Origin: Klebsiella pneumoniae
GTDB taxonomy: Bacteria > Myxococcota_A > UBA796 > SXON01
Direction: 5' to 3'
Length of the DNA: 64,000 nucleotides
Assembly (NCBI GenBank): GCA_945861635.1
Contig: CAMAWH010000003.1
Location: forward strand, 1 to 64,000
This document shows, piece after piece, positions 1 through 64,000 of the stretch. Within the stretch, counting starts at the first letter, position 1; the number at the start of each line of letters is the position of its first letter. Position numbers and translations under genes: made by a program. The notes under the pieces are model-generated. The model had not been told where the DNA came from. It was given only the letters and a program-made list of their open reading frames with translations, and ran no database searches.

Positions 1-936
<936 letters not shown>

Positions 937-1005
937 GACTGCTCCATGTCGCGCCTCACGGCGGGGACGGCCGGCGGTTAGCGCGCCAGCGACACGGCGG
1001 CCACT

Positions 1006-1716
1006 CTACTCTCCCGTCTTTGGCTCCGGGAAGGGAACAACCGGCACCACGCTCTCGCCAGGGTCATCGTCCGCCAAGCCATGCAAATCCTTCAGCGTCG
1101 GCAGATCCGCAAGCGTACGGAGGCCGAACAACTCCATGAACGTGGACGTCGTGCCATACGTCATCGGCCGGCCCGGCTCGTCAGATCGACCGGCCATCCG
1201 GATCAGCCCCCGGTCCAAAAGCGTCCGGAGAATCCCGCCCGAGTCCACGCCGCGAAGGTCGTCAATCGCCCCCTTCGACACGGGCTGTCGAAAGGCCACA
1301 ACCGACAACGTCTCCAACGCAGCCCGCGACAACCGTACCGGCTTCCCACCGCGAACCGCAGCCACCCACACGGCCAACCGCGTGTCCGTGCGAAGCTGCC
1401 ATCCGGCCCCAACCGGAACCAAACGCAACCCCGAGCCTGTGCGAAACATGCGTTCTCGGAGCGCACCAAGGCCGCCGTCGACCTCAGCCTCGGAGATTTG
1501 CAGCGCCTCCGCCAATTGCAACACGGTCACAACACCCGGCATGGCGAACAAGCAGGCTTCGATCGCGGGAAGCAACAGCGCAAGCGGCACTGCTCCGCCG
1601 ACGCTCTCCGCTTCTGCCACCTCAACAGGCGTCGGGAAGGCGATGATGTTCTCATCGTGCTCGGCTTCCCCCGGCAGGTCGTCGCAATCCACGTCGTCCG
1701 TCGTGTCGTCACTCAC
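1006..1716 (-). CDS. scpB: segregation and condensation protein B
   Basis: ScpB is the winged-helix partner of ScpA in the SMC condensin that compacts and segregates the chromosome. The translated product (236 aa) has the two winged-helix regions and the family signature TLSVVAFRQPVSKGAIDDLRG followed by MTYGTTSTFMELFGL. I chose GTG at 1716 rather than the longest frame because the earlier codons lie inside scpA. This GTG overlaps the scpA stop (GTGAGTGA), and a GGAGG box sits just upstream at about 1722-1726. The N-terminus is acidic (DDTTDDVDCDD), and the C-terminus is a Pro-rich tail. Confidence 0.92.
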   Translation of the reverse strand: MSDDTTDDVDCDDLPGEAEHDENIIAFPTPVEVAEAESVGGAVPLALLLPAIEACLFAMPGVVTVLQLAEALQISEAEVDGGLGALRERMFRTGSGLRLVPVGAGWQLRTDTRLAVWVAAVRGGKPVRLSRAALETLSVVAFRQPVSKGAIDDLRGVDSGGILRTLLDRGLIRMAGRSDEPGRPMTYGTTSTFMELFGLRTLADLPTLKDLHGLADDDPGESVVPVVPFPEPKTGE

Positions 1717-2530
1717 CGTACACCTCCTTGTCCATATCGTCTTCCGGAAGCGCCGAAAGATCGGCTTCCGCCAAACGTACCTTGCTAACGATCCCGACTG
1801 CACCGAGGTGGACTCGTTGCCAAATATCGACCATTTGCAGGCGCGCCATCTCCAACACGCCGAGGAAGGTCAACACGCGGGCGCGCCGCGACGGCAACTC
1901 GCCGAAAACCTCGGACAAAAGATGCTCTTCGCCATCGTCGAGCAGCCCGAGCACCCACCGCACGCGCTCCGCTAACGTGTAGTGCTCCCGCTCGACGTGA
2001 TGCACGGGTGCGGGTTCGGCGCGCTTGGCACATAGTTCAAAGAACATCCGCGCCAACCCCCACGCATCGGTCGTCGGATCGAGCACCTGCTCGTCTACCG
2101 CCGGTGGAATGGCGGGACGCGCGAACACATCCCGGTCGAGACGCGTACGCTCTCCCAACTCGGCGGCGGCCTCCCGAAAACGCTCGTACTCGACGAGCCG
2201 CATTTCTAGAGCCTTCTTCGGGTCCTGCTCGTCCTCCTCTACCGCCACGCCCGGTGCGCGAGGCAACAATTCCCTGGCTTTGAGCTGGCATAAAGTGGCT
2301 GCCATCACGAGGTAGTCCCCCGCGAGGTCCACGTCGATTTCCTCGACACGGTCGAGATAGGAAAGGTACGCATCGCAAATCCGCGCACACGGAATGTCCC
2401 GGAGATTGACGCCCTCTCTCCGGACCAGGAACAAAAGCAGGTCCAGCGGCCCGTCATAGACGCCAATATGGACCGGCGGCTCTGCGCGCCGAACCGCGGG
2501 CTGCACGTGAACGACACGCTGCGAAAGCAT
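1709..2530 (-). CDS. scpA: segregation and condensation protein A (kleisin)
   Basis: ScpA is the kleisin that bridges the SMC heads in bacterial condensin. The N-terminal signature is clear at about residues 20-45 (YDGPLDLLLFLVRREGVNLRDI), and the segment GDYLVMAATLCQLKARELLP follows. The C-terminal winged helix ends with FLGVLEMARLQMVDIWQ. Length 273 aa is normal. The start is an ATG at 2530. The 3' end overlaps the scpB start by 8 bases, so the two are translationally coupled. Confidence 0.94.
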   Translation of the reverse strand: MLSQRVVHVQPAVRRAEPPVHIGVYDGPLDLLLFLVRREGVNLRDIPCARICDAYLSYLDRVEEIDVDLAGDYLVMAATLCQLKARELLPRAPGVAVEEDEQDPKKALEMRLVEYERFREAAAELGERTRLDRDVFARPAIPPAVDEQVLDPTTDAWGLARMFFELCAKRAEPAPVHHVEREHYTLAERVRWVLGLLDDGEEHLLSEVFGELPSRRARVLTFLGVLEMARLQMVDIWQRVHLGAVGIVSKVRLAEADLSALPEDDMDKEVYGE

Positions 2531-2640
2531 GGGGGGAGCGGGGCTGGAGGGTGGCGGGAGACGCGCGGGGAGCGCGGGCGAGGAGCACCGTCGGGAAACG
2601 GGGCGTGGGGAGGAGTGTGTTCTACCGGATCGCGCCTACC

Positions 2641-2666
2641 TTGACAACCCAGCCGCTCGCGATAAT
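2641..2666 (+). promoter_or_regulatory. candidate promoter for rpsT
   Basis: A perfect TTGACA hexamer (2641-2646) is followed by GATAAT (2661-2666), 28 bases before the rpsT start. The 14-base spacer is shorter than the preferred 16-18, so one of the two boxes may not be the one used. It lies in the 163 bases between the divergent scpA and rpsT starts. Confidence 0.35.
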
Positions 2667-2693
2667 CGCCGGACCCGAAATCGGAGACTTCCC

Positions 2694-2960
2694 GTGGCCC
2701 ATCACAAAGACGCGATCAAGCGCATTCGCACCTCTCAAGCCGCCCGCGCACGCAATCGCTCGGACCGGACTCGCATGCGCGGTCAGGTCAAGGTGTTGCG
2801 TGATGTGATCGACGGCGGCGATGCAGCCGCCGCGCAGACCGACCTGAACGCTACCGTATCGCTGCTCCAAAAGATGGCGCAAAAGGGCATTATTCATCGG
2901 CGCAACGCTGCCCGCAAGATCAGCCGACTGGCCAAGGCGGTCAACGCCCTGAAGAAGTAG
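2694..2960 (+). CDS. rpsT: 30S ribosomal protein S20
   Basis: S20 binds 16S rRNA early in 30S assembly. The 88 aa product starts VAHHKDAIKRIRTSQAARAR and ends with the family's Ala/Lys/Arg-rich helix (NAARKISRLAKAVNALKK). The open frame extends upstream, but homology begins exactly at the GTG at 2694, which has a GGAG box seven bases before it. It stands alone, divergent from scpA. Confidence 0.95.
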   Translation: MAHHKDAIKRIRTSQAARARNRSDRTRMRGQVKVLRDVIDGGDAAAAQTDLNATVSLLQKMAQKGIIHRRNAARKISRLAKAVNALKK

Positions 2961-3172
2961 GGTCGCCCCGACCGCTTCGAAACTGCCGGCGCGCTCCTTT
3001 TGGGCCGCGCTCCGCGCGTCCGCTTGTCGTGCGAAACCGACGACCGTCCGCCGGCCTGATCCCACGCACCGCTGAAATATATTTTTTACCGGCGCCAAAC
3101 ATTTCCGCCGCAACCGCCGCGTCGGTCACGACGTCGTGGCGCGCGCGCCGACGCGCCGGAAAAACGGGCCGG
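2961..3172. other. intergenic region, no gene seen
   Basis: These 212 bases lie between the convergent 3' ends of rpsT and holA. They hold a short AT-rich patch (about 3074-3088, in a GC-rich background) and a 12-base perfect palindrome CACGACGTCGTG at 3127-3138. I see no convincing stem followed by a U-tract in either direction and no open frame that looks like a gene. Confidence 0.6.
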
Positions 3173-4171
3173 CTACAGCTCCGTGAGCCGCAGAATCAAC
3201 GCCTCAAACACCCGCCGGTCACCGGCGCGGCTGGAGTTCATGCGCCGCGCGGCCACCGCCACCTCCTCGAGCAACGCTGACGGAGAAATTGGCTTCTCCT
3301 GCAGTAAAGACCGCACGGCACGCGCCGTGTCCGGCCGCATCCGCACGCCGGAATCCCGATCCGAAAGCCCGCGCTTCATCGCGTCCTGCACCAGCAAGAC
3401 CTGACGCAACTGCCACGCCACCGACGCCATCAACTTGTGCGACGGCTCACCTTCCTCAAGGAGCCGGTGCATCGTCTCAAGGGCAAGATTACGGTTTCGT
3501 TCGATAATGGAGCCAGTGAGGGCCCAGCCGTCCGCATCGGCCGTAGAGGCGCAAACCTCACGAACGATGCCACGATCAATCGTTCCGCCGGGCCCGACAT
3601 AGTCCGCACACTTCTCCAGGTCCGCGACAAGAATTGCAAGTTCGCCGCCGCCCGTCGCTACCAACTCGTCGGCCGCGGCGCGGTCGAGCACGACACCCAG
3701 AGAACGCGCGCGTGTCATCGCGAATTCTGCGGGGCGCACGCCTTCGCCATCCAGCTTCAAGTGGAGCCCGGTCTTCTTGACGGCGTTCACGATGCGAATG
3801 CCACGGTCCGCACCGCCGGATGCGGCCGGAAATTTCTCCCCTGTCAAGAGCAATGTCGTAGACGCGACCGGCGCTGCAACGTAGGCGAGGAGTGCATCGA
3901 GGAGGGCTACGTTCGCGTCCTGAACCTGCCGCACCTCGACCAGCCGACGCGCACTCATCATCGGCACGGTCCGGGCGGCATCGGCGAATCCCAATGCCGC
4001 TTCCTCTCCCGCGGTAAAAACCGCGTGATTGAACGCCGCCATCGGCCCGGCCGCCAGCACCGCCCGCACCGCCGCCTCCGCCTCCCGCACCAGCAGACTC
4101 TCACTCCCGACGAGCACCATCACCGAGGGGGGCGAACGTAGAGCGTCGTCGAGCGCCGGAAGCGAGGCCAT
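3173..4171 (-). CDS. holA: DNA polymerase III subunit delta
   Basis: HolA is the delta subunit of the clamp loader that opens the beta sliding clamp. The 332 aa length and layout fit the family: an N-terminal AAA-like domain (VMVLVGSESLLVREAE), a central region around LTGEKFP and a C-terminal helical collar domain (SVAWQLRQVLLVQDAMKRG near residue 255, then EEVAVAARRMNSSRAG). The upstream gene, eight bases away, is a small LptE-like lipoprotein, the usual lptE-holA pairing. Confidence 0.9.
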   Translation of the reverse strand: MASLPALDDALRSPPSVMVLVGSESLLVREAEAAVRAVLAAGPMAAFNHAVFTAGEEAALGFADAARTVPMMSARRLVEVRQVQDANVALLDALLAYVAAPVASTTLLLTGEKFPAASGGADRGIRIVNAVKKTGLHLKLDGEGVRPAEFAMTRARSLGVVLDRAAADELVATGGGELAILVADLEKCADYVGPGGTIDRGIVREVCASTADADGWALTGSIIERNRNLALETMHRLLEEGEPSHKLMASVAWQLRQVLLVQDAMKRGLSDRDSGVRMRPDTARAVRSLLQEKPISPSALLEEVAVAARRMNSSRAGDRRVFEALILRLTEL

Positions 4172-4179
4172 GACGCCGC

Positions 4180-4611
4180 TTACTGCGCGGCAGCAAGAAG
4201 GGCCACGCCCGCGATGGCAACGTCGTGAGCGAGCAGATCGAACGCCGCCGCGCGGGCATGCGCAGCCTCCGCGGCCGTGGCGGGGGCCACTACCGTGCGC
4301 ACCGCGTTCGTCTCCCTCACGACATCCCCCGACGCGAACTGTGCCACGAGCACGGCGTCGTACAAGAGAATATTCCCAGACCGACGCGATGGATTCCAGT
4401 CCGCACGGAGCACAGTGACAACGAGCGGGCGTTCACCTTGCGCCCCCCGCGCCGACAATGCCTCGTTCACCGCCGCCCGAAGCGCATCCTCTACTCCTGG
4501 CTCAACCACCGGCGCGCGCACGGTTTGTAACGCCCACCCCGCCGTGATCGGCACGGTGCCGACGTGCACGGAGCAGGCAGACAGCAGTACGAGGGTTGAC
4601 AGAGCGCGCAC
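4180..4611 (-). CDS. lptE: LptE-like lipoprotein (LPS assembly)
   Basis: This is a 143 aa lipoprotein with a short signal peptide and lipobox (LVLLSAC, Cys at residue 12). The body is an alpha/beta domain of about 120 residues with the LptE layout: GWALQTVRAPVVEPGVEDALRAAV, then a beta strand region, then VVRETNAV. LptE plugs the LptD barrel that inserts lipopolysaccharide in the outer membrane. The sequence is too divergent to be sure from motifs alone. The call rests on size, lipobox and its position directly before holA, which is conserved in many Gram-negatives. Confidence 0.6.
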   Translation of the reverse strand: MRALSTLVLLSACSVHVGTVPITAGWALQTVRAPVVEPGVEDALRAAVNEALSARGAQGERPLVVTVLRADWNPSRRSGNILLYDAVLVAQFASGDVVRETNAVRTVVAPATAAEAAHARAAAFDLLAHDVAIAGVALLAAAQ

Positions 4612-4659
4612 GGTTCGCGAGGATGCGAGCGACAGCCCCCCGTGTCAACCGGAGTTGGA

Positions 4660-5406
4660 ATGCTTGCCCTCATCGTTGCACTGGCTGGACCCGCGCTAGC
4701 GCAGGATCCGGAGGTGGTGTCATCCGAGACGACCGTCCCCGAAAAGAAGCCGCGTGACTACTTTATGGAGGTCAACTTCCGCGGGCGCTACCTGACGCTT
4801 CCGGACGCATTCCTCGACCTCGGATATTTCAAGCACACGGGAGAGACGATTGAGCGCCCCGACGTCAACGCGTACTCGCTCGGGTTGGAATTTGTCGTCA
4901 AAGGCAAGGGCGACTCGAAGCGTGACAACGGCATCTTCTATATCGAGTACATGAACCCGTTGATCGAACCGGGGTATTGGGACGACGTCGAGAGTCCGGC
5001 GAATTCCAAGGACGGAAACTGGTTGAAACCCGACCAGTTCGCGCTTGTTGTCATCGGCGCCGACTACGCGAGTGAATTCGTCATCAAGCCTTGGTTTTCA
5101 TTCCTCGTCGGCGCGGGCCTCGGTGGCGGCATCGTTCTGGGCGAGCTCACGACGTGGGAAGCCGGCGAGCCCGAAGGCACGGAGCAGGACAACACGGACC
5201 CAAGCTGTGGACCGGATGAACCGGCGTACCTACGGAAGAATCACTGCTCCGACGACGGCCCGCAGGGGCAGATTCCACAGGTCCTGCCCTTTCTCGACGT
5301 CAACGTCGGCGTTCGCTTCAATATCAATGACCATGCCGCAATTCGGCTGGAGGGCGGCATCCACGACCTGTTCTACGTCGGCAGTTCCGTCGGGATCGTT
5401 TTCTAG
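4660..5406 (+). CDS. putative outer-membrane beta-barrel protein
   Basis: This 248 aa exported protein has a signal peptide (MLALIVALAGPALAQ, cleavage after AQ). It is followed by alternating amphipathic strands ending in a C-terminal aromatic (GSSVGIVF), the usual outer-membrane barrel signature. An acidic loop with four Cys-region residues (about 180-215, DPSCGPDEP to KNHCSDD) could hold one disulphide. I chose the ATG at 4660, which has GGAG five bases upstream, over the GTG at 4642. It is divergent from lptE with 48 bases between the starts. No specific function is recognised. Confidence 0.7.
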   Translation: MLALIVALAGPALAQDPEVVSSETTVPEKKPRDYFMEVNFRGRYLTLPDAFLDLGYFKHTGETIERPDVNAYSLGLEFVVKGKGDSKRDNGIFYIEYMNPLIEPGYWDDVESPANSKDGNWLKPDQFALVVIGADYASEFVIKPWFSFLVGAGLGGGIVLGELTTWEAGEPEGTEQDNTDPSCGPDEPAYLRKNHCSDDGPQGQIPQVLPFLDVNVGVRFNINDHAAIRLEGGIHDLFYVGSSVGIVF

Positions 5407-5462
5407 ACCGCTTGCGCGCGCCGGGTCGTTCGGATAGCAGCCGCGCTGTTCGGAGATTGCAC

Positions 5463-5738
5463 TTGGTTCTCGTTACTGTCCGCGACAATGAGCCCTTCGA
5501 GAAGGCCCTTCGCCGTTTCCGCCGCAAGGTCGAGCGTGAAGGCATCCGTAAGGACATCAAGAAGAACAGCTTTTATCTCAAGCCGGGTGAGAAGCGTCGT
5601 TTGAAGCAGCGCCTCGCCGAGAAGCGGCGGCGGAAGGCAGCTCGACGCGCCATGCGCAAGATGCCGTCGAAGCCGCGCGAAGGCGGCCCCGGTAGTGATG
5701 GGCCGCGCGGTGAGCGATCGGGCGGCGGTCCGGGCTAG
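5463..5738 (+). CDS. rpsU: 30S ribosomal protein S21
   Basis: S21 helps 30S subunits engage mRNA starts. The core is unmistakable: VTVRDNEPFEKALRRFRRKV, KDIKKNSFYLKPGEKRR and KQRLAEKRRRKAARR. Homology and a GGAG box seven bases upstream place the start at the TTG at 5463. The 91 aa product carries about 20 extra residues (Gly/Pro/Ser rich, ending GGGPG) beyond the usual 70. Its stop shares the four bases CTAG with the stop of the convergent gene. Confidence 0.93.
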   Translation: MVLVTVRDNEPFEKALRRFRRKVEREGIRKDIKKNSFYLKPGEKRRLKQRLAEKRRRKAARRAMRKMPSKPREGGPGSDGPRGERSGGGPG

Positions 5739-6538
5739 GGAACGACCGCGGGCGGGGTGCTGCCTCGCTCCTCCAAGCGGTACTCCCCTTCGATCCACCC
5801 TTCCCACGCGGCGTCGGCGGCGTCGGGAAAAGTTGTGCTCAATTCCGCGCGGAATACTCCGTTCGTTGGTGCCGCCGCGATGGCTGCCCGCAATGCGCTG
5901 CGCGCGGCTTCCCGGTCGAAAACCGACGGATCAAGTAGGATAAGCTGCGCCGCGTCCCAGTCGAGCATTCCGTCGGTGCCGGGCGTCCCGCGCACCGCGT
6001 CGGCGTGGAGCAGGTGGCCCGCGTCCTCCAAGCGGAGGGATGCCCCGGGTCCACGAGCGGACACCACGGCCAACGAATTGGCAACCGTCCACGCGACACA
6101 CGGTGCGTCGACCGCCGTAAGCGCGGCGGCCGACGCCGTATCCACGCGGTCCCCCGCGCGGTGCGCCGCTTCCGCGAACGCAGGGTTCGCGAGCAAACAG
6201 CGGAAGCCGTAGGCGCGCCCGGCCTCGTAGTGCGGCAGGGGGTCTTCCGGTGCGATGCGGCCGGCGACCCATTGTGCGCGAGAAAGGCGAAACAATACCC
6301 GCGGGTCCGTCGGCGCACCCGCCAGCAACGCCACCGCAGCGCTCATCGCTCGATCAAAACCACCCGGACCCGAGCGCGCTGCCCACAGTACATCCGCCGC
6401 CTCGATCCGCGCCGACAACGGGTCCTTTCGAGCCTTAGCAAGCGTCGCAGCGCACCCAGCGGTCACGACGGTACCGACGGCAATCACCGCGCCGAGGGTC
6501 AGGATGCCGAACCGCGAACCACGATCGGACACGCTCAC
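5735..6538 (-). CDS. TatT-like TPR lipoprotein, hypothetical
   Basis: The 267 aa lipoprotein has a signal helix (FGILTLGAVIAVGTVV) and lipobox TAGC near residue 30. The remainder is Ala-rich helical sequence with TPR-like spacing. The pattern of a Tyr-Glu-Ala-Gly-Arg helix, a conserved CLL segment and a CVAW segment resembles the T component of TRAP-associated TPR lipoproteins (TatT), but this is weak. GTG at 6538 overlaps the stop of the upstream TPR protein (GTGA), so the two are coupled and probably work together. The 3' end meets rpsU tail to tail. Confidence 0.5.
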   Translation of the reverse strand: MSVSDRGSRFGILTLGAVIAVGTVVTAGCAATLAKARKDPLSARIEAADVLWAARSGPGGFDRAMSAAVALLAGAPTDPRVLFRLSRAQWVAGRIAPEDPLPHYEAGRAYGFRCLLANPAFAEAAHRAGDRVDTASAAALTAVDAPCVAWTVANSLAVVSARGPGASLRLEDAGHLLHADAVRGTPGTDGMLDWDAAQLILLDPSVFDREAARSALRAAIAAAPTNGVFRAELSTTFPDAADAAWEGWIEGEYRLEERGSTPPAVVP

Positions 6539-7371
6539 TGCTTGCTGTACGCCGCTTCGCTCAAATCTTCCCATCCATCCCGGGAATAGCCGCACGCATC
6601 CTTTTCGTTTTTGAGAATCAGCGGGATCTGGTGGTGGTCGATCACGTCCGTCGGGTAGCTGTAGGGCAACGCGTAGGCTTGATTCAACCAGCTTCTACCC
6701 TCTGTCTTCATCTTTTCGTCGTCTTCCTTGTAGCCCTTGCAGAGCAGGGCAACGCCCAACTCCTTCACGCCTTCCAGCCGTTTCGGGTCGTCTTTGACCA
6801 TGAGCCGGAAATAGTGCACCGACTTGTTGATGTCCCCCCGCGTGCCGGTGAGCCATTCCACGATCTTCCAGTCTGGAACGATGCGGTAGAACTGCCCGAG
6901 GCCGTTGTAGACATCCCCCGGGAACGACGAAATCCCGTTGTCCATCCGATAGCGCGTCTTTTTGGTGAGCGCCTTGACCCAGAGCCGTTCCACGTCGTCG
7001 GCCAGGGACAACGAGGCGAGTACGCCCTTGGTGGTGCCGATCCGCCCGAGCGCCACGCCCTCCCAGAGGTAGCCCTGACCGTTCTCCGGATCCAGCTTCT
7101 GGCAGCGGCGAGAAAGTGTCTGCACCTTCTCGTAGACCGGCAGCCTTTGGGCGTCGGAAACCGTCTGCGCCAGCACCTCCCCCTTTTCGTACCACGCGCG
7201 CGCCAGCCGCCAGAGCGCTTCAGGGTCGTCGGGGTGGGTTTTCGTATACGCCTCTAGTACGCGAATCACACCGTCCAAATCTCCACCGTTGCCAAGGCTT
7301 TCCGCCTGTTGGACTTCCGGTGCGAGCGACTGGGCGTATCCAAGCGAAACGGCGAGCATCCACGCGACCAT
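6535..7371 (-). CDS. exported TPR-repeat protein
   Basis: This 278 aa protein has a signal peptide (WMLAVSLGYAQ, predicted cleavage after AQ) and TPR helices. The first is EAYTKTHPDDPEALWRLARA. A middle segment (RCQKLDPENGQGYLWEGVAL) and a last pair (NKSVHYFRLMVKDDPKRLEG, then VKELGVALLCKGY) complete the solenoid. A Cys near the end (KDACGY) is unpaired. It resembles bacterial RMD1/TPR proteins in which four or so repeats form a solenoid. It is the first gene of a two-gene unit with the TatT-like lipoprotein, with a 4-base overlap. No enzymatic motif is seen. Confidence 0.65.
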   Translation of the reverse strand: MVAWMLAVSLGYAQSLAPEVQQAESLGNGGDLDGVIRVLEAYTKTHPDDPEALWRLARAWYEKGEVLAQTVSDAQRLPVYEKVQTLSRRCQKLDPENGQGYLWEGVALGRIGTTKGVLASLSLADDVERLWVKALTKKTRYRMDNGISSFPGDVYNGLGQFYRIVPDWKIVEWLTGTRGDINKSVHYFRLMVKDDPKRLEGVKELGVALLCKGYKEDDEKMKTEGRSWLNQAYALPYSYPTDVIDHHQIPLILKNEKDACGYSRDGWEDLSEAAYSKQ

Positions 7372-7425
7372 GCGGCCTCCGTCGCCCGATTAGCCCGTCC
7401 GGTCGCCTCGCGGTATGTCAGGAGC

Positions 7426-7911
7426 GTGCTCCTTGTGTTTCTCGCATGCGCGCCCCTTCCTCCGGTGCCGATGGCCGCCGGTGGACCCGCCGCGCCATCG
7501 CCTGCCGCACCGCCCATCGCGACGATCGACGAGGCAGATCTGGCGGTTCTCCTTCAGAATCACACGGGGCGCTTGCTCGTCGTAAACTTCTGGGCGACCT
7601 GGTGTGGGCCGTGCGTAACGGAGTTGGCGACCCTCGCCGGTGCCGCCTTGCGTTCGCCGGATGTCCGATTCGCGCTGGTGAATGTGGACGAAGGTGAAGC
7701 AAATTCGCTGCCGCCGTTCGTACTCCGGCACGGCATTCGTCTGCCGCTCTATCACCTGGAGGTTGCCGACCCCCCGTCGTCGCTGCAACGCGTTGTGCAA
7801 GGGTGGCCGGACATCATTCCCGTAACTCTCGTTGTTGAACCAGGTGGAAATGTACGCCAAGCCTTCTCCGGTGCCGTCGCGGCGGAGTCACTCCTCGCCG
7901 CCTTGCGTTAG
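7426..7911 (+). CDS. TlpA/thioredoxin-fold protein
   Basis: The fold is thioredoxin: a strand LLVVNFWATWCGPCVTELA with the redox-active WCGPC, then VRFALVNVDEG, then the cis-Pro region DIIPVTLVVEPGG. The N-terminus is a short hydrophobic segment ending LVFLACAP, which could be a signal peptide or lipobox, so the protein is probably periplasmic and reduces or isomerises exported thiols. The start is uncertain (GTG 7426 or GTG 7435). Longer in-frame starts would overlap the divergent TPR gene. It ends 16 bases before tRNA-Leu. Confidence 0.75.
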   Translation: MLLVFLACAPLPPVPMAAGGPAAPSPAAPPIATIDEADLAVLLQNHTGRLLVVNFWATWCGPCVTELATLAGAALRSPDVRFALVNVDEGEANSLPPFVLRHGIRLPLYHLEVADPPSSLQRVVQGWPDIIPVTLVVEPGGNVRQAFSGAVAAESLLAALR

Positions 7912-7927
7912 GGGTCCGGGTACGCGC

Positions 7928-8011
7928 GCCTCGGTGGTGAAATGGTAGCCACAGGGGATTTAAAATCCCCCGCCCACTCCGGGCTTGCGGGTTCGAATCC
8001 CGCCCGAGGCA
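7928..8011 (+). tRNA. tRNA-Leu (TAA)
   Basis: This is an 84 nt class II tRNA with a long variable arm. The acceptor stem GCCTCGG pairs with CCGAGGC. The anticodon loop is TTTAAAA with anticodon TAA, and the T arm contains GGTTCGAATCC. CCA is not encoded. It sits between the thioredoxin gene and dnaK. Confidence 0.95.
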
Positions 8012-8019
8012 CGCGCGAG

Positions 8020-8049
8020 TTGACGCACCCGAGGTGGGCAGCGTAGGAT
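8020..8049 (+). promoter_or_regulatory. candidate sigma-70 promoter of dnaK
   Basis: TTGACG (8020-8025) and TAGGAT (8044-8049) are separated by 18 bases and lie 33 bases before the dnaK start, just after tRNA-Leu. I see no CIRCE inverted repeat (TTAGCACTC-N9-GAGTGCTAA) here. Confidence 0.45.
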
Positions 8050-8082
8050 TGAGCAAGGCTGCAGCCGACGGAAAGTTCCAGG

Positions 8083-9897
8083 ATGGGCAAAGTTATCGGC
8101 ATCGACCTCGGCACCACCAATTCGGTGTGTGCATACATGGACCGGCGCGAGCCCCGGGTCATTATCAACGAGGAAGGCGGGCGGGTAACTCCATCGGTTG
8201 TCGGATTCGCCAAGAATGGTGAACGTTTTGTCGGCGACATCGCGAAGCGGCAAATGCTTATCAATCCCGACGCAACCATCCACTCGGTCAAACGCTTCAT
8301 GGGAAAGCGCTACCGGGAGGCGGGTCGGGACATCCCGCTCGTGAACTACACGGTGGTGGAGTCCAAGGCCGGTGACGTCGGCTTTGACGTGTCGGGCCGG
8401 ATTTACACGCCGCCCGAAATCTCGGCGATGATTCTACAAAAACTGAAACGCTCAGCCGAAGATTTCCTCGGAGAGGCGGTCACCGAAGCGATCATCACGG
8501 TGCCGGCGCACTTCACGGACCGGCAGCGGCAGGCCACGAAGGATGCCGGCTTGATCGCCGGACTCAACGTCCTTCGCATCATCAACGAGCCGACGGCCGC
8601 GGCGCTGGCGTACCTGCACGACCGGCGAAAAAACGCGACGATCGCCGTGTACGACTTCGGCGGCGGCACGTTCGACATCTCGTTGGTGAACATCGACCGT
8701 GACGTTGGCGAGGTTCGTGCGACGCGCGGCAACAACGCGCTCGGCGGCGGTGACATCGACCGGATTGTGGTGGACTGGCTTCTGGAACAGTTCCGCCTGG
8801 AGCACGGCCTCGACGTCAGCCACGACAAGGTCGTTCGGCAGCGCCTGCGTGACGCGGCAGAACGCGCCAAGGTGGAATTGTCCTCCGCTCTCGAAACGGA
8901 AATCCATCTTCCCTTTCTCACTGCTGACGCCACGGGGCCGAAGCACCTCCAATGTTCGCTGTCCCGCGGCAAATTCGAAGCAATGGCGATGCCGCTGTTC
9001 GACCGCACGATTGAGGAATGCCGGAAGGTGCTCGCCGAGGCCAATCTCAACACCGAAGACATCGACGAAGTCGTCATGGTCGGCGGATCTTCACGCATTC
9101 CGCGCGTCAAGGAAATGGTCAAGGACTTCTTTCGGCGGCCGCTGAATCAGGCTTTCAATCCGGACGAAGTCGTGGCCATCGGAGCGGCCGTCCAAGCGGG
9201 CATTCTTGAGGGTGACGTCAAGTCGGTCACGCTGCTGGACGTCACGAATTTCTCTCTCGGTATCGAGGTCGAGGGCCGGCGTTTCGCCAAGTTGATCCCG
9301 AAGAACACGACGATTCCTGCCCAGAAGATCCAGCTCGTGTCTACGGTCGTCGACAACCAGAAAACAGTCAAGATCCACGTCCTGCAGGGGGAAAGCCAGC
9401 TCGCAGGAGAAAACACGTCGCTCGGTGAATTCGAGCTTCAAGGTATCGAAGCGTCGCCGCGTGGACTGCCCCGCATCGAAGTGAAGTTTGCCATCGACGC
9501 CAACGGCATCGTCAACGTGAGCGCCAAGGACGGCCGGAGTGGGCAGGAAAACACGATTACCATTCGGGCTCCGACGGGCATGTCGAAAATAGAGTTGGAG
9601 CAGCTGCGGGTCGAGGCCTCCGCCTTCGAGAAGAGCACGAACGCCGCGGCGGAGCTGAAGGATTTGCGCTTCGCGATCGAGAAGCAGATCGTCGCTCTGG
9701 AGACGTTTTTGCGCGAGCAGAAGGGAATCATGCACAAAAACGACGTCTCGGAATCGGAGCAGGCGCTCAAGCGCGGACGCATGGCGCTGACCAAGACCGC
9801 GGACAAGACGAATCTTGAAGACTTGAGCCTTTACCTCAAGCGTTTCCACGCCCACTTGTGTGACAAGCTCGGGATCACGTCGGTTCCGATTCAGTAG
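8083..9897 (+). CDS. dnaK: Hsp70 chaperone DnaK
   Basis: This 604 aa Hsp70 has all three parts. The nucleotide-binding domain (1 to about 370) carries GIDLGTTNSV, the AVYDFGGGTFDISL phosphate loop and VVMVGGSSRIPRVKEMV. The substrate-binding beta domain (about 375-490) has NFSLGIEVEGRRF and KTVKIHVLQGES. An alpha lid follows to residue 604. The C-terminal disordered acidic tail of E. coli DnaK is missing. It is a normal folding chaperone. No grpE or dnaJ lies next to it. Its last 23 bases overlap the 3' end of lpxB on the other strand. Confidence 0.93.
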   Translation: MGKVIGIDLGTTNSVCAYMDRREPRVIINEEGGRVTPSVVGFAKNGERFVGDIAKRQMLINPDATIHSVKRFMGKRYREAGRDIPLVNYTVVESKAGDVGFDVSGRIYTPPEISAMILQKLKRSAEDFLGEAVTEAIITVPAHFTDRQRQATKDAGLIAGLNVLRIINEPTAAALAYLHDRRKNATIAVYDFGGGTFDISLVNIDRDVGEVRATRGNNALGGGDIDRIVVDWLLEQFRLEHGLDVSHDKVVRQRLRDAAERAKVELSSALETEIHLPFLTADATGPKHLQCSLSRGKFEAMAMPLFDRTIEECRKVLAEANLNTEDIDEVVMVGGSSRIPRVKEMVKDFFRRPLNQAFNPDEVVAIGAAVQAGILEGDVKSVTLLDVTNFSLGIEVEGRRFAKLIPKNTTIPAQKIQLVSTVVDNQKTVKIHVLQGESQLAGENTSLGEFELQGIEASPRGLPRIEVKFAIDANGIVNVSAKDGRSGQENTITIRAPTGMSKIELEQLRVEASAFEKSTNAAAELKDLRFAIEKQIVALETFLREQKGIMHKNDVSESEQALKRGRMALTKTADKTNLEDLSLYLKRFHAHLCDKLGITSVPIQ

Positions 9898-10915
9898 GTT
9901 CCTGGAGGTGCTTTGCCGGTGCCGCGGCACGCACACATTCGGATGCACGTTGCGACGCACCGCCCCCGCCCAGGAGCGTTCGAAGCTCGGCCGTCGGGGG
10001 CACAGGCGCTGCCGGAAGGGCCCGGCGCAGCGCCGCCGCGTCGAAGAACTGCAGAAATTCGGGCACAACCTGGCGATGCAGGAGGATGTTCGGCAACGCC
10101 AGATGCCGCACCCCCCGCACCAGCGCCCGCCCGACCGCCCACGTGATCGGATGCACGCGGTGAGCGACGATGTAGGGAACCCCGGCCAGCGCGAGCTCCA
10201 ACGTGATTGTTCCCGACTTGCAGATCGCCCGCTCCGCACACGCTATGGCTTGCGACGCCGGAAGCGCCTCGACGCCGTCCGGCAGAACAGGCGGAGCCAT
10301 CCCCGCGGGCAGACCGACAACGATACGCCGGGCGCCGTGCACGGCGGACAAAAAGACTCCGAGGTGCCGCGAGATCTCTTGCGGCCGCGAACCTGGGAAG
10401 ATCGCAACGCAGCCGGGCTCGGGTGCGCGGGGGACCCTCGCCATCCGGTCGCAGACGGGGTGCCCCACGAATCGCGCGTCCAGCCCGACCCCAGCGTACA
10501 ACGCCGGTTCGAAGGGAAATAGGCACAGCAGTTGGTCAAACGCGGCGGCGACGGCGCGCGCGCGTCCGGGGCGCCACGCCCAGAGCTGCGGCGAGACATA
10601 TCCGATCGTGCGCACCCCGCGCCCGCGGAGCCGGCGGGCGATTGGCAAGTGGAAATCCGGGGCGTCAATCGCGACGAAGGTGTCGATTTCGAGGCAAGCG
10701 ATTAGCGCATTCCGCTCACGACGGATAGCCGGAAGGTGGCGCAAGACCTCGACCAGCCCCATCGCGTGCGGCCGCTGCGGCGCCAACGCGCGCAAGCCAG
10801 CGAGTCGCATGTGTTCCCCACCGAGCCCCATGGCGTCGATCTGTCCCAACCCCGCAAGCAACTCGCCGCCAAGCACGTCAGCGGACGGCTCTACCGCCGA
10901 AATCAACAGGCGCAA
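9875..10915 (-). CDS. lpxB: lipid-A-disaccharide synthase
   Basis: LpxB joins UDP-diacyl-GlcN and lipid X to the lipid A disaccharide. GT19 signatures are present: the N-terminal SAVEPSADVLGGELL, YVSPQLWAWRPGRA, FPFEPALY, VGHPVCDR, FPGSRPQEI and the donor-binding KSGTITLELALAGVP. At 346 aa it is somewhat shorter than the usual 380, mostly at the C-terminus, which overlaps dnaK. The start overlaps the end of the upstream oxidoreductase by 13 bases, so it is the last gene of the lipid A block. Confidence 0.93.
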   Translation of the reverse strand: MRLLISAVEPSADVLGGELLAGLGQIDAMGLGGEHMRLAGLRALAPQRPHAMGLVEVLRHLPAIRRERNALIACLEIDTFVAIDAPDFHLPIARRLRGRGVRTIGYVSPQLWAWRPGRARAVAAAFDQLLCLFPFEPALYAGVGLDARFVGHPVCDRMARVPRAPEPGCVAIFPGSRPQEISRHLGVFLSAVHGARRIVVGLPAGMAPPVLPDGVEALPASQAIACAERAICKSGTITLELALAGVPYIVAHRVHPITWAVGRALVRGVRHLALPNILLHRQVVPEFLQFFDAAALRRALPAAPVPPTAELRTLLGGGGASQRASECVRAAAPAKHLQEPTESEPT

Positions 10916-11781
10916 CGGATCCGCTCCGCGAGCGTGATGCTCGCCAGCGCCTCGCTTCCGGGGACCGGTGCAGCGGCGCCGGAGATTACCGCGCCGAGGA
11001 ACGCCCGCAGCTCACTTTCCAGCGCGTCCTCGGCCCCGACGTTGACATCCGCATCCACCAGGTCAGAAGCGACGCGCAGCGCCGTTTTTTTTCCCAGGTC
11101 TACGCTCCAGTACGCGCCGGCCTCGAAGACCCGCAGCGAGCGCAGGGGCCGCCGACTGATCCGCGAGGCGGCGAACAGGCCCACTCTGCCCGAGCGCGTT
11201 TCCACGCGCGCATGGGCGATGTCGAGCGCCGACGTCGTCACCGATACGCCGTTGGCACGGACGTCCACAACCTCCTCACCTCCGGTCAGCACGACGAAAA
11301 GATCCAGGTCGTGGATCATCATGTCGAAGACAACATCCGCGTCAAAGCTTCTGTTGCTCCATGTCGCCAGACGATCCGCCTGAAGAAAGCGTGTGTCCGC
11401 TGCCGGAACGACAACGCCGCTTCCCCTGATGCTTCCCCCCTCCTGCACCACCCGAAACGCCGGGTTGTACCGCTCGATGTGGCCGACCGACAGGCATGGA
11501 AACGCGGCCAACGCCGCAGCCTCGGCGGGAATTGTCGAGAGCGGCTTTTCTACGAGCGTCGGCACCCCACGGGTCAGCCACGGCCGAGCGACTTCAGCGT
11601 GCGTTCGCGTTGGCGTTGCCACCACGACGGCGTCAATCGTGCCATGTTCCGGCATCATCCCCAACGCTGGATCGATCACGACGACGCGGCGCGCGAGCGC
11701 TTCCAAATGTCGCGCGTGGTGCCGGCCCATACGCCCGAACCCGTAGAGTGCAACGGTGCCCTCGAAGAACCGGCCGCTCAT
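10903..11781 (-). CDS. Gfo/Idh/MocA-family oxidoreductase in lipid A operon (GnnA-like?)
   Basis: The 292 aa NAD(P)-dependent sugar oxidoreductase has a Rossmann start (VALYGFGRMGRHHARHLE), a second nucleotide segment (DAVVVATPTRTHAEVA), the family's catalytic-region EKPLS and a C-terminal alpha/beta domain (DVVFDMMIHDLDL with the conserved His). Its start ATG overlaps the lpxA stop (ATGA) and its end overlaps the lpxB start. In some bacteria the gene between lpxA and lpxB is GnnA, which oxidises UDP-GlcNAc at C3 before GnnB transaminates it. No GnnB aminotransferase is in this window. The substrate is therefore inferred from position only. Confidence 0.75.
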   Translation of the reverse strand: MSGRFFEGTVALYGFGRMGRHHARHLEALARRVVVIDPALGMMPEHGTIDAVVVATPTRTHAEVARPWLTRGVPTLVEKPLSTIPAEAAALAAFPCLSVGHIERYNPAFRVVQEGGSIRGSGVVVPAADTRFLQADRLATWSNRSFDADVVFDMMIHDLDLFVVLTGGEEVVDVRANGVSVTTSALDIAHARVETRSGRVGLFAASRISRRPLRSLRVFEAGAYWSVDLGKKTALRVASDLVDADVNVGAEDALESELRAFLGAVISGAAAPVPGSEALASITLAERIRCAC

Positions 11782-12578
11782 TCCGCGGGCGACTCCCCCC
11801 CGGACGACCGACAGATCCCTCGTGTGCTGGCCTCCAGAAAGTCAACAAGTTCGAGCACTTCCGGCACATTTGCGTATACTTCCCTGACTTGTTCGGCGGC
11901 AATGCGCAGCGGCATGCCCGACTGGAACAACTCGCGGTACACCACCTTGAGTGCTTGCAGCACGTCGAGCGGGAAGCCGGCACGTCGCAAGCCAACGACG
12001 TTCAGGCCAAGCAACCGCGCGCGATCGCCCTGAGCGATGCAGAAGGGTGGTACGTCCTGTGCCGCCATCGCGCCGCCCCCAACCATGGCGCAGCGGCCGA
12101 TCCGTGAATGCTGGTGCACGCCGGCAAGGCCCCCGAGGACCACACGATCCTGAATGATCACATGCCCCGCAATCGCGACGTAGTTGGCAAACACGCACTT
12201 GTTCCCGACGACGCAATCGTGCGCGACGTGTGCGCCGGCCATGAAGAGGTTGTCGTCGCCGATGCGGGTGACGCCCCCGCCGCCGGCCGTGCCACGATTG
12301 GCGGTGGCGCCTTCACGAAAAGTATTGCGCTCCCCCACGATGAGCTCCGTGCGCTCCCCGCGATACTTCATATCCTGAGGATCATCCCCGATAGCTGCCA
12401 TCGGAAAGATGCGCGTGTCGGCCCCGATGGACGCGGGACCCGTAACCACCGCATGTGGGCCAATCCGCACCCTGTCCCCCAGGCGCACCGGGCCGCGAAT
12501 CACGCTGTAGGCCTCGATCTCTACGTCGGCGCCTAGTTCAGCGCGGGGGTCCACAATCGCGGTCGGGTGAATCGACAT
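11778..12578 (-). CDS. lpxA: acyl-ACP--UDP-N-acetylglucosamine O-acyltransferase
   Basis: LpxA performs the first lipid A step, acylating O3 (or N3) of the UDP-sugar. The protein is a hexapeptide-repeat left-handed beta helix (from IHPTAIVDPRAELGADVEI) with the catalytic His in AHVAHDCVVGNKC. Signature segments IGDDPQDMKYRGE and NTFREGATANRGT are present. I start at the ATG for MSIHPTAIV (12578), giving 266 aa. The 13 in-frame upstream codons are not homologous. The stop overlaps the oxidoreductase start by four bases. Confidence 0.94.
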   Translation of the reverse strand: MSIHPTAIVDPRAELGADVEIEAYSVIRGPVRLGDRVRIGPHAVVTGPASIGADTRIFPMAAIGDDPQDMKYRGERTELIVGERNTFREGATANRGTAGGGGVTRIGDDNLFMAGAHVAHDCVVGNKCVFANYVAIAGHVIIQDRVVLGGLAGVHQHSRIGRCAMVGGGAMAAQDVPPFCIAQGDRARLLGLNVVGLRRAGFPLDVLQALKVVYRELFQSGMPLRIAAEQVREVYANVPEVLELVDFLEASTRGICRSSGGESPAE

Positions 12579-12640
12579 CAACGCTCCGGCCCGCCCACCG
12601 TAACCGCGCCCGGCCACGACCGCGCGGTTAGGCCCGACCG

Positions 12641-13582
12641 ATGGCCCTCTTTGATCGCCTGCGTGCCCGCCTCGCCCCGGCAGCCTCCCCGCTGGCGGTG
12701 CCGACGCCGGTCTACACCCGCCCGACGCCGCCGGACGGGGCGTCCAACTACGTCATCCTGATTCTCGATAGTTGTCGATTCGACAGCTTTGTGAAGGCAA
12801 AGCCGAAGGTGATGTCGAAGCTCGGCGGCATTGAGAAGCGGTGGACCTACGCAACATGGACCTCCCCCTCGCACTACAACCTGCTCACGGGCCTCCTCCC
12901 GCACACGTCTCCCCCGAACGTCTACGCATCCGAGTATTACAAAGACGATTTCCTGCGTTTCAAGGACCGCCTGAACGTGCCCGACATGAGCTTCGGCAAG
13001 ATGGTACCCAACCTCTGGCTGCCGTCGTATCTGCGGAACACGCTCGGCTATCGCACGAACATGTACGTTTCGATGCCGGTGCTGAACCCGTCCACGCCGC
13101 TGAACATGGGATTTGACGACTATGCGCTGATGGACCACCACAATGACGTACAGAAGATGTTCCGGAGAATGCGCTTCTATGTAGAACGTCCCAGCTTCTT
13201 CGTGCTCAATACCGGAGAAACGCACTACCCCTACGCCACGCCCGACGAGCCGGAGAACGAATGGCCGCGTATTTCGGGCGTGAACGGGGTGTTCAAGCAC
13301 CTGGACGACCACGCGCGCGGCGGCGGGATGCTCAAGCATCAGGATGCACCAAAGTTTTTTGACGAGGAGAAGATGAAACAGCTTCACGCCCGGCAGGTTG
13401 ACGCCGTGCGGTGGGTGGACCTCGCCTGTGAGGAGTTGTTCGACCTCGTTCCCGACAACACCTGGATCACGATTACGGCGGATCACGGCGAGCTATTCGG
13501 GGAGAAAGGGTATTTTGGGCATGGGCCGATCAATCACGAGAAGGTGATGGAGGTTCCGTTTGTTGAGGGGAAGTTGAGGTAG
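12641..13582 (+). CDS. alkaline phosphatase/sulfatase-superfamily hydrolase, Thr nucleophile
   Basis: The 313 aa protein has the metal-binding start of the superfamily (VILILDSCRFDSF), a nucleophile loop ATWTSPSHYNLLTG and the distal metal site ITADHGELFGEKG with GHG. In sulfatases the loop reads C/S-x-P-S-R. Here a Thr occupies the nucleophile position, as in phosphoethanolamine and phosphoglycerol transferases and many sulfatase-like hydrolases. There is no signal peptide or membrane segment, and it ends soon after the catalytic core. It lies opposite in strand to its neighbours, between lpxA and fabZ. The substrate is unknown. Confidence 0.75.
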   Translation: MALFDRLRARLAPAASPLAVPTPVYTRPTPPDGASNYVILILDSCRFDSFVKAKPKVMSKLGGIEKRWTYATWTSPSHYNLLTGLLPHTSPPNVYASEYYKDDFLRFKDRLNVPDMSFGKMVPNLWLPSYLRNTLGYRTNMYVSMPVLNPSTPLNMGFDDYALMDHHNDVQKMFRRMRFYVERPSFFVLNTGETHYPYATPDEPENEWPRISGVNGVFKHLDDHARGGGMLKHQDAPKFFDEEKMKQLHARQVDAVRWVDLACEELFDLVPDNTWITITADHGELFGEKGYFGHGPINHEKVMEVPFVEGKLR

Positions 13583-13644
13583 CGGGAGACAGCCGCAGCG
13601 GACCCCGGAACGTTCCTGTGGTCCATCGTGTGGGATGGCGCGAG

Positions 13645-14085
13645 TCAGGCTCCCGGTCGGTCGGCCACCGTCGCCATGACGGAACCTTCCGCCACGACCT
13701 TGCCCTCGACCTCCGCCGTACAATCGAACATCCAAATGCTCCGCTTCTCTCCCGTTTTCGTCACGGTGATGCGGACCTGATCTCCCGGAACCACGGGCCG
13801 TCGGAAGCGAAACTTGTCGAGCGCCGCCAGGTAAACCAGCTTATTCTCGGCGAGATCAAGGTTGGCGGTAATCGCGACGACGCCGCAGGCCTGCGCAATC
13901 GCCTCGACGAGCAGCACGCCCGGCATGATCGGCGCGCCGGGGAAATGCCCGACGAAATGCGGCTCATTGATGCTGACGTTTTTGAGCGCCACGACGCGCT
14001 GGCCGGGATCGACCTCCACGATGCGATCAAGCATCAGGAAGGGGTAACGATGGGGCAACAACGCCATGATCTCGTTCACGTTCAT
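13645..14085 (-). CDS. fabZ: 3-hydroxyacyl-ACP dehydratase FabZ
   Basis: FabZ dehydrates beta-hydroxyacyl-ACP and shares its substrate with LpxA. The hot-dog fold protein of 146 aa begins [20 protein letters not shown] and has the catalytic His in GHFPG and the catalytic Glu in VLLVEAIAQ. Length and order are typical. It lies nine bases after an FG-GAP lipoprotein gene in the bamA-lpx block, with lpxA following beyond the opposite-strand hydrolase. Confidence 0.95.
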
Positions 14086-14094
14086 GGGGTCCGC

Positions 14095-15735
14095 CTATAG
14101 CCCTGTGCCGTACACAACAAACACCCCGCCGACGCCATGTTCAAAGGTTTGCTGCCCGAGAACGAGGTCGTCATAGCCGTCTTGATCAAGATCTCCGGGA
14201 GCCGCGAGTGTGCCGCCGATGTTCCAGGCCGACACGGAGGCGCGGCTGTCTACGGGGAGCGACCCACTGTCCAGGTCAATGGCGCCGGTTGGAATCGGGC
14301 CACGCAGAACCCACGCCGGATTCTCATTGATGCCGGAAAGCGCGACGTCCGTTGTCCCGTCGGCATCCACGTCTCCCGCGATCACCATGCTTCCACCAAG
14401 CTCAAAGGTCGTGCTGCTGATCACGCGCGTTGCGACGCTCGAACCGACCGTGCCCACAAAGGGACCCGAAAAAACGAGCACGGTGTTCGGTCCGCCCACG
14501 AGCAATTCGAAGTAGCCGTCTCCATCGAGGTCGGCGGCCGCGAGGGACTTGCCATGTTGGTTGTCGCCCGTCACGCAGGCGTCGGCATCGGCGAGCTTGC
14601 CCGAGAACGCGGCGGGCCCACGGACGATGCACGCACCACCGTGCGCCGCGCCCGCGGAATCCCAGCCGGGGGCGCCCGCGATGACGTCACCGAGGCCGTC
14701 TCCGTTCGTATCCACCGGTCCGAGGACCGCGGTTCCGACCCCGTCGGAGACCTGATCTCCGGTGAGACTGACTTTCAACCCGCCGATTCCACTGGTGATC
14801 GGCCCGGGGACGAGGAATGCTCCGCCCGCGCCCGTCGTGTATCCGGGGGCCCCGACAAGCACGTCACTGCGACCATCGCCATCGAACTCACCGCCTGAAA
14901 GTGCGCTGCCCAAAAGGTTTTCACCGGCGGACCAGGTAATCAGCCGGTCCCCACCCGCGCCGATCGTGTGGCCGCCAGTGAAGGGGCCGAATTCAACCCA
15001 TGCATCGCCCGTGTTCGTGCTCGCGCCATCCTGATACGGCGCGCCGATCACGAGGTCCGCGTGACCGTCACCGTTTACGTCTCCGGGGCCGACCAGAACG
15101 GAACCGGTCTTGTCCGAAGCGTCGTCACCTGTGAATGTTGAAACGGGTGAGAGGGCGAAGTCTCCGTCTGTGTATACATCGACCGACATTGCGAAAGGGC
15201 TCCCCACGGCAACGTCCACGGCGCCGTTTCCGTCCCCATCCCCCAAGGCGGCCACGCCAGCCCCGGTCTGACCAAGGCCTTCATACATCGGCGTCGTCAG
15301 CTCCACGGGCCCCGAGCCGCAAGGGTAGTCCCCACCATCACAATTGTCGTCGAGGGTGTTGTTGCACACTTCCTCCATCGTCGGGTTGACTTCAGCGTTC
15401 GTGTCGTCACAATCTGTGGTATCCGCAATGAAACCTGTAGGGGCGGCACACGCAAACACGCTCACAGCCAGGTCGCCGTAGGCGTCCGCGTCTGCGTCTG
15501 CGTAAAATGCGGTCGTCACGCCTTCGTCGATGCTGCCGTCACAATTGTTGTCCAGCTCGTCGCACGTTTCCGATGCGAGGGGGTACCGGGCCGGATCGGC
15601 GTCATCGCAGTCATCGACCTCCGCGCAGGCGCCGTCATTATCGGCGTCCTCCGCGCAGGCAGAGTCCACCTCACCCGTTTCCGCGGGCGCCTTCGATTCC
15701 GGTTCACCCGCACACGCCAACAGGAAGAGCATCAT
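14095..15735 (-). CDS. FG-GAP/integrin-like repeat lipoprotein with MopE motif
   Basis: This 546 aa protein begins MMLFLLACAGE, a minimal signal with lipobox LLAC. Residues about 25-135 carry two MopE-type putative metal-binding units (ETCDELDNNCDGSIDEG, then NNTLDDNCDG). From about 150 to the end there are six or seven FG-GAP beta-propeller blades with calcium-loop motifs (DVNGDGHADLVIGAP, DTNGDGLGDVIAGAP, DLDGDGYFELLVGG, DVDADGTTDVALSG). It is probably a surface or periplasmic calcium-stabilised propeller. Its start overlaps the lpxD stop (ATGA), and fabZ follows nine bases later, so it is embedded in the envelope operon. Its role there is unknown. Confidence 0.82.
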   Translation of the reverse strand: MMLFLLACAGEPESKAPAETGEVDSACAEDADNDGACAEVDDCDDADPARYPLASETCDELDNNCDGSIDEGVTTAFYADADADAYGDLAVSVFACAAPTGFIADTTDCDDTNAEVNPTMEEVCNNTLDDNCDGGDYPCGSGPVELTTPMYEGLGQTGAGVAALGDGDGNGAVDVAVGSPFAMSVDVYTDGDFALSPVSTFTGDDASDKTGSVLVGPGDVNGDGHADLVIGAPYQDGASTNTGDAWVEFGPFTGGHTIGAGGDRLITWSAGENLLGSALSGGEFDGDGRSDVLVGAPGYTTGAGGAFLVPGPITSGIGGLKVSLTGDQVSDGVGTAVLGPVDTNGDGLGDVIAGAPGWDSAGAAHGGACIVRGPAAFSGKLADADACVTGDNQHGKSLAAADLDGDGYFELLVGGPNTVLVFSGPFVGTVGSSVATRVISSTTFELGGSMVIAGDVDADGTTDVALSGINENPAWVLRGPIPTGAIDLDSGSLPVDSRASVSAWNIGGTLAAPGDLDQDGYDDLVLGQQTFEHGVGGVFVVYGTGL

Positions 15736-16754
15736 GTCTCCATCTTACGTCGAAGTTCAGCGACCTCCGCTTCGAGTCGCCGCACGGTTTTGATCATTTC
15801 AGGCAACTCTGGCATGGCAGCGGCCACCCGCAACCAGCGCCGATGCTCGATCGCAGGCACACCCGAACGCTTTTCCCCTGCCGACGCGTCTTCGATCAAC
15901 AACGCGTCGGCGCCGAGCGTCACACCGTCGCCCACGACGAGGTGGCCAAGCACACCGGCGCGCGCAGCCAAGGTCACCCCATCCCCGAGGACCGTGCTGC
16001 CGGCTACCCCCGCGTAGGACACGAGCACACAGTGCCTTCCGACGCTTGCGCCGTGTCCGATCTGCACCAGGTTGTCGATCTTCGTGCCCTCCGCCACTCG
16101 TGTCACGCCCATGGCGGCGCGATCAATCGTGGAATTCGCGCCAATCTCGACGTCGTCACCGATCGACGCTCGACCGGCCTGCGGAATCTTGACGAGGCCT
16201 GCGCCCGTCGGGACAAACCCGAATCCCTCGCCGCCGACAACGCACCCCGGATTGAGCACCACCCGGTCCCCCACCGAGCATCCATCCATAACGACGCTTC
16301 CCGCCATGAGTAGGCAATCCCGCCCGATCGTGGCGCCCGGGCCGACGTACACGTGCGGCTGGAGGACCGTTCCGCGCCCCACCACCGCGCCGCGCCCAAC
16401 GAACGCGAACGCCGCCACCGACGCGCCCTGAACGTCCCCCTCGACCACCGCAAGCGGATGAACTCCCGCGGCGGGATGCTCGACCGGGTGAAACATGGAT
16501 AACGTTTGTGCAAACGCCAGATAGGGATCCTCACAACGAATGACGGTGCGGCCACGACTGGCGTCTGCTCGGCCGACAAGCACCGCCCCCGCGTTGGTGA
16601 CGGCCAACAATCTCGCATAGCGCCGATTCGCGAGGAAACTCACCTCTGTCGGACCGGCCTCCTCCAGACCCGCCACCGCCGTGATCACCACGGCGCCGTC
16701 GCCCTCGACGACCCCCCCGACCCGCGCCGCTATCGAAGCGACCGTCAGATGCAC
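15732..16754 (-). CDS. lpxD: UDP-3-O-acylglucosamine N-acyltransferase
   Basis: LpxD adds the N-linked acyl chain in lipid A synthesis. After an N-terminal uridine-binding domain (EVSFLANRRYARLLAVTNAG) comes a long hexapeptide beta helix with NPGCVVGGEGFGFV, STIDRAAMGVTRV and the catalytic-region QIGHGASVGRHCV, ending with a helical tail. I use the GTG at 16754 (VHLTVASIAARVGG), one base after the skp stop, giving 340 aa. Upstream codons overlap skp and are not homologous. Confidence 0.94.
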   Translation of the reverse strand: MHLTVASIAARVGGVVEGDGAVVITAVAGLEEAGPTEVSFLANRRYARLLAVTNAGAVLVGRADASRGRTVIRCEDPYLAFAQTLSMFHPVEHPAAGVHPLAVVEGDVQGASVAAFAFVGRGAVVGRGTVLQPHVYVGPGATIGRDCLLMAGSVVMDGCSVGDRVVLNPGCVVGGEGFGFVPTGAGLVKIPQAGRASIGDDVEIGANSTIDRAAMGVTRVAEGTKIDNLVQIGHGASVGRHCVLVSYAGVAGSTVLGDGVTLAARAGVLGHLVVGDGVTLGADALLIEDASAGEKRSGVPAIEHRRWLRVAAAMPELPEMIKTVRRLEAEVAELRRKMET

Positions 16755-16755
16755 G

Positions 16756-17301
16756 CTACGGCTTCTTCGTGGGGGGCGAGGCACCGGACGGATTCGCCGC
16801 GTTGTACCGTTTGATCAGTTCGTCGGTGATATCGATCGCCGGGAGCGAGTAGACCACGCCGCCCTCCGTCACTTCGACGACCATCGTGTACCCGCGCTCC
16901 TGCCCGATCACGACGGCGATCTTCTTCATCTTTTCGATGAACTGTTCCATGGCCGAGTAGTACGCCTGCTGCATTTCGCCTTCGTACCGCGAATAGGTAG
17001 ATTGAAACTCCATTGCCTGACGTTGGAAGGTGTCTTCCTTCGCTTTACGCGCGCTGTCCGAGAGAATCGCGCTCTGCTTCTGAAGATCCGCCTGCTGGGC
17101 GTCCAGCTGCACCTTCATCTTGTCGATGGCCGCCTTGCGCTCTGTAAACATGCCCTCGAGCTTGCCCCGGACCGTACCTGCCTCCCCAACGTCGTTGAGT
17201 GCACGTTGGAAGTCCACCGTCGCAATCTTGAGTTCAGCGGCCTGTGCCGAGGACAGGAGGCCGAGGACAACGGTGAAAACAAGGAGTAGTCGGGCGAACA
17301 T
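16756..17301 (-). CDS. skp: periplasmic chaperone Skp/OmpH
   Basis: Skp holds unfolded outer-membrane proteins on the way to BamA. The 181 aa protein has a signal peptide (LLLVFTVVLGLLSSAQA), the family strand LKIATVDFQRALNDVGEA, then a long charged coiled coil (about residues 45-140) and the returning strand AVVIGQERGYTMVVEV. It lies between bamA and lpxD, the conserved order. Confidence 0.92.
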   Translation of the reverse strand: MFARLLLVFTVVLGLLSSAQAAELKIATVDFQRALNDVGEAGTVRGKLEGMFTERKAAIDKMKVQLDAQQADLQKQSAILSDSARKAKEDTFQRQAMEFQSTYSRYEGEMQQAYYSAMEQFIEKMKKIAVVIGQERGYTMVVEVTEGGVVYSLPAIDITDELIKRYNAANPSGASPPTKKP

Positions 17302-17352
17302 CAGGCCTCCGAAGGCGCGGCGTCTAACGCGGGGGGTTTGGTTGGGCGCGTA

Positions 17353-20097
17353 TCAAAACGCGCTCCCGATGGTGAAATCGAAGACCGACGCGCGTTCGTC
17401 CGCCTTGGGGTCGAGCGGAAAACCCCATTCAAAGCGAAGCGGGCCAATCGGGCTGAACCAACGCACGCCGAAGCCGACCGACGTACGCAAATCGGTAAGA
17501 TCGATGTGACCGTTTCCGTGCTCATCCCCAAAGGTGTTGCCGGCATCGAAGAACGTAACGAGTGAGATCCCCGCGCTCTTCACGATGGGCGACTCCAGCT
17601 CGAAGTTGTTGATCAGGGTTTCCGTTCCGCCGATGACGAGGCGATCGTCAGCATTGCTCGGATCATCGCTGCCCACGAACTGCGAGCGAGGAACGGAATA
17701 ATCCCGGTAGCCCATCGCCCGGATGGAGGGGCCGAGGGCGAGCGGCTCGAACCCGCGCAACGAAGTAATGCCCCCGGCGCGGTACCGATGGATGTACGGA
17801 ACAACCGTGCCGTCCGTCGACTGGATGCGGCCAAGCGAAAGGTTGTACTTGAAGATCAGGAATTCCTTTTTCTCCAACGGCTGGTAAAAGCGGAAGTTCG
17901 CCTTGGTCTCCCAGTAGTTGAAGTCTCCGCCGAACAGCGACACGATTTCCTTCTCGTTGACGCGAAATCCGCCGGCAAGGGCGGTATCGAGGCGGAATTT
18001 GAACCCCCTGGTCGCGTTGATGCGGTTGTTCCGCTTGTCGACCTCGAAGGACAAACCGACGGAAGACGTCAGGCCGTTCCGATAAAGTTCGCCGCCGAAA
18101 AGACGCTCTTTGTACTCATCGATCGAGGTGAGTCCCACGTCCTCCAGCGTGTAGTTCGACGCAACCCGAATGTCGTCGCGACTGTCGACGTACCGCCCGA
18201 TCTCCAGGACGCCGCCGCGCTGGTACTCGTCCTCCAGATAGCTACGCTGGTTGTAGAAACCGCTGATTCGGGCGGTCCATCGCGAGTCGAGGAAGTACGG
18301 GTCGTAGAAATCGACCGAACCCTGCTTTGTCGGCTTGGAAATGTTTCCGGCAATCGAAACGAGCCAACCCATGCCCAGAAAGTTTGCTTTCTGGATGTTG
18401 GCGGTCAGCAGAAAGCTATCCACCGACGAAAACCCGGCGCCAACCGTAAAACTGCCGGTCGGCCGCTCCGTCACGTCCACGTTCATGTCCAGTTCGTCGT
18501 CGGCATCTCCCTTGGGCGTGGAGATGTTTACCTCTTCGAAGAAGCCGAGACGCATCAAGCGCTCCCGCGCCTCACGGAGACGGGAGCCCTTGTAGATATC
18601 GCCTTCGTTCTGCGGAATTTCACGACGCACGACCTTGTCCATCGTCGGGTCGTTTCCGGTGATGTTGATCCGGCCGATGCGCATCTTTTCACCACGTTGA
18701 ACGTCAAACGTGATGTCTACGAGCCTCGTATCGGGATTTGGCTGCGGGAGCGGAACGATATTCGCGAATGCATACCCCTCGTCGCCGTAGAGGTCACTGA
18801 CGCGCTGCGTAGCCGCCTGCATCGTGGTCAGCTTGAACGTGTCTCCGGGCTTCATCGGAAGGTTGTTACTGGCAAAGTCGAAGATACCTTTTCGAATCCT
18901 GGGCGTCCATGCTTCGTCGATCGTCACGCCGGCCTTCACATCACGCGCGAGCGCCTCCTGCACATCTCGAAGCGTGGCGCCCTCCAGCAGCGCTTGCGAC
19001 GCCGCGGCCGTCAGCCCCTCTGCCGGAACAAAGTCCCCACGGACATCCATTTTTCCGATCTTGTACTGCGGACCCTCCGTAACGTGGACGCTGATGTAGA
19101 TATACCGTTTGTCCGGCGAGAGAAAGACGCTGGGATGGTCCACCTGAGCATCAACATAGCCCTCTTCCAACAGTACGGACCTTACGACGTATGTGTCGTT
19201 ATCGAGGTTTTCCTCGATGTAGGTTCCCGACGAGGTGAGCCACGGCACGATGCCCGCCTCTTTCGTCTGCATGAACTTCTTGATCTTGGCGTCGTCAACG
19301 TGCTCGTTACCGGTGATGTCGATGCTTTGGACCAGCACCTTTCGGTTTTCGACGATCCTGAAGGTCAAGTCTACGAGGTCGTCACCCACCGGCTTGATGA
19401 CCGGCGCGACCTCCGCCAGGTAAAATCCTTTTTCCAGATACTTGTCGCGAATGGCCTTCACGTTCTGGGCGATCCGGGCATCACTGGGGACCGTGAAGTT
19501 CTCAATATCAATGACCTCTTTCAGGTCGTCTTCCTTGATCTTCTTTTCGCCCTCGATGGACCAGCTCCGAATCGCCGGCTTCTCCTTCACGCTGACGAGC
19601 AAGAGCTGACCGCTTCCTTCGGCGACGAGGCGAAAAACAACGTCCGCCACGAACCCGGTGCGCCAGATGGCGCGAAGGTCACGTTGGAGCTTCCAGTCCG
19701 CCAGTTCCTCACCCGGCCGGAGGGAGATGGCGTCCAGAATGGCAGCCTCTTCCACACGTTGGAGGCCAACAACCTCGATCCGCGTCACGGTGCCGGAAGC
19801 AGCGATGGGAGCGGATGTCGCAGCGGCTGCCGCCGACGGGACACCGGGTGCGGGCGCCATCGGAACGCCCGCGGGAGGCGCGACCGGAACGCCCGCTGGC
19901 GGCCCCACCGGAACACCAGCGGCGGGCGCCTCCGGAGATCCCACGGGCGGAGCCTCGGGAGATCCAGCGGGCGGGGCGTCCGGAGTCCCCACGGGCGGCG
20001 CGGCAGGCACGCCAGCGGGGGGATCCGACGGCACGCCGGCCGAGGGTTCCCCCGCCCACGCCGATGCGGACCAGCAGGCGACGAGGAGGGCGATCAC
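17353..20097 (-). CDS. bamA: outer membrane protein assembly factor BamA
   Basis: BamA (914 aa) inserts beta-barrel proteins into the outer membrane. After a signal peptide (ALLVACWSASAWA) there is an unusual Pro/Gly/Ala/Val-rich repeat tract (residues about 16-89), then POTRA domains (the first from VTRIEVVGLQRVEEAAIL, the last around EKMRIGRINITGND). The Omp85 barrel carries YRAGGITSLRGFEPLALGP, the VRGF-type lock motif, and ends with a strand closing DFTIGSAF. The last codons overlap the lolD start by four bases. The N-terminal tract is extra compared with most BamA proteins. Confidence 0.95.
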   Translation of the reverse strand: MIALLVACWSASAWAGEPSAGVPSDPPAGVPAAPPVGTPDAPPAGSPEAPPVGSPEAPAAGVPVGPPAGVPVAPPAGVPMAPAPGVPSAAAAATSAPIAASGTVTRIEVVGLQRVEEAAILDAISLRPGEELADWKLQRDLRAIWRTGFVADVVFRLVAEGSGQLLLVSVKEKPAIRSWSIEGEKKIKEDDLKEVIDIENFTVPSDARIAQNVKAIRDKYLEKGFYLAEVAPVIKPVGDDLVDLTFRIVENRKVLVQSIDITGNEHVDDAKIKKFMQTKEAGIVPWLTSSGTYIEENLDNDTYVVRSVLLEEGYVDAQVDHPSVFLSPDKRYIYISVHVTEGPQYKIGKMDVRGDFVPAEGLTAAASQALLEGATLRDVQEALARDVKAGVTIDEAWTPRIRKGIFDFASNNLPMKPGDTFKLTTMQAATQRVSDLYGDEGYAFANIVPLPQPNPDTRLVDITFDVQRGEKMRIGRINITGNDPTMDKVVRREIPQNEGDIYKGSRLREARERLMRLGFFEEVNISTPKGDADDELDMNVDVTERPTGSFTVGAGFSSVDSFLLTANIQKANFLGMGWLVSIAGNISKPTKQGSVDFYDPYFLDSRWTARISGFYNQRSYLEDEYQRGGVLEIGRYVDSRDDIRVASNYTLEDVGLTSIDEYKERLFGGELYRNGLTSSVGLSFEVDKRNNRINATRGFKFRLDTALAGGFRVNEKEIVSLFGGDFNYWETKANFRFYQPLEKKEFLIFKYNLSLGRIQSTDGTVVPYIHRYRAGGITSLRGFEPLALGPSIRAMGYRDYSVPRSQFVGSDDPSNADDRLVIGGTETLINNFELESPIVKSAGISLVTFFDAGNTFGDEHGNGHIDLTDLRTSVGFGVRWFSPIGPLRFEWGFPLDPKADERASVFDFTIGSAF
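19831..20052 (-). repeat. Pro/Gly/Ala repeat tract in BamA N-terminus
   Basis: The tract encodes about 74 residues made of near-tandem units such as GVPxAPPAG, GTPDAPPAG and GSPEAPPVG. Codon-level similarity between adjacent units (GCGGGCGTTCC-like blocks) suggests slippage or unequal crossover. It lies between the signal peptide and POTRA1 and would be an extended periplasmic linker. Confidence 0.8.
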
Positions 20098-20774
20098 GCT
20101 GCCTCCGCGAATCGGCCGTCAATAAGGCGTAGCTGGCGGGGAAAGCGCGACGCCAACTCGGTGGAGTGCGTGACGACAATCAACGTAGCGCCGTGACGAC
20201 GGTTCAGGTCCAATAGCAGAGCCATCACCTCTCCCGCCGTCGTGGGATCCAGGTTCCCCGTGGGTTCATCCGCAAGCACGATACCGGGATCGAGCATGAG
20301 CGCACGTGCGATAGCGACGCGCTGCTGCTCTCCTCCGCTCAATTCTCCTGGTTTGTGGGTCATCCGATGGGAAAGTCCCACGGCCTCCAGACGGGTCCTG
20401 GCGCGCGCGCGCGCAACGACAGGCTGCATTCCGCTGATGATGGCGGGCATCGCGGCGTTGTCGAGCGCCGAATGATCAGGAAGCAAGTGGTGGAATTGGA
20501 AGATGAAGCCGACCTGCCGGTTGCGGAAGCCGTCCAACTCCGCCTGCGCCCGCCGGTGCAACGGCACGCCGTCCACCTTCACCTCTCCCGAACTCGGCGG
20601 TTCAAGCGCGCCAAGAATATGGAGAAATGTGCTTTTTCCTGAACCGCTTTGACCTACAAGCGCGACGCATTCCCCCGCCGAAAGGTCCAGATCGGCGCCG
20701 CGAAGCACGTCAATCCGCTGCCCTCCTTTCATGAAGTGGCGCGTCAACCCGCGAACTTCCACAGCCACGCCCAT
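20094..20774 (-). CDS. lolD: lipoprotein-releasing ABC ATPase LolD
   Basis: LolD powers the release of outer-membrane lipoproteins from the inner membrane. The 226 aa ATPase has Walker A GQSGSGKST, the Q-loop, the signature LSGGEQQRVAIARAL, Walker B IVLADEPTGNLD and the H-loop VVTHS. The ATG at 20774 shares one base with the lolC stop (TGATG). Upstream in-frame codons lie inside lolC and are excluded. The bamA start follows with a 4-base overlap. Confidence 0.93.
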   Translation of the reverse strand: MGVAVEVRGLTRHFMKGGQRIDVLRGADLDLSAGECVALVGQSGSGKSTFLHILGALEPPSSGEVKVDGVPLHRRAQAELDGFRNRQVGFIFQFHHLLPDHSALDNAAMPAIISGMQPVVARARARTRLEAVGLSHRMTHKPGELSGGEQQRVAIARALMLDPGIVLADEPTGNLDPTTAGEVMALLLDLNRRHGATLIVVTHSTELASRFPRQLRLIDGRFAEAA

Positions 20775-22078
20775 CACTCGTACCGCAGCCCTTCGACAGG
20801 ATCCATATTCGCTGCGCGGCTGGCCGGATAAATCGTTGCCAGAAGGCAAATCGCCATCGCCGAACATGCAACCGTCACGACCATCGCGGGTTCCACGACG
20901 ACCGGCAGCGAGTCGAGGTAGTACACGTTCGTATCCAGCGGGAACTTGTAGCGGTCAAGGATGGCGCAGCCCGCTAACCCGAGCGCCGTCCCGATGCTTG
21001 TGCCGACCACGCCCACGAGCAAGCCTTCGATGACGAAGATGCGCCGGATCGACCGCGGAGAGGCGCCCATCGCCTTCAGGATCGAGATTTCCCTTGCGCG
21101 CGTGATGACCAACACGATCAGGTTGGTCACGATGCCGAGCGCCGCTACGGACACAATCTGTGCCAGAATCAGCCCCATCACGTATTTCTCTAACTTCAGC
21201 GCTGAGAACAGCGCCGAATTCATCGTGAGCCAGTCTTTCGTGAAGTACGGGTAGGGAAGGACGTCCGTGATGGACGTGCCGATGGCCCCCACATCGTAAA
21301 GTCGGTCCACCTGAACACGAGCTTCAATGCCCGTTACGGCGCCATCGAGCTGGAGAAACTCCTGCGCGTCGGGAATCGTGACGTAGCTCCATTTGGTGTC
21401 GTATTCGTACATGCCCGTGTAGAAAATCCCGGTGACCCTGAACGTGCGGGTGGTCGGAACCGGGACACCCATCGGGCCGAATCCGCCACCAATAGGATTG
21501 ATGAGCCAAACCCGATCTCCCGGGTAAGCGCGCAGCGATTCCGCCAGCCCTTCACCAAGAAGAATTCCGGGGAGAGCCTCGGTATCACCAATGTCCTGCG
21601 TCGCGAGCGGCGGGGGCGCGTGCAACGAGGCGAGGATTTGTTTTTTCTCCTCCAGTGAGGATGGCTGCCCATTTCCACCGACCTTGATGTCCTTGGCGAC
21701 ATCCGTAACGGAGGGTGTGAGCACGGGGTCGATGCCCTTCACGACGGCACCACTGACCCCGAACGCCGACTTGAGCATCACTTCTGTGTACACGAACGGT
21801 GCGGCCGCCTCGATTCCCGGGATGGCTTTCAACTTTTCCAATGCGTCCGCCGGTTCGTCAATCGGTCCGCCGTAGGCGAGCACCACGAGGTGCGCGTTCG
21901 ACCCAAGGATCTTGTCGCGCAGGTCTCCTTCGAACCCTTCCATGACGGAAAGCACCATGACCAAAACCGCCACACCCACCGTGACGCCAACGACCGACAA
22001 CGTCGCGATCAGGGAAATACCTGCATCCTGCCTCCGAGAACGGAGGTGGGACGCCGCGATCAGCCATTCGAAGTGCAT
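20774..22078 (-). CDS. lolC: lipoprotein-releasing permease LolC/LolE
   Basis: This is a 434 aa MacB/FtsX-type permease. An N-terminal membrane helix (ISLIATLSVVGVTVGVAVLV) is followed by a large periplasmic domain (about 60-300) and three C-terminal helices (LILAQIVSVAALGIVTNLIV; IEGLLVGVVGTSIGTALG; AMVVTVACSAMAICLLATI). The N-terminal segment FEWLIAASHLRSRRQ is typical of LolC/E. Only one permease gene is present with lolD, so it probably works as a homodimer (LolF-like). The ATG at 22078 overlaps the lysS stop by one base. Confidence 0.92.
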   Translation of the reverse strand: MHFEWLIAASHLRSRRQDAGISLIATLSVVGVTVGVAVLVMVLSVMEGFEGDLRDKILGSNAHLVVLAYGGPIDEPADALEKLKAIPGIEAAAPFVYTEVMLKSAFGVSGAVVKGIDPVLTPSVTDVAKDIKVGGNGQPSSLEEKKQILASLHAPPPLATQDIGDTEALPGILLGEGLAESLRAYPGDRVWLINPIGGGFGPMGVPVPTTRTFRVTGIFYTGMYEYDTKWSYVTIPDAQEFLQLDGAVTGIEARVQVDRLYDVGAIGTSITDVLPYPYFTKDWLTMNSALFSALKLEKYVMGLILAQIVSVAALGIVTNLIVLVITRAREISILKAMGASPRSIRRIFVIEGLLVGVVGTSIGTALGLAGCAILDRYKFPLDTNVYYLDSLPVVVEPAMVVTVACSAMAICLLATIYPASRAANMDPVEGLRYE

Positions 22079-23550
22079 CAGGCCCGAGGCCGGAGCGTTG
22101 GGAACAGGATGACGTCGCGAATGCTGTGGCAATTGGTCAGGAGCATGACAAGTCGATCGATGCCAATCCCCTCACCTGCTGTCGGCGGCATGCCGTAGGT
22201 CAGGGCGGTGATGTAGTCATCGTCGAAGTGCATCGCCTCGTGATCCCCGGCGTTCTTGGCGTGGACCTGGGCTTCAAACCGCGCCGCCTGATCGACCGGA
22301 TCGTTGAGTTCGTTGAAACCGTTCGCAATTTCACGGCCCGCGATGAACAACTCGAAGCGGTCCGCGATCGTAGGATCGTCGTCATTCCGCCGTGCGAGCG
22401 GGGAGATTTCGACGGGGAAGTGGGTGACGAAGGTTGGCTGGTCGAGCGTTTTTTCAACGTCGATATCGAACACGTGCTCCCACAGCCGGCCTATCGATGT
22501 GGGGAGCCCCGCGAGATCGGCCGCCGGGTGCTTCCGAATAAACGCAGATTTTACCTGTTCGTAGTTGTGCGCCGCGGCAACGTCGATGCCAAGCGCCTCC
22601 GCGACGAGATCGTCGTACCGGCGTTGCGCGAACGGTAGCGCGAAGGAAATGGCCTTTCCATCGAACGGCACGGTTTCATCGCCAACGATTTCACGTGCGA
22701 GCGCGTTGAACAAACGCTCGGTCAGTCCGATGAGTTCGCGCCACGTGGCATAGGCTTGGTAGAACTCAAGCATCGTGAATTCGGGGTTGTGGGTCGCGTC
22801 GATGCCTTCGTTTCGGAAGTTGCGATTGATTTCGAACACGCGCTCCAAGCCGCCCACGATGAGCCGCTTCAGGTAGAGTTCCGGCGCGACACGAAGGAAA
22901 AGCGCCATATCCAGAGCGTTGTGGTGCGTCACGAACGGACGCGCCGTGGCGCCGCCGGGGATGGCGTGCATCATGGGCGTTTCGACTTCAAGGAAGCCTT
23001 CCCCTTCGAACCAGTTGCGAATGGAGCGAACAATGCGCGAACGGCGCTGAAATACCTCTCTCGTCTCGTCGTTGACGAACAGGTCCACGTACCGTTGACG
23101 CTGGCGGATCTCCGGATCATGAATTCCGTGGAATTTGTCGGGCAGCGAATTCATGCACTTCGAGAGAAGGACGATCTCCTTCGCCTTCAACGTCAACTCT
23201 CCCGTGCGGGTGCGCATCAGCGTTCCGCGAACGCCGACGATGTCTCCCAAATCCAGCTTTTTCCAGAGGGCAAAAGCAGCTTCTCCAACGTCGTCCTTCT
23301 TCACATAAATCTGGAGTCGACCCGTCTTGTCGAGCACGCGCCCGAAACCCGCCTTCCCCATTTCGTTTTTGAACATGAGGCGGCCAGCAAATGCGTGACC
23401 TCCGCAGGCGTCGAGGTCGGCCGTTCCCTCGGCGAGCGCCGTGACCCCCGCGGCGGAGATCGTCGGCGAAAAACCCGACGGGTAGGTCCGAATGCCGTCG
23501 GCCTCCATCTGGGCGACCTTGGCGAGGCGATCGGGGTCGAAGGCGTACAT
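22078..23550 (-). CDS. lysS: lysyl-tRNA synthetase, class II
   Basis: The 490 aa class IIb enzyme charges tRNA-Lys. The anticodon-binding OB fold contains HAFAGRLMFKNEMGKAGFG. Catalytic motif 2 is FEINRNFRNEGIDATHNPEF and motif 3 is GEGIGIDRLVMLLTN. The length is normal. It is the first gene of a lysS-lolC-lolD-bamA-skp-lpxD run linked by 1-4 base overlaps or short gaps. Confidence 0.95.
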   Translation of the reverse strand: MYAFDPDRLAKVAQMEADGIRTYPSGFSPTISAAGVTALAEGTADLDACGGHAFAGRLMFKNEMGKAGFGRVLDKTGRLQIYVKKDDVGEAAFALWKKLDLGDIVGVRGTLMRTRTGELTLKAKEIVLLSKCMNSLPDKFHGIHDPEIRQRQRYVDLFVNDETREVFQRRSRIVRSIRNWFEGEGFLEVETPMMHAIPGGATARPFVTHHNALDMALFLRVAPELYLKRLIVGGLERVFEINRNFRNEGIDATHNPEFTMLEFYQAYATWRELIGLTERLFNALAREIVGDETVPFDGKAISFALPFAQRRYDDLVAEALGIDVAAAHNYEQVKSAFIRKHPAADLAGLPTSIGRLWEHVFDIDVEKTLDQPTFVTHFPVEISPLARRNDDDPTIADRFELFIAGREIANGFNELNDPVDQAARFEAQVHAKNAGDHEAMHFDDDYITALTYGMPPTAGEGIGIDRLVMLLTNCHSIRDVILFPTLRPRA

Positions 23551-23618
23551 GGCGGCCGCTGGCTAACGCGCGTCGGCTCCGGCGGCGCGTAAGAACGTGT
23601 CCCGAACCCCCGCGCGCC

Positions 23619-24365
23619 TCAGCTTCCGAAGTCCTGCGTCCAGTAATATCCCCAGCTTCCGCCCTCGAAAAAGCCCGCACCGGCGAGCTTCGCCGCGGGG
23701 TTCATGATGTTGGCGCAGTGGCCGTCCGACGCCATCCAACCGGCGACGGCCTCCACTGGCGTCGAGTACCCCGCAGCGATGTTCTCCCCAACGCCGGCGC
23801 CCGTAAAGCCGGCGTTTTCCATACGCTCCCACGGATCGTCCCCCAGGTCGCCGCGAGGACTCTCGTGCTCAAAACTGTCCGTGTCGGCCATCCATAGCGA
23901 ATGGTACCGCGCCGCACACTGAATGTTGGCGTTTGCGGTCAACGTGCCGGTTGCCTTGAAGCTGCCCTCCGAATGGCAGTTCGCGCCCCGGGCACGCTCC
24001 TTGTTCACGAGTTTCAGCACGTCCGCCTCATAGGCCGTCCAGGCGGTCGGCCAATCGTCGATGTCTCTGTGGCAGTCTTCTGAGGCGTCCGGCGCTTCGG
24101 TGTCAGCGTCGCTGTCCGAGTCGCCGTCCGAATCGCCGTCCGAATCGGTATCGGAATCCCCATCTGCGTCACCGTCCGCGTCACCATCGGCATCCGAATC
24201 GGCGTCCGCGTCGGCGTCACTATCCGAATCTGCATCGGTATCCGCATCACCATCGGATTCACCGAGATCGGGGCGTTCACTGACGGGAATGGGATGGCGC
24301 CCCTCATTCGACAGGTTCGTGCAGCCCGCGGCCGCCGTCAACACTACCCAGTACCAGCCCTGCAT
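23619..24365 (-). CDS. CAP/SCP-domain lipoprotein with Asp-rich linker
   Basis: The 248 aa lipoprotein has a signal peptide with lipobox AAAGC (Cys 15). Residues about 38-88 form a (Asp-X)25 tract in which X is Ala, Gly, Ser or Thr. Then comes a CAP (SCP/PR-1) domain with [50 protein letters not shown] and GHCANIMNP. The CAP His and Glu residues (FEH, GEN, GHC) are present. Such domains are extracellular, and the linker would hold it off the outer membrane. The start is the ATG at 24365, chosen so that the signal peptide is N-terminal. Confidence 0.85.
24102..24254 (-). repeat. (Asp-X)n coding repeat
   Basis: The repeat is 153 bases of alternating Asp codons (GAT/GAC) and Ala/Gly/Ser/Thr codons in the CAP lipoprotein. 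The Asp codons and spacers vary, so the repeat is degenerate at DNA level. It may bind calcium and acts as a stalk. Confidence 0.8.
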
Positions 24366-24443
24366 CGCGCGCCACCTTACCCGCGAGCCGCCCACGATGC
24401 CCGAAAAACTGCGCGCGAACCGAAAACGCGCGGCGGACGGCGA

Positions 24444-25578
24444 CTACACGTCTACCGACGCATTGCCATCTCTCAGGGTGCCGTTTGCCCGCCCCGCAAG
24501 CCATGCTTCCATGAACGGCAGGATCCGCCCGTCGAGGAAGGCGTCCGTGTCTCCCGTCTCCATGCCGGTTCGTACGTCCTTCACCATGCGGTAGGGATGA
24601 ATCACGTAGTTTCGAATCTGACTCCCCCACTCAATCTTCTTTTTGGTGGCGTGGTCGGCGTCAAGGACCTCCTGCCGCCGTTCCAACTCTTGCTGGTAGA
24701 GCTTGGCGCGCAGCATCTTCATGGCCGTGGCCTTGTTCTTGTGCTGGCTGCGCTCGTTCTGGCACTTGACGGCGATTCCCGAAGGCAAGTGCGTGATCCG
24801 AACCGCCGAATCCGTCATATTGACGTGCTGCCCGCCGGCGCCGCCGGAGCGCATCGTCTGGATTTCCAGATCCTTCTCGTTGATGTCGATCTCAATGGTG
24901 TCGTCGACGTCCGGGTAAACGTGCACCGACGCAAACGCCGTTTGGCGCCGCTGATTCGCGTCGAACGGAGAAATGCGCACGAGGCGGTGCACCCCCACCT
25001 CACCCTTGAGGTAGCCGTAGGCATACTCGCCCTCGATTTCGATCGAACAGCTCTTGATTCCCGCTTCGATATTTGGGGATTCATCCACGACGGTACACTT
25101 GAAGCCCATCCGGTCGCACCAGCGCAAATACATGCGCTTCAGCATGTCGGCCCAATCCGCCGCGTCGGTACCGCCCGCACCGGCGTTGATCTCCAGGACC
25201 GCGCCCACGTCATCTCCCTCGTCACCCAACATCCGTTGGACCTCCAGTTTTCGGACGAGTGTGTCGAGCGTTTCGAGCAGCGTTTCCGCCTCGGCGAGAG
25301 ACGCGGCATCCCCCAATTCTTCCGCCAGCGAAAGGAGTGTTTCAGCATCTTCCAACTGGCGGACGGAGCCATTGAACAGGTTGACCGTCTTTTCGAGAGT
25401 GGATTTCTCTCGAAGCACGCTCCGAGCGCGCGCGGCATCCGTCCAGAACTCCGGAAATCCCGCTTGACGCTCCAGATCCGCTATTCGTTCCGACCGAGGA
25501 ACGATGTCAAAGGTGCCCCCGGAGCGCGTCCACCCGCACCCGAAGATCCTGCGCCAGCTCAACCGATTCGCTTGCCAT
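24444..25578 (-). CDS. prfB: peptide chain release factor 2, with programmed +1 frameshift
   Basis: RF2 ends translation at UGA and UAA. The body carries the stop-recognition SPF motif (ISPFDANQRRQTAF) and the catalytic GGQ loop (RSGGAGGQHVNMTDSAVR). The true start is the ATG at 25578: 23 codons (beginning MASESVELAQDLR) run to CTT TGA C, where the in-frame UGA at 25509-25507 stops the zero frame. A +1 slip at CTT continues into DIVPRSERIADLERQ, the rest of RF2. The usual SD-like G-run (CGGGGGC) sits three bases before CTT. Without the shift, the main frame has no good start. Total about 377 aa. Confidence 0.95.
25506..25521 (-). promoter_or_regulatory. prfB programmed +1 frameshift site
   Basis: Read on the minus strand the element is CGGGGGCACCTTTGAC: an SD-like G-run, a 3-base spacer, the slippery codon CTT and UGA followed by C. 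This is the conserved autoregulatory signal: low RF2 gives slow UGA decoding, which favours slippage and more RF2. Confidence 0.95.
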
Positions 25579-25587
25579 GCTCCCGCC

Positions 25588-26055
25588 CTATCGTTGTGCC
25601 GGGGGCACGTCCACGTCGGCCCGGACACGGGCGATCAGGCTGGCTGCGCCGACACCCAACGTCGCGAGCAACGCGACCTCCCGCGCTCGCATGAGCGAGG
25701 TGTCACCCTCCTCCGTGTGGTCATGCCCGAGCAGGTGGCACAGACCGTGCACCAGCAGAATCCGCAACTCCGTGGCAAGGTCGTGGCCCTGCTCGGCGGC
25801 CTGTTCCCCCGCGCGGTCCACCGAAATCAGCACGTCACCGAGCAGGACGGGGTCGTTCTGCCCAAACGACAGCACGTCGGTCGCGGCGTCCACGTTCCGC
25901 CAGACGAGGTTCTGTCTCTGAATAAACGCGTCGTCACACAGGCTTAGCGAAAGCTCGGCTTTCTGCCGGCCAAGCGTTTTCAGTAGACGACGCGCATCCC
26001 GGGCGAGAGCGGCGACCGGATGGCTCGTGTCGATGCGGGAGGCGAACACAGGCAT
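25588..26055 (-). CDS. ybeY: endoribonuclease YbeY
   Basis: YbeY is a zinc-dependent endoribonuclease for 16S rRNA 3' maturation and ribosome quality control. The 155 aa protein has NVDAATDVLSFGQ and the metal motif HGLCHLLGHDH (H-x3-H-x5-H), with the Arg region upstream. It follows pgpH by 18 bases and phoH further up, the conserved phoH-pgpH-ybeY order, and precedes prfB by nine bases. Confidence 0.93.
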   Translation of the reverse strand: MPVFASRIDTSHPVAALARDARRLLKTLGRQKAELSLSLCDDAFIQRQNLVWRNVDAATDVLSFGQNDPVLLGDVLISVDRAGEQAAEQGHDLATELRILLVHGLCHLLGHDHTEEGDTSLMRAREVALLATLGVGAASLIARVRADVDVPPAQR

Positions 26056-26073
26056 GGTCAGCGCGCCGGCGAT

Positions 26074-28506
26074 CTACGAATCATCCGTTTCCGGCGGCAC
26101 CGCAACGCCCGGCAACACATCGACCGCCTCGTAGTCCCCGGTCGGCTTCGCCGGCGCCCTCAGCGGGTTCACGATCTCCAACGTAATTGCGCCCTGCTTT
26201 GGGACCGGAATGAATCTCCCCTGACCCTCAGAAATAGCTTTCGTCGCCGGATACTCGATGCGGTGATGGTAAATTCCAAGGAGAACTGCCGTGAAGCTGT
26301 CGGCAATCTGGTAGAGTTCCCGAAGCGTGAGCGGACAGTCCTCGAATTGGCCGTCCATCATCACCGAATTAATAATCGCCTGAATCATTGCGCGAATGCG
26401 TTCTTCATTCGGCTCGCGAATCGTTCGGCACGCGGCCTCCACCTTGTCCGCGAGCATGATCACGCCAGCTTCGCGTGAATTCGGCTTCGGACCTGGATAC
26501 CGGAACGTGGCCTCATCGACCGGCGCGTCCGCGGCCGCCTCCTTGGCGCGCGCGTAGAAATATTGAATCAGGCCCGTGCCGTGATGCATAAAAATATTGT
26601 CGTAGATGGGCTTCGGCAGATTGTACTGCCGAGCCAAAATGGCACCTTCCCGGACATGATTGATGATCAGCTGAGCTGATTGTTCCGGCGTGAGGCGGTC
26701 ATGTCGATTTGCGCCACCACCCTGATTTTCCACGAAATACTGAGGTTTCAGACCCTTTCCGATGTCGTGGAAATAGCACGCCACGCGTGCAAGAAGCGCA
26801 TTCGCACCGATGGTTTCACAGGCAGCCTCCGAGAGCGAGCCCACGATCACGCTGTGGTGGTAGGTGCCCGGGGCCCGGAGCATCAGTTGGCGCAGTAGCG
26901 GATGGTTCAAGTTGGAGAGTTCAAGGAGCTTGTAGTCTGTGACAAACCCGAACAATTCGAATGCCGGCACCAATCCGAGTGCGAACATGGCGTTGAGGAC
27001 GCCCGCGCCCATGGACGCCGCCGCAAACCCTGTCAATCTCCCGAACTCAATGCCCCCGTCAGCGCCCGGACCTTGCGCTTTCAAGACCTCGGTGAGCAAA
27101 ATCAATACCGCGCCCACCGCTCCGGACAACAAGCCGGCGCGAAGCACACTGAGCCTCTCCCTGGCCTGGCCAACCCCAGCGGCAGCAACCAGGCCTGTCA
27201 CCAAAAGGTACGACGCCAGCGCGCTGGACTGATCGATCCCGGCGGCCGCCAACAGCGACGCGACGACCACCCACACCATGGCGGATTCGGAATTGATGAG
27301 GATGCGAATGAGCATCGCACCGCCTGCGACGGGCGTGAGCAGCCCCAGAGCGCCGACCAGCGCAGCGTCCGGCAGATCGAGAAACGAGCCCGAGCTTACG
27401 ACGATCCTGCCGAGGAGCAGCACCAACGTGAGCGCAAAGCCCATCGCTTCGAGGTCCTGCGTTCGCATCGAAAACTTTCGAACCGTCGTGCCAGCGAACG
27501 CAAATGCGGCGCCGATGAGCACCCCTACGAAGCCCAACCAGGTCAGGAAACGAATTCCCGGTCCAACGGAATCGCCGGCTTCGCGCAGGGCCGCCACCAG
27601 CGCCACCTGACGCGGTGTCCCGACATCGCCCGCCCGAACAACGCGGGATCCACGGCGCACCTGCACGGTCACTGGCGGCACACCCTCTTTCGCTGCGCGC
27701 TGCCGATCCGCGGTCACGCGCGCGTCCGCGGTGAAGTTGGGACGAATCGCCGCGCGCGCAAGGGCCGCCGCCGCCCGTACCTCTTCCGAATTTCGCGCGT
27801 TTCCGAACCGCTCCAACACGTACAGCGAGATCGCTTGACGGGCCTCGTCCGGCGTGCGGATTTGCGCAAAGTCGTCGAGCACCGTTTCATCTCTGTCGTC
27901 ACCGATGAAGGTCAGCACCGTGATCGGCCGCGCGGGGCTCGGCAACCCTGTACGATCCTCGATCACGTGGCGACGCAGGCCCGCGCCGAGAAGCTCGATG
28001 GTCAGCTCTTCGATGGCCGGATCGAACGCACTCTCCATAACGACGTCGATGACCTCGGCGTCGACCGTGAACTCGAGGGCCTTCATCACGTCGCTGCCGA
28101 TGACGCCGATCACCTCTGGCGGGACCTTGCCGTGGGTTTGCGCGGCCGCCTCCATATGGGCGGCGGTGACGCGGCGGCGCCCCATATCGAACGCCTGTGA
28201 AATCCGAGTCTCCAGTTTCTTTGCGAGGTTCAGGTCCGCGTCGAACACCGGAGCCACGTCTGCAATCGCAGCGGCTTGTCGTTCCTCTGTCGCCTGCCTG
28301 TCCGTAAACGTGAACGCGAATGGCGCAATGACATCGCGATGGGCGACCTCTCCTTCCGACAATGCCGCGGCCGGCACCGTCCGGAAGTCCGTAAGCAACA
28401 AGGCGCACGTGACGGCAACGAGCACTCCGGACACCCACCGTCGGGCGGGCAAATCCGCAGCGAACACGCCGGCCAACCGCTCAAACGCTCCCACGATCTC
28501 CCCCAC
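26074..28506 (-). CDS. pgpH: PgpH-type 7TM-HD domain phosphodiesterase
   Basis: The roughly 810 aa membrane protein has a first helix (WVSGVLVAVTCALLLTDF) and an extracytoplasmic 7TMR-HDED domain (about residues 50-300, EGEVAHRDVIAPFAFTFTD). Seven membrane helices follow (about 305-510), then a cytosolic HD domain with GTYHHSVIVGSLSEAAC, the metal pair HDIGKGL, INHVREGAILA and MLADKVEAACR. PgpH hydrolyses cyclic di-AMP in Firmicutes. Here activity is inferred from the intact HD motif. The N-terminus is uncertain: GTG 28506 overlaps phoH by 26 bases. The last 50 residues are a Pro-rich tail. Confidence 0.88.
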   Translation of the reverse strand: MGEIVGAFERLAGVFAADLPARRWVSGVLVAVTCALLLTDFRTVPAAALSEGEVAHRDVIAPFAFTFTDRQATEERQAAAIADVAPVFDADLNLAKKLETRISQAFDMGRRRVTAAHMEAAAQTHGKVPPEVIGVIGSDVMKALEFTVDAEVIDVVMESAFDPAIEELTIELLGAGLRRHVIEDRTGLPSPARPITVLTFIGDDRDETVLDDFAQIRTPDEARQAISLYVLERFGNARNSEEVRAAAALARAAIRPNFTADARVTADRQRAAKEGVPPVTVQVRRGSRVVRAGDVGTPRQVALVAALREAGDSVGPGIRFLTWLGFVGVLIGAAFAFAGTTVRKFSMRTQDLEAMGFALTLVLLLGRIVVSSGSFLDLPDAALVGALGLLTPVAGGAMLIRILINSESAMVWVVVASLLAAAGIDQSSALASYLLVTGLVAAAGVGQARERLSVLRAGLLSGAVGAVLILLTEVLKAQGPGADGGIEFGRLTGFAAASMGAGVLNAMFALGLVPAFELFGFVTDYKLLELSNLNHPLLRQLMLRAPGTYHHSVIVGSLSEAACETIGANALLARVACYFHDIGKGLKPQYFVENQGGGANRHDRLTPEQSAQLIINHVREGAILARQYNLPKPIYDNIFMHHGTGLIQYFYARAKEAAADAPVDEATFRYPGPKPNSREAGVIMLADKVEAACRTIREPNEERIRAMIQAIINSVMMDGQFEDCPLTLRELYQIADSFTAVLLGIYHHRIEYPATKAISEGQGRFIPVPKQGAITLEIVNPLRAPAKPTGDYEAVDVLPGVAVPPETDDS

Positions 28507-29521
28507 GTTCCATCGCGCGAGCCGCACGGCGCGCCGCGTCCACGCGCACCGACTCGCGCTCGTACGCGCGCACGACCTCACTGACGAGGGGATGCCTCAC
28601 GATGTCAGCATCCGTAAACCGCACGATGTCGATGCCGTCGATGCCATCGAGAATGCGAATCGCCTCCGTGAGGCCCGAGCGCACATTCCGCGGCAAGTCC
28701 ACCTGCGTGACGTCACCGGTGACAGCGGCGCGGGATTCATTTCCCAGGCGCGTGAGGAACATTTTCATCTGCTCGCCCGTGGCATTCTGGGCCTCGTCCA
28801 GAATGATGAACGCGTCGTTCAGTGTCCGGCCACGCATGAATGCGAGCGGCGCGACCTCGATGACGCGCTTCTCGATCAATCGGGCCGCCCGGTCCTCGTC
28901 CACCATGTCGTAGAGCGCGTCGTAGAGCGGCCGCAGGTACGGGTTCACCTTTTCGGCGATGTCTCCAGGGAGGAAGCCCAGCTTTTCACCGGCCTCCACC
29001 GCCGGGCGACACAATACGATTCGCCGAACCTCCTCCTTGAGCAGCGCGGAGACGGCGACGGCCATGGCCAAATACGTCTTTCCCGTACCCGCAGGTCCGA
29101 CGCCAAAAACAATGTCGTTCTCGCGGAAGGAGCGGACATACGCGCGTTGGCGGGGAGTCCGCGGGTAAATAGCCTTTTTCCGCACGCCCGTCAGTACGAT
29201 GTCGGCGTGGTACTCGAGCAGGCGCGCTTCCGGCTCACCGCGCAAGAGCCGGCACGCCTGATCCACATCGGCCGGAGTAATGTGGAGCCCGGTGGCGGCA
29301 AGTTCATAGAGTTGGTTCAACACGCGCACGGCCAGATCGACGTCGTCCACGCTGCCGACGACCCGCAATTGTGCGCCGCGCTGGCTCAGGCGCGCACCCG
29401 TGCATTTCCCAACGATCAGCAGGTTCTTTCCCAGCTCTCCAGCAACCTCCCGCAGGCGGTCGGCGTCGTTGAAGTCAAGCCAGCAATCGGGTTGAGAGTC
29501 GTCGATGCGCGTTTCCCCCAA
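28481..29521 (-). CDS. phoH: PhoH-like ATPase
   Basis: The roughly 346 aa protein has an N-terminal KH-like region (GKNLLIVGKCTGARLSQRG), then a P-loop ATPase: DIVFGVGPAGTGKTYLAMA (Walker A), VLCRPAVEAGEKLGFLPGD, MRGRTLNDAFIILDEAQN (Walker B) and AVTGDVTQVDLP. It is likely an RNA-associated ATPase, partner of ybeY and pgpH. The open frame runs far upstream, but the family homology starts about residue GETRIDD, for which TTG at 29521 is the nearest start codon. The ribosome site is weak, so the start is tentative. It is divergent from the alanine dehydrogenase-like gene. Confidence 0.9.
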   Translation of the reverse strand: MGETRIDDSQPDCWLDFNDADRLREVAGELGKNLLIVGKCTGARLSQRGAQLRVVGSVDDVDLAVRVLNQLYELAATGLHITPADVDQACRLLRGEPEARLLEYHADIVLTGVRKKAIYPRTPRQRAYVRSFRENDIVFGVGPAGTGKTYLAMAVAVSALLKEEVRRIVLCRPAVEAGEKLGFLPGDIAEKVNPYLRPLYDALYDMVDEDRAARLIEKRVIEVAPLAFMRGRTLNDAFIILDEAQNATGEQMKMFLTRLGNESRAAVTGDVTQVDLPRNVRSGLTEAIRILDGIDGIDIVRFTDADIVRHPLVSEVVRAYERESVRVDAARRAARAMERGGDRGSV

Positions 29522-29566
29522 AACCGGCCCTAACCCGTCGGCACCAAACGCAATAATGCCGCGCCC

Positions 29567-30562
29567 ATGCGCATCAGCATCCCACGTGAAACCTGGCCGT
29601 GTGAAGCCCGAGTCGCAGCGACACCGAGCGCGGTGCACCTGCTCATTTTGGAAGGACACAGCGTGATCGTAGAGCAGAACGCCGGATCCGCCAGTGGATT
29701 TGCTGACGACGCCTACATCATCGCGGGTGCCGAAATTGCGCCGACGCCGGAGGAGACGTTCGACCGGGGCGAGTGGATCTGGAAGGTCCTGCGGCCGACC
29801 GCACACGAATCTCGGTTGCTGCGCGCGGGTCAGGCCCTGTTCGCCTGCCTTCACGTGGGGGAGCCGCTCCCCGAAGGCGTGCGCGCGATTGCCGCGGAAC
29901 GCGCACAACTCGGAACGGAATCGCCGCCGGTGTTGGCGGCGATGAGCGAGATCGCGGGGCGTCTTGCCGTCGGCATTGCAAGCCACGTTCTACAACGCCA
30001 GCACGGCGGACGCGGGTTGTTTCTCGGTGGGGTCACGGGCGTCGAGTCGGCGCGGGTGGTTGTCATAGGCGCCGGAAATGCCGGTCGCGCGGCGGTCCGA
30101 ATGGCGGCCGCCATGGGAGCGGAAGTTGTTGCCCTGGACACGGATATCGGGCGGCTGCGTGCGCTCGGCGAACACGTCCGCGTCGGCACGCTCTACGCGA
30201 CGGCGCACAACGTCGAACGCGCCCTTGCGACGGCTGACGTCGTGATCGCAGCAACGCGAGCCACGGACGCCGATCACGACGCCCTTTCCGCGATGGGACC
30301 CCGGGCGCCGCGCGTCGCCACGCGCGCCCATCTGGCGCTCATGCAACCCGGCGCCGTCATCGTCGACCTTTCGATCACGGACGGCGGTGCCTTCGAAAGT
30401 ACGCCCGTGACGTCGCTGGACTCCCCGTCGCGTCTCCTCGATGGCGTGGTCCATGTCGGCGTTCCCAACCTTCCCGGCGGCGTTCCTCGGACGGCGTCTA
30501 TTGCGCTCTCGCAAGCCGCCTTGCCGATCCTTCGCGCGCTGCTTCGGACCGCGCCGAAATAG
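29567..30562 (+). CDS. ald: alanine dehydrogenase-like protein
   Basis: The 331 aa member of the alanine dehydrogenase/transhydrogenase family has the start RISIPRETWPCEARVAATP (substrate Arg), WKVLRP (catalytic-region Lys), ACLHVGEP (His 96 equivalent), AMSEIAGRLAV, a Rossmann turn VIGAGNAGRAAVRMAA and VPNLPGGVPRTASIALS. It is about 40 residues shorter than typical Ald because the segment after the His motif is trimmed. The normal AIDQGG, with catalytic Asp 270, reads SITDGG, so activity on alanine is doubtful. It is divergent from phoH. Confidence 0.72.
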   Translation: MRISIPRETWPCEARVAATPSAVHLLILEGHSVIVEQNAGSASGFADDAYIIAGAEIAPTPEETFDRGEWIWKVLRPTAHESRLLRAGQALFACLHVGEPLPEGVRAIAAERAQLGTESPPVLAAMSEIAGRLAVGIASHVLQRQHGGRGLFLGGVTGVESARVVVIGAGNAGRAAVRMAAAMGAEVVALDTDIGRLRALGEHVRVGTLYATAHNVERALATADVVIAATRATDADHDALSAMGPRAPRVATRAHLALMQPGAVIVDLSITDGGAFESTPVTSLDSPSRLLDGVVHVGVPNLPGGVPRTASIALSQAALPILRALLRTAPK

Positions 30563-30589
30563 TCAAAGTGCGGCCGCGTACCCAGCGCC

Positions 30590-31786
30590 TCAGTGTTTTT
30601 TGTCTCCGCCCTGCTTTTTCTGTACCGCCATTTTTCCGGCAAGTCCGAACACGACGCTGGAGACGTTGCGATTGTGCCCGAGGGCTTCAAGATCCTTGAC
30701 CTGAAGTACGTTCACGATGCCGACCGCAACGCTCGGCGGACAACGTGGGTTGTTGACCAGCGCCACCTTGATCGGATACTTCCGCATCCACTCCCGATTC
30801 GCCGCCATCTCGCGGAGTACGTCGTCCGGAAGATTTCGATTTCCCGCGTGCGCAATGACCTCGGCGTCCGTCAATCGGCCGCTTTTCACAACGGCGACCG
30901 CAACCTGTTTGTTCCGATCGCGAATGAGAATGCCGCGCGACTCCTTGTTGCCAAGATAAGCGAGCTTGATCTTCTGTCCTGGCGACATGTTCGCGATGCG
31001 CCGTGCGATCGATTGGCGGTGCTCGGGCACGGCATCTCCACCGGCCCCCTCGTCGATCATGTCGAGCGAAAAATCGTCGTCGATCTTGAAATCGAACGAA
31101 AATCCGCGCGTCGTACCGGCGGCGGTCTTGAGTTTGTCGAGGTCGAAAACTTCGAGGCGCTTTCGATTCTCCAGCAGCGGCGAAGCCCTGCCCGACAATG
31201 CGGCCTCGACCTCCGCATCCAAATCGAATGCTGGCGCAGACTTCGGAGGCGGAAGGGCACCGCCTCGGGTTTCGGGCAGCTCGGGCAGGCACCGCTGCAT
31301 GCGAAGGAACGAGATGGCGCGCTCCAACGCTTCGGGTGGCGTGTTCAGGTTTCCGTGCAACGCGACGACGACATCCGGCGTAATTAACATTCTCTCGTGA
31401 TTTTCCGCGATTTGCTCGGCCAGCGGACGCGGCGCGCGGGCAGCGATGAGGAGCGCCGTGCGATCATTTGCGCAGCGGACGTGAATGATGGCCTCGTCCA
31501 AGGTGGGGTCTGGCCGGACCTGCGCGAGCAGCTCGAGCACTTTCGGGTGGCTCCGCTGGTTGATCGCCAGATGTACGTTGGGCACGCACTTGATCGTCGC
31601 AACTGCGGCGTCTCGGATTTCCTCATCCGCGTCACAGGACAGCGCGTAGAGCGCGCCGAGCAAGGCTTCCGTTTCCGCTGGCAGCTGCCCCCTTGCAACC
31701 GCGAGTCGTGTCGCCCGGGGCGCGTCCGGCGACACGAACGGCATCAGCGCGTCGGGAATACCGAGTTTGTCGTACGGAATGTTCAT
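30590..31786 (-). CDS. hypothetical HEAT/ARM-like repeat protein
   Basis: The 398 aa protein is not assigned to a named family. The N-terminal half (1 to about 180) has paired helices typical of HEAT-like solenoids (LLGALYALSCDADEEIRDA, then AINQRSHPKVLELLAQ). A charged linker with an acidic patch (about 190-255) follows, and then a C-terminal helical half (IARRIANMSPGQKIKLAYLG, MAANREWMRKYPIKVALVNN) that looks like a second solenoid with the N-P repeats. There is no signal peptide, so it is probably cytosolic. The ATG at 31786 overlaps the coaX stop (ATGA), so it is translated with coaX. Similar proteins seem common in myxobacteria (from memory). Confidence 0.6.
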   Translation of the reverse strand: MNIPYDKLGIPDALMPFVSPDAPRATRLAVARGQLPAETEALLGALYALSCDADEEIRDAAVATIKCVPNVHLAINQRSHPKVLELLAQVRPDPTLDEAIIHVRCANDRTALLIAARAPRPLAEQIAENHERMLITPDVVVALHGNLNTPPEALERAISFLRMQRCLPELPETRGGALPPPKSAPAFDLDAEVEAALSGRASPLLENRKRLEVFDLDKLKTAAGTTRGFSFDFKIDDDFSLDMIDEGAGGDAVPEHRQSIARRIANMSPGQKIKLAYLGNKESRGILIRDRNKQVAVAVVKSGRLTDAEVIAHAGNRNLPDDVLREMAANREWMRKYPIKVALVNNPRCPPSVAVGIVNVLQVKDLEALGHNRNVSSVVFGLAGKMAVQKKQGGDKKH

Positions 31787-32526
31787 GTGGGCTCCATACA
31801 TAGCCGCAGGCCGTGCAAGGTCAAATCAAGTTCAACGGAGTCGATTTCCCGGCATAGCGGGCCGAACAAGGCGGCCAAGCCACCCGTCGCAATGCACGGC
31901 ACGCCCGGACCTGCCGGCGCCAACTCCGCCTTGATCCGCCGCGCGAGCCCGTCCACCAGTCCAGCGTACCCGATCACAGCACCCGATTGCATGGCCGAGC
32001 GCGTCGTGATTCCGATCGCACGTGCCGGGGCGACCAATTCAATCCGCGGCAGCCGAGCCGTGCGCGCGTGCAACGCCTCCGCCGCGGTGCCCGGTCCCGG
32101 AGCTATCGCCCCGCCGACAAACACACCATCGGACGCGACAGCATCGAACGTGGTCGCCGTGCCGATGTCGATCACCAGAAAAGGCGCCACGAGTCTCTGT
32201 CGTGCCGCGACGATGTTGATCAAGCGGTCCGGTCCTACCTCACCCGGAACGGGCCCGCGCATCGCAACCGGTACGTTGCTGGCGTCGATCACCGTCAGCG
32301 GCACGCCGATGCTCGACGCTGCCCGGCGAAACGCCCCGATCGCGGCTGGAACAACGCTGCCGAGCACGATGGCATCGACGCGATGCCCAAACTCGCTTTG
32401 AATCAATTCCAGCCACGGCTCCTCCGGATTCTCCGACGTCGGCCGGCGCACGCGCGCTACCACAATGCCCTCCTGAAACAACGCCAACGCCGTCTTGCTG
32501 TTGCCGATATCGACCGCGAGGAGCAT
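31783..32526 (-). CDS. coaX: type III pantothenate kinase
   Basis: CoaX phosphorylates pantothenate in coenzyme A synthesis. It is a 247 aa ASKHA-fold protein with phosphate loop 1 LLAVDIGNSKTALALF, the GPDRL motif (EVGPDRLINIVAARQ), FLVIDIGTATTFDAV with the catalytic-region Asp, and GGAIAPG. The second part of the dimer interface (IATGGLAALFG) is present. Type III enzymes escape feedback by CoA. birA lies nearby but is separated by a phosphatase-like gene on the other strand. Confidence 0.94.
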   Translation of the reverse strand: MLLAVDIGNSKTALALFQEGIVVARVRRPTSENPEEPWLELIQSEFGHRVDAIVLGSVVPAAIGAFRRAASSIGVPLTVIDASNVPVAMRGPVPGEVGPDRLINIVAARQRLVAPFLVIDIGTATTFDAVASDGVFVGGAIAPGPGTAAEALHARTARLPRIELVAPARAIGITTRSAMQSGAVIGYAGLVDGLARRIKAELAPAGPGVPCIATGGLAALFGPLCREIDSVELDLTLHGLRLCMEPT

Positions 32527-32568
32527 CGTTTTGCGCTATATCCCGACCGCTTGTACGACCGTCCCACC

Positions 32569-33183
32569 ATGGGGATCATCCCTTCGACCGTGGTCACGCG
32601 GGTCCATCTCTTTCGCCATGGAGAGGTGCAAACCGGCGCCAAGCGCGTCTGCCGTGGGCACTCGGACGTGCCGTTGTCCGACGTTGGAAGAGAACAGTCT
32701 TCAAGAACCGCGGCTTGGTTTCATGCGACGTATGGAACCCCCGACCGCGTCGTGAGCTCCGATTTGTCGCGGTGTGCCGATTTCGCACGCGCCATTACCC
32801 CCAACCCGCTCCTGGTGCGCGATCTACGAGAGCAGGACATGGGCGCATGGGAGGGGCAAACCTGGGAGTCGCTCACCGCGGACGATGGTGCGGCGGTGAC
32901 CGCCTATTGGACGGACTACGTGCACGCGCGGCCCACCGACGGCGAGTCCTACGGGGAGGCCGCCGCCCGGGCCATCGCTTGGTTTGAGGCGCAGTCCTTC
33001 GCTGGCGAGCGTGTGGTGGTCGTGACGCACATCGGCGTAATTCGAGCGCTTTTGTGTCATTGGCTGGGGCTCGGCCTCGACCAGAGTCTGCGCTTCGCCC
33101 CCGGCTACGCTTCACACACGAGCGTGCTCATGGCCGAGGCCGGGGTGGTGATCGAACGTTTTGGGGAGAGCGTTGCAGGGTAA
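32569..33183 (+). CDS. histidine phosphatase family protein (CobC/PGM-like)
   Basis: The 204 aa protein has the RHG catalytic motif near the N-terminus (VHLFRHGEV), PLSDVGREQ, the acid-region LREQDMGAWEGQTW and the second catalytic His in VVTHIGVIRALLCH. Spacing fits the branch of the family that includes alpha-ribazole phosphatase and small phosphoglycerate mutase-like enzymes. The substrate cannot be told from sequence, and no cobalamin genes are nearby. ATG at 32569 lies 42 bases from the divergent coaX start. Confidence 0.85.
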   Translation: MGIIPSTVVTRVHLFRHGEVQTGAKRVCRGHSDVPLSDVGREQSSRTAAWFHATYGTPDRVVSSDLSRCADFARAITPNPLLVRDLREQDMGAWEGQTWESLTADDGAAVTAYWTDYVHARPTDGESYGEAAARAIAWFEAQSFAGERVVVVTHIGVIRALLCHWLGLGLDQSLRFAPGYASHTSVLMAEAGVVIERFGESVAG

Positions 33184-33204
33184 GGACGATGGTTCGCCTC
33201 GCCT

Positions 33205-33852
33205 CTACTCCACCTCCCCCGTCGTCACCGCCACCCCCCCCACGATCAGCGCCCCGTCGTCACGAATCTCCGTCGCCACCCCCTCCACCACGGCGTGCCC
33301 AGCGACGCGAACGTGCCTGCCCAACGTGTGCGCCCGCGCCCGCCACAGTGCCAACCCCGGCAGCGGGGCCCGCAACACGGCGATCACGGCGCCCAACACC
33401 GCCTCCCGATCCTGTGGCGCCCCCCTGGTCATCGCAAGGGACACTGCGTTCGGAAGCCCCGGAAACTCTGACTGGTTCACATTGAGCCCTAGCCCAAGCA
33501 GCACGTAGCGAATCAAATCTCCGTGGGTCTCCATCTCGGCGAGGATCCCCCCAAGTTTGCGCCCGGTGTCGTCTACCAAATCGTTGGGCCACTTCACGCG
33601 CACGTCCAGCGCCGCCGCCAAAGCCGCAGCCGCCCCAAGCGTGAGGAGCGGCGCCTCCCGTGGAGCGCAGGTTGGACGCAGGATCACGGTGACGTAGAGA
33701 TTCTGACCCGGCGGCGACGCCCACGTCCGACCCCGCCGACCCCGCCCGCCGGTCTGCTCGTCTGCAACGACGACGCACCCGTGGGGTGCGCCAGCCTCCG
33801 CCCGCGCGCGCGCCACCTCCTGCGTACTGCCTACCGTGTCGTACCGCTCCAT
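33205..33852 (-). CDS. birA: biotin--[acetyl-CoA-carboxylase] ligase
   Basis: BirA attaches biotin to the carboxyl carrier protein. The 215 aa protein is a stand-alone catalytic domain: TVGSTQEVARARAEAG, the biotinyl-AMP loop GGRGRRGRTWASPPGQNLY, VKWPNDLVDD with the catalytic Lys, GGILAEM and GLGLNVNQ. The DNA-binding helix-turn-helix of E. coli BirA is absent, so it is not a repressor. ATG 33852 follows the upstream phoH-like stop by three bases. A GTG at 33855 is the alternative. Confidence 0.93.
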   Translation of the reverse strand: MERYDTVGSTQEVARARAEAGAPHGCVVVADEQTGGRGRRGRTWASPPGQNLYVTVILRPTCAPREAPLLTLGAAAALAAALDVRVKWPNDLVDDTGRKLGGILAEMETHGDLIRYVLLGLGLNVNQSEFPGLPNAVSLAMTRGAPQDREAVLGAVIAVLRAPLPGLALWRARAHTLGRHVRVAGHAVVEGVATEIRDDGALIVGGVAVTTGEVE

Positions 33853-33855
33853 CAC

Positions 33856-35241
33856 CTACAAGAGCGCGGCCGCCGCTTCCGCAAGCGGGCTGCGCTCCCC
33901 CTTTCGGAGGGTGACGTGTCCCGCCATCGGCGACATGCGGAAACGTTCGACGACGTAGGACAGCCCGTTCGACGTAGCATCGACGTAGGGATTATCGATC
34001 TGGTACCGGTCCCCGGTGAGGATCACCTTCGTACCTTCTCCTGCACGCGTGATGACCGTCTTCACCTCATGCGGCGTCAGGTTCTGCGATTCGTCAATCA
34101 CCAGGTACTGGCGCGGCAATGAGCGCCCGCGAATGTAGGTCAGCGGCTCGATTTCGATGATCTTCTGGTCGATCAGCGTCTGGTAATTGGGTGCGTGCGG
34201 CTTGCCGGTACGGCTTCCGTTCTGGGCGGGAATCGCCGTATCCTCTCCTCCGCAAAGCAGATCCAGACTGTCGAAGATGGGCTTCATCCACGGGTTCAGC
34301 TTCTCCTCCAGCGAACCCGGCAGGAAGCCGATGTCCTTGCCGAGCGGGAACACGGGCCGAGCCACCACCAACCGTCGGTACCGCTTTTCGTCGGCTACGC
34401 GCTGTAACCCCGCCGCAATCGCCAACAAGGTCTTGCCGGTGCCCGCCATGCCGTCGAGCGTGACGAGTGCCACGGAGTCGTCGAGCAGCAGATCGAGCGC
34501 GAACAACTGCTCCCGGTTGCGCGCGAAGATTCCCCAGACACCTTCCTTGTGCCGGCCCACGAGCACCAACCGCTTCTGGCGCTGGTCAAACCGGGCCATC
34601 GCCGTGTTGCTGGGATTCGCGGCGTTCTTCAGGATGACGAACTGGTTGGGGCTCACCACCTCGCCTTCTTCGGGCAGGTACCCCTTCGCGTAGATTTCGC
34701 TCACGACGTCACCGTCGACCTCTCGCTCGACCACACCCGTGTAGGCTTCATCGATTTCGATGTGACCGTGCTCGTAGTCTTCCGCCAACAACCCGAGCGC
34801 ATCTGCCTTCAGGCGCATGTTTGTGTCGCGACTGACAAACACGACCTGACCGGAGTCGCTGGCCTTGTGCAGGCGTAAACAGACGCGCAGGATGATGTTG
34901 TCGTTGCAGTCGGAAGCGCCACCGAAGATCGGCTTGGTATCGTCTGAACTTCCCAGTTCCACGCGCAGGCGGCCACCGCCGGGCAAGGGCACGCCGTCAC
35001 TGAGGCGGGCCTTGGCCCGCATGTCATCGAGCTGCCGCGAAATCGTTCGTGCGGCGCGACCGCGCTCGGTCAACTCCCTCTTGAACTTGTCCATCTCCTC
35101 GATGACGGTGATGGGCAGGACCAGATCGTGCTCGTGAAAAACCAGGAGCGAACCAGGGTCGTAGAGAAGGACGTTCGTATCAAGGACATAGGTCCGCTTT
35201 CCGGGACCGTGAAGGGATGAAGGTGCCAGAGGATGCTCCAA
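33856..35241 (-). CDS. PIN-PhoH family ATPase (PhoH2-like)
   Basis: The 461 aa protein fuses an N-terminal PIN nuclease-like domain (TYVLDTNVLLYDPGSLLVF with acidic residues, later FVSRDTNMRLKADALG) to a PhoH ATPase (VTLDGMAGTGKTLLAIAAG, the Walker A motif, and VVARPVFPLGKDIGFLPGS, then IEPLTYIRGRSLPRQYLVID with ESQN). PhoH2 proteins act as RNA helicase-nucleases. It starts at an ATG at 35241 and ends just before birA. This is a second PhoH in the window, besides the one at 28.5-29.5 kb, with a different architecture. Confidence 0.9.
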   Translation of the reverse strand: MEHPLAPSSLHGPGKRTYVLDTNVLLYDPGSLLVFHEHDLVLPITVIEEMDKFKRELTERGRAARTISRQLDDMRAKARLSDGVPLPGGGRLRVELGSSDDTKPIFGGASDCNDNIILRVCLRLHKASDSGQVVFVSRDTNMRLKADALGLLAEDYEHGHIEIDEAYTGVVEREVDGDVVSEIYAKGYLPEEGEVVSPNQFVILKNAANPSNTAMARFDQRQKRLVLVGRHKEGVWGIFARNREQLFALDLLLDDSVALVTLDGMAGTGKTLLAIAAGLQRVADEKRYRRLVVARPVFPLGKDIGFLPGSLEEKLNPWMKPIFDSLDLLCGGEDTAIPAQNGSRTGKPHAPNYQTLIDQKIIEIEPLTYIRGRSLPRQYLVIDESQNLTPHEVKTVITRAGEGTKVILTGDRYQIDNPYVDATSNGLSYVVERFRMSPMAGHVTLRKGERSPLAEAAAALL

Positions 35242-35328
35242 GGGAGGGGCGTGGGGCGGGGAGGAAGCCGGCGGGGGATTGCCGGCGCGGGGGGAAGGGC
35301 GGGGAGAGACGAGGCGCGTGGAGCGGCC

Positions 35329-35907
35329 TCAGGGAACGGTCACAGTGTATTGCTTTGACCCGCCCGCTGGCGAGTCCGTGGAGCGGCGGGAGTACCGTAC
35401 GGCGGGATTGTCGAGCCGGACCGTGCCCGACTGATTGGAGCCCGGACCGAGGTACACCTGAAGCACGCCCCCGCCGGGGCTGCCCGTCAGCGCGGTCATC
35501 GTCACCGCGTTTGTGCCGCTGACGAGCCACGGGGAAATGTCGAGGATGACCTGCTGCTCCCCGCTTCGAACGCGGCGGACGAGCGTGCCGTTGACCACCA
35601 CCTCGACGGTGTGGCCTTCCGAATCGTTGTCCTCGGTCACCATCCACCACGATCCGCTTCCAATGGCCCCGGGCAGCGGAGCGGGCACGGGAGCCGCCTG
35701 GTACGCCGGATTCGGCGGCACGGCCGGGGACGCCCCCGAGGGCTCCTGAACGGCCACCCGATATCCGGGCGCCGTAATCCAGACGTTTCCCTGATCGTCA
35801 AAGCGGACTTCACATCCGGCCATCGTGGTCACCGGCGGCACGTCCGCGCGCACGCCGTTGATGTAAACGGTTCCAGCGAACGCAAGCGCGGCGGCGACCA
35901 GCATCAT
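35329..35907 (-). CDS. hypothetical exported protein
   Basis: This 192 aa protein starts with a short hydrophobic stretch (MMLVAAALAFAG) that may be a signal peptide. A beta-rich core follows (TVYINGVRADVPPVTTMAGC, then NVWITAPGYRVAVQEPSG), a Pro-rich linker (about 62-85) and a second beta domain (DSEGHTVEVVVNGTLVRRVR, WLVSGTNAVTMTALTG, LQVYLGPG). I do not recognise a family. The start overlaps the IHF-like stop by four bases. A role linked to that protein is not evident. Confidence 0.55.
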   Translation of the reverse strand: MMLVAAALAFAGTVYINGVRADVPPVTTMAGCEVRFDDQGNVWITAPGYRVAVQEPSGASPAVPPNPAYQAAPVPAPLPGAIGSGSWWMVTEDNDSEGHTVEVVVNGTLVRRVRSGEQQVILDISPWLVSGTNAVTMTALTGSPGGGVLQVYLGPGSNQSGTVRLDNPAVRYSRRSTDSPAGGSKQYTVTVP

Positions 35908-36194
35908 CCCTCGTCCACACCCCCGTTGACGCGGGCCCGCAGCTCCTTCCCGACCTTGAACACAGGAAGGACCTTTGCCTTGACGTGAATCTCCACACCG
36001 GTGCGAGGATTCCGACCGACATACGCCGCATAGTGACGCGCGCGAAACGTGCCGAAGCCGCGAATCTCAACGCGCGCGTTTTCCAGCAACGCATCACGAA
36101 TTCCGTCGAACAGCACGTTTACGACGCGTTCAGCCAGCGGCCGCTCAATCTGCAGCCGACGGACCACGGTATCGATGAGCTCGCTGCGTGTCAC
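35904..36194 (-). CDS. IHF/HU-family DNA-binding protein
   Basis: The 96 aa protein is a full HU/IHF fold: helices TRSELIDTVVRRLQIERPLA and VVNVLFDGIRDALLENARVE, then the beta arm IRGFGTFRARHYAAYVGRNP with the conserved Pro, then GVEIHVKAKVLPVFKVGKEL. The GRNPxTG pattern is IHF-beta like. The long frame upstream is not homologous, so I start at GTG 36194. It sits after secF and may serve as a bending protein or a special homologue. Confidence 0.92.
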   Translation of the reverse strand: MTRSELIDTVVRRLQIERPLAERVVNVLFDGIRDALLENARVEIRGFGTFRARHYAAYVGRNPRTGVEIHVKAKVLPVFKVGKELRARVNGGVDEG

Positions 36195-36244
36195 GCGCCT
36201 CGCGTATGGCCCCGTGCCGACGCGGTCAAGGGGATTCGAGCGGA

Positions 36245-37480
36245 CTATCCGCCCGAACGCGTGTTTGCTTCCGGCCCCACCTTGCGCGGCGGCCGCCGCC
36301 CGGCCGGCGGCTCGTCCGAGTCCAACGCCACCGCGGGCGGGCGCAGCCCCACCCACAGGCGAATCCGGTCCTGATTTTCAGTCAGGATCATCGTGAGCGG
36401 CGCAGCAACGTAGATCGACGAGTACACGCCGATGACCATGCCCATCAACATGACGACCGCGAATTCCTGAAGCACCGGCCCGCCCCAGAACAAGAACGGA
36501 ATCATCGCAAGGGCGGTGGCTCCGGACGTCATGAGCGTGCGAGCCAGCGTCTGATTGATCGAGTCGTTGATGAGCTCGCCGAAGTTCTTCCGCCGATAGC
36601 GGTGTGAGTTCTCCCGGATGCGGTCGTAGGTGACGATGGTGTCGTTCAGCGAGTACCCCGTCAGGGTGAGGAGCGCGCTCACCGTCGAAAGGCCGAAATC
36701 CAGCCGTAGCAGCACGAGCAATCCGCACGTGATCGCGACGTCATGCACGAGGCAGAGAATCGCGCCGGGCGCGAACGCAAGCTCGAAGCGCACGCTGACG
36801 TAGATGAGGTGCAGGATCACCGACCAGATCACGGCCGTGATGCCGGCGACGCGCAGCGACCCTCCGACCTTCGGGCCGACCGAATCGGCGCGATCGATCT
36901 CCAAGCCGCGACCCGCCAGGCCCGCATCCAGGGACTTGCGCATGCCCTCGGCCACACCGGGAAGACGTACGTAGAACGTGTTCTCTTCCGGTGAGCCTTG
37001 CACCGCGCATCCGGGAATCGACGCCAGCGCGGCGATAATCCTTTGGGTGTCAATCTGATCACCCTTGTAGACGATGCTCGCCCGTGAGCCGACTTCGTCG
37101 TCCACGCGGATCTCGTCGATCCAGTCCGATCCAAACGCCACGGCGAGCGCCGCTTTTACCGCAGCAACGTCTTGCGGATTCGCGCTGGCCGTCCCTTGCA
37201 GGCGGACCACGTAGGTGCTCTCCGCCGCCTCGCCGACTTGTTGGATGGAATCCTCGGAGATCTCCAGCGTGCCGAGGACGGTGCGCACTTCGGCGATTGT
37301 CGTCGGTTGGGCAAAGTGCATCTCCACTTCCGTGCCACCCGTGAAGTCGATGCTCCAATTCGGGCCAACGACGAAGAACAGCGCGAAGCTCACCGCGGTG
37401 ACAAGCGCGGACGCAATGGCAAACGCTTTGCGCTTGCCGACGAAATCGATGTACAGGCCTTTGGGGAGAAGTTCAAACAT
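36245..37480 (-). CDS. secF: protein translocase subunit SecF
   Basis: SecF helps drive Sec export using the proton gradient. The 411 aa protein has the first helix after KRKAFAIASALVTAVSFALFF, the periplasmic loop starting WSIDFTGGTEVEMHFAQP, then five C-terminal helices with SALLTLTGYSLNDTIVTYDRIREN and TSGATALAMIPFLFWGG. There is a C-terminal extension (about residues 375-411, Pro/Arg rich). The start shares TGATG with the secD stop. Confidence 0.95.
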   Translation of the reverse strand: MFELLPKGLYIDFVGKRKAFAIASALVTAVSFALFFVVGPNWSIDFTGGTEVEMHFAQPTTIAEVRTVLGTLEISEDSIQQVGEAAESTYVVRLQGTASANPQDVAAVKAALAVAFGSDWIDEIRVDDEVGSRASIVYKGDQIDTQRIIAALASIPGCAVQGSPEENTFYVRLPGVAEGMRKSLDAGLAGRGLEIDRADSVGPKVGGSLRVAGITAVIWSVILHLIYVSVRFELAFAPGAILCLVHDVAITCGLLVLLRLDFGLSTVSALLTLTGYSLNDTIVTYDRIRENSHRYRRKNFGELINDSINQTLARTLMTSGATALAMIPFLFWGGPVLQEFAVVMLMGMVIGVYSSIYVAAPLTMILTENQDRIRLWVGLRPPAVALDSDEPPAGRRPPRKVGPEANTRSGG

Positions 37481-39245
37481 CAGATGCTCATCGTGGCGCG
37501 CTTGCCGCCGTTGACGAGGTCCATCAGCGTGCGCGTGACGAACACGCCGGTGAAAAGGGTCGTAAATATGCCGATCATCAACGTCACTCCGAAGCCTTTG
37601 AGCGGTCCCGTGCCGTAGCTGTAAAGCACCACCCCGGCGAGCAGGGTGGCGATGTTGCTGTCGAAAACGGCCACGAACGCGCGGTCAAACCCCGCTTCGA
37701 TGGCGTTCCGTACTCCCTTGCCGGCGCGGAGTTCCTCACGGATGCGCTCATAGATGATGATGTTGCAGTCGACCGCCATGCCGATCGTCAGCGCGATTCC
37801 GCAGATGCCCGGAAGCGTCAGTGTCGCTCCGACGGCGGCCAGCAACGCGACCACGAGCAGTCCGTTGAGCGCAAGCGACAGATCAGCCAGGATCCCGCTC
37901 ACCCTGTAATAGATCCCGGCGTAGAGAAACACGAGGCAGGCACCGACGGCGGCTGCAAATACACCCTCACGAATCGCGCGGTCACCGAGTGACGCGCCGA
38001 CCTTTCGGAACTCGCCGATGGCGACAGGCGCCGGAAGGGCTCCCGAACGCAGGACCAACGCGAGCGTCGACGCCTCCTTGATCTGCTGATCGATGTTTTC
38101 ACTGCCCATTTCAATCGAGGCCGTGCCGCTGATCTGCGAGCGAATCACCGGCGCGGAGCGAATCTGGCCGTCGAGAACGATGGCGAAGCGATTGCCGATG
38201 TTTTCACCGGTGACCTGCGAGAAAATCGAGCTACCGCGCGGCTTGAAATCAAGCTGCACGTAGTATTCTCCAGTCTGCGAGTTCGGCGCCGTCTGGGCAT
38301 TATTGACGTCGTCACCCGTGAGCATGATTTCGTCGAACAGGATCATGGCGATGGTGCGTTCTTCCTTGTTGTCGACCCGCTGGTACTCCCACAACAGCTG
38401 CCGCCCGTTGTCGATATGACCGTGATCCTGCAGCCAATTCGACAGTACGCGGTCGTCGAGGTAGTCCTCGGGAGAAAGCGCCGCCTTCGCAGCCGTCAAT
38501 CCGACCTGCATGCGACTCGCGTCGGCCTTTTCGTCCACGAGGATGAATTCGAGTCGAGCGGTCGTGCCGATGGCGGCGACGGCGCTCTCGATGTCCGTTT
38601 CCCCGGGAAGTTGGACGCTGATGGCCGTGTCACCCTTGCGCGTGATCGACGGCTCCTTCACGCCCGTCTCGTCGATGCGATTTCGGATGGTTTCAAGCGC
38701 CTGATCCACCGCACGCTTCTGGATGCCGGTCTGCTCGGTGGGGCTCATGTTGTACACCCACCACTCCCGCCCATCGATGGTTTCGGTGGTGGAGTACGAG
38801 TAGGTGCGGAAGCTTTTCCGCATGAATTCCGACACCTTGTCGAGGTTCGCCCCGCCATCGGTGGCAATGAGCAGCGCAGCCTCTCCTTTCCTGCGGTCAC
38901 GACGCACATCGCCGAGGGTGATCCCCTGTTTCGTGGCAAGCGATTTCACCGGCCCAACATCGCGTTGAACGGTTGAAAGCACGGCCTCTTCGACCTGCAC
39001 TTCAAGGGTGATGTCCAGTCCGCCCTGCAAATCAAGGCCGCGCTGCACCTTCCGGTTCGGCAACACCTCGACCCACCACGGCTCGGGCGTCGTGAGCTCC
39101 GGCGGGTCTTCCATCTTTGCCCGCGCCGCGTGGTTCTCCAGAACATCCTGCATTTCTTTGCCCACGAACGTCGGGATGAGCACCCAAACCGCGAGCGAGG
39201 TCACCAGCAGGGTCGTTGCGATGCGCCCGATCAATCCGCCTTCCA

Positions 39246-39246
<1 letters not shown>
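37480..39246 (-). CDS. secD: protein translocase subunit SecD
   Basis: SecD is the partner of SecF. The 588 aa protein has an N-terminal helix, the motif VQRGLDLQGGLDITLEVQV, the periplasmic P1 domain (about 50-370) and six C-terminal helices with LALVLRSGALPAPVAIGEFR and VDCNIIIYERIREELRAGKG. A YajC gene precedes it by one base of overlap. Order yajC-secD-secF is the classical operon, here downstream of tgt. Confidence 0.95.
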
Positions 39247-42986
<3,740 letters not shown>

Positions 42987-43012
42987 CCGGCCACCTTACG
43001 CAAGGAAGCCGC

Positions 43013-43261
43013 TCACTTCCGGCGACGCCGATGCGTCGTGGCGTTCGCGCCGTCGACGCCCCCCGACGGCTCCCCGACGGAGGATTCCCCTGCTCCCGCA
43101 CATGCGCCTGGATCCACCGAAACTTTTACGCGGCGGATGCTCACTTCTCGCGGTGCGTCGATGGCCATGCGGACCCAGCCGCCGCGAACACGACGGATGA
43201 GGATGCGCACATCATCCCCGATTTCCAAGATTTCGCCTTCCTGCTGCGTAATGACGAGCAC
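43013..43261 (-). CDS. csrA: CsrA-family RNA-binding regulator, extended
   Basis: CsrA binds GGA-containing hairpins in 5' untranslated regions to block translation. The N-terminal 45 residues are clear: VLVITQQEGEILEIGDDVRI, then VRGGWVRMAIDAPREVSIRR, with the conserved Leu 4 region and the Arg 44 of the RNA-binding strand. It then has about 37 extra residues (Gly/Ser/Ala rich, ending THRRRRK), so 82 aa instead of about 60. The start is GTG 43261 with GGAG upstream. It is divergent, by 145 bases, from the triple-S1 protein. Confidence 0.85.
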   Translation of the reverse strand: MLVITQQEGEILEIGDDVRILIRRVRGGWVRMAIDAPREVSIRRVKVSVDPGACAGAGESSVGEPSGGVDGANATTHRRRRK

Positions 43262-43406
43262 CGTGCGCTCCAGGTGCGGGGTGAATCGCCGCTAGCATAC
43301 GCCGCTCCGCAGTCCGCGCCAAGCGACGATATCGCGAGCGGCAGCCCGCCATCGCGTGGCGAGCGCCGGCATGCGGGGATAGCCGCCGCATTCTTCGAGG
43401 AACGCG

Positions 43407-44501
43407 ATGTCGGAGCCAAAAGAGCGTGGCGTGGCGCGGAAGCGTCGCGGTAGTGGGCAGGATGGGGTCGATGGGCAGGTCGCGGCGCCCGAGACGCCCC
43501 ATGTGACGGCCGTCCAGGTTGCCCCCATCGTGCTCGCAACGCCAGTTGCAACCCCGCGTCAGGCGCGGCCGACCCCTCCGCCGCCGGTCGATCGGGCGCC
43601 CACGGACTTCGACGGACTCCGGGCAATCGCCGACATGGACAAGGCCGACGTCTACGCGATGTTGGAGGCGTTTTCCACCTCGGCGCGGGCACCCAAGCTG
43701 CACGAGGGCCAGCGCGTGCGCGCGCGCATCACCCGCATCGGCATGTCTACGGCGTTCGCCGACGTCGGCAGCAAGTCCGACGCCGTGATCGATCGCATGG
43801 ACCTGGGCGATGGCGTGGCGGTCGGCGACATGGTGGATCTGTTCGTCCTCGGCTTCACAGGCGGCGAAATCCGGCTCACCCGCACCCCCTCGGGCGAGGG
43901 TGCGCGGGAGATGCTGCGTGAGGCCATGCAGGCCGGGCTCGTCGTAAGCGGCAAGGTGACGGGCGCGAACGAACACGGCGTACAGGTGGAACTGGGCGAC
44001 GGTGTGAAGGCGTTCTGTCCCATCGGGCAGCTCGACCTTGTTCAGGTCGACGATACCGGCCCCTACGTCGGCAGGGCGTTGTCGTTCAAGGTGCTCGATC
44101 TGCGCGGTCGAGACGTGCTCATTTCACATAAGGCGGTGCTCGCGAGCCAGGCCAAGGAGGCCGGCGCGCTCCGCCTCGCCGCCCTGAAGGAAGGAGATGT
44201 GTACGAGGGCACGGTGACGCGGCTGGCCGATTTCGGCGCCTTCGTGAAGATTCCTGGCGACATCGAAGGTCTGGTTCACGTTTCCAACATCCGCAAAGAG
44301 CGGACGGAACACGCCAAGGATGCGCTGCAAGAAGGGCAGATCGTACGGGTGCGCGTGCTTTCGGTCGATGCCGACCGCCAGCGCCTCAGCCTCGGCATCA
44401 AGCAGGCCGAGGACGCCCCGGTTCACAGCGCCGGAGCGCCGCCGCCGCGCGGGTTCAACCTGTTCGCGGGATTGCTGGGTCAGGTGAAGACGAAACGGTA
44501 G
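43407..44501 (+). CDS. S1-domain RNA-binding protein (three S1 repeats)
   Basis: The 364 aa protein has a disordered, Pro-rich N-terminus (1-85), then three S1/OB domains: about 95-165 (HEGQRVRARITRIGMSTAF, GSKSDAVI), 170-245 (GLVVSGKVTGANEHGVQVEL) and 258-335 (KEGDVYEGTVTRLADFGAFVKI with GLVHVSNI, then IVRVRVLSVDADRQRLSLGI). The third is the best S1 match (RpsA and YhgF/Tex-like). It likely binds mRNA or rRNA. An SD-like GAGGAA precedes the ATG. It is divergent from csrA. Confidence 0.85.
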   Translation: MSEPKERGVARKRRGSGQDGVDGQVAAPETPHVTAVQVAPIVLATPVATPRQARPTPPPPVDRAPTDFDGLRAIADMDKADVYAMLEAFSTSARAPKLHEGQRVRARITRIGMSTAFADVGSKSDAVIDRMDLGDGVAVGDMVDLFVLGFTGGEIRLTRTPSGEGAREMLREAMQAGLVVSGKVTGANEHGVQVELGDGVKAFCPIGQLDLVQVDDTGPYVGRALSFKVLDLRGRDVLISHKAVLASQAKEAGALRLAALKEGDVYEGTVTRLADFGAFVKIPGDIEGLVHVSNIRKERTEHAKDALQEGQIVRVRVLSVDADRQRLSLGIKQAEDAPVHSAGAPPPRGFNLFAGLLGQVKTKR

Positions 44502-44652
44502 GCGGGTTTGCGACAGCCGGAATTTATCTGAAAATTTCTGCTCCACAACCGGCGAAAACGGATCCCCTCGGCCGAATCGGGGCATGATGCGGGCGCGCGC
44601 TCGACCCTCACGCCGGCGCACCCCCCTCCCTCTCCCGACAAATGGAGCTTTC

Positions 44653-47454
44653 GTGCGTATTTTTTCCTTCTCCCTCCTCCTGCTCGGCGCCTGTACCCCC
44701 ACCCCGTCCGACACCGACAAGGGCGCCGATGGTTCCGGAAATGACGCCGTGGACGCGGACGGTGACGGTCTGACGAAGGATGTCGATTGCGACGACGAGG
44801 ACGCGGCCGTTGGCCTCGCCGCAGCCTGGTACGCAGACGGGGATACCGACGGCTACGGCACCGGTGCGGCTACGACGGCCTGCGTCCAGCCACCCGGAAG
44901 CGTCAGCACGGACACGGATTGCGACGACGCGGACGGAGGCGTTCACCCGGACGCCGCCGAAGCGTGCAACGGCGCCGATGACGATTGTGATGGGGATGCG
45001 GACGAGGGATTGACCGCGACAGTCTTCTACGCCGACGACGATGGGGACGGCTCCGGGGACATCACCAAACCCGCCGCCGCTTGCGCCGCAGCGGCCGGCT
45101 ACGCCGCGACGGGCGATGATTGCAACGACGCCGATGCGGCCTACCATCCGGGCGCCGCGGAGGGAGATTGCGCCGACCCGAACGACTACAACTGTGACGG
45201 TTCGGTGGGCTACGCGGACGGCGACAGCGATGGGTATGCGGCGTGCAATGACTGCAATGACGGTGACGATGAAATCAACCCCGTGGCCATCGAACTGTGC
45301 AACGGCGTCGACGACGACTGCGAGGGCACGATCGACATCGATGCCGCCAACGAAAAAGTCTGGTACTACGATGGAGATGCCGACGGCCACGGCACCGATG
45401 CCACAACGATGAACGCGTGCGACGCACCCGCCGACTACGTCGCGACAGGCGCCGACTGCAACGACGCGGACGCCGCGTACCACCCGGGCGCCGACGAGTC
45501 CGACTGCACCGATCCCAACGACTACAATTGCGATTTGTCCGTCGGGTATGTTGACGGTGATGGCGACACGTTTGCCGCATGTGCGGATTGCGACGACGCC
45601 GACGGCGCCGTGAACCCCGACGCCGTGGAGTACTGCGACAGCATCGATAACGATTGCGACCTGACGATCGATGAGGACGACGCCGCCGACGCGAGCATGT
45701 GGTACGCCGACACTGATTCTGACAGCTTCGGGGACGCAACGAGCGTAACCGCCGCTTGCGATGAGCCGGCGGGGTACAGTGACGACGCGACGGACTGCGA
45801 GGACGCGGACGGCACGGTGAATCCCGATGCAACCGAACTGTGTGACGGCATCGACAACGACTGTGACGAGGAGGTGGACGAGGACGGCGCCGCGGACGTT
45901 GCCATGTGGTACGCCGACCTCGATGAGGACGGCTTCGGGGACGCGGAAAGCATGACGATGGCATGCGCCGCGCCCACCGGCTCCATTGCCGACGGGACGG
46001 ACTGCCAGGACAACGACCGCGCCATCCACCCCGACGCGGTGGAGGTCTGTGACGGGGTTGACAACGACTGCGACCTCACCGCCGACGAAGACGACGCCGC
46101 GGATGCATCGATGTGGTACGCCGACCTTGATGAGGACGGCTTCGGGGACGGTTCGAACATGGCCATGGCTTGCGACGCACCGACCGGCTACATCGGCGAC
46201 GATTCCGACTGCGACGACGCCGATGGCGCGGTGAACCCGGACGCGATTGAAGTCTGCGACGCCATCGACAACGACTGCGATGCCAGCACGGACGAGGCCG
46301 ACGCCGACGATGCGCAGACGTGGTACGCGGACGCAGACCTCGACACGTTCGGAGACGTCAGCGTACATACGGTGGCTTGCGACGCTCCAGCGGGATTTGT
46401 GTCCGACGATCAGGACTGCGATGACGATGATGTCACCATCAACCCCGACGGAGCGGAGGTGTGCAACGCCGCCGACGACGATTGTGACGGCGAGACCGAC
46501 GAGGACAGCGCAATCGACGCTTCGCCCTGGTACGCCGACACCGATGGTGACGGGTATGGCAATGCCGACGACGCCGTCGTCGCTTGCGACGCGCCCGCCG
46601 GCTACATCGATGACGACACCGATTGCGATGACGGCGTCAACGGGGACCACCCCGGCGCAACCGAAACGTGCGACGGCGCCGACAACAACTGCGATAGCGC
46701 CGTCGACGAAGCCGGGGCCGTCGGGGAGAGCACCTTCTACGCGGACGGTGACGCCGACACCTACGGCAACGCCAGCAGCACCGTCTCGGCGTGTGACCCG
46801 CCTTCTGGCTACGTCGAAGACGACACGGACTGCGACGATACGGAGGGCGACGTCTACCCCGGCGCGACGGAGGCCTGCGACACCGAGGACGACGATTGTG
46901 ACGGGCTCGTGGACGAAGGCGTCCTCGGTACTTCCGCCTCCTGCCCCGCCGAGGACTGCGCCGAGATTCTTGCGGCTGACCCCGCGTCCGCTAGCGGCAC
47001 GTACTCGCTCGACGCCGGGAGCTACTACTGCAACATGACGACGGACGACGGTGGGTGGACGCGAGTGGCAAACGACGCCAGCGTGTACGGCACCGGATAC
47101 TCTGGAACCTATTACAACGGCGAAGCATTCACCTGGTCAGAGGCGCTCTTTCAATACGATTCCGGCAGCACCCACGGGCACTGCACGTATCCGAGCGCGA
47201 TGACGGGCTGCAACCCGATCGGCTTCCAGTTCAACGCGGACAGCTGGGGTGTGGCGGAGAACTGGGGTTCCAGCGTCTGCGGGATGGCGCTCTCCTACTA
47301 TACGAGTTCAACCTCGTACATTGGCGGGTATGACTTCGTGATCGCGCACGCTTCGACGACCGCGACCATCCGTGTCGGCATGTTGGAAGGCATCTCCAGC
47401 TGCACCACCGGCGACAACTCGGGAACGGCGTATATTGATATCTACGTCCGGTAG
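44653..47454 (+). CDS. giant MopE-repeat lipoprotein with fibrinogen-like C-terminus
   Basis: The 933 aa protein starts VRIFSFSLLLLGAC (lipobox Cys 15; SD GGAG before GTG 44653). Residues about 30-755 carry 11 units of the MopE-type metal-binding motif: WYADxDxDGYG, APxGY, DCDD, NPDAxExC and DNDCDGxxDE, spaced 60-70 residues. The residues AEDCAEILAADP followed by YYCNMTTDDGGWTRVAN begin a fibrinogen-related domain that runs to the end (about 170 residues). It is extracellular, calcium or copper binding by analogy, and possibly an adhesin or lectin. The strongly Asp-rich sequence gives long antisense ORFs, which I discount. Confidence 0.88.
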   Translation: MRIFSFSLLLLGACTPTPSDTDKGADGSGNDAVDADGDGLTKDVDCDDEDAAVGLAAAWYADGDTDGYGTGAATTACVQPPGSVSTDTDCDDADGGVHPDAAEACNGADDDCDGDADEGLTATVFYADDDGDGSGDITKPAAACAAAAGYAATGDDCNDADAAYHPGAAEGDCADPNDYNCDGSVGYADGDSDGYAACNDCNDGDDEINPVAIELCNGVDDDCEGTIDIDAANEKVWYYDGDADGHGTDATTMNACDAPADYVATGADCNDADAAYHPGADESDCTDPNDYNCDLSVGYVDGDGDTFAACADCDDADGAVNPDAVEYCDSIDNDCDLTIDEDDAADASMWYADTDSDSFGDATSVTAACDEPAGYSDDATDCEDADGTVNPDATELCDGIDNDCDEEVDEDGAADVAMWYADLDEDGFGDAESMTMACAAPTGSIADGTDCQDNDRAIHPDAVEVCDGVDNDCDLTADEDDAADASMWYADLDEDGFGDGSNMAMACDAPTGYIGDDSDCDDADGAVNPDAIEVCDAIDNDCDASTDEADADDAQTWYADADLDTFGDVSVHTVACDAPAGFVSDDQDCDDDDVTINPDGAEVCNAADDDCDGETDEDSAIDASPWYADTDGDGYGNADDAVVACDAPAGYIDDDTDCDDGVNGDHPGATETCDGADNNCDSAVDEAGAVGESTFYADGDADTYGNASSTVSACDPPSGYVEDDTDCDDTEGDVYPGATEACDTEDDDCDGLVDEGVLGTSASCPAEDCAEILAADPASASGTYSLDAGSYYCNMTTDDGGWTRVANDASVYGTGYSGTYYNGEAFTWSEALFQYDSGSTHGHCTYPSAMTGCNPIGFQFNADSWGVAENWGSSVCGMALSYYTSSTSYIGGYDFVIAHASTTATIRVGMLEGISSCTTGDNSGTAYIDIYVR
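44749..46920 (+). repeat. MopE-type protein repeats, 11 units
   Basis: About 2.2 kb of coding repeats, each about 190-200 bases, with unit ends ExCDGxDNDCDGxxDE. Units 2 and 4 have a variant ending (DPNDYNCD), so two unit types alternate at the start. Homology between units is high at protein level but only moderate at DNA level. Confidence 0.85.
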
Positions 47455-47462
47455 GGTTGCAA

Positions 47463-47831
47463 ATGCCGTGGTGGATCCTGGGGTGTGCCGCACCCGCATT
47501 GACGCCCACCACGGCTGGCGCGAGCTGCGGCGTGGGCGAGTTTGCGGAGGCCGGAGGCGCCGAGGTGCGGGAAGGAGAAAGCCTCCAGGACGCCGTCGAC
47601 AGCTTGGTCGCAACGGGCGGCGGAACGCTCGTGATGGGAGCGGGCAAGTGGTCGGAAACGATTTCGCTGGATGCGACGCACGCCGGCGTGCGGATTGTCG
47701 GCCGATGTCGTGAGCTGACCACACTGGATGGCGGCGGGAGCACCGGCGCCGTCGTCGCTATCTCCGGTGCGGAGCCGGACGAATTTGCGGTCGAGGGCAT
47801 GACAATCACGGGCGGGCGCGGCGGGGGGTGA
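47463..47831 (+). CDS. truncated beta-helix protein, 5' part
   Basis: This 122 aa frame starts MPWWILGCAAPALT (short hydrophobic start), then SCGVGEFAEAGGAEVREGES, LQDAVDSLVATGGGTLVMG, ETISLDATHAGVRIVGRCRE and LTTLDGGGSTGAVVAISG: the opening strands of a right-handed parallel beta-helix (pectate-lyase-like) surface protein. It stops right after a G6 run (GGRGGG, then TGA). The following frame overlaps it by four bases and reads as a continuation, so this is probably a frameshifted gene. Confidence 0.6.
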   Translation: MPWWILGCAAPALTPTTAGASCGVGEFAEAGGAEVREGESLQDAVDSLVATGGGTLVMGAGKWSETISLDATHAGVRIVGRCRELTTLDGGGSTGAVVAISGAEPDEFAVEGMTITGGRGGG

Positions 47832-48013
47832 CGGTGGACAACGTGACGTGGGCGGCCGACGGGGTCGACGTCGTGCAACAGGCGTGCACCGCAGAATCAC
47901 CCTCCCCCGCCCACCTGAGTGGCGCCGCTAGCGAACTGTGCAGTGTAAGTCGCCCGACGCTCTCCCTCCCCTACGATCCGGTAATCTACGAGCCGCCCGC
48001 GCTCAACGAGTAG
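47828..48013 (+). CDS. continuation frame of beta-helix gene (-1 frame)
   Basis: The 61 aa frame starts at GTG overlapping the previous stop and reads VTVDNVTWAADGVDVVQQAC, again beta-helix like, then a short tail ending YEPPALNE. A one-base slip in the G6 run would join the two into about 185 aa. Either a sequence error, a recent mutation or a programmed -1 shift could explain it. Confidence 0.4.
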   Translation: MTVDNVTWAADGVDVVQQACTAESPSPAHLSGAASELCSVSRPTLSLPYDPVIYEPPALNE

Positions 48014-48040
48014 GCGTGCCTTGAGTCGAAGGGACGCCGC

Positions 48041-48886
48041 CTACAACCGCCGCGCCAACGTCTTCAGGTGCTCAAACGCCGGTGCGCGACGGGCCGGATC
48101 TTCTAGAATCTCGGCCGGGTGAAACGTCGTGACGACGTCCGCGTTGGCCCACCGCGACCAACCGCCGACGACCCCGCTCGTCAGCGCAATCGAGTCGCGC
48201 CCCAGCGCCAGGACGATGCGCGCTTTTACGATCTCCACCTGGCGACGGACCAACGCGCCGCAGTTCCCGCAGGCCGGCGTCGGCAGTAGAAACACATCTG
48301 TCGGCTCCAAGGCCAGCACCTTCACCAGCATTTTCCCAAACATTTCCTCCGCCGGGCCCGACATCGGCGCCGCAACCACGACCAATCGCGGGCGCAGCGG
48401 CCCCGCGCTCCGAGGTGCCGGGGCACCACAGCCGGCGCAAAACGGCGCAGCCTCTCGAAACAACTTCTCCAGTTCGTCCGCCGGGTCCGCGAGCACAGCC
48501 GCCCACCGTCCGAGCAGGCCCCCGCCAGCGGCGGGCGCCGCTGCCACGGGACCGACCGGAGCGGCAGGGCGCGGCGCCACGGCGGGCGGCGGAATCGGCG
48601 CAGCGGCCGGTCCGGGCGCGGAAAATCTGCCGGTACGTCCGAGATTCTCAGGCCGGGCTACCACAGCGCGCGGCGGCGGACCGTCGTGTCGGGCGGGGGT
48701 CGGCACCGCGAACCGGGGGCTCGCACTACGGCTGGGCGGGGACTCCAGAGTCTCGCCACGCTCCCCTGCTGGCAACGCAACGCCGCCGTCCATCCGGTAC
48801 CCCTCCAGGAGCGCGTGCAGGTCGGCCACGACCTCCGCAAAATCCTCCGCAAGCGCCGTAGCCCCGTCGTCCATCGTCCAGTGCAT
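48041..48886 (-). CDS. uracil-DNA glycosylase superfamily protein (degenerate)
   Basis: The 281 aa protein has a long Pro/Ala-rich linker (about 40-125) before a UDG-like domain: RLVVVAAPMSGPAEEMFGKM (motif A region), LEPTDVFLLPTPACGNCGAL, ARIVLALGRDSIAL and VVTTFHPAEILEDPARRAPA (motif B with HPA). The GExPG catalytic loop of family 4 is not intact, so activity may be lost. Two CxxC pairs (FCAGCG and ACGNCG) could bind an Fe-S cluster or zinc. The start could be ATG 48886 or 48901, overlapping the divergent maf start. Confidence 0.7.
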   Translation of the reverse strand: MHWTMDDGATALAEDFAEVVADLHALLEGYRMDGGVALPAGERGETLESPPSRSASPRFAVPTPARHDGPPPRAVVARPENLGRTGRFSAPGPAAAPIPPPAVAPRPAAPVGPVAAAPAAGGGLLGRWAAVLADPADELEKLFREAAPFCAGCGAPAPRSAGPLRPRLVVVAAPMSGPAEEMFGKMLVKVLALEPTDVFLLPTPACGNCGALVRRQVEIVKARIVLALGRDSIALTSGVVGGWSRWANADVVTTFHPAEILEDPARRAPAFEHLKTLARRL

Positions 48887-48899
48887 TAAGCCGCTGGCC

Positions 48900-49484
48900 A
48901 TGTTCCCGCCTGCGTTTCCGCCCCTCGTTCTTGCGTCCGGCTCGGTCTGGCGGCGCCAGATGCTCGCCGACGCCGGCATCGTCGTCACGGCGACGCCCGC
49001 CGACATGGATGAGGACACCATCGAGGCGAGCGATCCCGAAGCCCTCGCCCGTGCGCGCGCCGTGGCGAAGGCGCACGCCGTACACCGAAGTGGACAATGC
49101 ACCATCGCTGCGGATCAGGTCGCCCACCTGGACGGCGTCGCGTTCGGCAAGCCGCTGGACCCCGCCGACCACCGCGCCAGACTGCGCTCGCTGCGCGGGC
49201 GCACGCACACGCTGACGACGGCGCTCGTCGTGATGCGTGAAAACATTGAGGTCGTCGCAGTTCATTCCTTCGTCAGCTTTCGAGCGGACCTTTCAGATGC
49301 AGAAATCGACGTGTATGTCCACACGGGAGAGGGTAGCGGTTGCGCGGGCGGCTACCGAGCCGAAGGACGCGGCGCCCAGCTCATCGCGCGCGTCGAAGGC
49401 GATTGGTGGAACGTCATCGGCCTTCCGCTGTACGATCTGGTGAGCATCCTGCGCGCCGGGGGATGGCGCCCGATCTTCTCTTGA
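48900..49484 (+). CDS. maf: Maf-like nucleotide pyrophosphatase
   Basis: Maf proteins hydrolyse non-canonical or modified nucleoside triphosphates. The 194 aa protein starts FPPLVLASGSVWRRQMLADAG and has CTIAADQVAHLDGVAFGKPL, a short RSLRGRTHTLTTALVV strand-loop and GCAGGYRAEGRGAQLIARVE, then VIGLPLYDL. The order of motifs is normal. The start overlaps the divergent UDG-like gene. Confidence 0.9.
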   Translation: MFPPAFPPLVLASGSVWRRQMLADAGIVVTATPADMDEDTIEASDPEALARARAVAKAHAVHRSGQCTIAADQVAHLDGVAFGKPLDPADHRARLRSLRGRTHTLTTALVVMRENIEVVAVHSFVSFRADLSDAEIDVYVHTGEGSGCAGGYRAEGRGAQLIARVEGDWWNVIGLPLYDLVSILRAGGWRPIFS

Positions 49485-49518
49485 CGTATGCTCGGGGCGC
49501 CCGGCGGAGATGCGCGCA

Positions 49519-51516
49519 ATGACAACCCGAGCGGTCGGAATCGACCTCGGCACGACTTTCTCGGCCATCGCCCACGTCAACAAGTTTGGTGTGCCGGAGA
49601 TCCTCCACAACGCCGAGGGTGAGCGGATCACGCCGTCCGTCGTGCTGTTTGAAGGTGATGACATCATCATCGGGACCTACGCCAAACAGTCGGCGGTGGC
49701 CTACCCCGAGCAGGTGGTGGAGTTCATCAAGCGGCACATGGGAGACGACGACTATCAGTTCGAGTATCGGCAGGAATCGTACACTCCCGAGAAGCTATCC
49801 AGCTTTATCCTATCAAAGCTGAAACACGACGCGGAGCTTCGCCTCGGACATCGCGTCGATCAGGCCGTCATCACCGTTCCCGCCTATTTCGGAGACAAGC
49901 AGCGCCGCGCCACCATGCGCGCGGGAGAGCTTGCGGGTCTTCAGGTGCTCGCGCTGCTGAACGAACCGACAGCGGCGGCGTTCGCCTACGGACTTGCCAA
50001 CCCCGGCGTAAACAAGAAGGTGATGGTCTTCGACCTCGGCGGCGGCACGTTCGACGTGTCCATCGTGAACGTCGACGGCCCCGAGATCACCGTCCTGGCG
50101 ACCAACGGAGATCACCAGCTCGGCGGCAAGGAATGGGATGACGCCCTGATCAAGTATGCGGCGGACCAGTTCAAGCAGCGGCATGCGATCGACCCGCTCG
50201 ACGATCTCGCCGCCTACCACGACCTCCGCCAAAAGTGCACGAGCGCCAAGCTCTCGCTCACCAAACGCCCGCGCGTCAACCTGTTCTACGATTACCGCGG
50301 GAAGATCCTGCGCTCCGAGATCACCCGGGAGAAATTCGAAGACCTGACGGGGGCGTTGCTCTCGCGGTGTGAGGCGTTGACAAAAGACGTCCTCGACGAC
50401 GCGAAGCTCACCACGGATGACATCGATACCGTCGTGCTTGCGGGCGGATCGACGCGCATGCCGATGGTCCGCGAAATGCTCAAGCGGATGTGGGGTCGCG
50501 ACCCGGCGACGGACATCAACCCCGACGAGTGTGTCGCGCTCGGAGCCGCGCTTACGGCCGCAATTGAGGCCTCCCGCCTGCTCGGTGAGGCGCCGCCAGT
50601 GGATATCCGCACCCATGACGTGACTTCGCACTCGCTCGGGATGGTGGTTTTTCGCGACGGCCGCTTGTACAACTCAAGGATTATTGAGCGAAATAGTCGA
50701 ATTCCGTGTGAGCGCACGCGTGACGACTACGTGACGACCCACGACGGCCAAACCACGATGGACCTTTGGCTCGTGCAGGGAGAAAACGACGATCCGCTCG
50801 ACTGCAACGTGCTCGGGCACTTTGAATTCTACGGCATTCCGATGCGAGACGCAGCGAAATCGCGGCTCGCCGTCACCTTCCGGTACAACGCCAACGGAAT
50901 CGTGGAAGTCGAGGCGATGGACCTCGATTCTGGGCAGACGCTCGCCCATCGGCTTGCCGCCGGTGCGGTGACGCTTGAGGATCTGGCGCGCAACCGGGCG
51001 CCGATGAACGTCGTCCTGCTGATTGATTGCTCGGGGTCCATGTACGGTGCAAACATCGAGGCAGCGCGACAGGCGGCGCTCTCCTTCTCTGAGCGGACGC
51101 TGGGTCCGAACAGGCAAATCTCCGTCGTCGCCTTTCCAGGCGGCGTCGTGTGCCCGCTGACGGCGGACCTGAAGAAGCTTCGCGAGTCCGTCACTGCATT
51201 GACGCCCATCGGCTCCACGCCGCTGGCCGCGGGCCTGGCCGCCGCGCGTGAGCTCATGAAGTCGCGTGCCGGCGTGCAGCGGGTTTTCGTCGTTCTTACC
51301 GATGGACATCCGGACGATCCGGAAGCGGCCATCACCGAGGCGCACCGCATTCGAACGAACGGAGGCCGGATCGTGACCATCGGCGTCGGCCAGCAGGTCC
51401 ACCCCGAGTTCCTCCGAGGCCTCGCGTCACGCCAGGAGGACTACCATTTCTGCAGCGAGTCCGTGGACTTGCAGGGCACCTTTATCAACCTCGCCACCGA
51501 ACTCGCGGGAGACTGA
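49519..51516 (+). CDS. Hsp70-von Willebrand A domain fusion
   Basis: The 665 aa protein has an Hsp70 nucleotide-binding domain (1 to about 370; GIDLGTTFSAI, VFDLGGGTFDVSI, VVLAGGSTRMPMV) and a substrate-binding beta domain (about 375-485; TSHSLGMVVF, TTMDLWLVQGEND). Instead of the alpha lid it has a vWA domain (about 497-660) with an intact MIDAS: LIDCSGSM, then the Thr of IGSTPLAAG, then LTDGHPDD. A MIDAS binds divalent metal and protein ligands. ATG 49519 is chosen because GGAG lies nine bases upstream, while ATG 49510 touches it. The first gene of a chaperone cluster, with a GrpE-like gene four bases downstream. Confidence 0.9.
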   Translation: MTTRAVGIDLGTTFSAIAHVNKFGVPEILHNAEGERITPSVVLFEGDDIIIGTYAKQSAVAYPEQVVEFIKRHMGDDDYQFEYRQESYTPEKLSSFILSKLKHDAELRLGHRVDQAVITVPAYFGDKQRRATMRAGELAGLQVLALLNEPTAAAFAYGLANPGVNKKVMVFDLGGGTFDVSIVNVDGPEITVLATNGDHQLGGKEWDDALIKYAADQFKQRHAIDPLDDLAAYHDLRQKCTSAKLSLTKRPRVNLFYDYRGKILRSEITREKFEDLTGALLSRCEALTKDVLDDAKLTTDDIDTVVLAGGSTRMPMVREMLKRMWGRDPATDINPDECVALGAALTAAIEASRLLGEAPPVDIRTHDVTSHSLGMVVFRDGRLYNSRIIERNSRIPCERTRDDYVTTHDGQTTMDLWLVQGENDDPLDCNVLGHFEFYGIPMRDAAKSRLAVTFRYNANGIVEVEAMDLDSGQTLAHRLAAGAVTLEDLARNRAPMNVVLLIDCSGSMYGANIEAARQAALSFSERTLGPNRQISVVAFPGGVVCPLTADLKKLRESVTALTPIGSTPLAAGLAAARELMKSRAGVQRVFVVLTDGHPDDPEAAITEAHRIRTNGGRIVTIGVGQQVHPEFLRGLASRQEDYHFCSESVDLQGTFINLATELAGD

Positions 51517-51520
51517 CGGC

Positions 51521-52012
51521 ATGTCCACGATCGATGCGAAGTTGGAAGAGATTCAGACGCTATTGCGGGACCAGCTGAAGAACGACGACATCCAGCGTAA
51601 GGCATTTGACACGCTCTATGAGGAGCTGCGCCAGTACAAGGAAGACTTCATGTTTCAGGCCGAGAAGCCGTTTCTTCTCGACCTGCTCCTGTTCTACGAC
51701 TCGCTGAACTGGTTCCACCAATCGCTCCAAAAGCGAGAGATGAGCCCGGACGTCGTCAGTGACAGCTTCCAGTATCTGCTCGACGAGTTTCTGGAGCTGC
51801 TCTACCGTCGCGACGTCGTGCCGGCGGAAGGTTCCGAGAAGTTTGATCGAAAGCTCCATAAAGCGGTAAGGGTCGTTCCAGCGGCTACGCCAGCGGACGA
51901 CTGGAAGATCGAATCCGTACTCAAACGCGGCTTCGTTCGCGCGGATCGGCAGTTGAGGGCGGAGGAAGTCGCGGTCTTCCGCATCGGCGCCGACGGGTCC
52001 ACCAAGGAGTAG
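51521..52012 (+). CDS. GrpE-like nucleotide exchange factor
   Basis: The 163 aa protein looks like GrpE: a short N-terminal coiled coil (KLEEIQTLLRDQLKNDD), long helices (FDTLYEELRQYKEDFMFQAE, LLDLLLFYDSLNWFHQSL, QYLLDEFLELLYRRDVVP) and the beta-wing domain EGSEKFDRKLHKAVRVVP, IESVLKRGFVRADRQLRAEE, VAVFR. The long N-terminal acidic helix of E. coli GrpE is cut to about 30 residues. It sits between two Hsp70 genes (gaps of four and one bases), so it probably serves them. The GrpE call rests on pattern, not on a database search. Confidence 0.75.
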   Translation: MSTIDAKLEEIQTLLRDQLKNDDIQRKAFDTLYEELRQYKEDFMFQAEKPFLLDLLLFYDSLNWFHQSLQKREMSPDVVSDSFQYLLDEFLELLYRRDVVPAEGSEKFDRKLHKAVRVVPAATPADDWKIESVLKRGFVRADRQLRAEEVAVFRIGADGSTKE

Positions 52013-52013
52013 G

Positions 52014-53684
52014 ATGGCTGACGAATCCATCATCCTCGGGATCGACCTCGGAACGACTTTTTCCGCGATGGCATATGTGGATCGCCACGGCAAGCCCTCG
52101 ATCCTGCCAAACGGAGAGGGCCACGCCACCACCCCGTCCGTCATCCATTTTTACGACAGCGACGCGTGCGTAGTCGGCGAAGAAGCCGTGAAGATGGTGG
52201 TCGTTGATGCTCCGAACGTCGTCCGGTTCATCAAGCGCAACATGGGAGAGTCCGACTATTCGCTCGATTTCTTCGGAAAGCCGTACACGCCGCAGGAACT
52301 ATCAGCCATCATCCTACGAAAGTTGAAGGACGACGCGGAGGAAGCGCTCGGATTTGCCGTGCGCGACGCTGTGGTTACCGTGCCCGCATATTTCAATTCC
52401 GCGCAGCGCGGCGCAACCGCGGAGGCGGGCAACCTCGCCGGCCTCAACGTGTTGTCGATCATCAATGAGCCGACCGCCGCAGCCATCAGCTACGGCATGG
52501 AAAAACTCGGAGGTGACCGTAACTTTCTCGTCTTTGACCTCGGCGGCGGCACCTTCGACGTGACCGTCATGGAGATCCGCGGCACCACCCTCCGCGCCAT
52601 CGCAAGTGACGGCAACGCGGAGCTGGGCGGAAAGGATTGGGACGATCGCCTTCTGGCCCACGTCGCGGGCAGCTTTCAGTCACAGTTCGGTCAGGATCCG
52701 CTGGACGATCCGCAGCCCTATCAGGAGTTGTATGAACGCTGCCTGCACGCCAAGATCTCGCTGTCCACCAAGCCGCGCGCGGTCATTCCCGTCAATTACA
52801 GGGGGCATCGTGCGGTCGTTCCGGTCACGCGTGAGGAATTCGAGGGCTTGACCCGCGATCTCATCGAACAGTGCGAGGACACCTGCAACATCGTCCTCGA
52901 AAAGGCGCGGCTACGCTGGCAAGACCTCGACGATGTGATTCTCGCGGGCGGCTCCACGCGCATGCCCATGGTTCAAAGCATGCTGCGTCGCCTGTCCGGA
53001 AAGGAGCCGGCGCCAGGCGTAAATCCTGATGAATGTGTCGCGCTTGGCGCCGCGCTCGCCGGCGTTTTTCGCCATCGTCCCCAGCACCCGGCGATCCAGG
53101 CGTACCGCGCGGCCATGGTGGCGGGCCGCGGAACAAGCGAACTGGAGATCCAGGATCCCAGCAGTGATGTGCCCGACGCGACGCATGCCAATCCTCCCGG
53201 GCCCGCCAACGCCGACAGCGAAATCGAGGTCGCGCCGAGGACGCCGTTCGGCCTGCCCGGCGTGCGCATCACCGATGTGGTGACCCACTCGCTCGGAATC
53301 GTGGTTCTGGACGCGAGCCTGAACGAACGAATCGTCAATCTGATCCCCGAATCCACGCCACTGCCCTGTGAAAAGCGCGGCCGATTTGCCTACGCCTACG
53401 ACAACATGACGGCCGTTCGAGTGGAGGTGACGGAAGGTCAGGGCGAATCCCGCGATGAGGTCGTTGTCATCGGAGAAGTCGTGCTCGACAACCTGCCGCC
53501 GCGCCCAAGGGGTACCGCGATCGAGGTCGTCTACCGCTACACCGTGAACCAGATCCTCGAGGTCGACGTTACGGACGTGGAGACGCGCCAAACGCGCCAG
53601 GCGCGGATCAACCTGCGCGGCGGCATCGCCGAGGCGGATCTTCCCGCTGCCCGCGAGCGTGTCTCAGCAGCGAACATCCACTGA
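52014..53684 (+). CDS. Hsp70-family protein without lid
   Basis: The 556 aa Hsp70 has a nucleotide-binding domain to about residue 350 (GIDLGTTFSAMAYVD, VFDLGGGTFDVTV, VILAGGSTRMPMVQ), then an inserted acidic, Pro-rich linker of about 60 residues (SELEIQDPSSDVPDA, PGPANADSEIEVAPRT), then a substrate-binding beta domain (VVTHSLGIVVLD, VRVEVTEGQGESRDEV) to the end. The alpha lid is missing. It is closely related to the Hsp70-vWA protein (shared MPMV and NPDECVALGAAL), so the two likely arose by duplication. An AAGGAG box precedes its ATG. Confidence 0.9.
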   Translation: MADESIILGIDLGTTFSAMAYVDRHGKPSILPNGEGHATTPSVIHFYDSDACVVGEEAVKMVVVDAPNVVRFIKRNMGESDYSLDFFGKPYTPQELSAIILRKLKDDAEEALGFAVRDAVVTVPAYFNSAQRGATAEAGNLAGLNVLSIINEPTAAAISYGMEKLGGDRNFLVFDLGGGTFDVTVMEIRGTTLRAIASDGNAELGGKDWDDRLLAHVAGSFQSQFGQDPLDDPQPYQELYERCLHAKISLSTKPRAVIPVNYRGHRAVVPVTREEFEGLTRDLIEQCEDTCNIVLEKARLRWQDLDDVILAGGSTRMPMVQSMLRRLSGKEPAPGVNPDECVALGAALAGVFRHRPQHPAIQAYRAAMVAGRGTSELEIQDPSSDVPDATHANPPGPANADSEIEVAPRTPFGLPGVRITDVVTHSLGIVVLDASLNERIVNLIPESTPLPCEKRGRFAYAYDNMTAVRVEVTEGQGESRDEVVVIGEVVLDNLPPRPRGTAIEVVYRYTVNQILEVDVTDVETRQTRQARINLRGGIAEADLPAARERVSAANIH

Positions 53685-53779
53685 ATCCCGACGAGCGCGG
53701 CGATTCGAGGAGCGCCACCGCGCAAGCATTGCTCTTGACGGGTTGACGGATCGCCCCGCACGGGCAAAGGTTCGGCGCA

Positions 53780-55774
53780 ATGGAACGACGTGAGCTCGAC
53801 GACATCGAGCGATTCCTTACTACGGTGGGTCATCCCACGCTGCTGGCGTACTACGGTCTCACCGAGTCCGGAACGCCAGAAGACCGTGAGGCGGCCGTCA
53901 AGAAGCGCCGCGCGTGGGCGCAGGGCCAACAGGCCAACCCGAAATTCAAGGCGGAAGCTCTCTTTCTGATCAAGAACAATACGACGCTGAAGCGCCTCCT
54001 GGTAATGGACTTCGATGCGTATCGTCAGCACTTCATCGACGTCGCCTCGGCGAAGAATGTAGACGAGCTGTCCCAATTCATCCGCGGCGCGCTGGCAAAC
54101 GCGGTTTTGACCGCCCAGGGAGAAGCAGCCGCTCGGCACCACGGGCGCGCCCTCGGCCTCGACGACGCCGTCGTGGGTGCGCGCATCGATGAATTGCTCA
54201 ACGAGATGGGGGCCGTGCGGGGCGACTTCGAGGACGACGCGATTCCTGGCAGTGCAGCAGCGGTCGATTATTACGCCGTCCTCGATGTCTCGCCGTTCGC
54301 AACACCGGCCGAATTGGAGTTGGCGTACCGGGCGAAATACCGATGGGCGCGCAACGTGAAGGACCTGAAACGGTCCGGCGAGGTCTTGTCCAACCTCGAC
54401 GATGGCTGGCGGATCCTGAAGGATCCCGCAAAACGTGACCGCTACGACGAGATGCGCGCCCAACTGCGAGAGGTCACCGACGAAGTCGAGCGACACGCCG
54501 CAAAGCTCAATCAACTCCTCGAAGACGAGCGTCAGGCGGAGCCGCCGGACCCGCCGGCGATCTCGATGGGGCCGCCGACGGAGTACGCGCCCCGCCACGT
54601 GGTGCCCACCACGACCGATGAAACGCGGCTCCCGACGACCCCGGTGAGGTCCGGCGGAGCGGTAAGCGGCGCGGTGCCAACGGAGCCGGCCTCCCCCCTT
54701 GTTACCGGGCGCCCCGTGGACGTCGTACGGACGCCGGACGCGATGAAGGAAGCGAGAGAGAACGCGCCGCCGAAGCCCAGAGACGCGCCGGTTCCACAGA
54801 TTGCCGGTCGAACCATCGGGATCGCCGACGGACCGCAAGCTGTACGAGAGCGCGCGCCGCGCTTGCAGGTACAAGGCGCAACGATGCTTCGAATGACCGT
54901 TGGTCGGCGGACGACCGACTACGGCCTCCAGATCGTGAATGTCGGGCAGGGAAAGATGCCAGGAAAGCTGGTCACCGACTCGCCGTGGCTGGTGCCGCAA
55001 AAGCTCTGGCTCGAACCGGGAGCGCGTGAACAAACGATTGTTGTGTCCGTCCGGCCGGAGCGCATGGCGCGGCGGACGATGACTGGTACGGTCACCGTGG
55101 TCGCCGACCACGGGGAAAGGCGGGTGATCACGTTCGACGTGCGAAAGCGGGGATACGCCGTTCCACTGCTTTTGCTGCTATTGCTGGTGAGCGCCGTGGG
55201 CGTTGCCGGCCTTGCCGTGGAGGCCAACCAGCCGCCGGCAGCGCCGCTGTCGCCCGCGCTGCTGCTCACCGTGGTCCCCTTCGCGGACCGCGTTCTGGTG
55301 GACGGTGTCGACATCGGTAGCGGCTCGACCATCACGGTCGAGGATCCGCACGCCGGTGCGCCGTTCCGCGTCCGTATCGAGACGGATGGCTTCGCCCCGC
55401 ACGAGGAACTCGTGGCCCTCCGCGGATCTCCAATGCAGCGCACCATTCGGCTTGACCTCACCGACAGGATGGACTGGAAGCCCGCGCTCGATGCGACGCG
55501 GACCGACCTCGGACCCCGCGGCGAGAAACTGGCGCGCGCGTTGGCGCCCGTCCTCGCGACGTGCGTGGTTCCACCTGTCAAAAACGCACAAGCAACATTC
55601 CATGCCTTGGCATCTTCGGATGGACAGGTGCGCGGGCTGACCGTCGACGGAGCGAACTTCTCGGTTCCTCCGGCCGCCCCGTGCTTCATGCATGCATTCC
55701 GCGGGATGCGAGTGGGCGGATTCGAGGGGGACTACGCCCAGATCGACATCGACCTGAAGCTGCCGGCTCCATGA
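53780..55774 (+). CDS. membrane protein: J-like domain, Ig-like, TM helix, PEGA
   Basis: The 664 aa protein begins with a helical domain (about 5-85, HPTLLAYYGLTESGTPEDRE) that may itself be a degenerate J-like fold. At 163-232 there is a J domain (DYYAVLDVSPFATPAELELA, then NLDDGWRILKDPAKRDRYDE), but the His-Pro-Asp tripeptide that stimulates Hsp70 is absent. A Pro-rich linker follows, then an Ig-like domain (about 370-455, VNVGQGKMPGKLVTDSPWLV), one membrane helix (about 460-482, VPLLLLLLLVSAVGVAGLAV), a PEGA domain (about 494-550, VDGVDIGSGSTITVEDPHAG) and a periplasmic tail. It ends overlapping the next start by four bases. It probably anchors the neighbouring Hsp70s. Confidence 0.78.
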   Translation: MERRELDDIERFLTTVGHPTLLAYYGLTESGTPEDREAAVKKRRAWAQGQQANPKFKAEALFLIKNNTTLKRLLVMDFDAYRQHFIDVASAKNVDELSQFIRGALANAVLTAQGEAAARHHGRALGLDDAVVGARIDELLNEMGAVRGDFEDDAIPGSAAAVDYYAVLDVSPFATPAELELAYRAKYRWARNVKDLKRSGEVLSNLDDGWRILKDPAKRDRYDEMRAQLREVTDEVERHAAKLNQLLEDERQAEPPDPPAISMGPPTEYAPRHVVPTTTDETRLPTTPVRSGGAVSGAVPTEPASPLVTGRPVDVVRTPDAMKEARENAPPKPRDAPVPQIAGRTIGIADGPQAVRERAPRLQVQGATMLRMTVGRRTTDYGLQIVNVGQGKMPGKLVTDSPWLVPQKLWLEPGAREQTIVVSVRPERMARRTMTGTVTVVADHGERRVITFDVRKRGYAVPLLLLLLLVSAVGVAGLAVEANQPPAAPLSPALLLTVVPFADRVLVDGVDIGSGSTITVEDPHAGAPFRVRIETDGFAPHEELVALRGSPMQRTIRLDLTDRMDWKPALDATRTDLGPRGEKLARALAPVLATCVVPPVKNAQATFHALASSDGQVRGLTVDGANFSVPPAAPCFMHAFRGMRVGGFEGDYAQIDIDLKLPAP

Positions 55775-56583
55775 GCCGGACGCTGACCGTCGAGCAGCTG
55801 CGCGAACGGGCGCTCTCGTTGATGGATGGTGATCCGGATGAGGCCGTACGCGCCGTCGAGGAGGCGCTGGAACGCCAACCCGACGCGGAGGGGTTCTACG
55901 TTTGCGGCGTTGTTCTATGTGAAGTGGGCGACGCGCAGGAAGGCATCGGCGCCTTGCGAAGGGCCGTAGAGATGGACCCCACGCTTCCCGACGCCGCGTA
56001 CACGCTGGCGCGCGAGGAATTCGCCCGGTATCAGTTCGAAGAAGCGCGTGAGCATGTCAGTCTGGCCTTGCGCCTCGATCCGCATCATGCGGACGCCCGG
56101 TACCTGCGCGCTTGCCTGCGCGAACGACGCGGCGATCACGACGGGGCTCTCCGAGACTATCAATCGGCGGCTCTCTCCGAACCGGTGGACCTGCCGATGC
56201 CGATTCCGCTCGCGGACGAGGAGATCGACGCGGTCGTCGATAGTGTGCTTGGGGAACTACACCCCTCCCTCCGCCGCTACCTGCAGGACGTCGCGATCAT
56301 TGTTGAGGACGTTCCGCCCATCGAGGTGCTCGAGGACATCGTTGACGGCGCGCACCCGACGGACCTGCTCGGCTGCTTCAGCGGCCATTCGCTCGTCGAG
56401 CGTGACTCCGCCGACCCGTGGACCGCGCTCCCCGCTACGATCACCATCTACCGCAGGAACCTCGCCCGAATCGCGCAAGATCGCGACGAGTTGCACAACG
56501 AGCTGCGTGTGACGCTTCTCCACGAGATTGGACACTTCCTCGGACTGGACGAGGTCGACCTGGCCGAGCGCGGGTTGGACTAG
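55771..56583 (+). CDS. TPR-zincin metallopeptidase (Zincin_1/DUF1025 type)
   Basis: The 270 aa protein has three or so TPR motifs (about 20-135: PDEAVRAVEEALERQPDAEG, EGIGALRRAVEMDPTLPDAA, EAREHVSLALRLDPHHADAR). These are followed by a zincin domain with LADEEIDAVVDSVLGELHPS, VEDVPPIEVLEDI and the catalytic helix LLHEIGHFLGLDE, an HExxHxxGLD/E signature. It belongs with Zincin_1-type small metallopeptidases. ATG overlaps the J-protein stop (ATGA), so the protease is translated with the chaperone anchor. It ends with LAERGLD and is followed by tRNA-Ala. Confidence 0.85.
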   Translation: MSRTLTVEQLRERALSLMDGDPDEAVRAVEEALERQPDAEGFYVCGVVLCEVGDAQEGIGALRRAVEMDPTLPDAAYTLAREEFARYQFEEAREHVSLALRLDPHHADARYLRACLRERRGDHDGALRDYQSAALSEPVDLPMPIPLADEEIDAVVDSVLGELHPSLRRYLQDVAIIVEDVPPIEVLEDIVDGAHPTDLLGCFSGHSLVERDSADPWTALPATITIYRRNLARIAQDRDELHNELRVTLLHEIGHFLGLDEVDLAERGLD

Positions 56584-56634
56584 GTCGCCGCACTTGACGA
56601 GGGGCGCGCCTGCGCATAGCTGAAGCGTGCGTCT

Positions 56635-56710
<76 letters not shown>

Positions 56711-56717
56711 CCAAACC

Positions 56718-56758
56718 AAAAACCCCCGGTTCATCCTTGCGGATGGCCGGGGGTTTTT
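56718..56758. terminator. bidirectional Rho-independent terminator
   Basis: An AAAAACCCCCGG arm pairs with CCGGGGGTTTTT around a 17-base loop region that itself can form GGATG-like pairs. The A and T tracts on both sides would terminate tRNA-Ala from the left and the PilZ gene from the right. Confidence 0.88.
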
Positions 56759-56783
56759 CGTCGCGGGTCCCCGCCCACCCGCG

Positions 56784-57149
56784 CTACTCGACGAGGAGCG
56801 GCGCCTGTCCTGCGCGGCCCATCATCCACTGCAGCATGGCCGTAGATTGCTTGTCCAACGCCATGAACTGGATTCCGGCGCCGCAAGGCTCACCGCGTTC
56901 GTCGAGGCGGTGCCAGCGCACCTGCCCGGCGGCCATCACCTCGCGGCCGCCCTGCAGGTGAACCCGCAGACGCACGACTTCTCCGACCGCAGGGGGCGCA
57001 TGCATGGCGACGAATACGCCTCCCTCGCCGACGTTTTCGGAGAATCCCGTGTAGAAGTTGGTTTGCGACTCCATGCTGATCTGGGCCTCGATGTCGAAGC
57101 GGGGCGTCGCGCGTTGATCAACGAACTGTTGGGCGATTGCGGTACTCAT
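56784..57149 (-). CDS. PilZ-domain protein
   Basis: A 121 aa single PilZ domain: RATPRFDIEAQISMESQTNF holds the RxxxR motif, and SENVGEGGVFVAM matches [D/N]x[S/A]xxG imperfectly (Gly at the third place). The barrel continues VRLRVHLQGG, GQVRWHRLDE, GAGIQFM. PilZ domains bind c-di-GMP, but variants of this kind in delta-proteobacteria (TIGR02266 type) may not. Start ATG at 57149 with GGGAG upstream. It is divergent from the hydrolase gene. Confidence 0.85.
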   Translation of the reverse strand: MSTAIAQQFVDQRATPRFDIEAQISMESQTNFYTGFSENVGEGGVFVAMHAPPAVGEVVRLRVHLQGGREVMAAGQVRWHRLDERGEPCGAGIQFMALDKQSTAMLQWMMGRAGQAPLLVE

Positions 57150-57212
57150 GAGGTTTCTCTCCCTGTGATGGAGGGATCGGAATTCGGGAACGGACGCGTT
57201 AGGCCGCGACGC

Positions 57213-58100
57213 GTGAGCGCACAAGAAATCCGCGAAGGGTTCGCGACGAGCGACGACGGGCAGCGCCTGTACTGGCACGCCGTCGGCCATGGCCCGGCGA
57301 TCGTCTGCTGCAACGGCGTAGGGGTGAGCACGTTCTTCTGGAAGTACGTCACCGACGCGTTCGTGGGGGAACATACCATCCTCACGTGGGACTACCGGGG
57401 CCACGGACGTAGCGACGCAATCGTGGATGCCTGGGGGGGGGATGTCACGATTCCACGGCACGCCGCCGACCTTGCGGCGGTGCTGGACGCGGCTGGCATC
57501 GACGACGGCCTGCTCATCGGACATTCGATGGGTTGTCAGGTGATCTTCGAACTGTATCGGACCCATCCCCAGCGGATTCGGGGGCTCGTGACCATCCTGG
57601 GGACGGCCGGGCGCGCGCTGGAAACGTTCTACGACAACCCGTCGTCCCCCCGCTACTTCCGACTTGCGGAGCGTGCAATCCGCCGACTAGGGGATCGCGT
57701 ACATACGGTCGTGCGGCCCATCCTGCTCTCTCCGATCGCGTGGACCATCGCAAAGGCGGGGCGCATGGTAGATCCCGATTATGCCGATAAAATGGACATG
57801 ATCCCGTACATGGAGCATCTGGCGACGCTCGACCTCCGCATGTTCATTCGCACCATCCTATCGATGCAGGACCACGACGCATGGGATGTGCTGCCGGGCA
57901 TCACCGTGCCGGTACTCGTGGTCGCTGCCGAAAAGGATGCTTTTACGCCGATGTGGCTCTCGCGGAAAATGGCAGCCAGCATCCGCGATGCCGATTTCCT
58001 CGTGCTCGCGGACGGGAGCCACGCCGCGATCATTGAGCAGCCGGACACCATCAATCACCGGCTGAAACGATTCGTTCGGGAAAGGCGGGTTTTTGGATAG
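57213..58100 (+). CDS. alpha/beta hydrolase
   Basis: The 295 aa alpha/beta hydrolase has the oxyanion region VCCNGVGVSTFFWKYV, the nucleophile elbow LIGHSMGCQVI with Ser, the Asp in VVAAEKDAFTP and the His in LADGSHAAII. A cap region (about 140-205) varies. It resembles haloalkane/epoxide hydrolase and esterase-type enzymes without a clear substrate. The start is uncertain: GTG 57213 (VSAQEIREGFATS) or ATG 57168 are both in frame. Confidence 0.85.
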   Translation: MSAQEIREGFATSDDGQRLYWHAVGHGPAIVCCNGVGVSTFFWKYVTDAFVGEHTILTWDYRGHGRSDAIVDAWGGDVTIPRHAADLAAVLDAAGIDDGLLIGHSMGCQVIFELYRTHPQRIRGLVTILGTAGRALETFYDNPSSPRYFRLAERAIRRLGDRVHTVVRPILLSPIAWTIAKAGRMVDPDYADKMDMIPYMEHLATLDLRMFIRTILSMQDHDAWDVLPGITVPVLVVAAEKDAFTPMWLSRKMAASIRDADFLVLADGSHAAIIEQPDTINHRLKRFVRERRVFG

Positions 58101-58117
58101 GCGCGCCGCCGGCCCCT

Positions 58118-58420
58118 TCACCCGGTCCGGCCACGCACCCACCCGTCGATCGCATTGACAGGAACGGCCTCCCAGACGCGCGACCCCTCAATTCGGGCGC
58201 GGACGCGCACGCCCCCGCCCCACATCGTCCACTGCAGCTCCACCGCGCGCCCGGCGACAACGCCGCACGCACGTACGGAGCCCGCCAGGCCCTCTCGCGC
58301 AAACGACAGGCCCAACGCCTCGGCGGCTGGTGCAGCAATGTCACGGAGCTCTACCCGGCGGAGCCAGATCGCGATCCACGCCAGCCACAGCGCGATCAGC
58401 CCGAGGAAGACCCCGGCCAA
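58118..58420 (-). CDS. small membrane protein, hypothetical
   Basis: The frame codes for a single hydrophobic helix (AGVFLGLIALWLAWIAIWLR), then a soluble tail of about 70 residues. I use the TTG at 58420, because the longer start (58531) would overlap the MBL gene by 73 bases. No family is recognised. It may be translated with the MBL gene upstream. Confidence 0.45.
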   Translation of the reverse strand: MAGVFLGLIALWLAWIAIWLRRVELRDIAAPAAEALGLSFAREGLAGSVRACGVVAGRAVELQWTMWGGGVRVRARIEGSRVWEAVPVNAIDGWVRGRTG

Positions 58421-58458
58421 TTCGCAGGGAAGGATCGCCTCGTCCAGGTAGAGCCCGG

Positions 58459-59319
58459 CTACCCCTCGAGGTCCACGTCCATACCCTCCCTTGCTACGCG
58501 AATGTTCATGTCGCCACTTCCGGCTTCCCAACGGGACGCGAGCGCATCCAAGGTTTCATCCGCGCTTTCCGGCGAGTGATGAAACAGGAACAACGTTTTC
58601 ACGCCGGCCTCCTTGCACAGCGCGATGGCGTACTCCGGATACGAATGACCCCACGTCATCTTCTCCAGGTACTCCGACTCCGAAAACATCGTATCGAACA
58701 CGACGGCATCCGCACCGGCGAGTGCGTTGATCAGCCCCTGCTCGCGACTGTTCGGCTTCTGACCGCCCGACACGCCCTCTCCCGGGCGGGAGAGCGGCGA
58801 GGTGTCCGTGAGATAGGCAACCTTGCGCCCGCCCGCGGAGGCGATGTACCCGCAGGATCCGCCGGGATGGTTGAGCTGCAACCCCAGCACTTCAAACGGA
58901 CCACGCTCGAAAGCCTTACCGGGACGAATGTGGTCAAACGTCAAGTTTGCCGCAACTTCCGGGATGCGGAGCGGGTGATACACCCCGTTGAGGTACCGCG
59001 CAATGCGGTCACGTGTCCCATCGGCGGAAAACGCCGGTGCTGAAACGCTAATTTTGAACGAAGGCGCAAAGATCGGCGCAAAGAAAGGGAAGCCGAACAG
59101 GTGGTCCATGTGGAAATGCGTGAACAACAGGTGAACTTCACGTTCTGTCCGGCCCAGCATTTCCCGACCGAGGGCGCGCGCACCCGTGCCGCAATCCAGC
59201 ACCAGCGCCGGCTCACCCGGCACCTGCACCTCGATGCACGACGTATTGCCGCCGTAACCGGACGTTGTCACACCAGGAACTGGGATGGACCCGCGGACAC
59301 CCCAGAAGCGAAGCCTCAT
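58459..59319 (-). CDS. metallo-beta-lactamase-fold hydrolase
   Basis: The 286 aa protein begins MRLRFWGVRGSIPVPG and has CIEVQVPGEPALVLDCGTGA, the metal motif FTHFHMDHLFGFPFFAP, NHPGGSCGY and KVAYLTDTSPLS with ADAVVFDTMFSESEY. It resembles the small MBL enzymes (RFWGxRGSxP type) of cyclic-nucleotide phosphodiesterase or ribonuclease Z families. It runs into the hypothetical membrane protein (38-base gap). Confidence 0.88.
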   Translation of the reverse strand: MRLRFWGVRGSIPVPGVTTSGYGGNTSCIEVQVPGEPALVLDCGTGARALGREMLGRTEREVHLLFTHFHMDHLFGFPFFAPIFAPSFKISVSAPAFSADGTRDRIARYLNGVYHPLRIPEVAANLTFDHIRPGKAFERGPFEVLGLQLNHPGGSCGYIASAGGRKVAYLTDTSPLSRPGEGVSGGQKPNSREQGLINALAGADAVVFDTMFSESEYLEKMTWGHSYPEYAIALCKEAGVKTLFLFHHSPESADETLDALASRWEAGSGDMNIRVAREGMDVDLEG

Positions 59320-59402
59320 CCGAAATCCACCATGCAGCGAGCGGGAGTCTAGCGCATTCATGCCTGTCGGGGCAACCCGGAGGAATGGAGCGCGGGGGAG
59401 AG

Positions 59403-59479
59403 TGGTGCGCAGTACTGGATTCGAACCAGTGGCCTTCGGCTTCGGAGGCCGACGCTCTATCCAGCTGAGCTAACTGCGC
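59403..59479 (-). tRNA. tRNA-Arg (CCG)
   Basis: On the minus strand a 77 nt cloverleaf with encoded CCA. Acceptor GCGCAGT pairs with ACTGCGC. The anticodon loop CTCCGAA holds CCG, reading Arg CGG. It lies between the MBL gene and the RdgC-like C-terminal gene. Confidence 0.95.
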
Positions 59480-59491
59480 GTACCGACGCAA

Positions 59492-60028
59492 CTAAGGCCC
59501 GTCAGCGGCCTCGTCAAGCTGGACCCATGCGCGCATCTCGGGGAGCACGGTTTCTCGCCAGTCTGGCGCCGTACGCTCGGCCGCGAACCGCCGAAAGAGC
59601 GCCGCCACAACGAAATGCAGCTCTTCGTAGGTATACATTCGGTCGTACAGGATCTCCGCGACGTCACCCGTCTTGACCTGGACCGCTAATTTCGCCGCCG
59701 CAATGGACACACGCGGGCCACGGAGTGTCACGGTGTACTCGCGATCCTCACGACGGAGCGCCAGACGAATCTCCTTGAGCACCTTTCCGCCCGCAAGCGC
59801 GGCGCGCGCCTCCGGCGACGTCGACGGCCTTTCTCCGGTGAGCATGACGCTGGCGCGCTCCTCCCCCACGGCGCGAAAGGCGATTCGGTCGTCCACCCAG
59901 AACTCGACGGCGCCCTCGTCCGGTCCGAGCTCGACCCGACCGCGGCCCACCTCGCTCCGATACCAGAGCCAAACGTAGAATTCGCTTGCGACGTGGGGTG
60001 AGATCTCGTCGTTGGTTTCTTCGCTCAT
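59492..60028 (-). CDS. RdgC-like protein, C-terminal half
   Basis: The 178 aa protein matches the second half of RdgC-type proteins by pattern: ASEFYVWLWYRSEVGRGRVE, EFWVDDRIAFRAVGEE, ALAGGKVLKEIRLALRRED, then a helical end (YEELHFVVAALFRRFAAE). The ATG overlaps the N-terminal half's stop (ATGA), so it is made with it. RdgC forms a ring on DNA and limits RecA. The call is moderate and rests on order and pattern. Confidence 0.5.
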   Translation of the reverse strand: MSEETNDEISPHVASEFYVWLWYRSEVGRGRVELGPDEGAVEFWVDDRIAFRAVGEERASVMLTGERPSTSPEARAALAGGKVLKEIRLALRREDREYTVTLRGPRVSIAAAKLAVQVKTGDVAEILYDRMYTYEELHFVVAALFRRFAAERTAPDWRETVLPEMRAWVQLDEAADGP

Positions 60029-60636
60029 TTCGCCTCCCGGAGGTCACTTGCGCCGCTGGCGACCAGACGCAACGCGGTGTCCGCGTCTCCCAGTTCGTCG
60101 AGCGGGCTCCACGGCACGGGGCGCAGGGAAAACGTGCGGTAGAACAGCTTGCGAAAGGTGTCGTTGGCCGTTTCACTGTCATTGTGCAGAAACAACCAGC
60201 CGTCCACCACGTTCCAAACGCATTCCAGAAGCGCCACATTCGGAAGCGTTTGCTTCAGCATCTCTAATTCTAGAGCCTCCTTCACTTCTTCCCGCACGCC
60301 CGGCGGGCAGCGATCACGGTTGTTCGCCGTGCACCAGTGCTGTTGCCGCTTCTGGAGCGTCGCCTTGAACAGCTTGCTCGGAATCACCTTTTTGTCGATA
60401 CGAAGCGAAAAAAGCGCGTACTGATTGTACAACCACTGATTGACGTCCAGGAACGACGTGTCGAGCAGGTTGTGCGCCTGCACCCATCCCATCGTCGGCT
60501 CCTTGCGGGTCGGGGAGAGCGGCTCACGGAAGGAATTCGCCTCCAAGGCCTCGATGTATGTGTCACGCCAGCCCTCGGGCAGTTCACCCTCGACGCGATA
60601 GCGACGCCCGCTGAGGGCACCTTTCAAAATCCCCAT
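60025..60636 (-). CDS. RdgC-like protein, N-terminal half
   Basis: The 203 aa protein starts MGILKGALSGRRYRVEGELP, has LGWVQ-like MGWVQAHNLLDTSFLD, then ALFSLRIDKKVIPSKLFKAT and LKQTLPNVALLECVWNVVDG, which follow the RdgC N-terminal fold. RdgC is normally one chain of about 300-370 aa. Here the gene is split from its C-terminal half with a 4-base overlap, so it may be a true fission. The neighbour upstream (18 bases) is the double LSm-like gene. Confidence 0.55.
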   Translation of the reverse strand: MGILKGALSGRRYRVEGELPEGWRDTYIEALEANSFREPLSPTRKEPTMGWVQAHNLLDTSFLDVNQWLYNQYALFSLRIDKKVIPSKLFKATLQKRQQHWCTANNRDRCPPGVREEVKEALELEMLKQTLPNVALLECVWNVVDGWLFLHNDSETANDTFRKLFYRTFSLRPVPWSPLDELGDADTALRLVASGASDLREAK

Positions 60637-60654
60637 GATGACCCCACTGGTTGC

Positions 60655-61422
60655 CTACGTTTCGCGAAAATCGTCGAGCGCATGCCGGAAGATGACGATT
60701 TCGGCGCCCTGCCGGGTGCACAGACCAAACTCGAAGCGCGAAACCCAGCCGACCGACCCGGTGAAAACCTCACCTTCCAGCGTCACTACGCTGACCTCGG
60801 CCTTTCTATCCATCGAGAGGCCGAGGCGGCGGTTCGAGCACGCGAACCGTTCCTGCGGACGGAGGCGCGGCTCCACGACGGCGTCACGACGGCCCTTGTC
60901 GTACTCCAACGCCTTCCGCACCTTCTTGAAGTCGACGGGAAGGAACGCGTACTTCATCTGCGTCTTGTGGACGGCGATCTCCACGTTGGACTCCAGATCC
61001 ATGGCGTGGATCTCGTAGGAATCCACCGAGATCACCCGGAGGTGAAGGGATTTGTGACCGTGCACACACACCGTCAGCTCGCGACCGGCGACGAGGACGG
61101 TCCGGTCTTTCGACGCCGCGAGCGCCGTGTCCACGCGCCGGCGCTGCATGACGCCGGCGAGATCGGCGTGCCCCATCGCCACCTGCGTCGCAAGCGCGCG
61201 ATCGAGCGTATGGCGCAGCATGAGCCCATTCACCTCGTCGGCGAACGCGAGTCGGCGCACCGCTTCGTTCAGATCCAGCCGGCCGGCGGCGATCTGGCGG
61301 GCAACGTCGAGCGGAACACCGGCCGAGGCCGCGATGCGCTCCGCCTTCTGCGCACGTTCAACTGCGGGAGTGGGACGCGGCGCACCCTTGGCACGAGAGG
61401 GTGGAGAGAACGGGCGCCGCAT
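60655..61422 (-). CDS. protein with two Hfq/LSm-like domains
   Basis: The 255 aa protein has a helical N-terminus (1-105). The first Sm-like segment is at about 113-160 (RELTVCVHGHKSLHLRVISV, then ESNVEIAVHKTQMKYAF) and the second at about 206-252 (AEVSVVTLEGEVFTGSVGWV, then RQGAEIVIFRHALDDF). The second ends RHAL where Hfq has YKHAI. The first has HKTQ instead of KHA. The two Sm folds in one chain would make a pseudo-oligomer. This is my reading of the pattern, not a database match. ATG 61422 is chosen by frame and because earlier codons overlap the divergent bcp. Confidence 0.55.
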   Translation of the reverse strand: MRRPFSPPSRAKGAPRPTPAVERAQKAERIAASAGVPLDVARQIAAGRLDLNEAVRRLAFADEVNGLMLRHTLDRALATQVAMGHADLAGVMQRRRVDTALAASKDRTVLVAGRELTVCVHGHKSLHLRVISVDSYEIHAMDLESNVEIAVHKTQMKYAFLPVDFKKVRKALEYDKGRRDAVVEPRLRPQERFACSNRRLGLSMDRKAEVSVVTLEGEVFTGSVGWVSRFEFGLCTRQGAEIVIFRHALDDFRET

Positions 61423-61450
61423 GCCATCGAGATAATCGTTAGGACGGAGA

Positions 61451-61903
61451 ATGACCACCCCCGCCGTTGGCACATTCGCTCCCGAGATCACCGCCCCGAC
61501 CGACGCCGGGATATTTTCTCTGGCTGCCGCACGGGGCAGCAAAATCGTGTTGTATTTTTACCCGAAAGACTCCACGCCCGGCTGTACCATAGAAGCCCAG
61601 CAGTTCCGGGATCTTCACGACCAGTTTGCAAACAAGAACGTGAAGATTATTGGCGTGTCCAAGGACAGCGTGAAGTCGCACCAGAGCTTCAAAGCGAAAC
61701 AGTGTTTGCCCTTCGACCTGTTGAGCGACGACGGGTCGGTGTGCGAGGCGTACGGCGCTTGGCGGATGAAAACGAACTACGGACGTGACTACATGGGCAT
61801 TGCGCGCATCACAATCCTCATCGATGAAGCCGGTAGGATTGCGCGCGTGTGGGATCCTGTGAAGGCCAATGGTCACGCCGCGGACGTGCTCGCCGCGGTG
61901 TGA
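61451..61903 (+). CDS. bcp: peroxiredoxin, Bcp/PrxQ family
   Basis: PrxQ reduces peroxides with thioredoxin. The 150 aa protein has FAPEITAPTDAGIFSL, LYFYPKDSTPGCTIEAQQFR with the peroxidatic Cys, VKIIGVSKDSVKSHQSF and PFDLLSDDGSVCEAYGAW. The resolving Cys that usually lies five residues after the peroxidatic Cys is replaced (CTIEAQ), so it would be a 1-Cys type. It is divergent from the LSm-like gene. Confidence 0.92.
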   Translation: MTTPAVGTFAPEITAPTDAGIFSLAAARGSKIVLYFYPKDSTPGCTIEAQQFRDLHDQFANKNVKIIGVSKDSVKSHQSFKAKQCLPFDLLSDDGSVCEAYGAWRMKTNYGRDYMGIARITILIDEAGRIARVWDPVKANGHAADVLAAV

Positions 61904-61955
61904 CCGGACGGGCCTGGCCGACGACGATCGTCGTCACGTGACGCCGTTGGCACAC

Positions 61956-62690
61956 TCACGCGAGCACCAACGACAACGTGTTGTTCCCGACGTGTACAAG
62001 CAGCCCCGGGACGATGCTTCCCGACTGAGCCCGCAGCACTCCCGCCACGACGGCAAGCACCAGGATCGGCGGCAACGCCGACGGCGTGTCGGCGTGCATC
62101 CCGGTGAACGCGACGATCACAAGCGCAGTTCCAATTGAGCTCCCCAGCTTCTCCGACAGGATTCCCTGAAGCCAACCGCGAAAAATCGCCTCCTCCAGAA
62201 TCGGCGCACCGATCGCACCCCAGACCCGTAGCACCCCCATCGTCGAAATCACGGGCGCCGCGCGAATCAGCGTGACGATCGGCTGCTCCACGAGCGGGAT
62301 TCCGACACGCTCAGCCAGCGCCCCCCACACATACCAGCTTACGACGACACACCCCAAAGCCGGAGCGGCCATGCGCAGCCACCGCAGCGACGGGCGGGTG
62401 AACGCCACCCCCCGTGCTGACGCAACCGCCAGTGACACCGTAGCGAGTTCTCCAGCCGACATCGCGGGAATCCCGATGAGCAGCAGGTCCATCGACGAGC
62501 GCGGCTCGTGGCCGAGCAGTACCACGGCGACCACGACGCCGACGACCGCGCCGACCACGCCGACGACCCATCCGGCGAAAAGGTTCACCCATCCGCCGTA
62601 CCTGCGCACGCCACGACCGGCCGCCGCACCGCCGACGGTCACCAGCAGCGCAAGCCCCACCAGAGACGCCGAAACGGTCAGCGCTGTCAC
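61956..62690 (-). CDS. CPBP-family intramembrane metalloprotease
   Basis: The 244 aa membrane protein has several helices and the CPBP motifs: EEAIFRGWLQGI (EExxxR), FTGMHA (FxxxH) and HVGNN (HxxxN/D). These proteases cut peptides in the membrane or process prenylated proteins in eukaryotes. The GTG start at 62690 overlaps the stop of the upstream gene by four bases (GTGA). Confidence 0.88.
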   Translation of the reverse strand: MTALTVSASLVGLALLVTVGGAAAGRGVRRYGGWVNLFAGWVVGVVGAVVGVVVAVVLLGHEPRSSMDLLLIGIPAMSAGELATVSLAVASARGVAFTRPSLRWLRMAAPALGCVVVSWYVWGALAERVGIPLVEQPIVTLIRAAPVISTMGVLRVWGAIGAPILEEAIFRGWLQGILSEKLGSSIGTALVIVAFTGMHADTPSALPPILVLAVVAGVLRAQSGSIVPGLLVHVGNNTLSLVLA

Positions 62691-63577
62691 CGGCGAACCA
62701 CGGCAACGGCCCCGGAAGGCTCGCCGTGATGTGGATAATAGGGAGCGCCAAACACGATGGTTGTGGAATTGCCCGCAACGGCGATCGGGCGGGACTCTGC
62801 GCCGACCTCCATCGCATAAGCAACGCGGCCGGATAGCGAAACAAAACGTGCCCGCGCCGGAACAATCCACTTGTTGAACGTGCCGACGACGTACCCGCCA
62901 CCGAAGGCCTGCCCGAGATGATCGCCGCGCAGACCCTCTACACAGGGGCCCGCCTCGCTGCACGCGCGCCCTGCGCCGTCGTCCACCTCCATATCGGGGT
63001 CCCCCGCCCAGACCACCCCATCGATCTCGACGATGGCGCCACCCTTTCCGGCACCCAAGATTTCGCCCACCTCCGCGCCATCCGCCCGCGCCCAGCTCCA
63101 ACCGACGCACTCTGCGCCGCAAACCACGGCGAGCGCCCTCCCCTCCCCAAGCCCCACCGCGCCCAAGCCTTCGACGGTCATGTCCCAGGTCTTGGTCACC
63201 GTCCCCGCTTCAATCTCGAAATAAACAAGGTAGTTACTGCTGCCGACCAGGACGCCGTCGGCGTCGGCGGCCCAGGTCCGCGCGCCCGGTACGCTGCCCA
63301 CGCGAACGTCATCGACCTCGACCGCACCCGTTGCGCTACCGCGAACCACTGCAGAACCACTGTACCCGACCCAATCCGACGGGCCCTCGCTTACGACGCC
63401 CGCCACCGTGACCTCACCGGCACCCGGGGCCGCCGAAGCGACGTCTGCGCCGGCCGCAACAGCCGCTCCGTACAGGGAACCCGCCTTTCCGTGCGACCAC
63501 TCGGCCGCGACGTCGACGCCGATAATCGACTCCTCGACGAGCGCTTCCGCGCACGCAACGAAGGTCAGCGCGTACAC
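62687..63577 (-). CDS. hypothetical exported repeat protein
   Basis: The 296 aa frame starts VYALTFVACAEALVEES with a possible lipobox (FVAC), then a beta-rich chain with propeller-like repeats (LYGAAVAAGADVASAAPGAG; GVGSVPG-type DVRVGSVPGARTWAADADG; YLVYFEIEAGTVTKTW). A Cys pair (ACSEAGPC) is in the middle. No named family. The start is tentative: GTG 63577 overlaps the methyltransferase end by 13 bases. Confidence 0.55.
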   Translation of the reverse strand: MYALTFVACAEALVEESIIGVDVAAEWSHGKAGSLYGAAVAAGADVASAAPGAGEVTVAGVVSEGPSDWVGYSGSAVVRGSATGAVEVDDVRVGSVPGARTWAADADGVLVGSSNYLVYFEIEAGTVTKTWDMTVEGLGAVGLGEGRALAVVCGAECVGWSWARADGAEVGEILGAGKGGAIVEIDGVVWAGDPDMEVDDGAGRACSEAGPCVEGLRGDHLGQAFGGGYVVGTFNKWIVPARARFVSLSGRVAYAMEVGAESRPIAVAGNSTTIVFGAPYYPHHGEPSGAVAVVRR

Positions 63578-64000
63578 ACGAGCCGTCGGTAGAATCCATG
63601 ACGTTCGTCGAGGATGTCCGGACCGAACGGCGAGGCCTCCGCCACCGCGCGGAGCCCCGCCCACCGCGACGCATCCATACCGAACTTCCGCCATTGGCGA
63701 CGGATGAATCCATCTGGAGGCCACGGTCCGGTCCGCGCGATCCAGTCAGCAGGAACCTCGGCGTCGGGATCGGCCTCGTAGACGTAGAACTTCCCGCCTT
63801 CGACCAACACCCGGTGGACTTCTGCGAACACGGCCGCGGTATCCGTCCAGTGGTGCGCCGCCTGCACTGCAACCGCGGCCTCGAACGTCCGCACCGGGTA
63901 GACGATGTCAACGGCATTCATCCGGCGAAACGTGACGTTCAGCCGGCCCCGCTTGTTGGCCTCGGCCAGCTCCAGCATCGCGTCCGAAATGTCGATGCCA
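63565..64000 (-). CDS. SAM-dependent methyltransferase (partial)
   Basis: The end of a class I methyltransferase: GIDISDAMLELAEANKRG (motif after the first strand), RMNAVDIVYPVRTFEAAVAV, VQAAHHWTDTAAVFAEVHRV and GGKFYVYEADP. The SAM-binding GxGxG is beyond the right edge. The frame is open to the window end, so this is the C-terminal 145 or so residues. The substrate is not clear. Confidence 0.8.
   Translation of the reverse strand, partial: GIDISDAMLELAEANKRGRLNVTFRRMNAVDIVYPVRTFEAAVAVQAAHHWTDTAAVFAEVHRVLVEGGKFYVYEADPDAEVPADWIARTGPWPPDGFIRRQWRKFGMDASRWAGLRAVAEASPFGPDILDERHGFYRRLVCTR

Follow-up and report, generated by a model that had tools for sequence, protein, structure and literature searches.

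The locus consists of five co-oriented genes, A to E, at positions 49519-56583 on the plus strand of the window, by which we mean the whole 64,000-nucleotide stretch of DNA that was analysed (Table 1). The intergenic gaps A-B, B-C, C-D, and D-E are 4, 1, 95, and -4 bases, in exact agreement with the spacing reported in an earlier reading made from the sequence alone. The description of a five-gene chaperone cluster in that reading also holds, with Pfam matches for A, B, C, and E and a DnaJ match below the cut-off for D. An in-frame ATG at 49510, 9 bases upstream, is a possible alternative start for gene A. A promoter scan found 0 sites against 1.0 expected by chance, no terminator-like site was found by a scan of the plus strand in the C-D gap, and the RNA fold of this gap is not notable (z 0.06). 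Neighbouring genes in the window are of the housekeeping type (SecD/SecF, TGT, QueA, Maf, RdgC). Besides the five cluster genes, the Pfam scan covered 18 others in the window, of which 13 lie no more than about 7.5 kb from the cluster and four matched no Pfam family.

Table 1. Coordinates of the cluster genes, the features that follow them, and the GrpE-Hsp70-DnaJ row found elsewhere in the genome
Feature	Position	Strand	Description
Gene A	49519..51516	+	Hsp70-vWA fusion, 665 aa
Gene B	51521..52012	+	Divergent GrpE-like protein, 163 aa
Gene C	52014..53684	+	Second Hsp70, lidless, 556 aa
Gene D	53780..55774	+	J-like/β-sandwich/TM/PEGA protein
Gene E	55771..56583	+	TPR plus Zincin_1 domain
tRNA-Ala(CGC)	56635..56710	+	Directly downstream of E; cluster boundary, outside the cluster
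Terminator-like hairpin	56733-56754		After tRNA-Ala(CGC)
GrpE-Hsp70-DnaJ row	contig C34: 31853, 32456, 34404		

One uncultured Myxococcota-like order carries the five-gene set as a conserved trait, and the grouping of the genes goes beyond chance. With gene order in database loci taken by stop position, B lies directly after A in all 48 loci with room (of 50) and C directly after B in all 46 with room. The A-B-C order is also seen in a set of 30 loci that includes the window's own. Loci were testable for the full set when at least 5.6 kb lay downstream of A; 23 of the 50 database loci fell short and were left out. All five genes are kept in 23 of the 27 testable loci and D follows C in 26, with D present and E absent in three and both missing from one further locus. 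The expectation that relatives would keep the set together is therefore upheld by this neighbourhood check. The cluster also shares its surroundings across most genomes of the order.

Of 58 genomes of the order, counting that of the window, 56 carry a homologue of B, with a weak match in G042. Among the matches listed, the fusion of a substrate-binding domain (SBD) to vWA was found in 60 of 63 own-order genomes versus 0 of 314 others of the phylum, with up to 6 candidates scored per genome. The best match outside the order among those listed reached 65 bits and covers the vWA part only, while in G135, G294, and G112 (52–55 bits) the match spans roughly the first 210 of 296 residues and so takes in the SBD together with about half of the vWA. 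With up to 10 candidates scored per genome, 51 of 63 own-order genomes (two weakly) and 0 of 314 others showed the N-terminal domain of D. A plasmid search with the SBD+vWA part returned five records, all chromosome-sized and matched in the Hsp70 part only. Other phyla were covered solely by a pattern scan, which finds close relatives, and the family files hold sequences that are not truncated by contig ends.

The genome encodes seven Hsp70s besides A and C. In a midpoint-rooted tree of 13 of the 47 A, 12 of the 37 C, and these seven proteins, A, C, and the other Hsp70s each fill one side of a supported branch. Together with the synteny and the fusion counts, this bears out the proposal of a dedicated set with a membrane protein, distinct from the genome's other Hsp70s. 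The sequence-only reading had set this second machine against a dnaK at 8.1 kb. The distinction stands, but the 8.1 kb Hsp70 is probably not the main DnaK, because a GrpE-Hsp70-DnaJ row lies on contig C34 and there are seven further Hsp70s in all.

A matches both HSP70 (6e-135) and VWA (3e-17) in Pfam and scores below the NCBIfam DnaK equivalog cut-offs (447.6 vs. 648 bits for PRK00290; 437.2 vs. 822.6 bits for TIGR02350). It consists of a nucleotide-binding domain (NBD, ~1–360), a polar linker (DIRTHDVT), an SBD-beta (~364–479), and a vWA domain (496–663). The alpha-helical lid is absent, as the Hsp70 match stops at profile position 491 of 599 and is followed by the vWA, which may substitute for the lid. 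The vWA carries an intact MIDAS (D503/S505/S507/T567/D595) with D/S/S/D kept in 47/47 A and the T in 46/47; the role of this site could be structural. The ATPase residues D8, T11, K70, E171, D194, and T199 are each kept in all 47 A. Four spurious or non-Hsp70 ORFs (L005, L006, L012, L013) were dropped before the final Hsp70 residue counts, and alignment A2 omits 6 of the 47 A. The AlphaFold model of A (pLDDT 87.3, pTM 0.79) superimposes on ATP-state DnaK 4b9q with a Z of 49.1 and 1.8 Å over 469 residues (model range 3–482). This is weak evidence for an ATP-like docked form, because models often take one state.

C is the second Hsp70 of the cluster (Pfam HSP70 2e-118) and likewise falls below the DnaK equivalog cut-offs (PRK00290, 411.9 vs. 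648 bits; TIGR02350, 399.1 vs. 822.6 bits). Compared with A it has about 50 extra residues between the NBD and the linker. It also has no alpha lid, its last Hsp70 stretch ending at profile position 506, about 14 residues before the C-terminus. The same six ATPase residues are kept in 36–37 of 37 C. The exception is locus L085, in which four of them are lost, and hydrolysis by C is therefore dispensable in at least one lineage.

B matches Pfam GrpE over residues 7–152 (5e-14, 52.7 bits vs. a cut-off of 25.8) and scores far below the NCBIfam GrpE equivalogs. It is presumed to be the nucleotide exchange factor for A and C. E combines TPRs (~17–140) with a Zincin_1 domain (PF06262, 2e-25; residues 171–268) that contains HEIGHFLGLDE. 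The motif HExGHxxGLxE is kept in 27 of 28 E family rows, with L085 again the exception, and a solved relative, 3e11, is described as a "predicted zincin-like metalloprotease" (E 8e-9). E is thus predicted to be a metallopeptidase with an intact zinc motif. The coupling to a protease suggested by the sequence-only reading has this intact HExxH and the gene order as its only basis, and E is absent from four of the 27 testable loci.

The AlphaFold model of D opens with an N-terminal domain (~18–80) that carries the loop QGQQANPK, followed by a helical region up to ~145, a J domain at 157–230 that lacks the HPD, and a low-confidence linker. Beyond these lie an MSP/PapD-like beta-sandwich (355–458), for which PapD/MSP folds were matched in a structure search, a single TM helix (460–478), a PEGA-like region (493–557), and a C-terminal alpha/beta domain (579–661). 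Whole-model Foldseek matches were filled by beta-sandwich proteins. The J fold at 157–230 superimposes on the CbpA J domain 3ucs_C (Z 11.5, 1.7 Å over 71 residues), and a profile search of the PDB gave DnaJ proteins from E 1e-11. In Pfam the DnaJ match of the window's D is below the cut-off (2.6e-4, 21.5 vs. 27.8 bits), and DnaJ is found in 25 of 28 D rows of alignment A1. PEGA (PF08308) is undetected in the window's D at E 0.1, although the model has strands at 493–557 and 7/28 A1 rows match (best E 1.7e-5). Alignments A1 and A3 omit three and four of the 31 D, respectively.

D is divergent, with 22–46% identity to the window's D. Its best-conserved part is the N-terminal domain, in which Q48, Q51, N53, P54, and K55 are each present in 31/31 (Q-x-x-Q-x-N-P-K). 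Alignment of this domain by hhalign gave 93% (31 columns) against D's own J domain, 48% (57 columns) against 11 HPD J domains, and 38% against a first set of four, with a maximum of 4.1% in 75 control comparisons. This moderate evidence suggests that the N-terminal domain is probably J-like as well. In the slot of the HPD, the motif is present in only two of 28 readable rows (L072, L092), three of the 31 being gapped there; the third-position D is kept in 23/31. D was proposed earlier as the J partner of the cluster, and the J fold is indeed present but the missing HPD means that it is not an ordinary one. HPD loss alone is not special, because three of the 13 other J-type matches in the genome also lack it.

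Hsp70s in general are described as being triggered when the HPD contacts R167 and the linker. In E. coli the HPD contacts L391, P419, R167, and Q378 of DnaK (PMC8215388, available excerpt), and R167 is regarded as the key residue for J-domain action (PMC7289447, available excerpt). At position 167 an arginine is present in 7/7 other Hsp70s of the genome, in 1/47 A (L080), and in 0/37 C. A carries K at this position in 28/47, which could still pair with an acid, and A/S/N/Q in 18/47, the window's A included; C carries S in 37/37. L391 and L392 are leucine in all seven other Hsp70s (L390 in three). The two positions are T and H in 44/47 A, while in C position 391 is I/V/F and position 392 is T or E in most (29/37). 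Q378 is kept in 5/7 other Hsp70s, 2/47 A, and 0/37 C, and E217 in 6/7, 1/47, and 0/37, respectively. Both A and C retain P419, D393, N170, and R151. A further J contact, D477, is uninformative as the genome's other Hsp70s do not conserve it either. The J-domain control surface of A and C thus appears to be rewritten around an intact ATPase site. The HPD of D and R167 of A and C do not covary across loci, since in L072 and L092, where D has the HPD, position 167 is a lysine in A and a serine in C, and in L080, which has the sole A with R167, D lacks the HPD. An ordinary pairing of Hsp70 with a J partner, as first read from the sequence, does not fit two Hsp70s that have both lost R167 and the linker leucines.

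The sequence-only reading knew of no described system with this exact set. None was recognised here either, nor was an Hsp70-vWA fusion or a J-PEGA protein, among the matches listed from the open-licence literature. The closest counterpart found is the Hsp70/GrpE theme of GAP1-N2 GTPase systems, which resembles the cluster without being identical to it. As the available excerpt describes it, Hsp70 and GrpE are joined there by a second, reduced Hsp70 in a subset and by an FNIII-repeat protein that bears a fused DnaJ domain or TPR, and the wider class has links to the membrane and the cell wall (eLife 2020, PMC7159879). That theme occurs mainly in actinobacteria and firmicutes according to the same excerpt, whereas the cluster belongs to one Myxococcota-like order with shared synteny. 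The cluster also differs in that the scanned genes contain no GTPase or GAP1 family and in its Hsp70-vWA, its J domain without HPD, and its zincin peptidase. It shares with DnaK-DnaJ-GrpE the Hsp70 fold with intact ATPase site and SBD-beta, a GrpE family member, and a J domain. It departs from it in the missing lid, in the changed R167, Q378, and linker leucines, in the absent HPD, and in the replacement of DnaJ by a membrane protein.

Specialised Hsp70s beside a membrane protein with a J domain recall E. coli HscC, which is encoded near the tail-anchored DjlB/DjlC and is proposed to act on membrane proteins (PMC8215388, available excerpt). HscC has a lid and lacks the GrpE signature according to that excerpt, whereas both Hsp70s of the cluster are lidless and have a GrpE-like partner, and the HPD is absent. 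Extra Hsp70s and Hsp70 fusions are also known from Myxococcus xanthus. These include SglK and GrpS, an Hsp70 and a GrpE with consecutive locus tags (MXAN_6671/6672), of which SglK, a DnaK of the PRK00290 type, rescues an E. coli dnaK mutant, and the PilZ-DnaK proteins CsdK1 and CsdK2. In the latter the fused domain is PilZ rather than vWA, and the available excerpts contain no such five-gene set (PMC8265645, PMC10313047). Several other candidates were rejected. A MoxR-vWA ternary system has no MoxR match in the scanned genes, where the only AAA-type match is PhoH-like (33859-35241), and no McrB/C family was found there for a CoCoNuT system, in which McrB/C occurs with the Hsp70-like CnuD (PMC11090510, available excerpt). 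PADLOC gave one weak defence match, for A (E 4e-4, 17 bits). For a phage origin, a PHROGs search with B, D, and E gave nothing beyond weak matches to families of unknown function, and the surrounding genes are housekeeping. A paper linking Hsp70 and vWA concerns eukaryotic phagocytosis in its available excerpt (PMC2651865).

The anatomy of the cluster is well supported, and from it we infer a mechanism in which A to E would act as one complex. A and C retain an ATPase site and a peptide-binding beta-sandwich domain but have no lid, with a MIDAS-bearing vWA at the lid position of A. B would swap nucleotide on both Hsp70s. Through an N-terminus in the cytoplasm, D would tether A and C to the inner membrane, and its PEGA-like part would reach the cell wall. 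The usual trigger, in which the HPD of a J domain acts on R167 and the linker, seems to have been given up or heavily modified in both partners, and D probably makes its new contact with A and/or C by way of the invariant Q-x-x-Q-x-N-P-K loop. The Hsp70 pair could then serve as a holdase or switch, timed by ATP, for clients in the membrane or envelope, with the vWA as a gripping arm, and cytoplasmic E may trim or remove some of these clients. Such a device, ancestral to the order, is the best explanation of the locus. About an even chance is given to the reading that the five genes form one dedicated Hsp70 switch or holdase that is tethered to the membrane, is controlled without HPD, and perhaps feeds the metallopeptidase. 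It is a more tentative possibility that the Hsp70 pair has left HPD/R167 control altogether, with the tandem J-like domains of D driving it through QxxQxNPK and the vWA acting as an ion-dependent clamp in place of the lid of an envelope-coupled switch.

The same features might belong to a dedicated machine of the DnaK/DnaJ/GrpE kind that is mechanistically ordinary, in which D or another J protein with an HPD triggers A and C and the changes reflect drift or specificity. Retention of D393, N170, P419, and R151, the frequent K at 167 in A, the aspartate of the HPD slot in most D, the GrpE-like B, and the HPD in 10/13 other J-type matches of the genome all agree with this. The invariant serine at 167 in C, the A/S/N/Q residues there in 18/47 A, and the changes to Q378, L391, L392, and E217 in both proteins do not, and we consider it doubtful. 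A conflict, immune, or stress-threshold system like the GAP1-N2 theme, with the Hsp70s as sensor or polymerising switch and E as effector, would account for the similar part list (Hsp70, GrpE, reduced second Hsp70, DnaJ/TPR-FNIII), and the vWA and peptidase fit the general grammar of such systems (PMC7159879, available excerpt). However, no GTPase was found among the cluster genes or the 18 others scanned in the window, the single PADLOC match is weak, and the set occupies a shared neighbourhood in most genomes of the order, unlike patchy conflict systems. This reading is unlikely.

A further alternative takes A-B-C as the functional unit and regards D and E as neighbours by history with a part in envelope maintenance. 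It draws on the contiguity of A-B-C in every locus with room, on the divergence of D, on the testable loci that lack D (one) or E (four), and on a C-D gap of 95 bases here and 6–262 bases in 30 loci (starts chosen by script). D nevertheless follows C in all but one testable locus, the D-E overlap of 4 bases here compares with a spacing of -13 to +33 bases in 22/26 loci, and D has a J domain while the J-contact surface of A and C is rewritten. This separation of D and E from the Hsp70s is very unlikely.

A conserved Hsp70 pair that has intact ATPase sites but in both partners lacks the usual trigger contact or has it altered, and that lies beside a protein with another invariant loop in a probably J-like domain, would offer a natural experiment on alternative Hsp70 switching. 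With a vWA domain where the lid would be, an Hsp70 would have a novel means of closing on its client. The order, seen here only as metagenome bins, gains a testable signature machine.

The cluster comprises five same-strand genes (49519-56583) whose spacing of 4, 1, 95 and -4 bases matches the sequence-only reading; the window sits within contig C3 of a 5.58 Mb genome that is 88% complete. Most domains named in that reading have Pfam support, namely Hsp70 and VWA in the first protein (A), GrpE in B, Hsp70 in C, and TPR and Zincin_1 in E. In the membrane protein D the DnaJ match (21.5 bits) lies under Pfam's 27.8-bit cut-off, and PEGA is found in 7/28 rows of its relatives and not in the D of the window. 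Close upstream of the cluster, 44584-47454 codes for a protein of 956 residues in which Pfam matches ten stretches of the Cu-binding_MopE motif (PF11617, E 1e-74).

The proposal that these genes stay together is borne out in relatives. A search with A found 50 database loci, with gene order judged from stop positions; B comes next in 48/48 loci with room, followed by C in 46/46. The A-B-C order also occurs in a second set of 30 loci, the window's own included. In 27 loci the sequence extends 5.6 kb or more downstream from A; all five genes are present in 23 of these, ABCD in three (L087, L088, L090) and ABC in one (L062). L057 is counted among the 23, as its listed order ABCED reflects only an early-starting open frame. 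A relative of the window's Maf-bearing ORF is present in 44/50 loci, and SecDF, TGT and QueA genes in 25-26 of 50, counted by presence irrespective of position. The cluster thus seems to have kept the same genomic surroundings.

A match across both the substrate-binding and vWA parts of A is found in 60/63 genomes of the window's own uncultured Myxococcota-like order (own included; misses G016, G055, G319) and in 0/314 other genomes of the phylum, with up to six candidates evaluated in each genome. Among the matches listed, the best outside the order (65 bits) covers the vWA part only. Similarly, the N-terminal domain of D occurs in 51/63 own-order genomes, weakly in G026 and G042, and in 0/314 others. 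A B homologue is found in 56/58 genomes of the order, own included, the G042 hit being weak and perhaps an ordinary GrpE instead. Record titles and the taxonomy file place the carriers under Deltaproteobacteria, Proteobacteria, Myxococcota and a handful of other labels. Four bins titled Klebsiella pneumoniae (L052, L053, L072, L078) hold the Myxococcota-like cluster or its gene A, and these titles look wrong.

The genome's seven other Hsp70s were placed in a midpoint-rooted tree with 13 of the 47 A and 12 of the 37 C sequences; supported branches set each of the three groups apart from the rest (100/99, 98/99, 100/100). The genome has nine Hsp70 genes in all, excluding two weaker HSP70-fold hits (L012, L013). 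Four of the others adjoin a J-type hit (C34:31853-34592, C62:8973-11099, C1:123207-125110, C1:192661-194842), one of them also lying beside GrpE.

Mapped onto E. coli DnaK, the six ATPase positions are intact in 47/47 A and 36-37 of 37 C. According to PMC8215388, H33 of the J-domain HPD motif contacts the L391 backbone, P34 contacts P419, and D35 contacts R167 and Q378. Position 167 is R in 7/7 other Hsp70s of the genome, 1/47 A (L080) and 0/37 C; the remaining A carry K (28), A (12), S (4), N (1) or Q (1), and C has S in 37/37. L391 and L392 are kept in 7/7 of the others, while A has T and H (44/47 each) and C has I/V/F at 391 and mostly T or E at 392. Q378 is found in 5/7 others, 2/47 A and 0/37 C, and E217 in 6/7, 1/47 and 0/37. 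D477 is uninformative because it also varies in the genome's other Hsp70s. P419, D393, N170 and R151 are retained in A and C, and C reverses the charge at two allosteric positions (K at 326 in 32/37, E at 414 in 26/37). The L085 copy of C (L085:5710-7389), which has a very long branch in the tree, has lost four ATPase residues, with V in place of T11, P in place of K70, Q in place of E171 and D in place of T199; this pseudo-Hsp70 is retained next to an intact A. C may therefore be a scaffold in some lineages.

The alpha lid is absent from both A and C, and in A the vWA domain comes directly after the Hsp70 part. Its MIDAS residues D/S/S/D are present in 47/47 rows and T in 46/47. Residues 3-482 of the A model (pLDDT 87, pTM 0.79) match ATP-state DnaK 4b9q (Z 49.1, 1.8 Å).

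Domain architecture of D in the structure model
Feature	Position in D	Basis
Helical N-terminus		structure model
J domain	157-230	model vs 3ucs_C, Z 11.5
MSP/PapD-like sandwich	355-458	structure model
Single TM helix	460-478	structure model
Two additional small domains	past TM helix	structure model

Domain placement in the D model is uncertain, given a pTM of 0.35 (pLDDT 83). A basic RKRG stretch precedes the TM helix, which suggests an N-terminus-in, C-terminus-out topology. The HPD slot (193-195) reads HPD in 2/31 rows and is a gap in three; LKD is commonest (10 rows), and 23/31 rows retain D at the third position. As a control, 10 of the genome's 13 other J-type hits have HPD and three lack it. 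The three HPD-less ones lie at C11:55507-55710, C10:118747-118953 and C6:82055-82252 (L166, L169, L170).

The best-conserved part of D is a Q48-x-x-Q51-x-N53-P54-K55 loop in its N-terminal domain, invariant in 31/31 rows. By hhalign this domain scores 93% against the J domain of D itself (31 columns, covering helices I-II). Its relation to HPD J domains is weak (48% over 57 columns against a set of 11, 38% against the first set of 4), and none of 75 control comparisons exceeded 4.1%. As the model also places the loop between two helices, like HPD, the domain is probably J-like. It also occurs outside the cluster in 450-460 aa proteins (L171:7619-8971, L172:6652-8034; genomes G048, G032) in which a methyltransferase domain forms the second half (Pfam Methyltransf_11, E 7e-13 and 1e-12). 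One more D-like protein is encoded at L174:3151-4827.

E carries the motif HExGHxxGLxE in 27/28 rows, and no signal peptide was seen in it by eye. Its solved Zincin relative, 3e11, is named "predicted zincin-like metalloprotease". The TPR of E could hint at a link like the one between EEVD tails and TPR domains in eukaryotes, but A ends in LAGD and C in NIH, so neither carries an EEVD tail.

A conserved set is established. Its ATPase sites and zincin motif are intact, both Hsp70s lack the lid, the vWA has a metal site, B belongs to the GrpE family, and D is a TM protein whose J domain lacks HPD and stands next to an invariant loop. D would tether the Hsp70s and regulate them without HPD, B would serve as exchange factor, the vWA of A would act as a clamp, and E would be the outlet. 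Clean coevolution is argued against by HPD-bearing rows of D, which do not regain R167, by rows with A/S at 167, which retain the slot D where D is aligned, and by the commonness of K167 in A.

The nearest described layout found is the Hsp70/GrpE theme of the GAP1-N2 GTPase systems, whose part list is alike in outline (PMC7159879). Those systems are defined by a GTPase, whereas none was found when the five cluster genes and 18 others in the window were scanned. Of the systems found, HscC with the membrane-anchored DjlB/DjlC comes closest in way of working (PMC8215388). Both A and C fall under the curated NCBIfam DnaK cut-offs.

Follow-up and report, generated by a model that had tools for sequence, protein, structure and literature searches.

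To our knowledge, all well-studied Hsp70s are thought to rely on the same J-domain handshake, and most of them also on a lid. Myxococcus xanthus has the accessory Hsp70s SglK/GrpS and StkA, one of which has its own GrpE; no vWA domain is reported for them. In yeast, the J-protein Zuo1 has a functional HPD motif.

In the DnaK-DnaJ complex, His33 of the HPD motif contacts Leu391 of the DnaK interdomain linker and Asp35 contacts Arg167 (PMC8215388, PMC13012618). DnaK carrying R167A is non-functional without the DnaJ suppressor D35N (PMC13012618). Several variations on this machinery have been described. An HSP70-GrpE-HSP70-DnaJ/FNIII theme occurs in GAP1-N2 GTPase systems (Kaur et al. 2020, PMC7159879). 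CsdK1 and CsdK2 of M. xanthus are PilZ-DnaK chaperones with CdbS as their dedicated client (PMC10313047). In the yeast ribosome-associated complex (RAC), the non-canonical Hsp70 Ssz1 is complexed with Zuo1 beside another Hsp70 (PMC7083937).

Here we describe a module of four genes in a window of 64,000 nucleotides (the whole stretch of DNA that was analysed), beginning with an Hsp70 that bears a C-terminal vWA domain (vWA-Hsp70). As in DnaK/DnaJ/GrpE, the NBD motifs, the SBD-beta and a linked GrpE are found, and identity to solved DnaKs is ~29-41%. Unlike that system, the module has no lid, the linker residues VLLL are replaced by IRTH and Arg167 by Ala, Lys or Ser, the Hsp70 ends in a vWA domain, and the J-like protein of the module, unlike DnaJ, has no canonical HPD. 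The GAP1-N2 theme is the closest described cast: it too has four parts, among them a second Hsp70 without substrate-binding parts and a DnaJ joined to a beta-sandwich domain (PMC7159879). The present module differs in that it has no GAP1-N2, appears to be core and vertically inherited, carries the vWA on the Hsp70 itself and belongs to Myxococcota. Among fused Hsp70s of the phylum, CsdK1 and CsdK2 come closest, since they too join an Hsp70 to a ligand-binding domain and have a dedicated client; however, the domain is PilZ and not vWA, an SBD and a conserved linker are described for them, and they do not belong to this four-gene module (PMC10313047). The Ssz1-Zuo1 pair resembles the module in its arrangement and differs from it in being eukaryotic, ribosome-bound and without a vWA (PMC7083937).

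Domain organization and predicted structure of the vWA-Hsp70

The coordinates of the module are given in Table 1. The reading frame of the vWA-Hsp70 starts at 49510 or 49519. The start at 49519, which gives 665 aa and had been read so in the preliminary description, is most likely the correct one and is favoured over the mechanical ORF start at 49510, because GGAG is found at ~49505-49508 and members of the family begin with MxTRAVGID.

Table 1. Positions in the window of the features of the vWA-Hsp70 module and its upstream neighbour.
Feature	Position	Strand	Basis or remark
Maf-like nucleotide pyrophosphatase gene	48900..49484	+	Conserved neighbour, 25 bp upstream, not part of the module
vWA-Hsp70 (NBD, SBD-beta, C-terminal vWA)	49519..51516	+	Pfam HSP70/VWA, AlphaFold2, ~50 relatives at 51-85% identity
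NBD	49531..50583	+	GIDLGTT, FIKR (K74), NEPTA (E152), DLGGGTFD and GGSTRMP essentially invariant (48 relatives)
A148, equivalent of DnaK Arg167 (J-domain HPD contact)	49951..49953	+	Arg in only 1/48 vWA-Hsp70s
Interdomain linker VDIRTHD in place of DnaK-type VLLLD	50599..50619	+	Alignment
SBD-beta sandwich	50620..50955	+	Best conserved region, 86% mean column identity
vWA domain	51004..51507	+	Pfam VWA, alignment, AlphaFold2
MIDAS: DCSGS; T570; D598	51025-51039; 51217-51219; 51301-51303	+	
Private, divergent GrpE, 163 aa	51521..52012	+	Pfam GrpE (PF01025), E 5e-14, 52.7 bits vs 25.8
Hsp70b (NBD, truncated SBD-beta; no lid, no vWA), 556 aa	52014..53684	+	Pfam HSP70, E 2e-118
J-like membrane protein, 664 aa	53780..55774	+	Weak Pfam DnaJ, AlphaFold2, alignment
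Putative J-like domain 1, conserved WAQGQQANPK at HPD-loop position	53813..54019	+	AlphaFold2; J-like assignment inferred
J-like domain 2, YRWAR instead of HPD	54260..54457	+	Alignment, weak Pfam DnaJ
Predicted TM helix of J-like protein	55163..55219	+	Hydropathy 2.6 over 19 residues; AlphaFold2 helix 460-475

Pfam HSP70 (PF00012) spans residues 8-477 (E 6e-135) and is followed in frame by Pfam VWA at residues 500-648 (E 2.8e-17; 63.9 bits vs a cut-off of 23.8). The AlphaFold2 model, for which a 41-row alignment was used, had a mean pLDDT of 86.2 and a pTM of 0.78. Its order is NBD, SBD-beta strands (367-482), a short helix (489-493) and vWA (499-666), and residues 499-666 show the alternating alpha/beta order typical of the vWA fold. 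The model contains no helical lid (SBD-alpha), and the vWA begins at the position where lid helix A would start. The preliminary description had placed a vWA domain at the lid position and had named structure prediction as a check; both the Pfam matches and the predicted fold bear it out. The MIDAS strings that it listed (LIDCSGSM, Thr, LTDGHPDD) were also read correctly and form the pattern D506-x-S508-x-S510, T570, D598. Over 48 aligned full-length vWA-Hsp70s, D506, S508, S510 and D598 never vary, and T570 is kept in 47.

An actin-like NBD with phosphate-1, phosphate-2 and adenosine motifs, together with the SBD-beta, is what defines the Hsp70 superfamily, and all of these are found in the vWA-Hsp70. 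Its C-terminal domain likewise combines a Rossmann-like alpha/beta fold with DxSxS...T...D, as vWA domains with a MIDAS do, metal binding itself being predicted. The DnaK equivalog model TIGR02350 gave 437 bits vs a cut-off of 822, and three marks of DnaK proper are missing, namely the VLLL linker, Arg167 (1/48) and the helical lid. Judged by sequence, the vWA-Hsp70 is a member of the Hsp70 superfamily and not DnaK proper. In Foldseek, the NBD-SBD-beta part matched DnaK (E 2e-55), and the model resembled docked, ATP-like, lid-truncated BiP (TM 0.84-0.85), which suggests that docking between NBD and SBD may persist.

Distribution of the fusion

A scan of 84,980 species genomes, with patterns that detect close relatives only, found 50 loci, all of them relatives of the fusion in MAGs that are 'Deltaproteobacteria'/Myxococcota by their record titles. 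Four public MAGs titled 'Klebsiella pneumoniae' (L017, L018, L037, L043) encode proteins 68-81% identical to the vWA-Hsp70, and these titles are probably wrong. The fusion was present in 37 of 38 near-relative whole genomes, including 21/21 among the best ones, and occupied a fixed locus in 60 of the 63 genomes of one Myxococcota order. The three genomes of the order without it are 80-82% complete. It was found in 0/8 genomes from other orders of the class.

We ran an SBD-vWA profile on 379 genomes of the phylum and recovered the same 60 fusions at E <= 2e-104. In the other 316 genomes the fusion was not seen among the matches listed (best five candidates per genome); the best non-fusion match listed had an E of 1.5e-23, and one half of the profile, SBD or vWA, accounted for each such match listed. 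A wider vWA-Hsp70 fusion family in the phylum was rejected, as the matches listed in these genomes are half-domain matches. Plasmid records gave only partial matches to the fusion, mostly to the DnaK half, and no match to the J-like protein. A search of this kind had been proposed in the preliminary description and, within the genomes of the phylum covered here, places the fusion in a single order. From its distribution, the module is inherited vertically and order-wide. No published Hsp70-vWA fusion was found in the literature searched, subscription papers lying outside that search.

The window is part of a draft assembly of 128 contigs, and an artefact of assembly or annotation might have joined two genes, as the preliminary description had itself considered. 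The same fusion is open and in frame in ~50 independently assembled contigs, besides the 60/63 genomes, and the sequence of the SBD/vWA joint is conserved among relatives. The chance of an artefactual join is negligible on this evidence, and we excluded it.

The four-gene module

In relatives with long enough contigs, the order vWA-Hsp70, private GrpE, Hsp70b and J-like membrane protein is conserved. The vWA-Hsp70 and GrpE genes are 4 bp apart, and the GrpE and Hsp70b genes 1 bp. GrpE lies above the gathering score of PF01025 and, among relatives whose length allows a judgement, is almost always next to the fusion. The tail of Hsp70b after its SBD-beta is 26 residues in nearly all relatives, and its ATP-site motifs are intact in 36/37 aligned copies.

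A maximum likelihood tree of 45 Hsp70s resolved the vWA-Hsp70s and Hsp70b as two fully supported groups, which a long, fully supported branch parts from all other sampled Hsp70s. The NBDs of the two are ~50% identical to each other, whereas identity to other Hsp70s of the genome, which has about ten Hsp70-family genes, is 33-38%. By tree and identity, vWA-Hsp70 and Hsp70b are mutual closest relatives, which a tandem duplication within the module would explain most simply. Because the closest relative Hsp70b is also lidless, the lid may already have been gone when the vWA was added. The earlier statement that the vWA replaces the lid thus applies to position and not to history. A further Hsp70 in the window (8092-9816, + strand; L003; 614 aa frame) is not close to the vWA-Hsp70.

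The most diverged member of the family (G049, contig L100, 3099-8165) has no grpE between its Hsp70 genes and a degenerate Hsp70b. Hsp70b is degenerate in L050 (5743-7386) too, and the ATP-site motifs are lost in both. The ATPase of Hsp70b may be dispensable in these two. This bears on a reading in which the module is an ATP switch and not a chaperone: both Hsp70s and the J-like protein would form a stable scaffold, as in Ssz1-Zuo1 RAC or Hsp70-Hsp110, and the vWA would recruit a target enzyme as in MoxR/chelatase systems. Two lidless Hsp70s do adjoin a J-like protein, Hsp70b has decayed in the lineages just named, and coupling of vWA to chaperones is established for MoxR-vWA pairs (PMC7159879). 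However, nearly all Hsp70b copies keep their motifs, a private GrpE points to turnover, and the SBD-beta is the best conserved part of the vWA-Hsp70, all of which makes an ATP switch of this kind improbable. No AAA+ gene that could be a MoxR partner was found among the module genes and the neighbouring ORFs scanned with Pfam.

The J-like membrane protein

Residues 163-223 of the J-like protein matched Pfam DnaJ with an E of 2.6e-4, below the cut-off. At the HPD loop, YRWAR is present in 19/34 J-like proteins and various other sequences in the remainder. No HPD in the canonical register was found in the readable J-like relatives; an HPD tripeptide lies two residues downstream of the canonical place in L037 and L057 and outside the loop in L051. 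J-domain proteins are recognized by HPD in the loop between helices II and III, and the partner lacks it. Pattern and helix order suggest a second J-like domain at residues 18-80, the loop of which has a conserved QGQQANPK.

The AlphaFold2 model of this protein (mean pLDDT 82, pTM 0.34, domain placement unreliable) starts with helical domains, which are followed by a disordered part (~253-355), a beta-sandwich (361-456), a TM helix and, at the C-terminus, two further domains. Foldseek gave only low-coverage matches, to beta-sandwich proteins. A hydrophobic peak of 19 residues follows the beta-sandwich in nearly all relatives, and RKRG ahead of the predicted TM helix suggests that the N-terminus is inside. 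The N-terminal J-like domain of this protein recurs in genomes of the same order (L101:4655-6034, - strand; L102:5619-6968, + strand; L103:4236-5585, - strand), where it is joined to a SAM methyltransferase and a weak TerB-like match lies between the two. The same adaptor may have a second user in these proteins.

Loss of the J-protein/Hsp70 contacts

To compare the contact residues, 37 other Hsp70s, 48 vWA-Hsp70s and 38 Hsp70b were aligned. Position 167 is Arg in 36/37 other Hsp70s, in 1/48 vWA-Hsp70s and in 0/38 Hsp70b. The vWA-Hsp70s have K (28), A (13), S (4) and one each of N, Q and R at this position, and Hsp70b has Ser in 38/38. Position 391 is Leu in 37/37 other Hsp70s and Thr in 45/48 vWA-Hsp70s, in which Leu392 is replaced by His (45/48) and Leu390 by Arg (44/48); Asp393 is kept throughout. 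Canonical DnaK/DnaJ/GrpE sets encoded elsewhere in the same genome have Arg167, a hydrophobic linker and HPD, which indicates that the module is additional to the standard machinery. From the alignment, the standard J-protein/Hsp70 contacts are lost on both partners, a result new here. Since Arg167, the linker and HPD are altered and the ATPase motifs and GrpE are kept, the contact parts of the two proteins have changed together.

The preliminary description had proposed an Hsp70 gated by, or delivered to, a specific partner. The intact MIDAS, strongly constrained across an order, argues that binding of a ligand or partner matters, and this part of the proposal gains from the data. The classical allosteric gating that it assumed may be absent from the vWA-Hsp70, as the linker, the Arg167 position and the HPD of the partner are all changed.

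The vWA-Hsp70 might instead be an ordinary specialised Hsp70, with the vWA as an extra client-docking domain, its cycle driven by a canonical J-protein from elsewhere and the J-like gene a decayed relic retained for its membrane or beta domains. The fully conserved NBD and SBD-beta, the HPD-bearing J-proteins of the genome, the Lys at position 167 in 28/48 proteins, and lidless DnaK constructs that are stable and solved (2v7y, 5obu) are all consistent with this. Against it, the residues that contact HPD (Leu391/Leu392, Arg167) were swapped in concert for other conserved residues and not by random decay, and the conserved YRWAR and NPK motifs are unexpected in a relic. We regard an ordinary Hsp70 as rather unlikely, though it is the main rival to the mechanism proposed below.

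Proposed mechanism

We tentatively propose, with a little less than even confidence, that the module is an ATP-switched, GrpE-reset and membrane-scaffolded Hsp70 pair that chooses its client via the vWA and not by a J-triggered lid cycle. The proposal builds on the architecture, conservation, four-gene set, vertical presence and contact loss described above, from which we infer coupling, binding and localisation. The NBD, with its intact motifs, would bind and hydrolyse ATP and be reset by the GrpE of the operon. An ATP-driven rearrangement of NBD and SBD-beta would be coupled to a client that SBD-beta and vWA hold together, with the MIDAS metal chelating an acidic residue of a specific client or partner. 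The vWA would thus provide selectivity and holding, which are normally the jobs of the J-protein and the lid. The TM-anchored J-like protein would be a membrane scaffold for both Hsp70s without acting as an HPD-type trigger of the ATPase. Since two diverged lineages have a decayed Hsp70b, its role would be that of a structural or regulatory partner. The TM anchor and the fixed position at a housekeeping locus point to a core function associated with the envelope.

Several points speak against this mechanism. The SBD-beta, the most conserved region, could still bind peptides ordinarily. Lys at position 167 might form a salt bridge with an acidic residue. The match of the model to docked, ATP-like BiP also leaves room for interdomain docking. 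An HPD-bearing J-protein encoded elsewhere could act on the vWA-Hsp70, and the partners in L037 and L057 do have off-register HPD tripeptides. A stronger version, in which the machine works without J/HPD triggering or lid, the MIDAS ligand on the vWA gates the ATP cycle and the J-like domains are mere structural adaptors on a membrane scaffold, is doubtful. If it were true, the Hsp70 fold would have a distinct mode of control that is established throughout a bacterial order.

The module may be a differently controlled Hsp70 machine. It offers a natural example, spread through a whole order, where the handshake is changed on both sides (Arg167 and the linker leucines; HPD), the ATPase residues are kept and a vWA stands at the lid position, and it makes testable whether a different trigger can run an Hsp70. 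As a naturally modular Hsp70, it may also allow client choice to be read from the MIDAS ligand.

Genomic neighbourhood

The locus has a fixed place next to Maf, UDG and YajC/SecD-like genes. A phage-defence or biological-conflict system, akin to the GAP1-N2 Hsp70/GrpE/DnaJ theme or to vWA-MoxR ternary systems, was considered, since GAP1-N2 neighbourhoods have a similar gene cast of HSP70, GrpE, HSP70 without the peptide-binding domain and DnaJ-beta domain (PMC7159879). However, the module is near-universal in the order, vertical, and neither patchy nor hypervariable, and the operon has no effector or GTPase. No match to GAP1-N2 (PF20013) was found in the whole genome, and the positive control was detected in Corynebacterium glutamicum. 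A defence or conflict island is disfavoured on these grounds and is very unlikely.

Of 44 relatives, 14 have the Maf gene co-directional with the module and 30 have it divergent; by these orientations it flipped within the order. A functional link of Maf via co-transcription was dropped because of the divergent cases. Upstream, a UDG-like gene (48041-49105, - strand) is a conserved neighbour alongside the Maf-like gene. Promoter and terminator scans were at chance level, and no RNA family was found within the operon. A 956-aa protein near the module (44584-47454, + strand) has 11 copies of a MopE-type putative metal-binding motif (PF11617). Downstream of the module there is a tRNA gene (56635-56707, + strand), and an RdgC-like match (60025-60636, - strand) has an E of 9e-7, just over the family cut-off.
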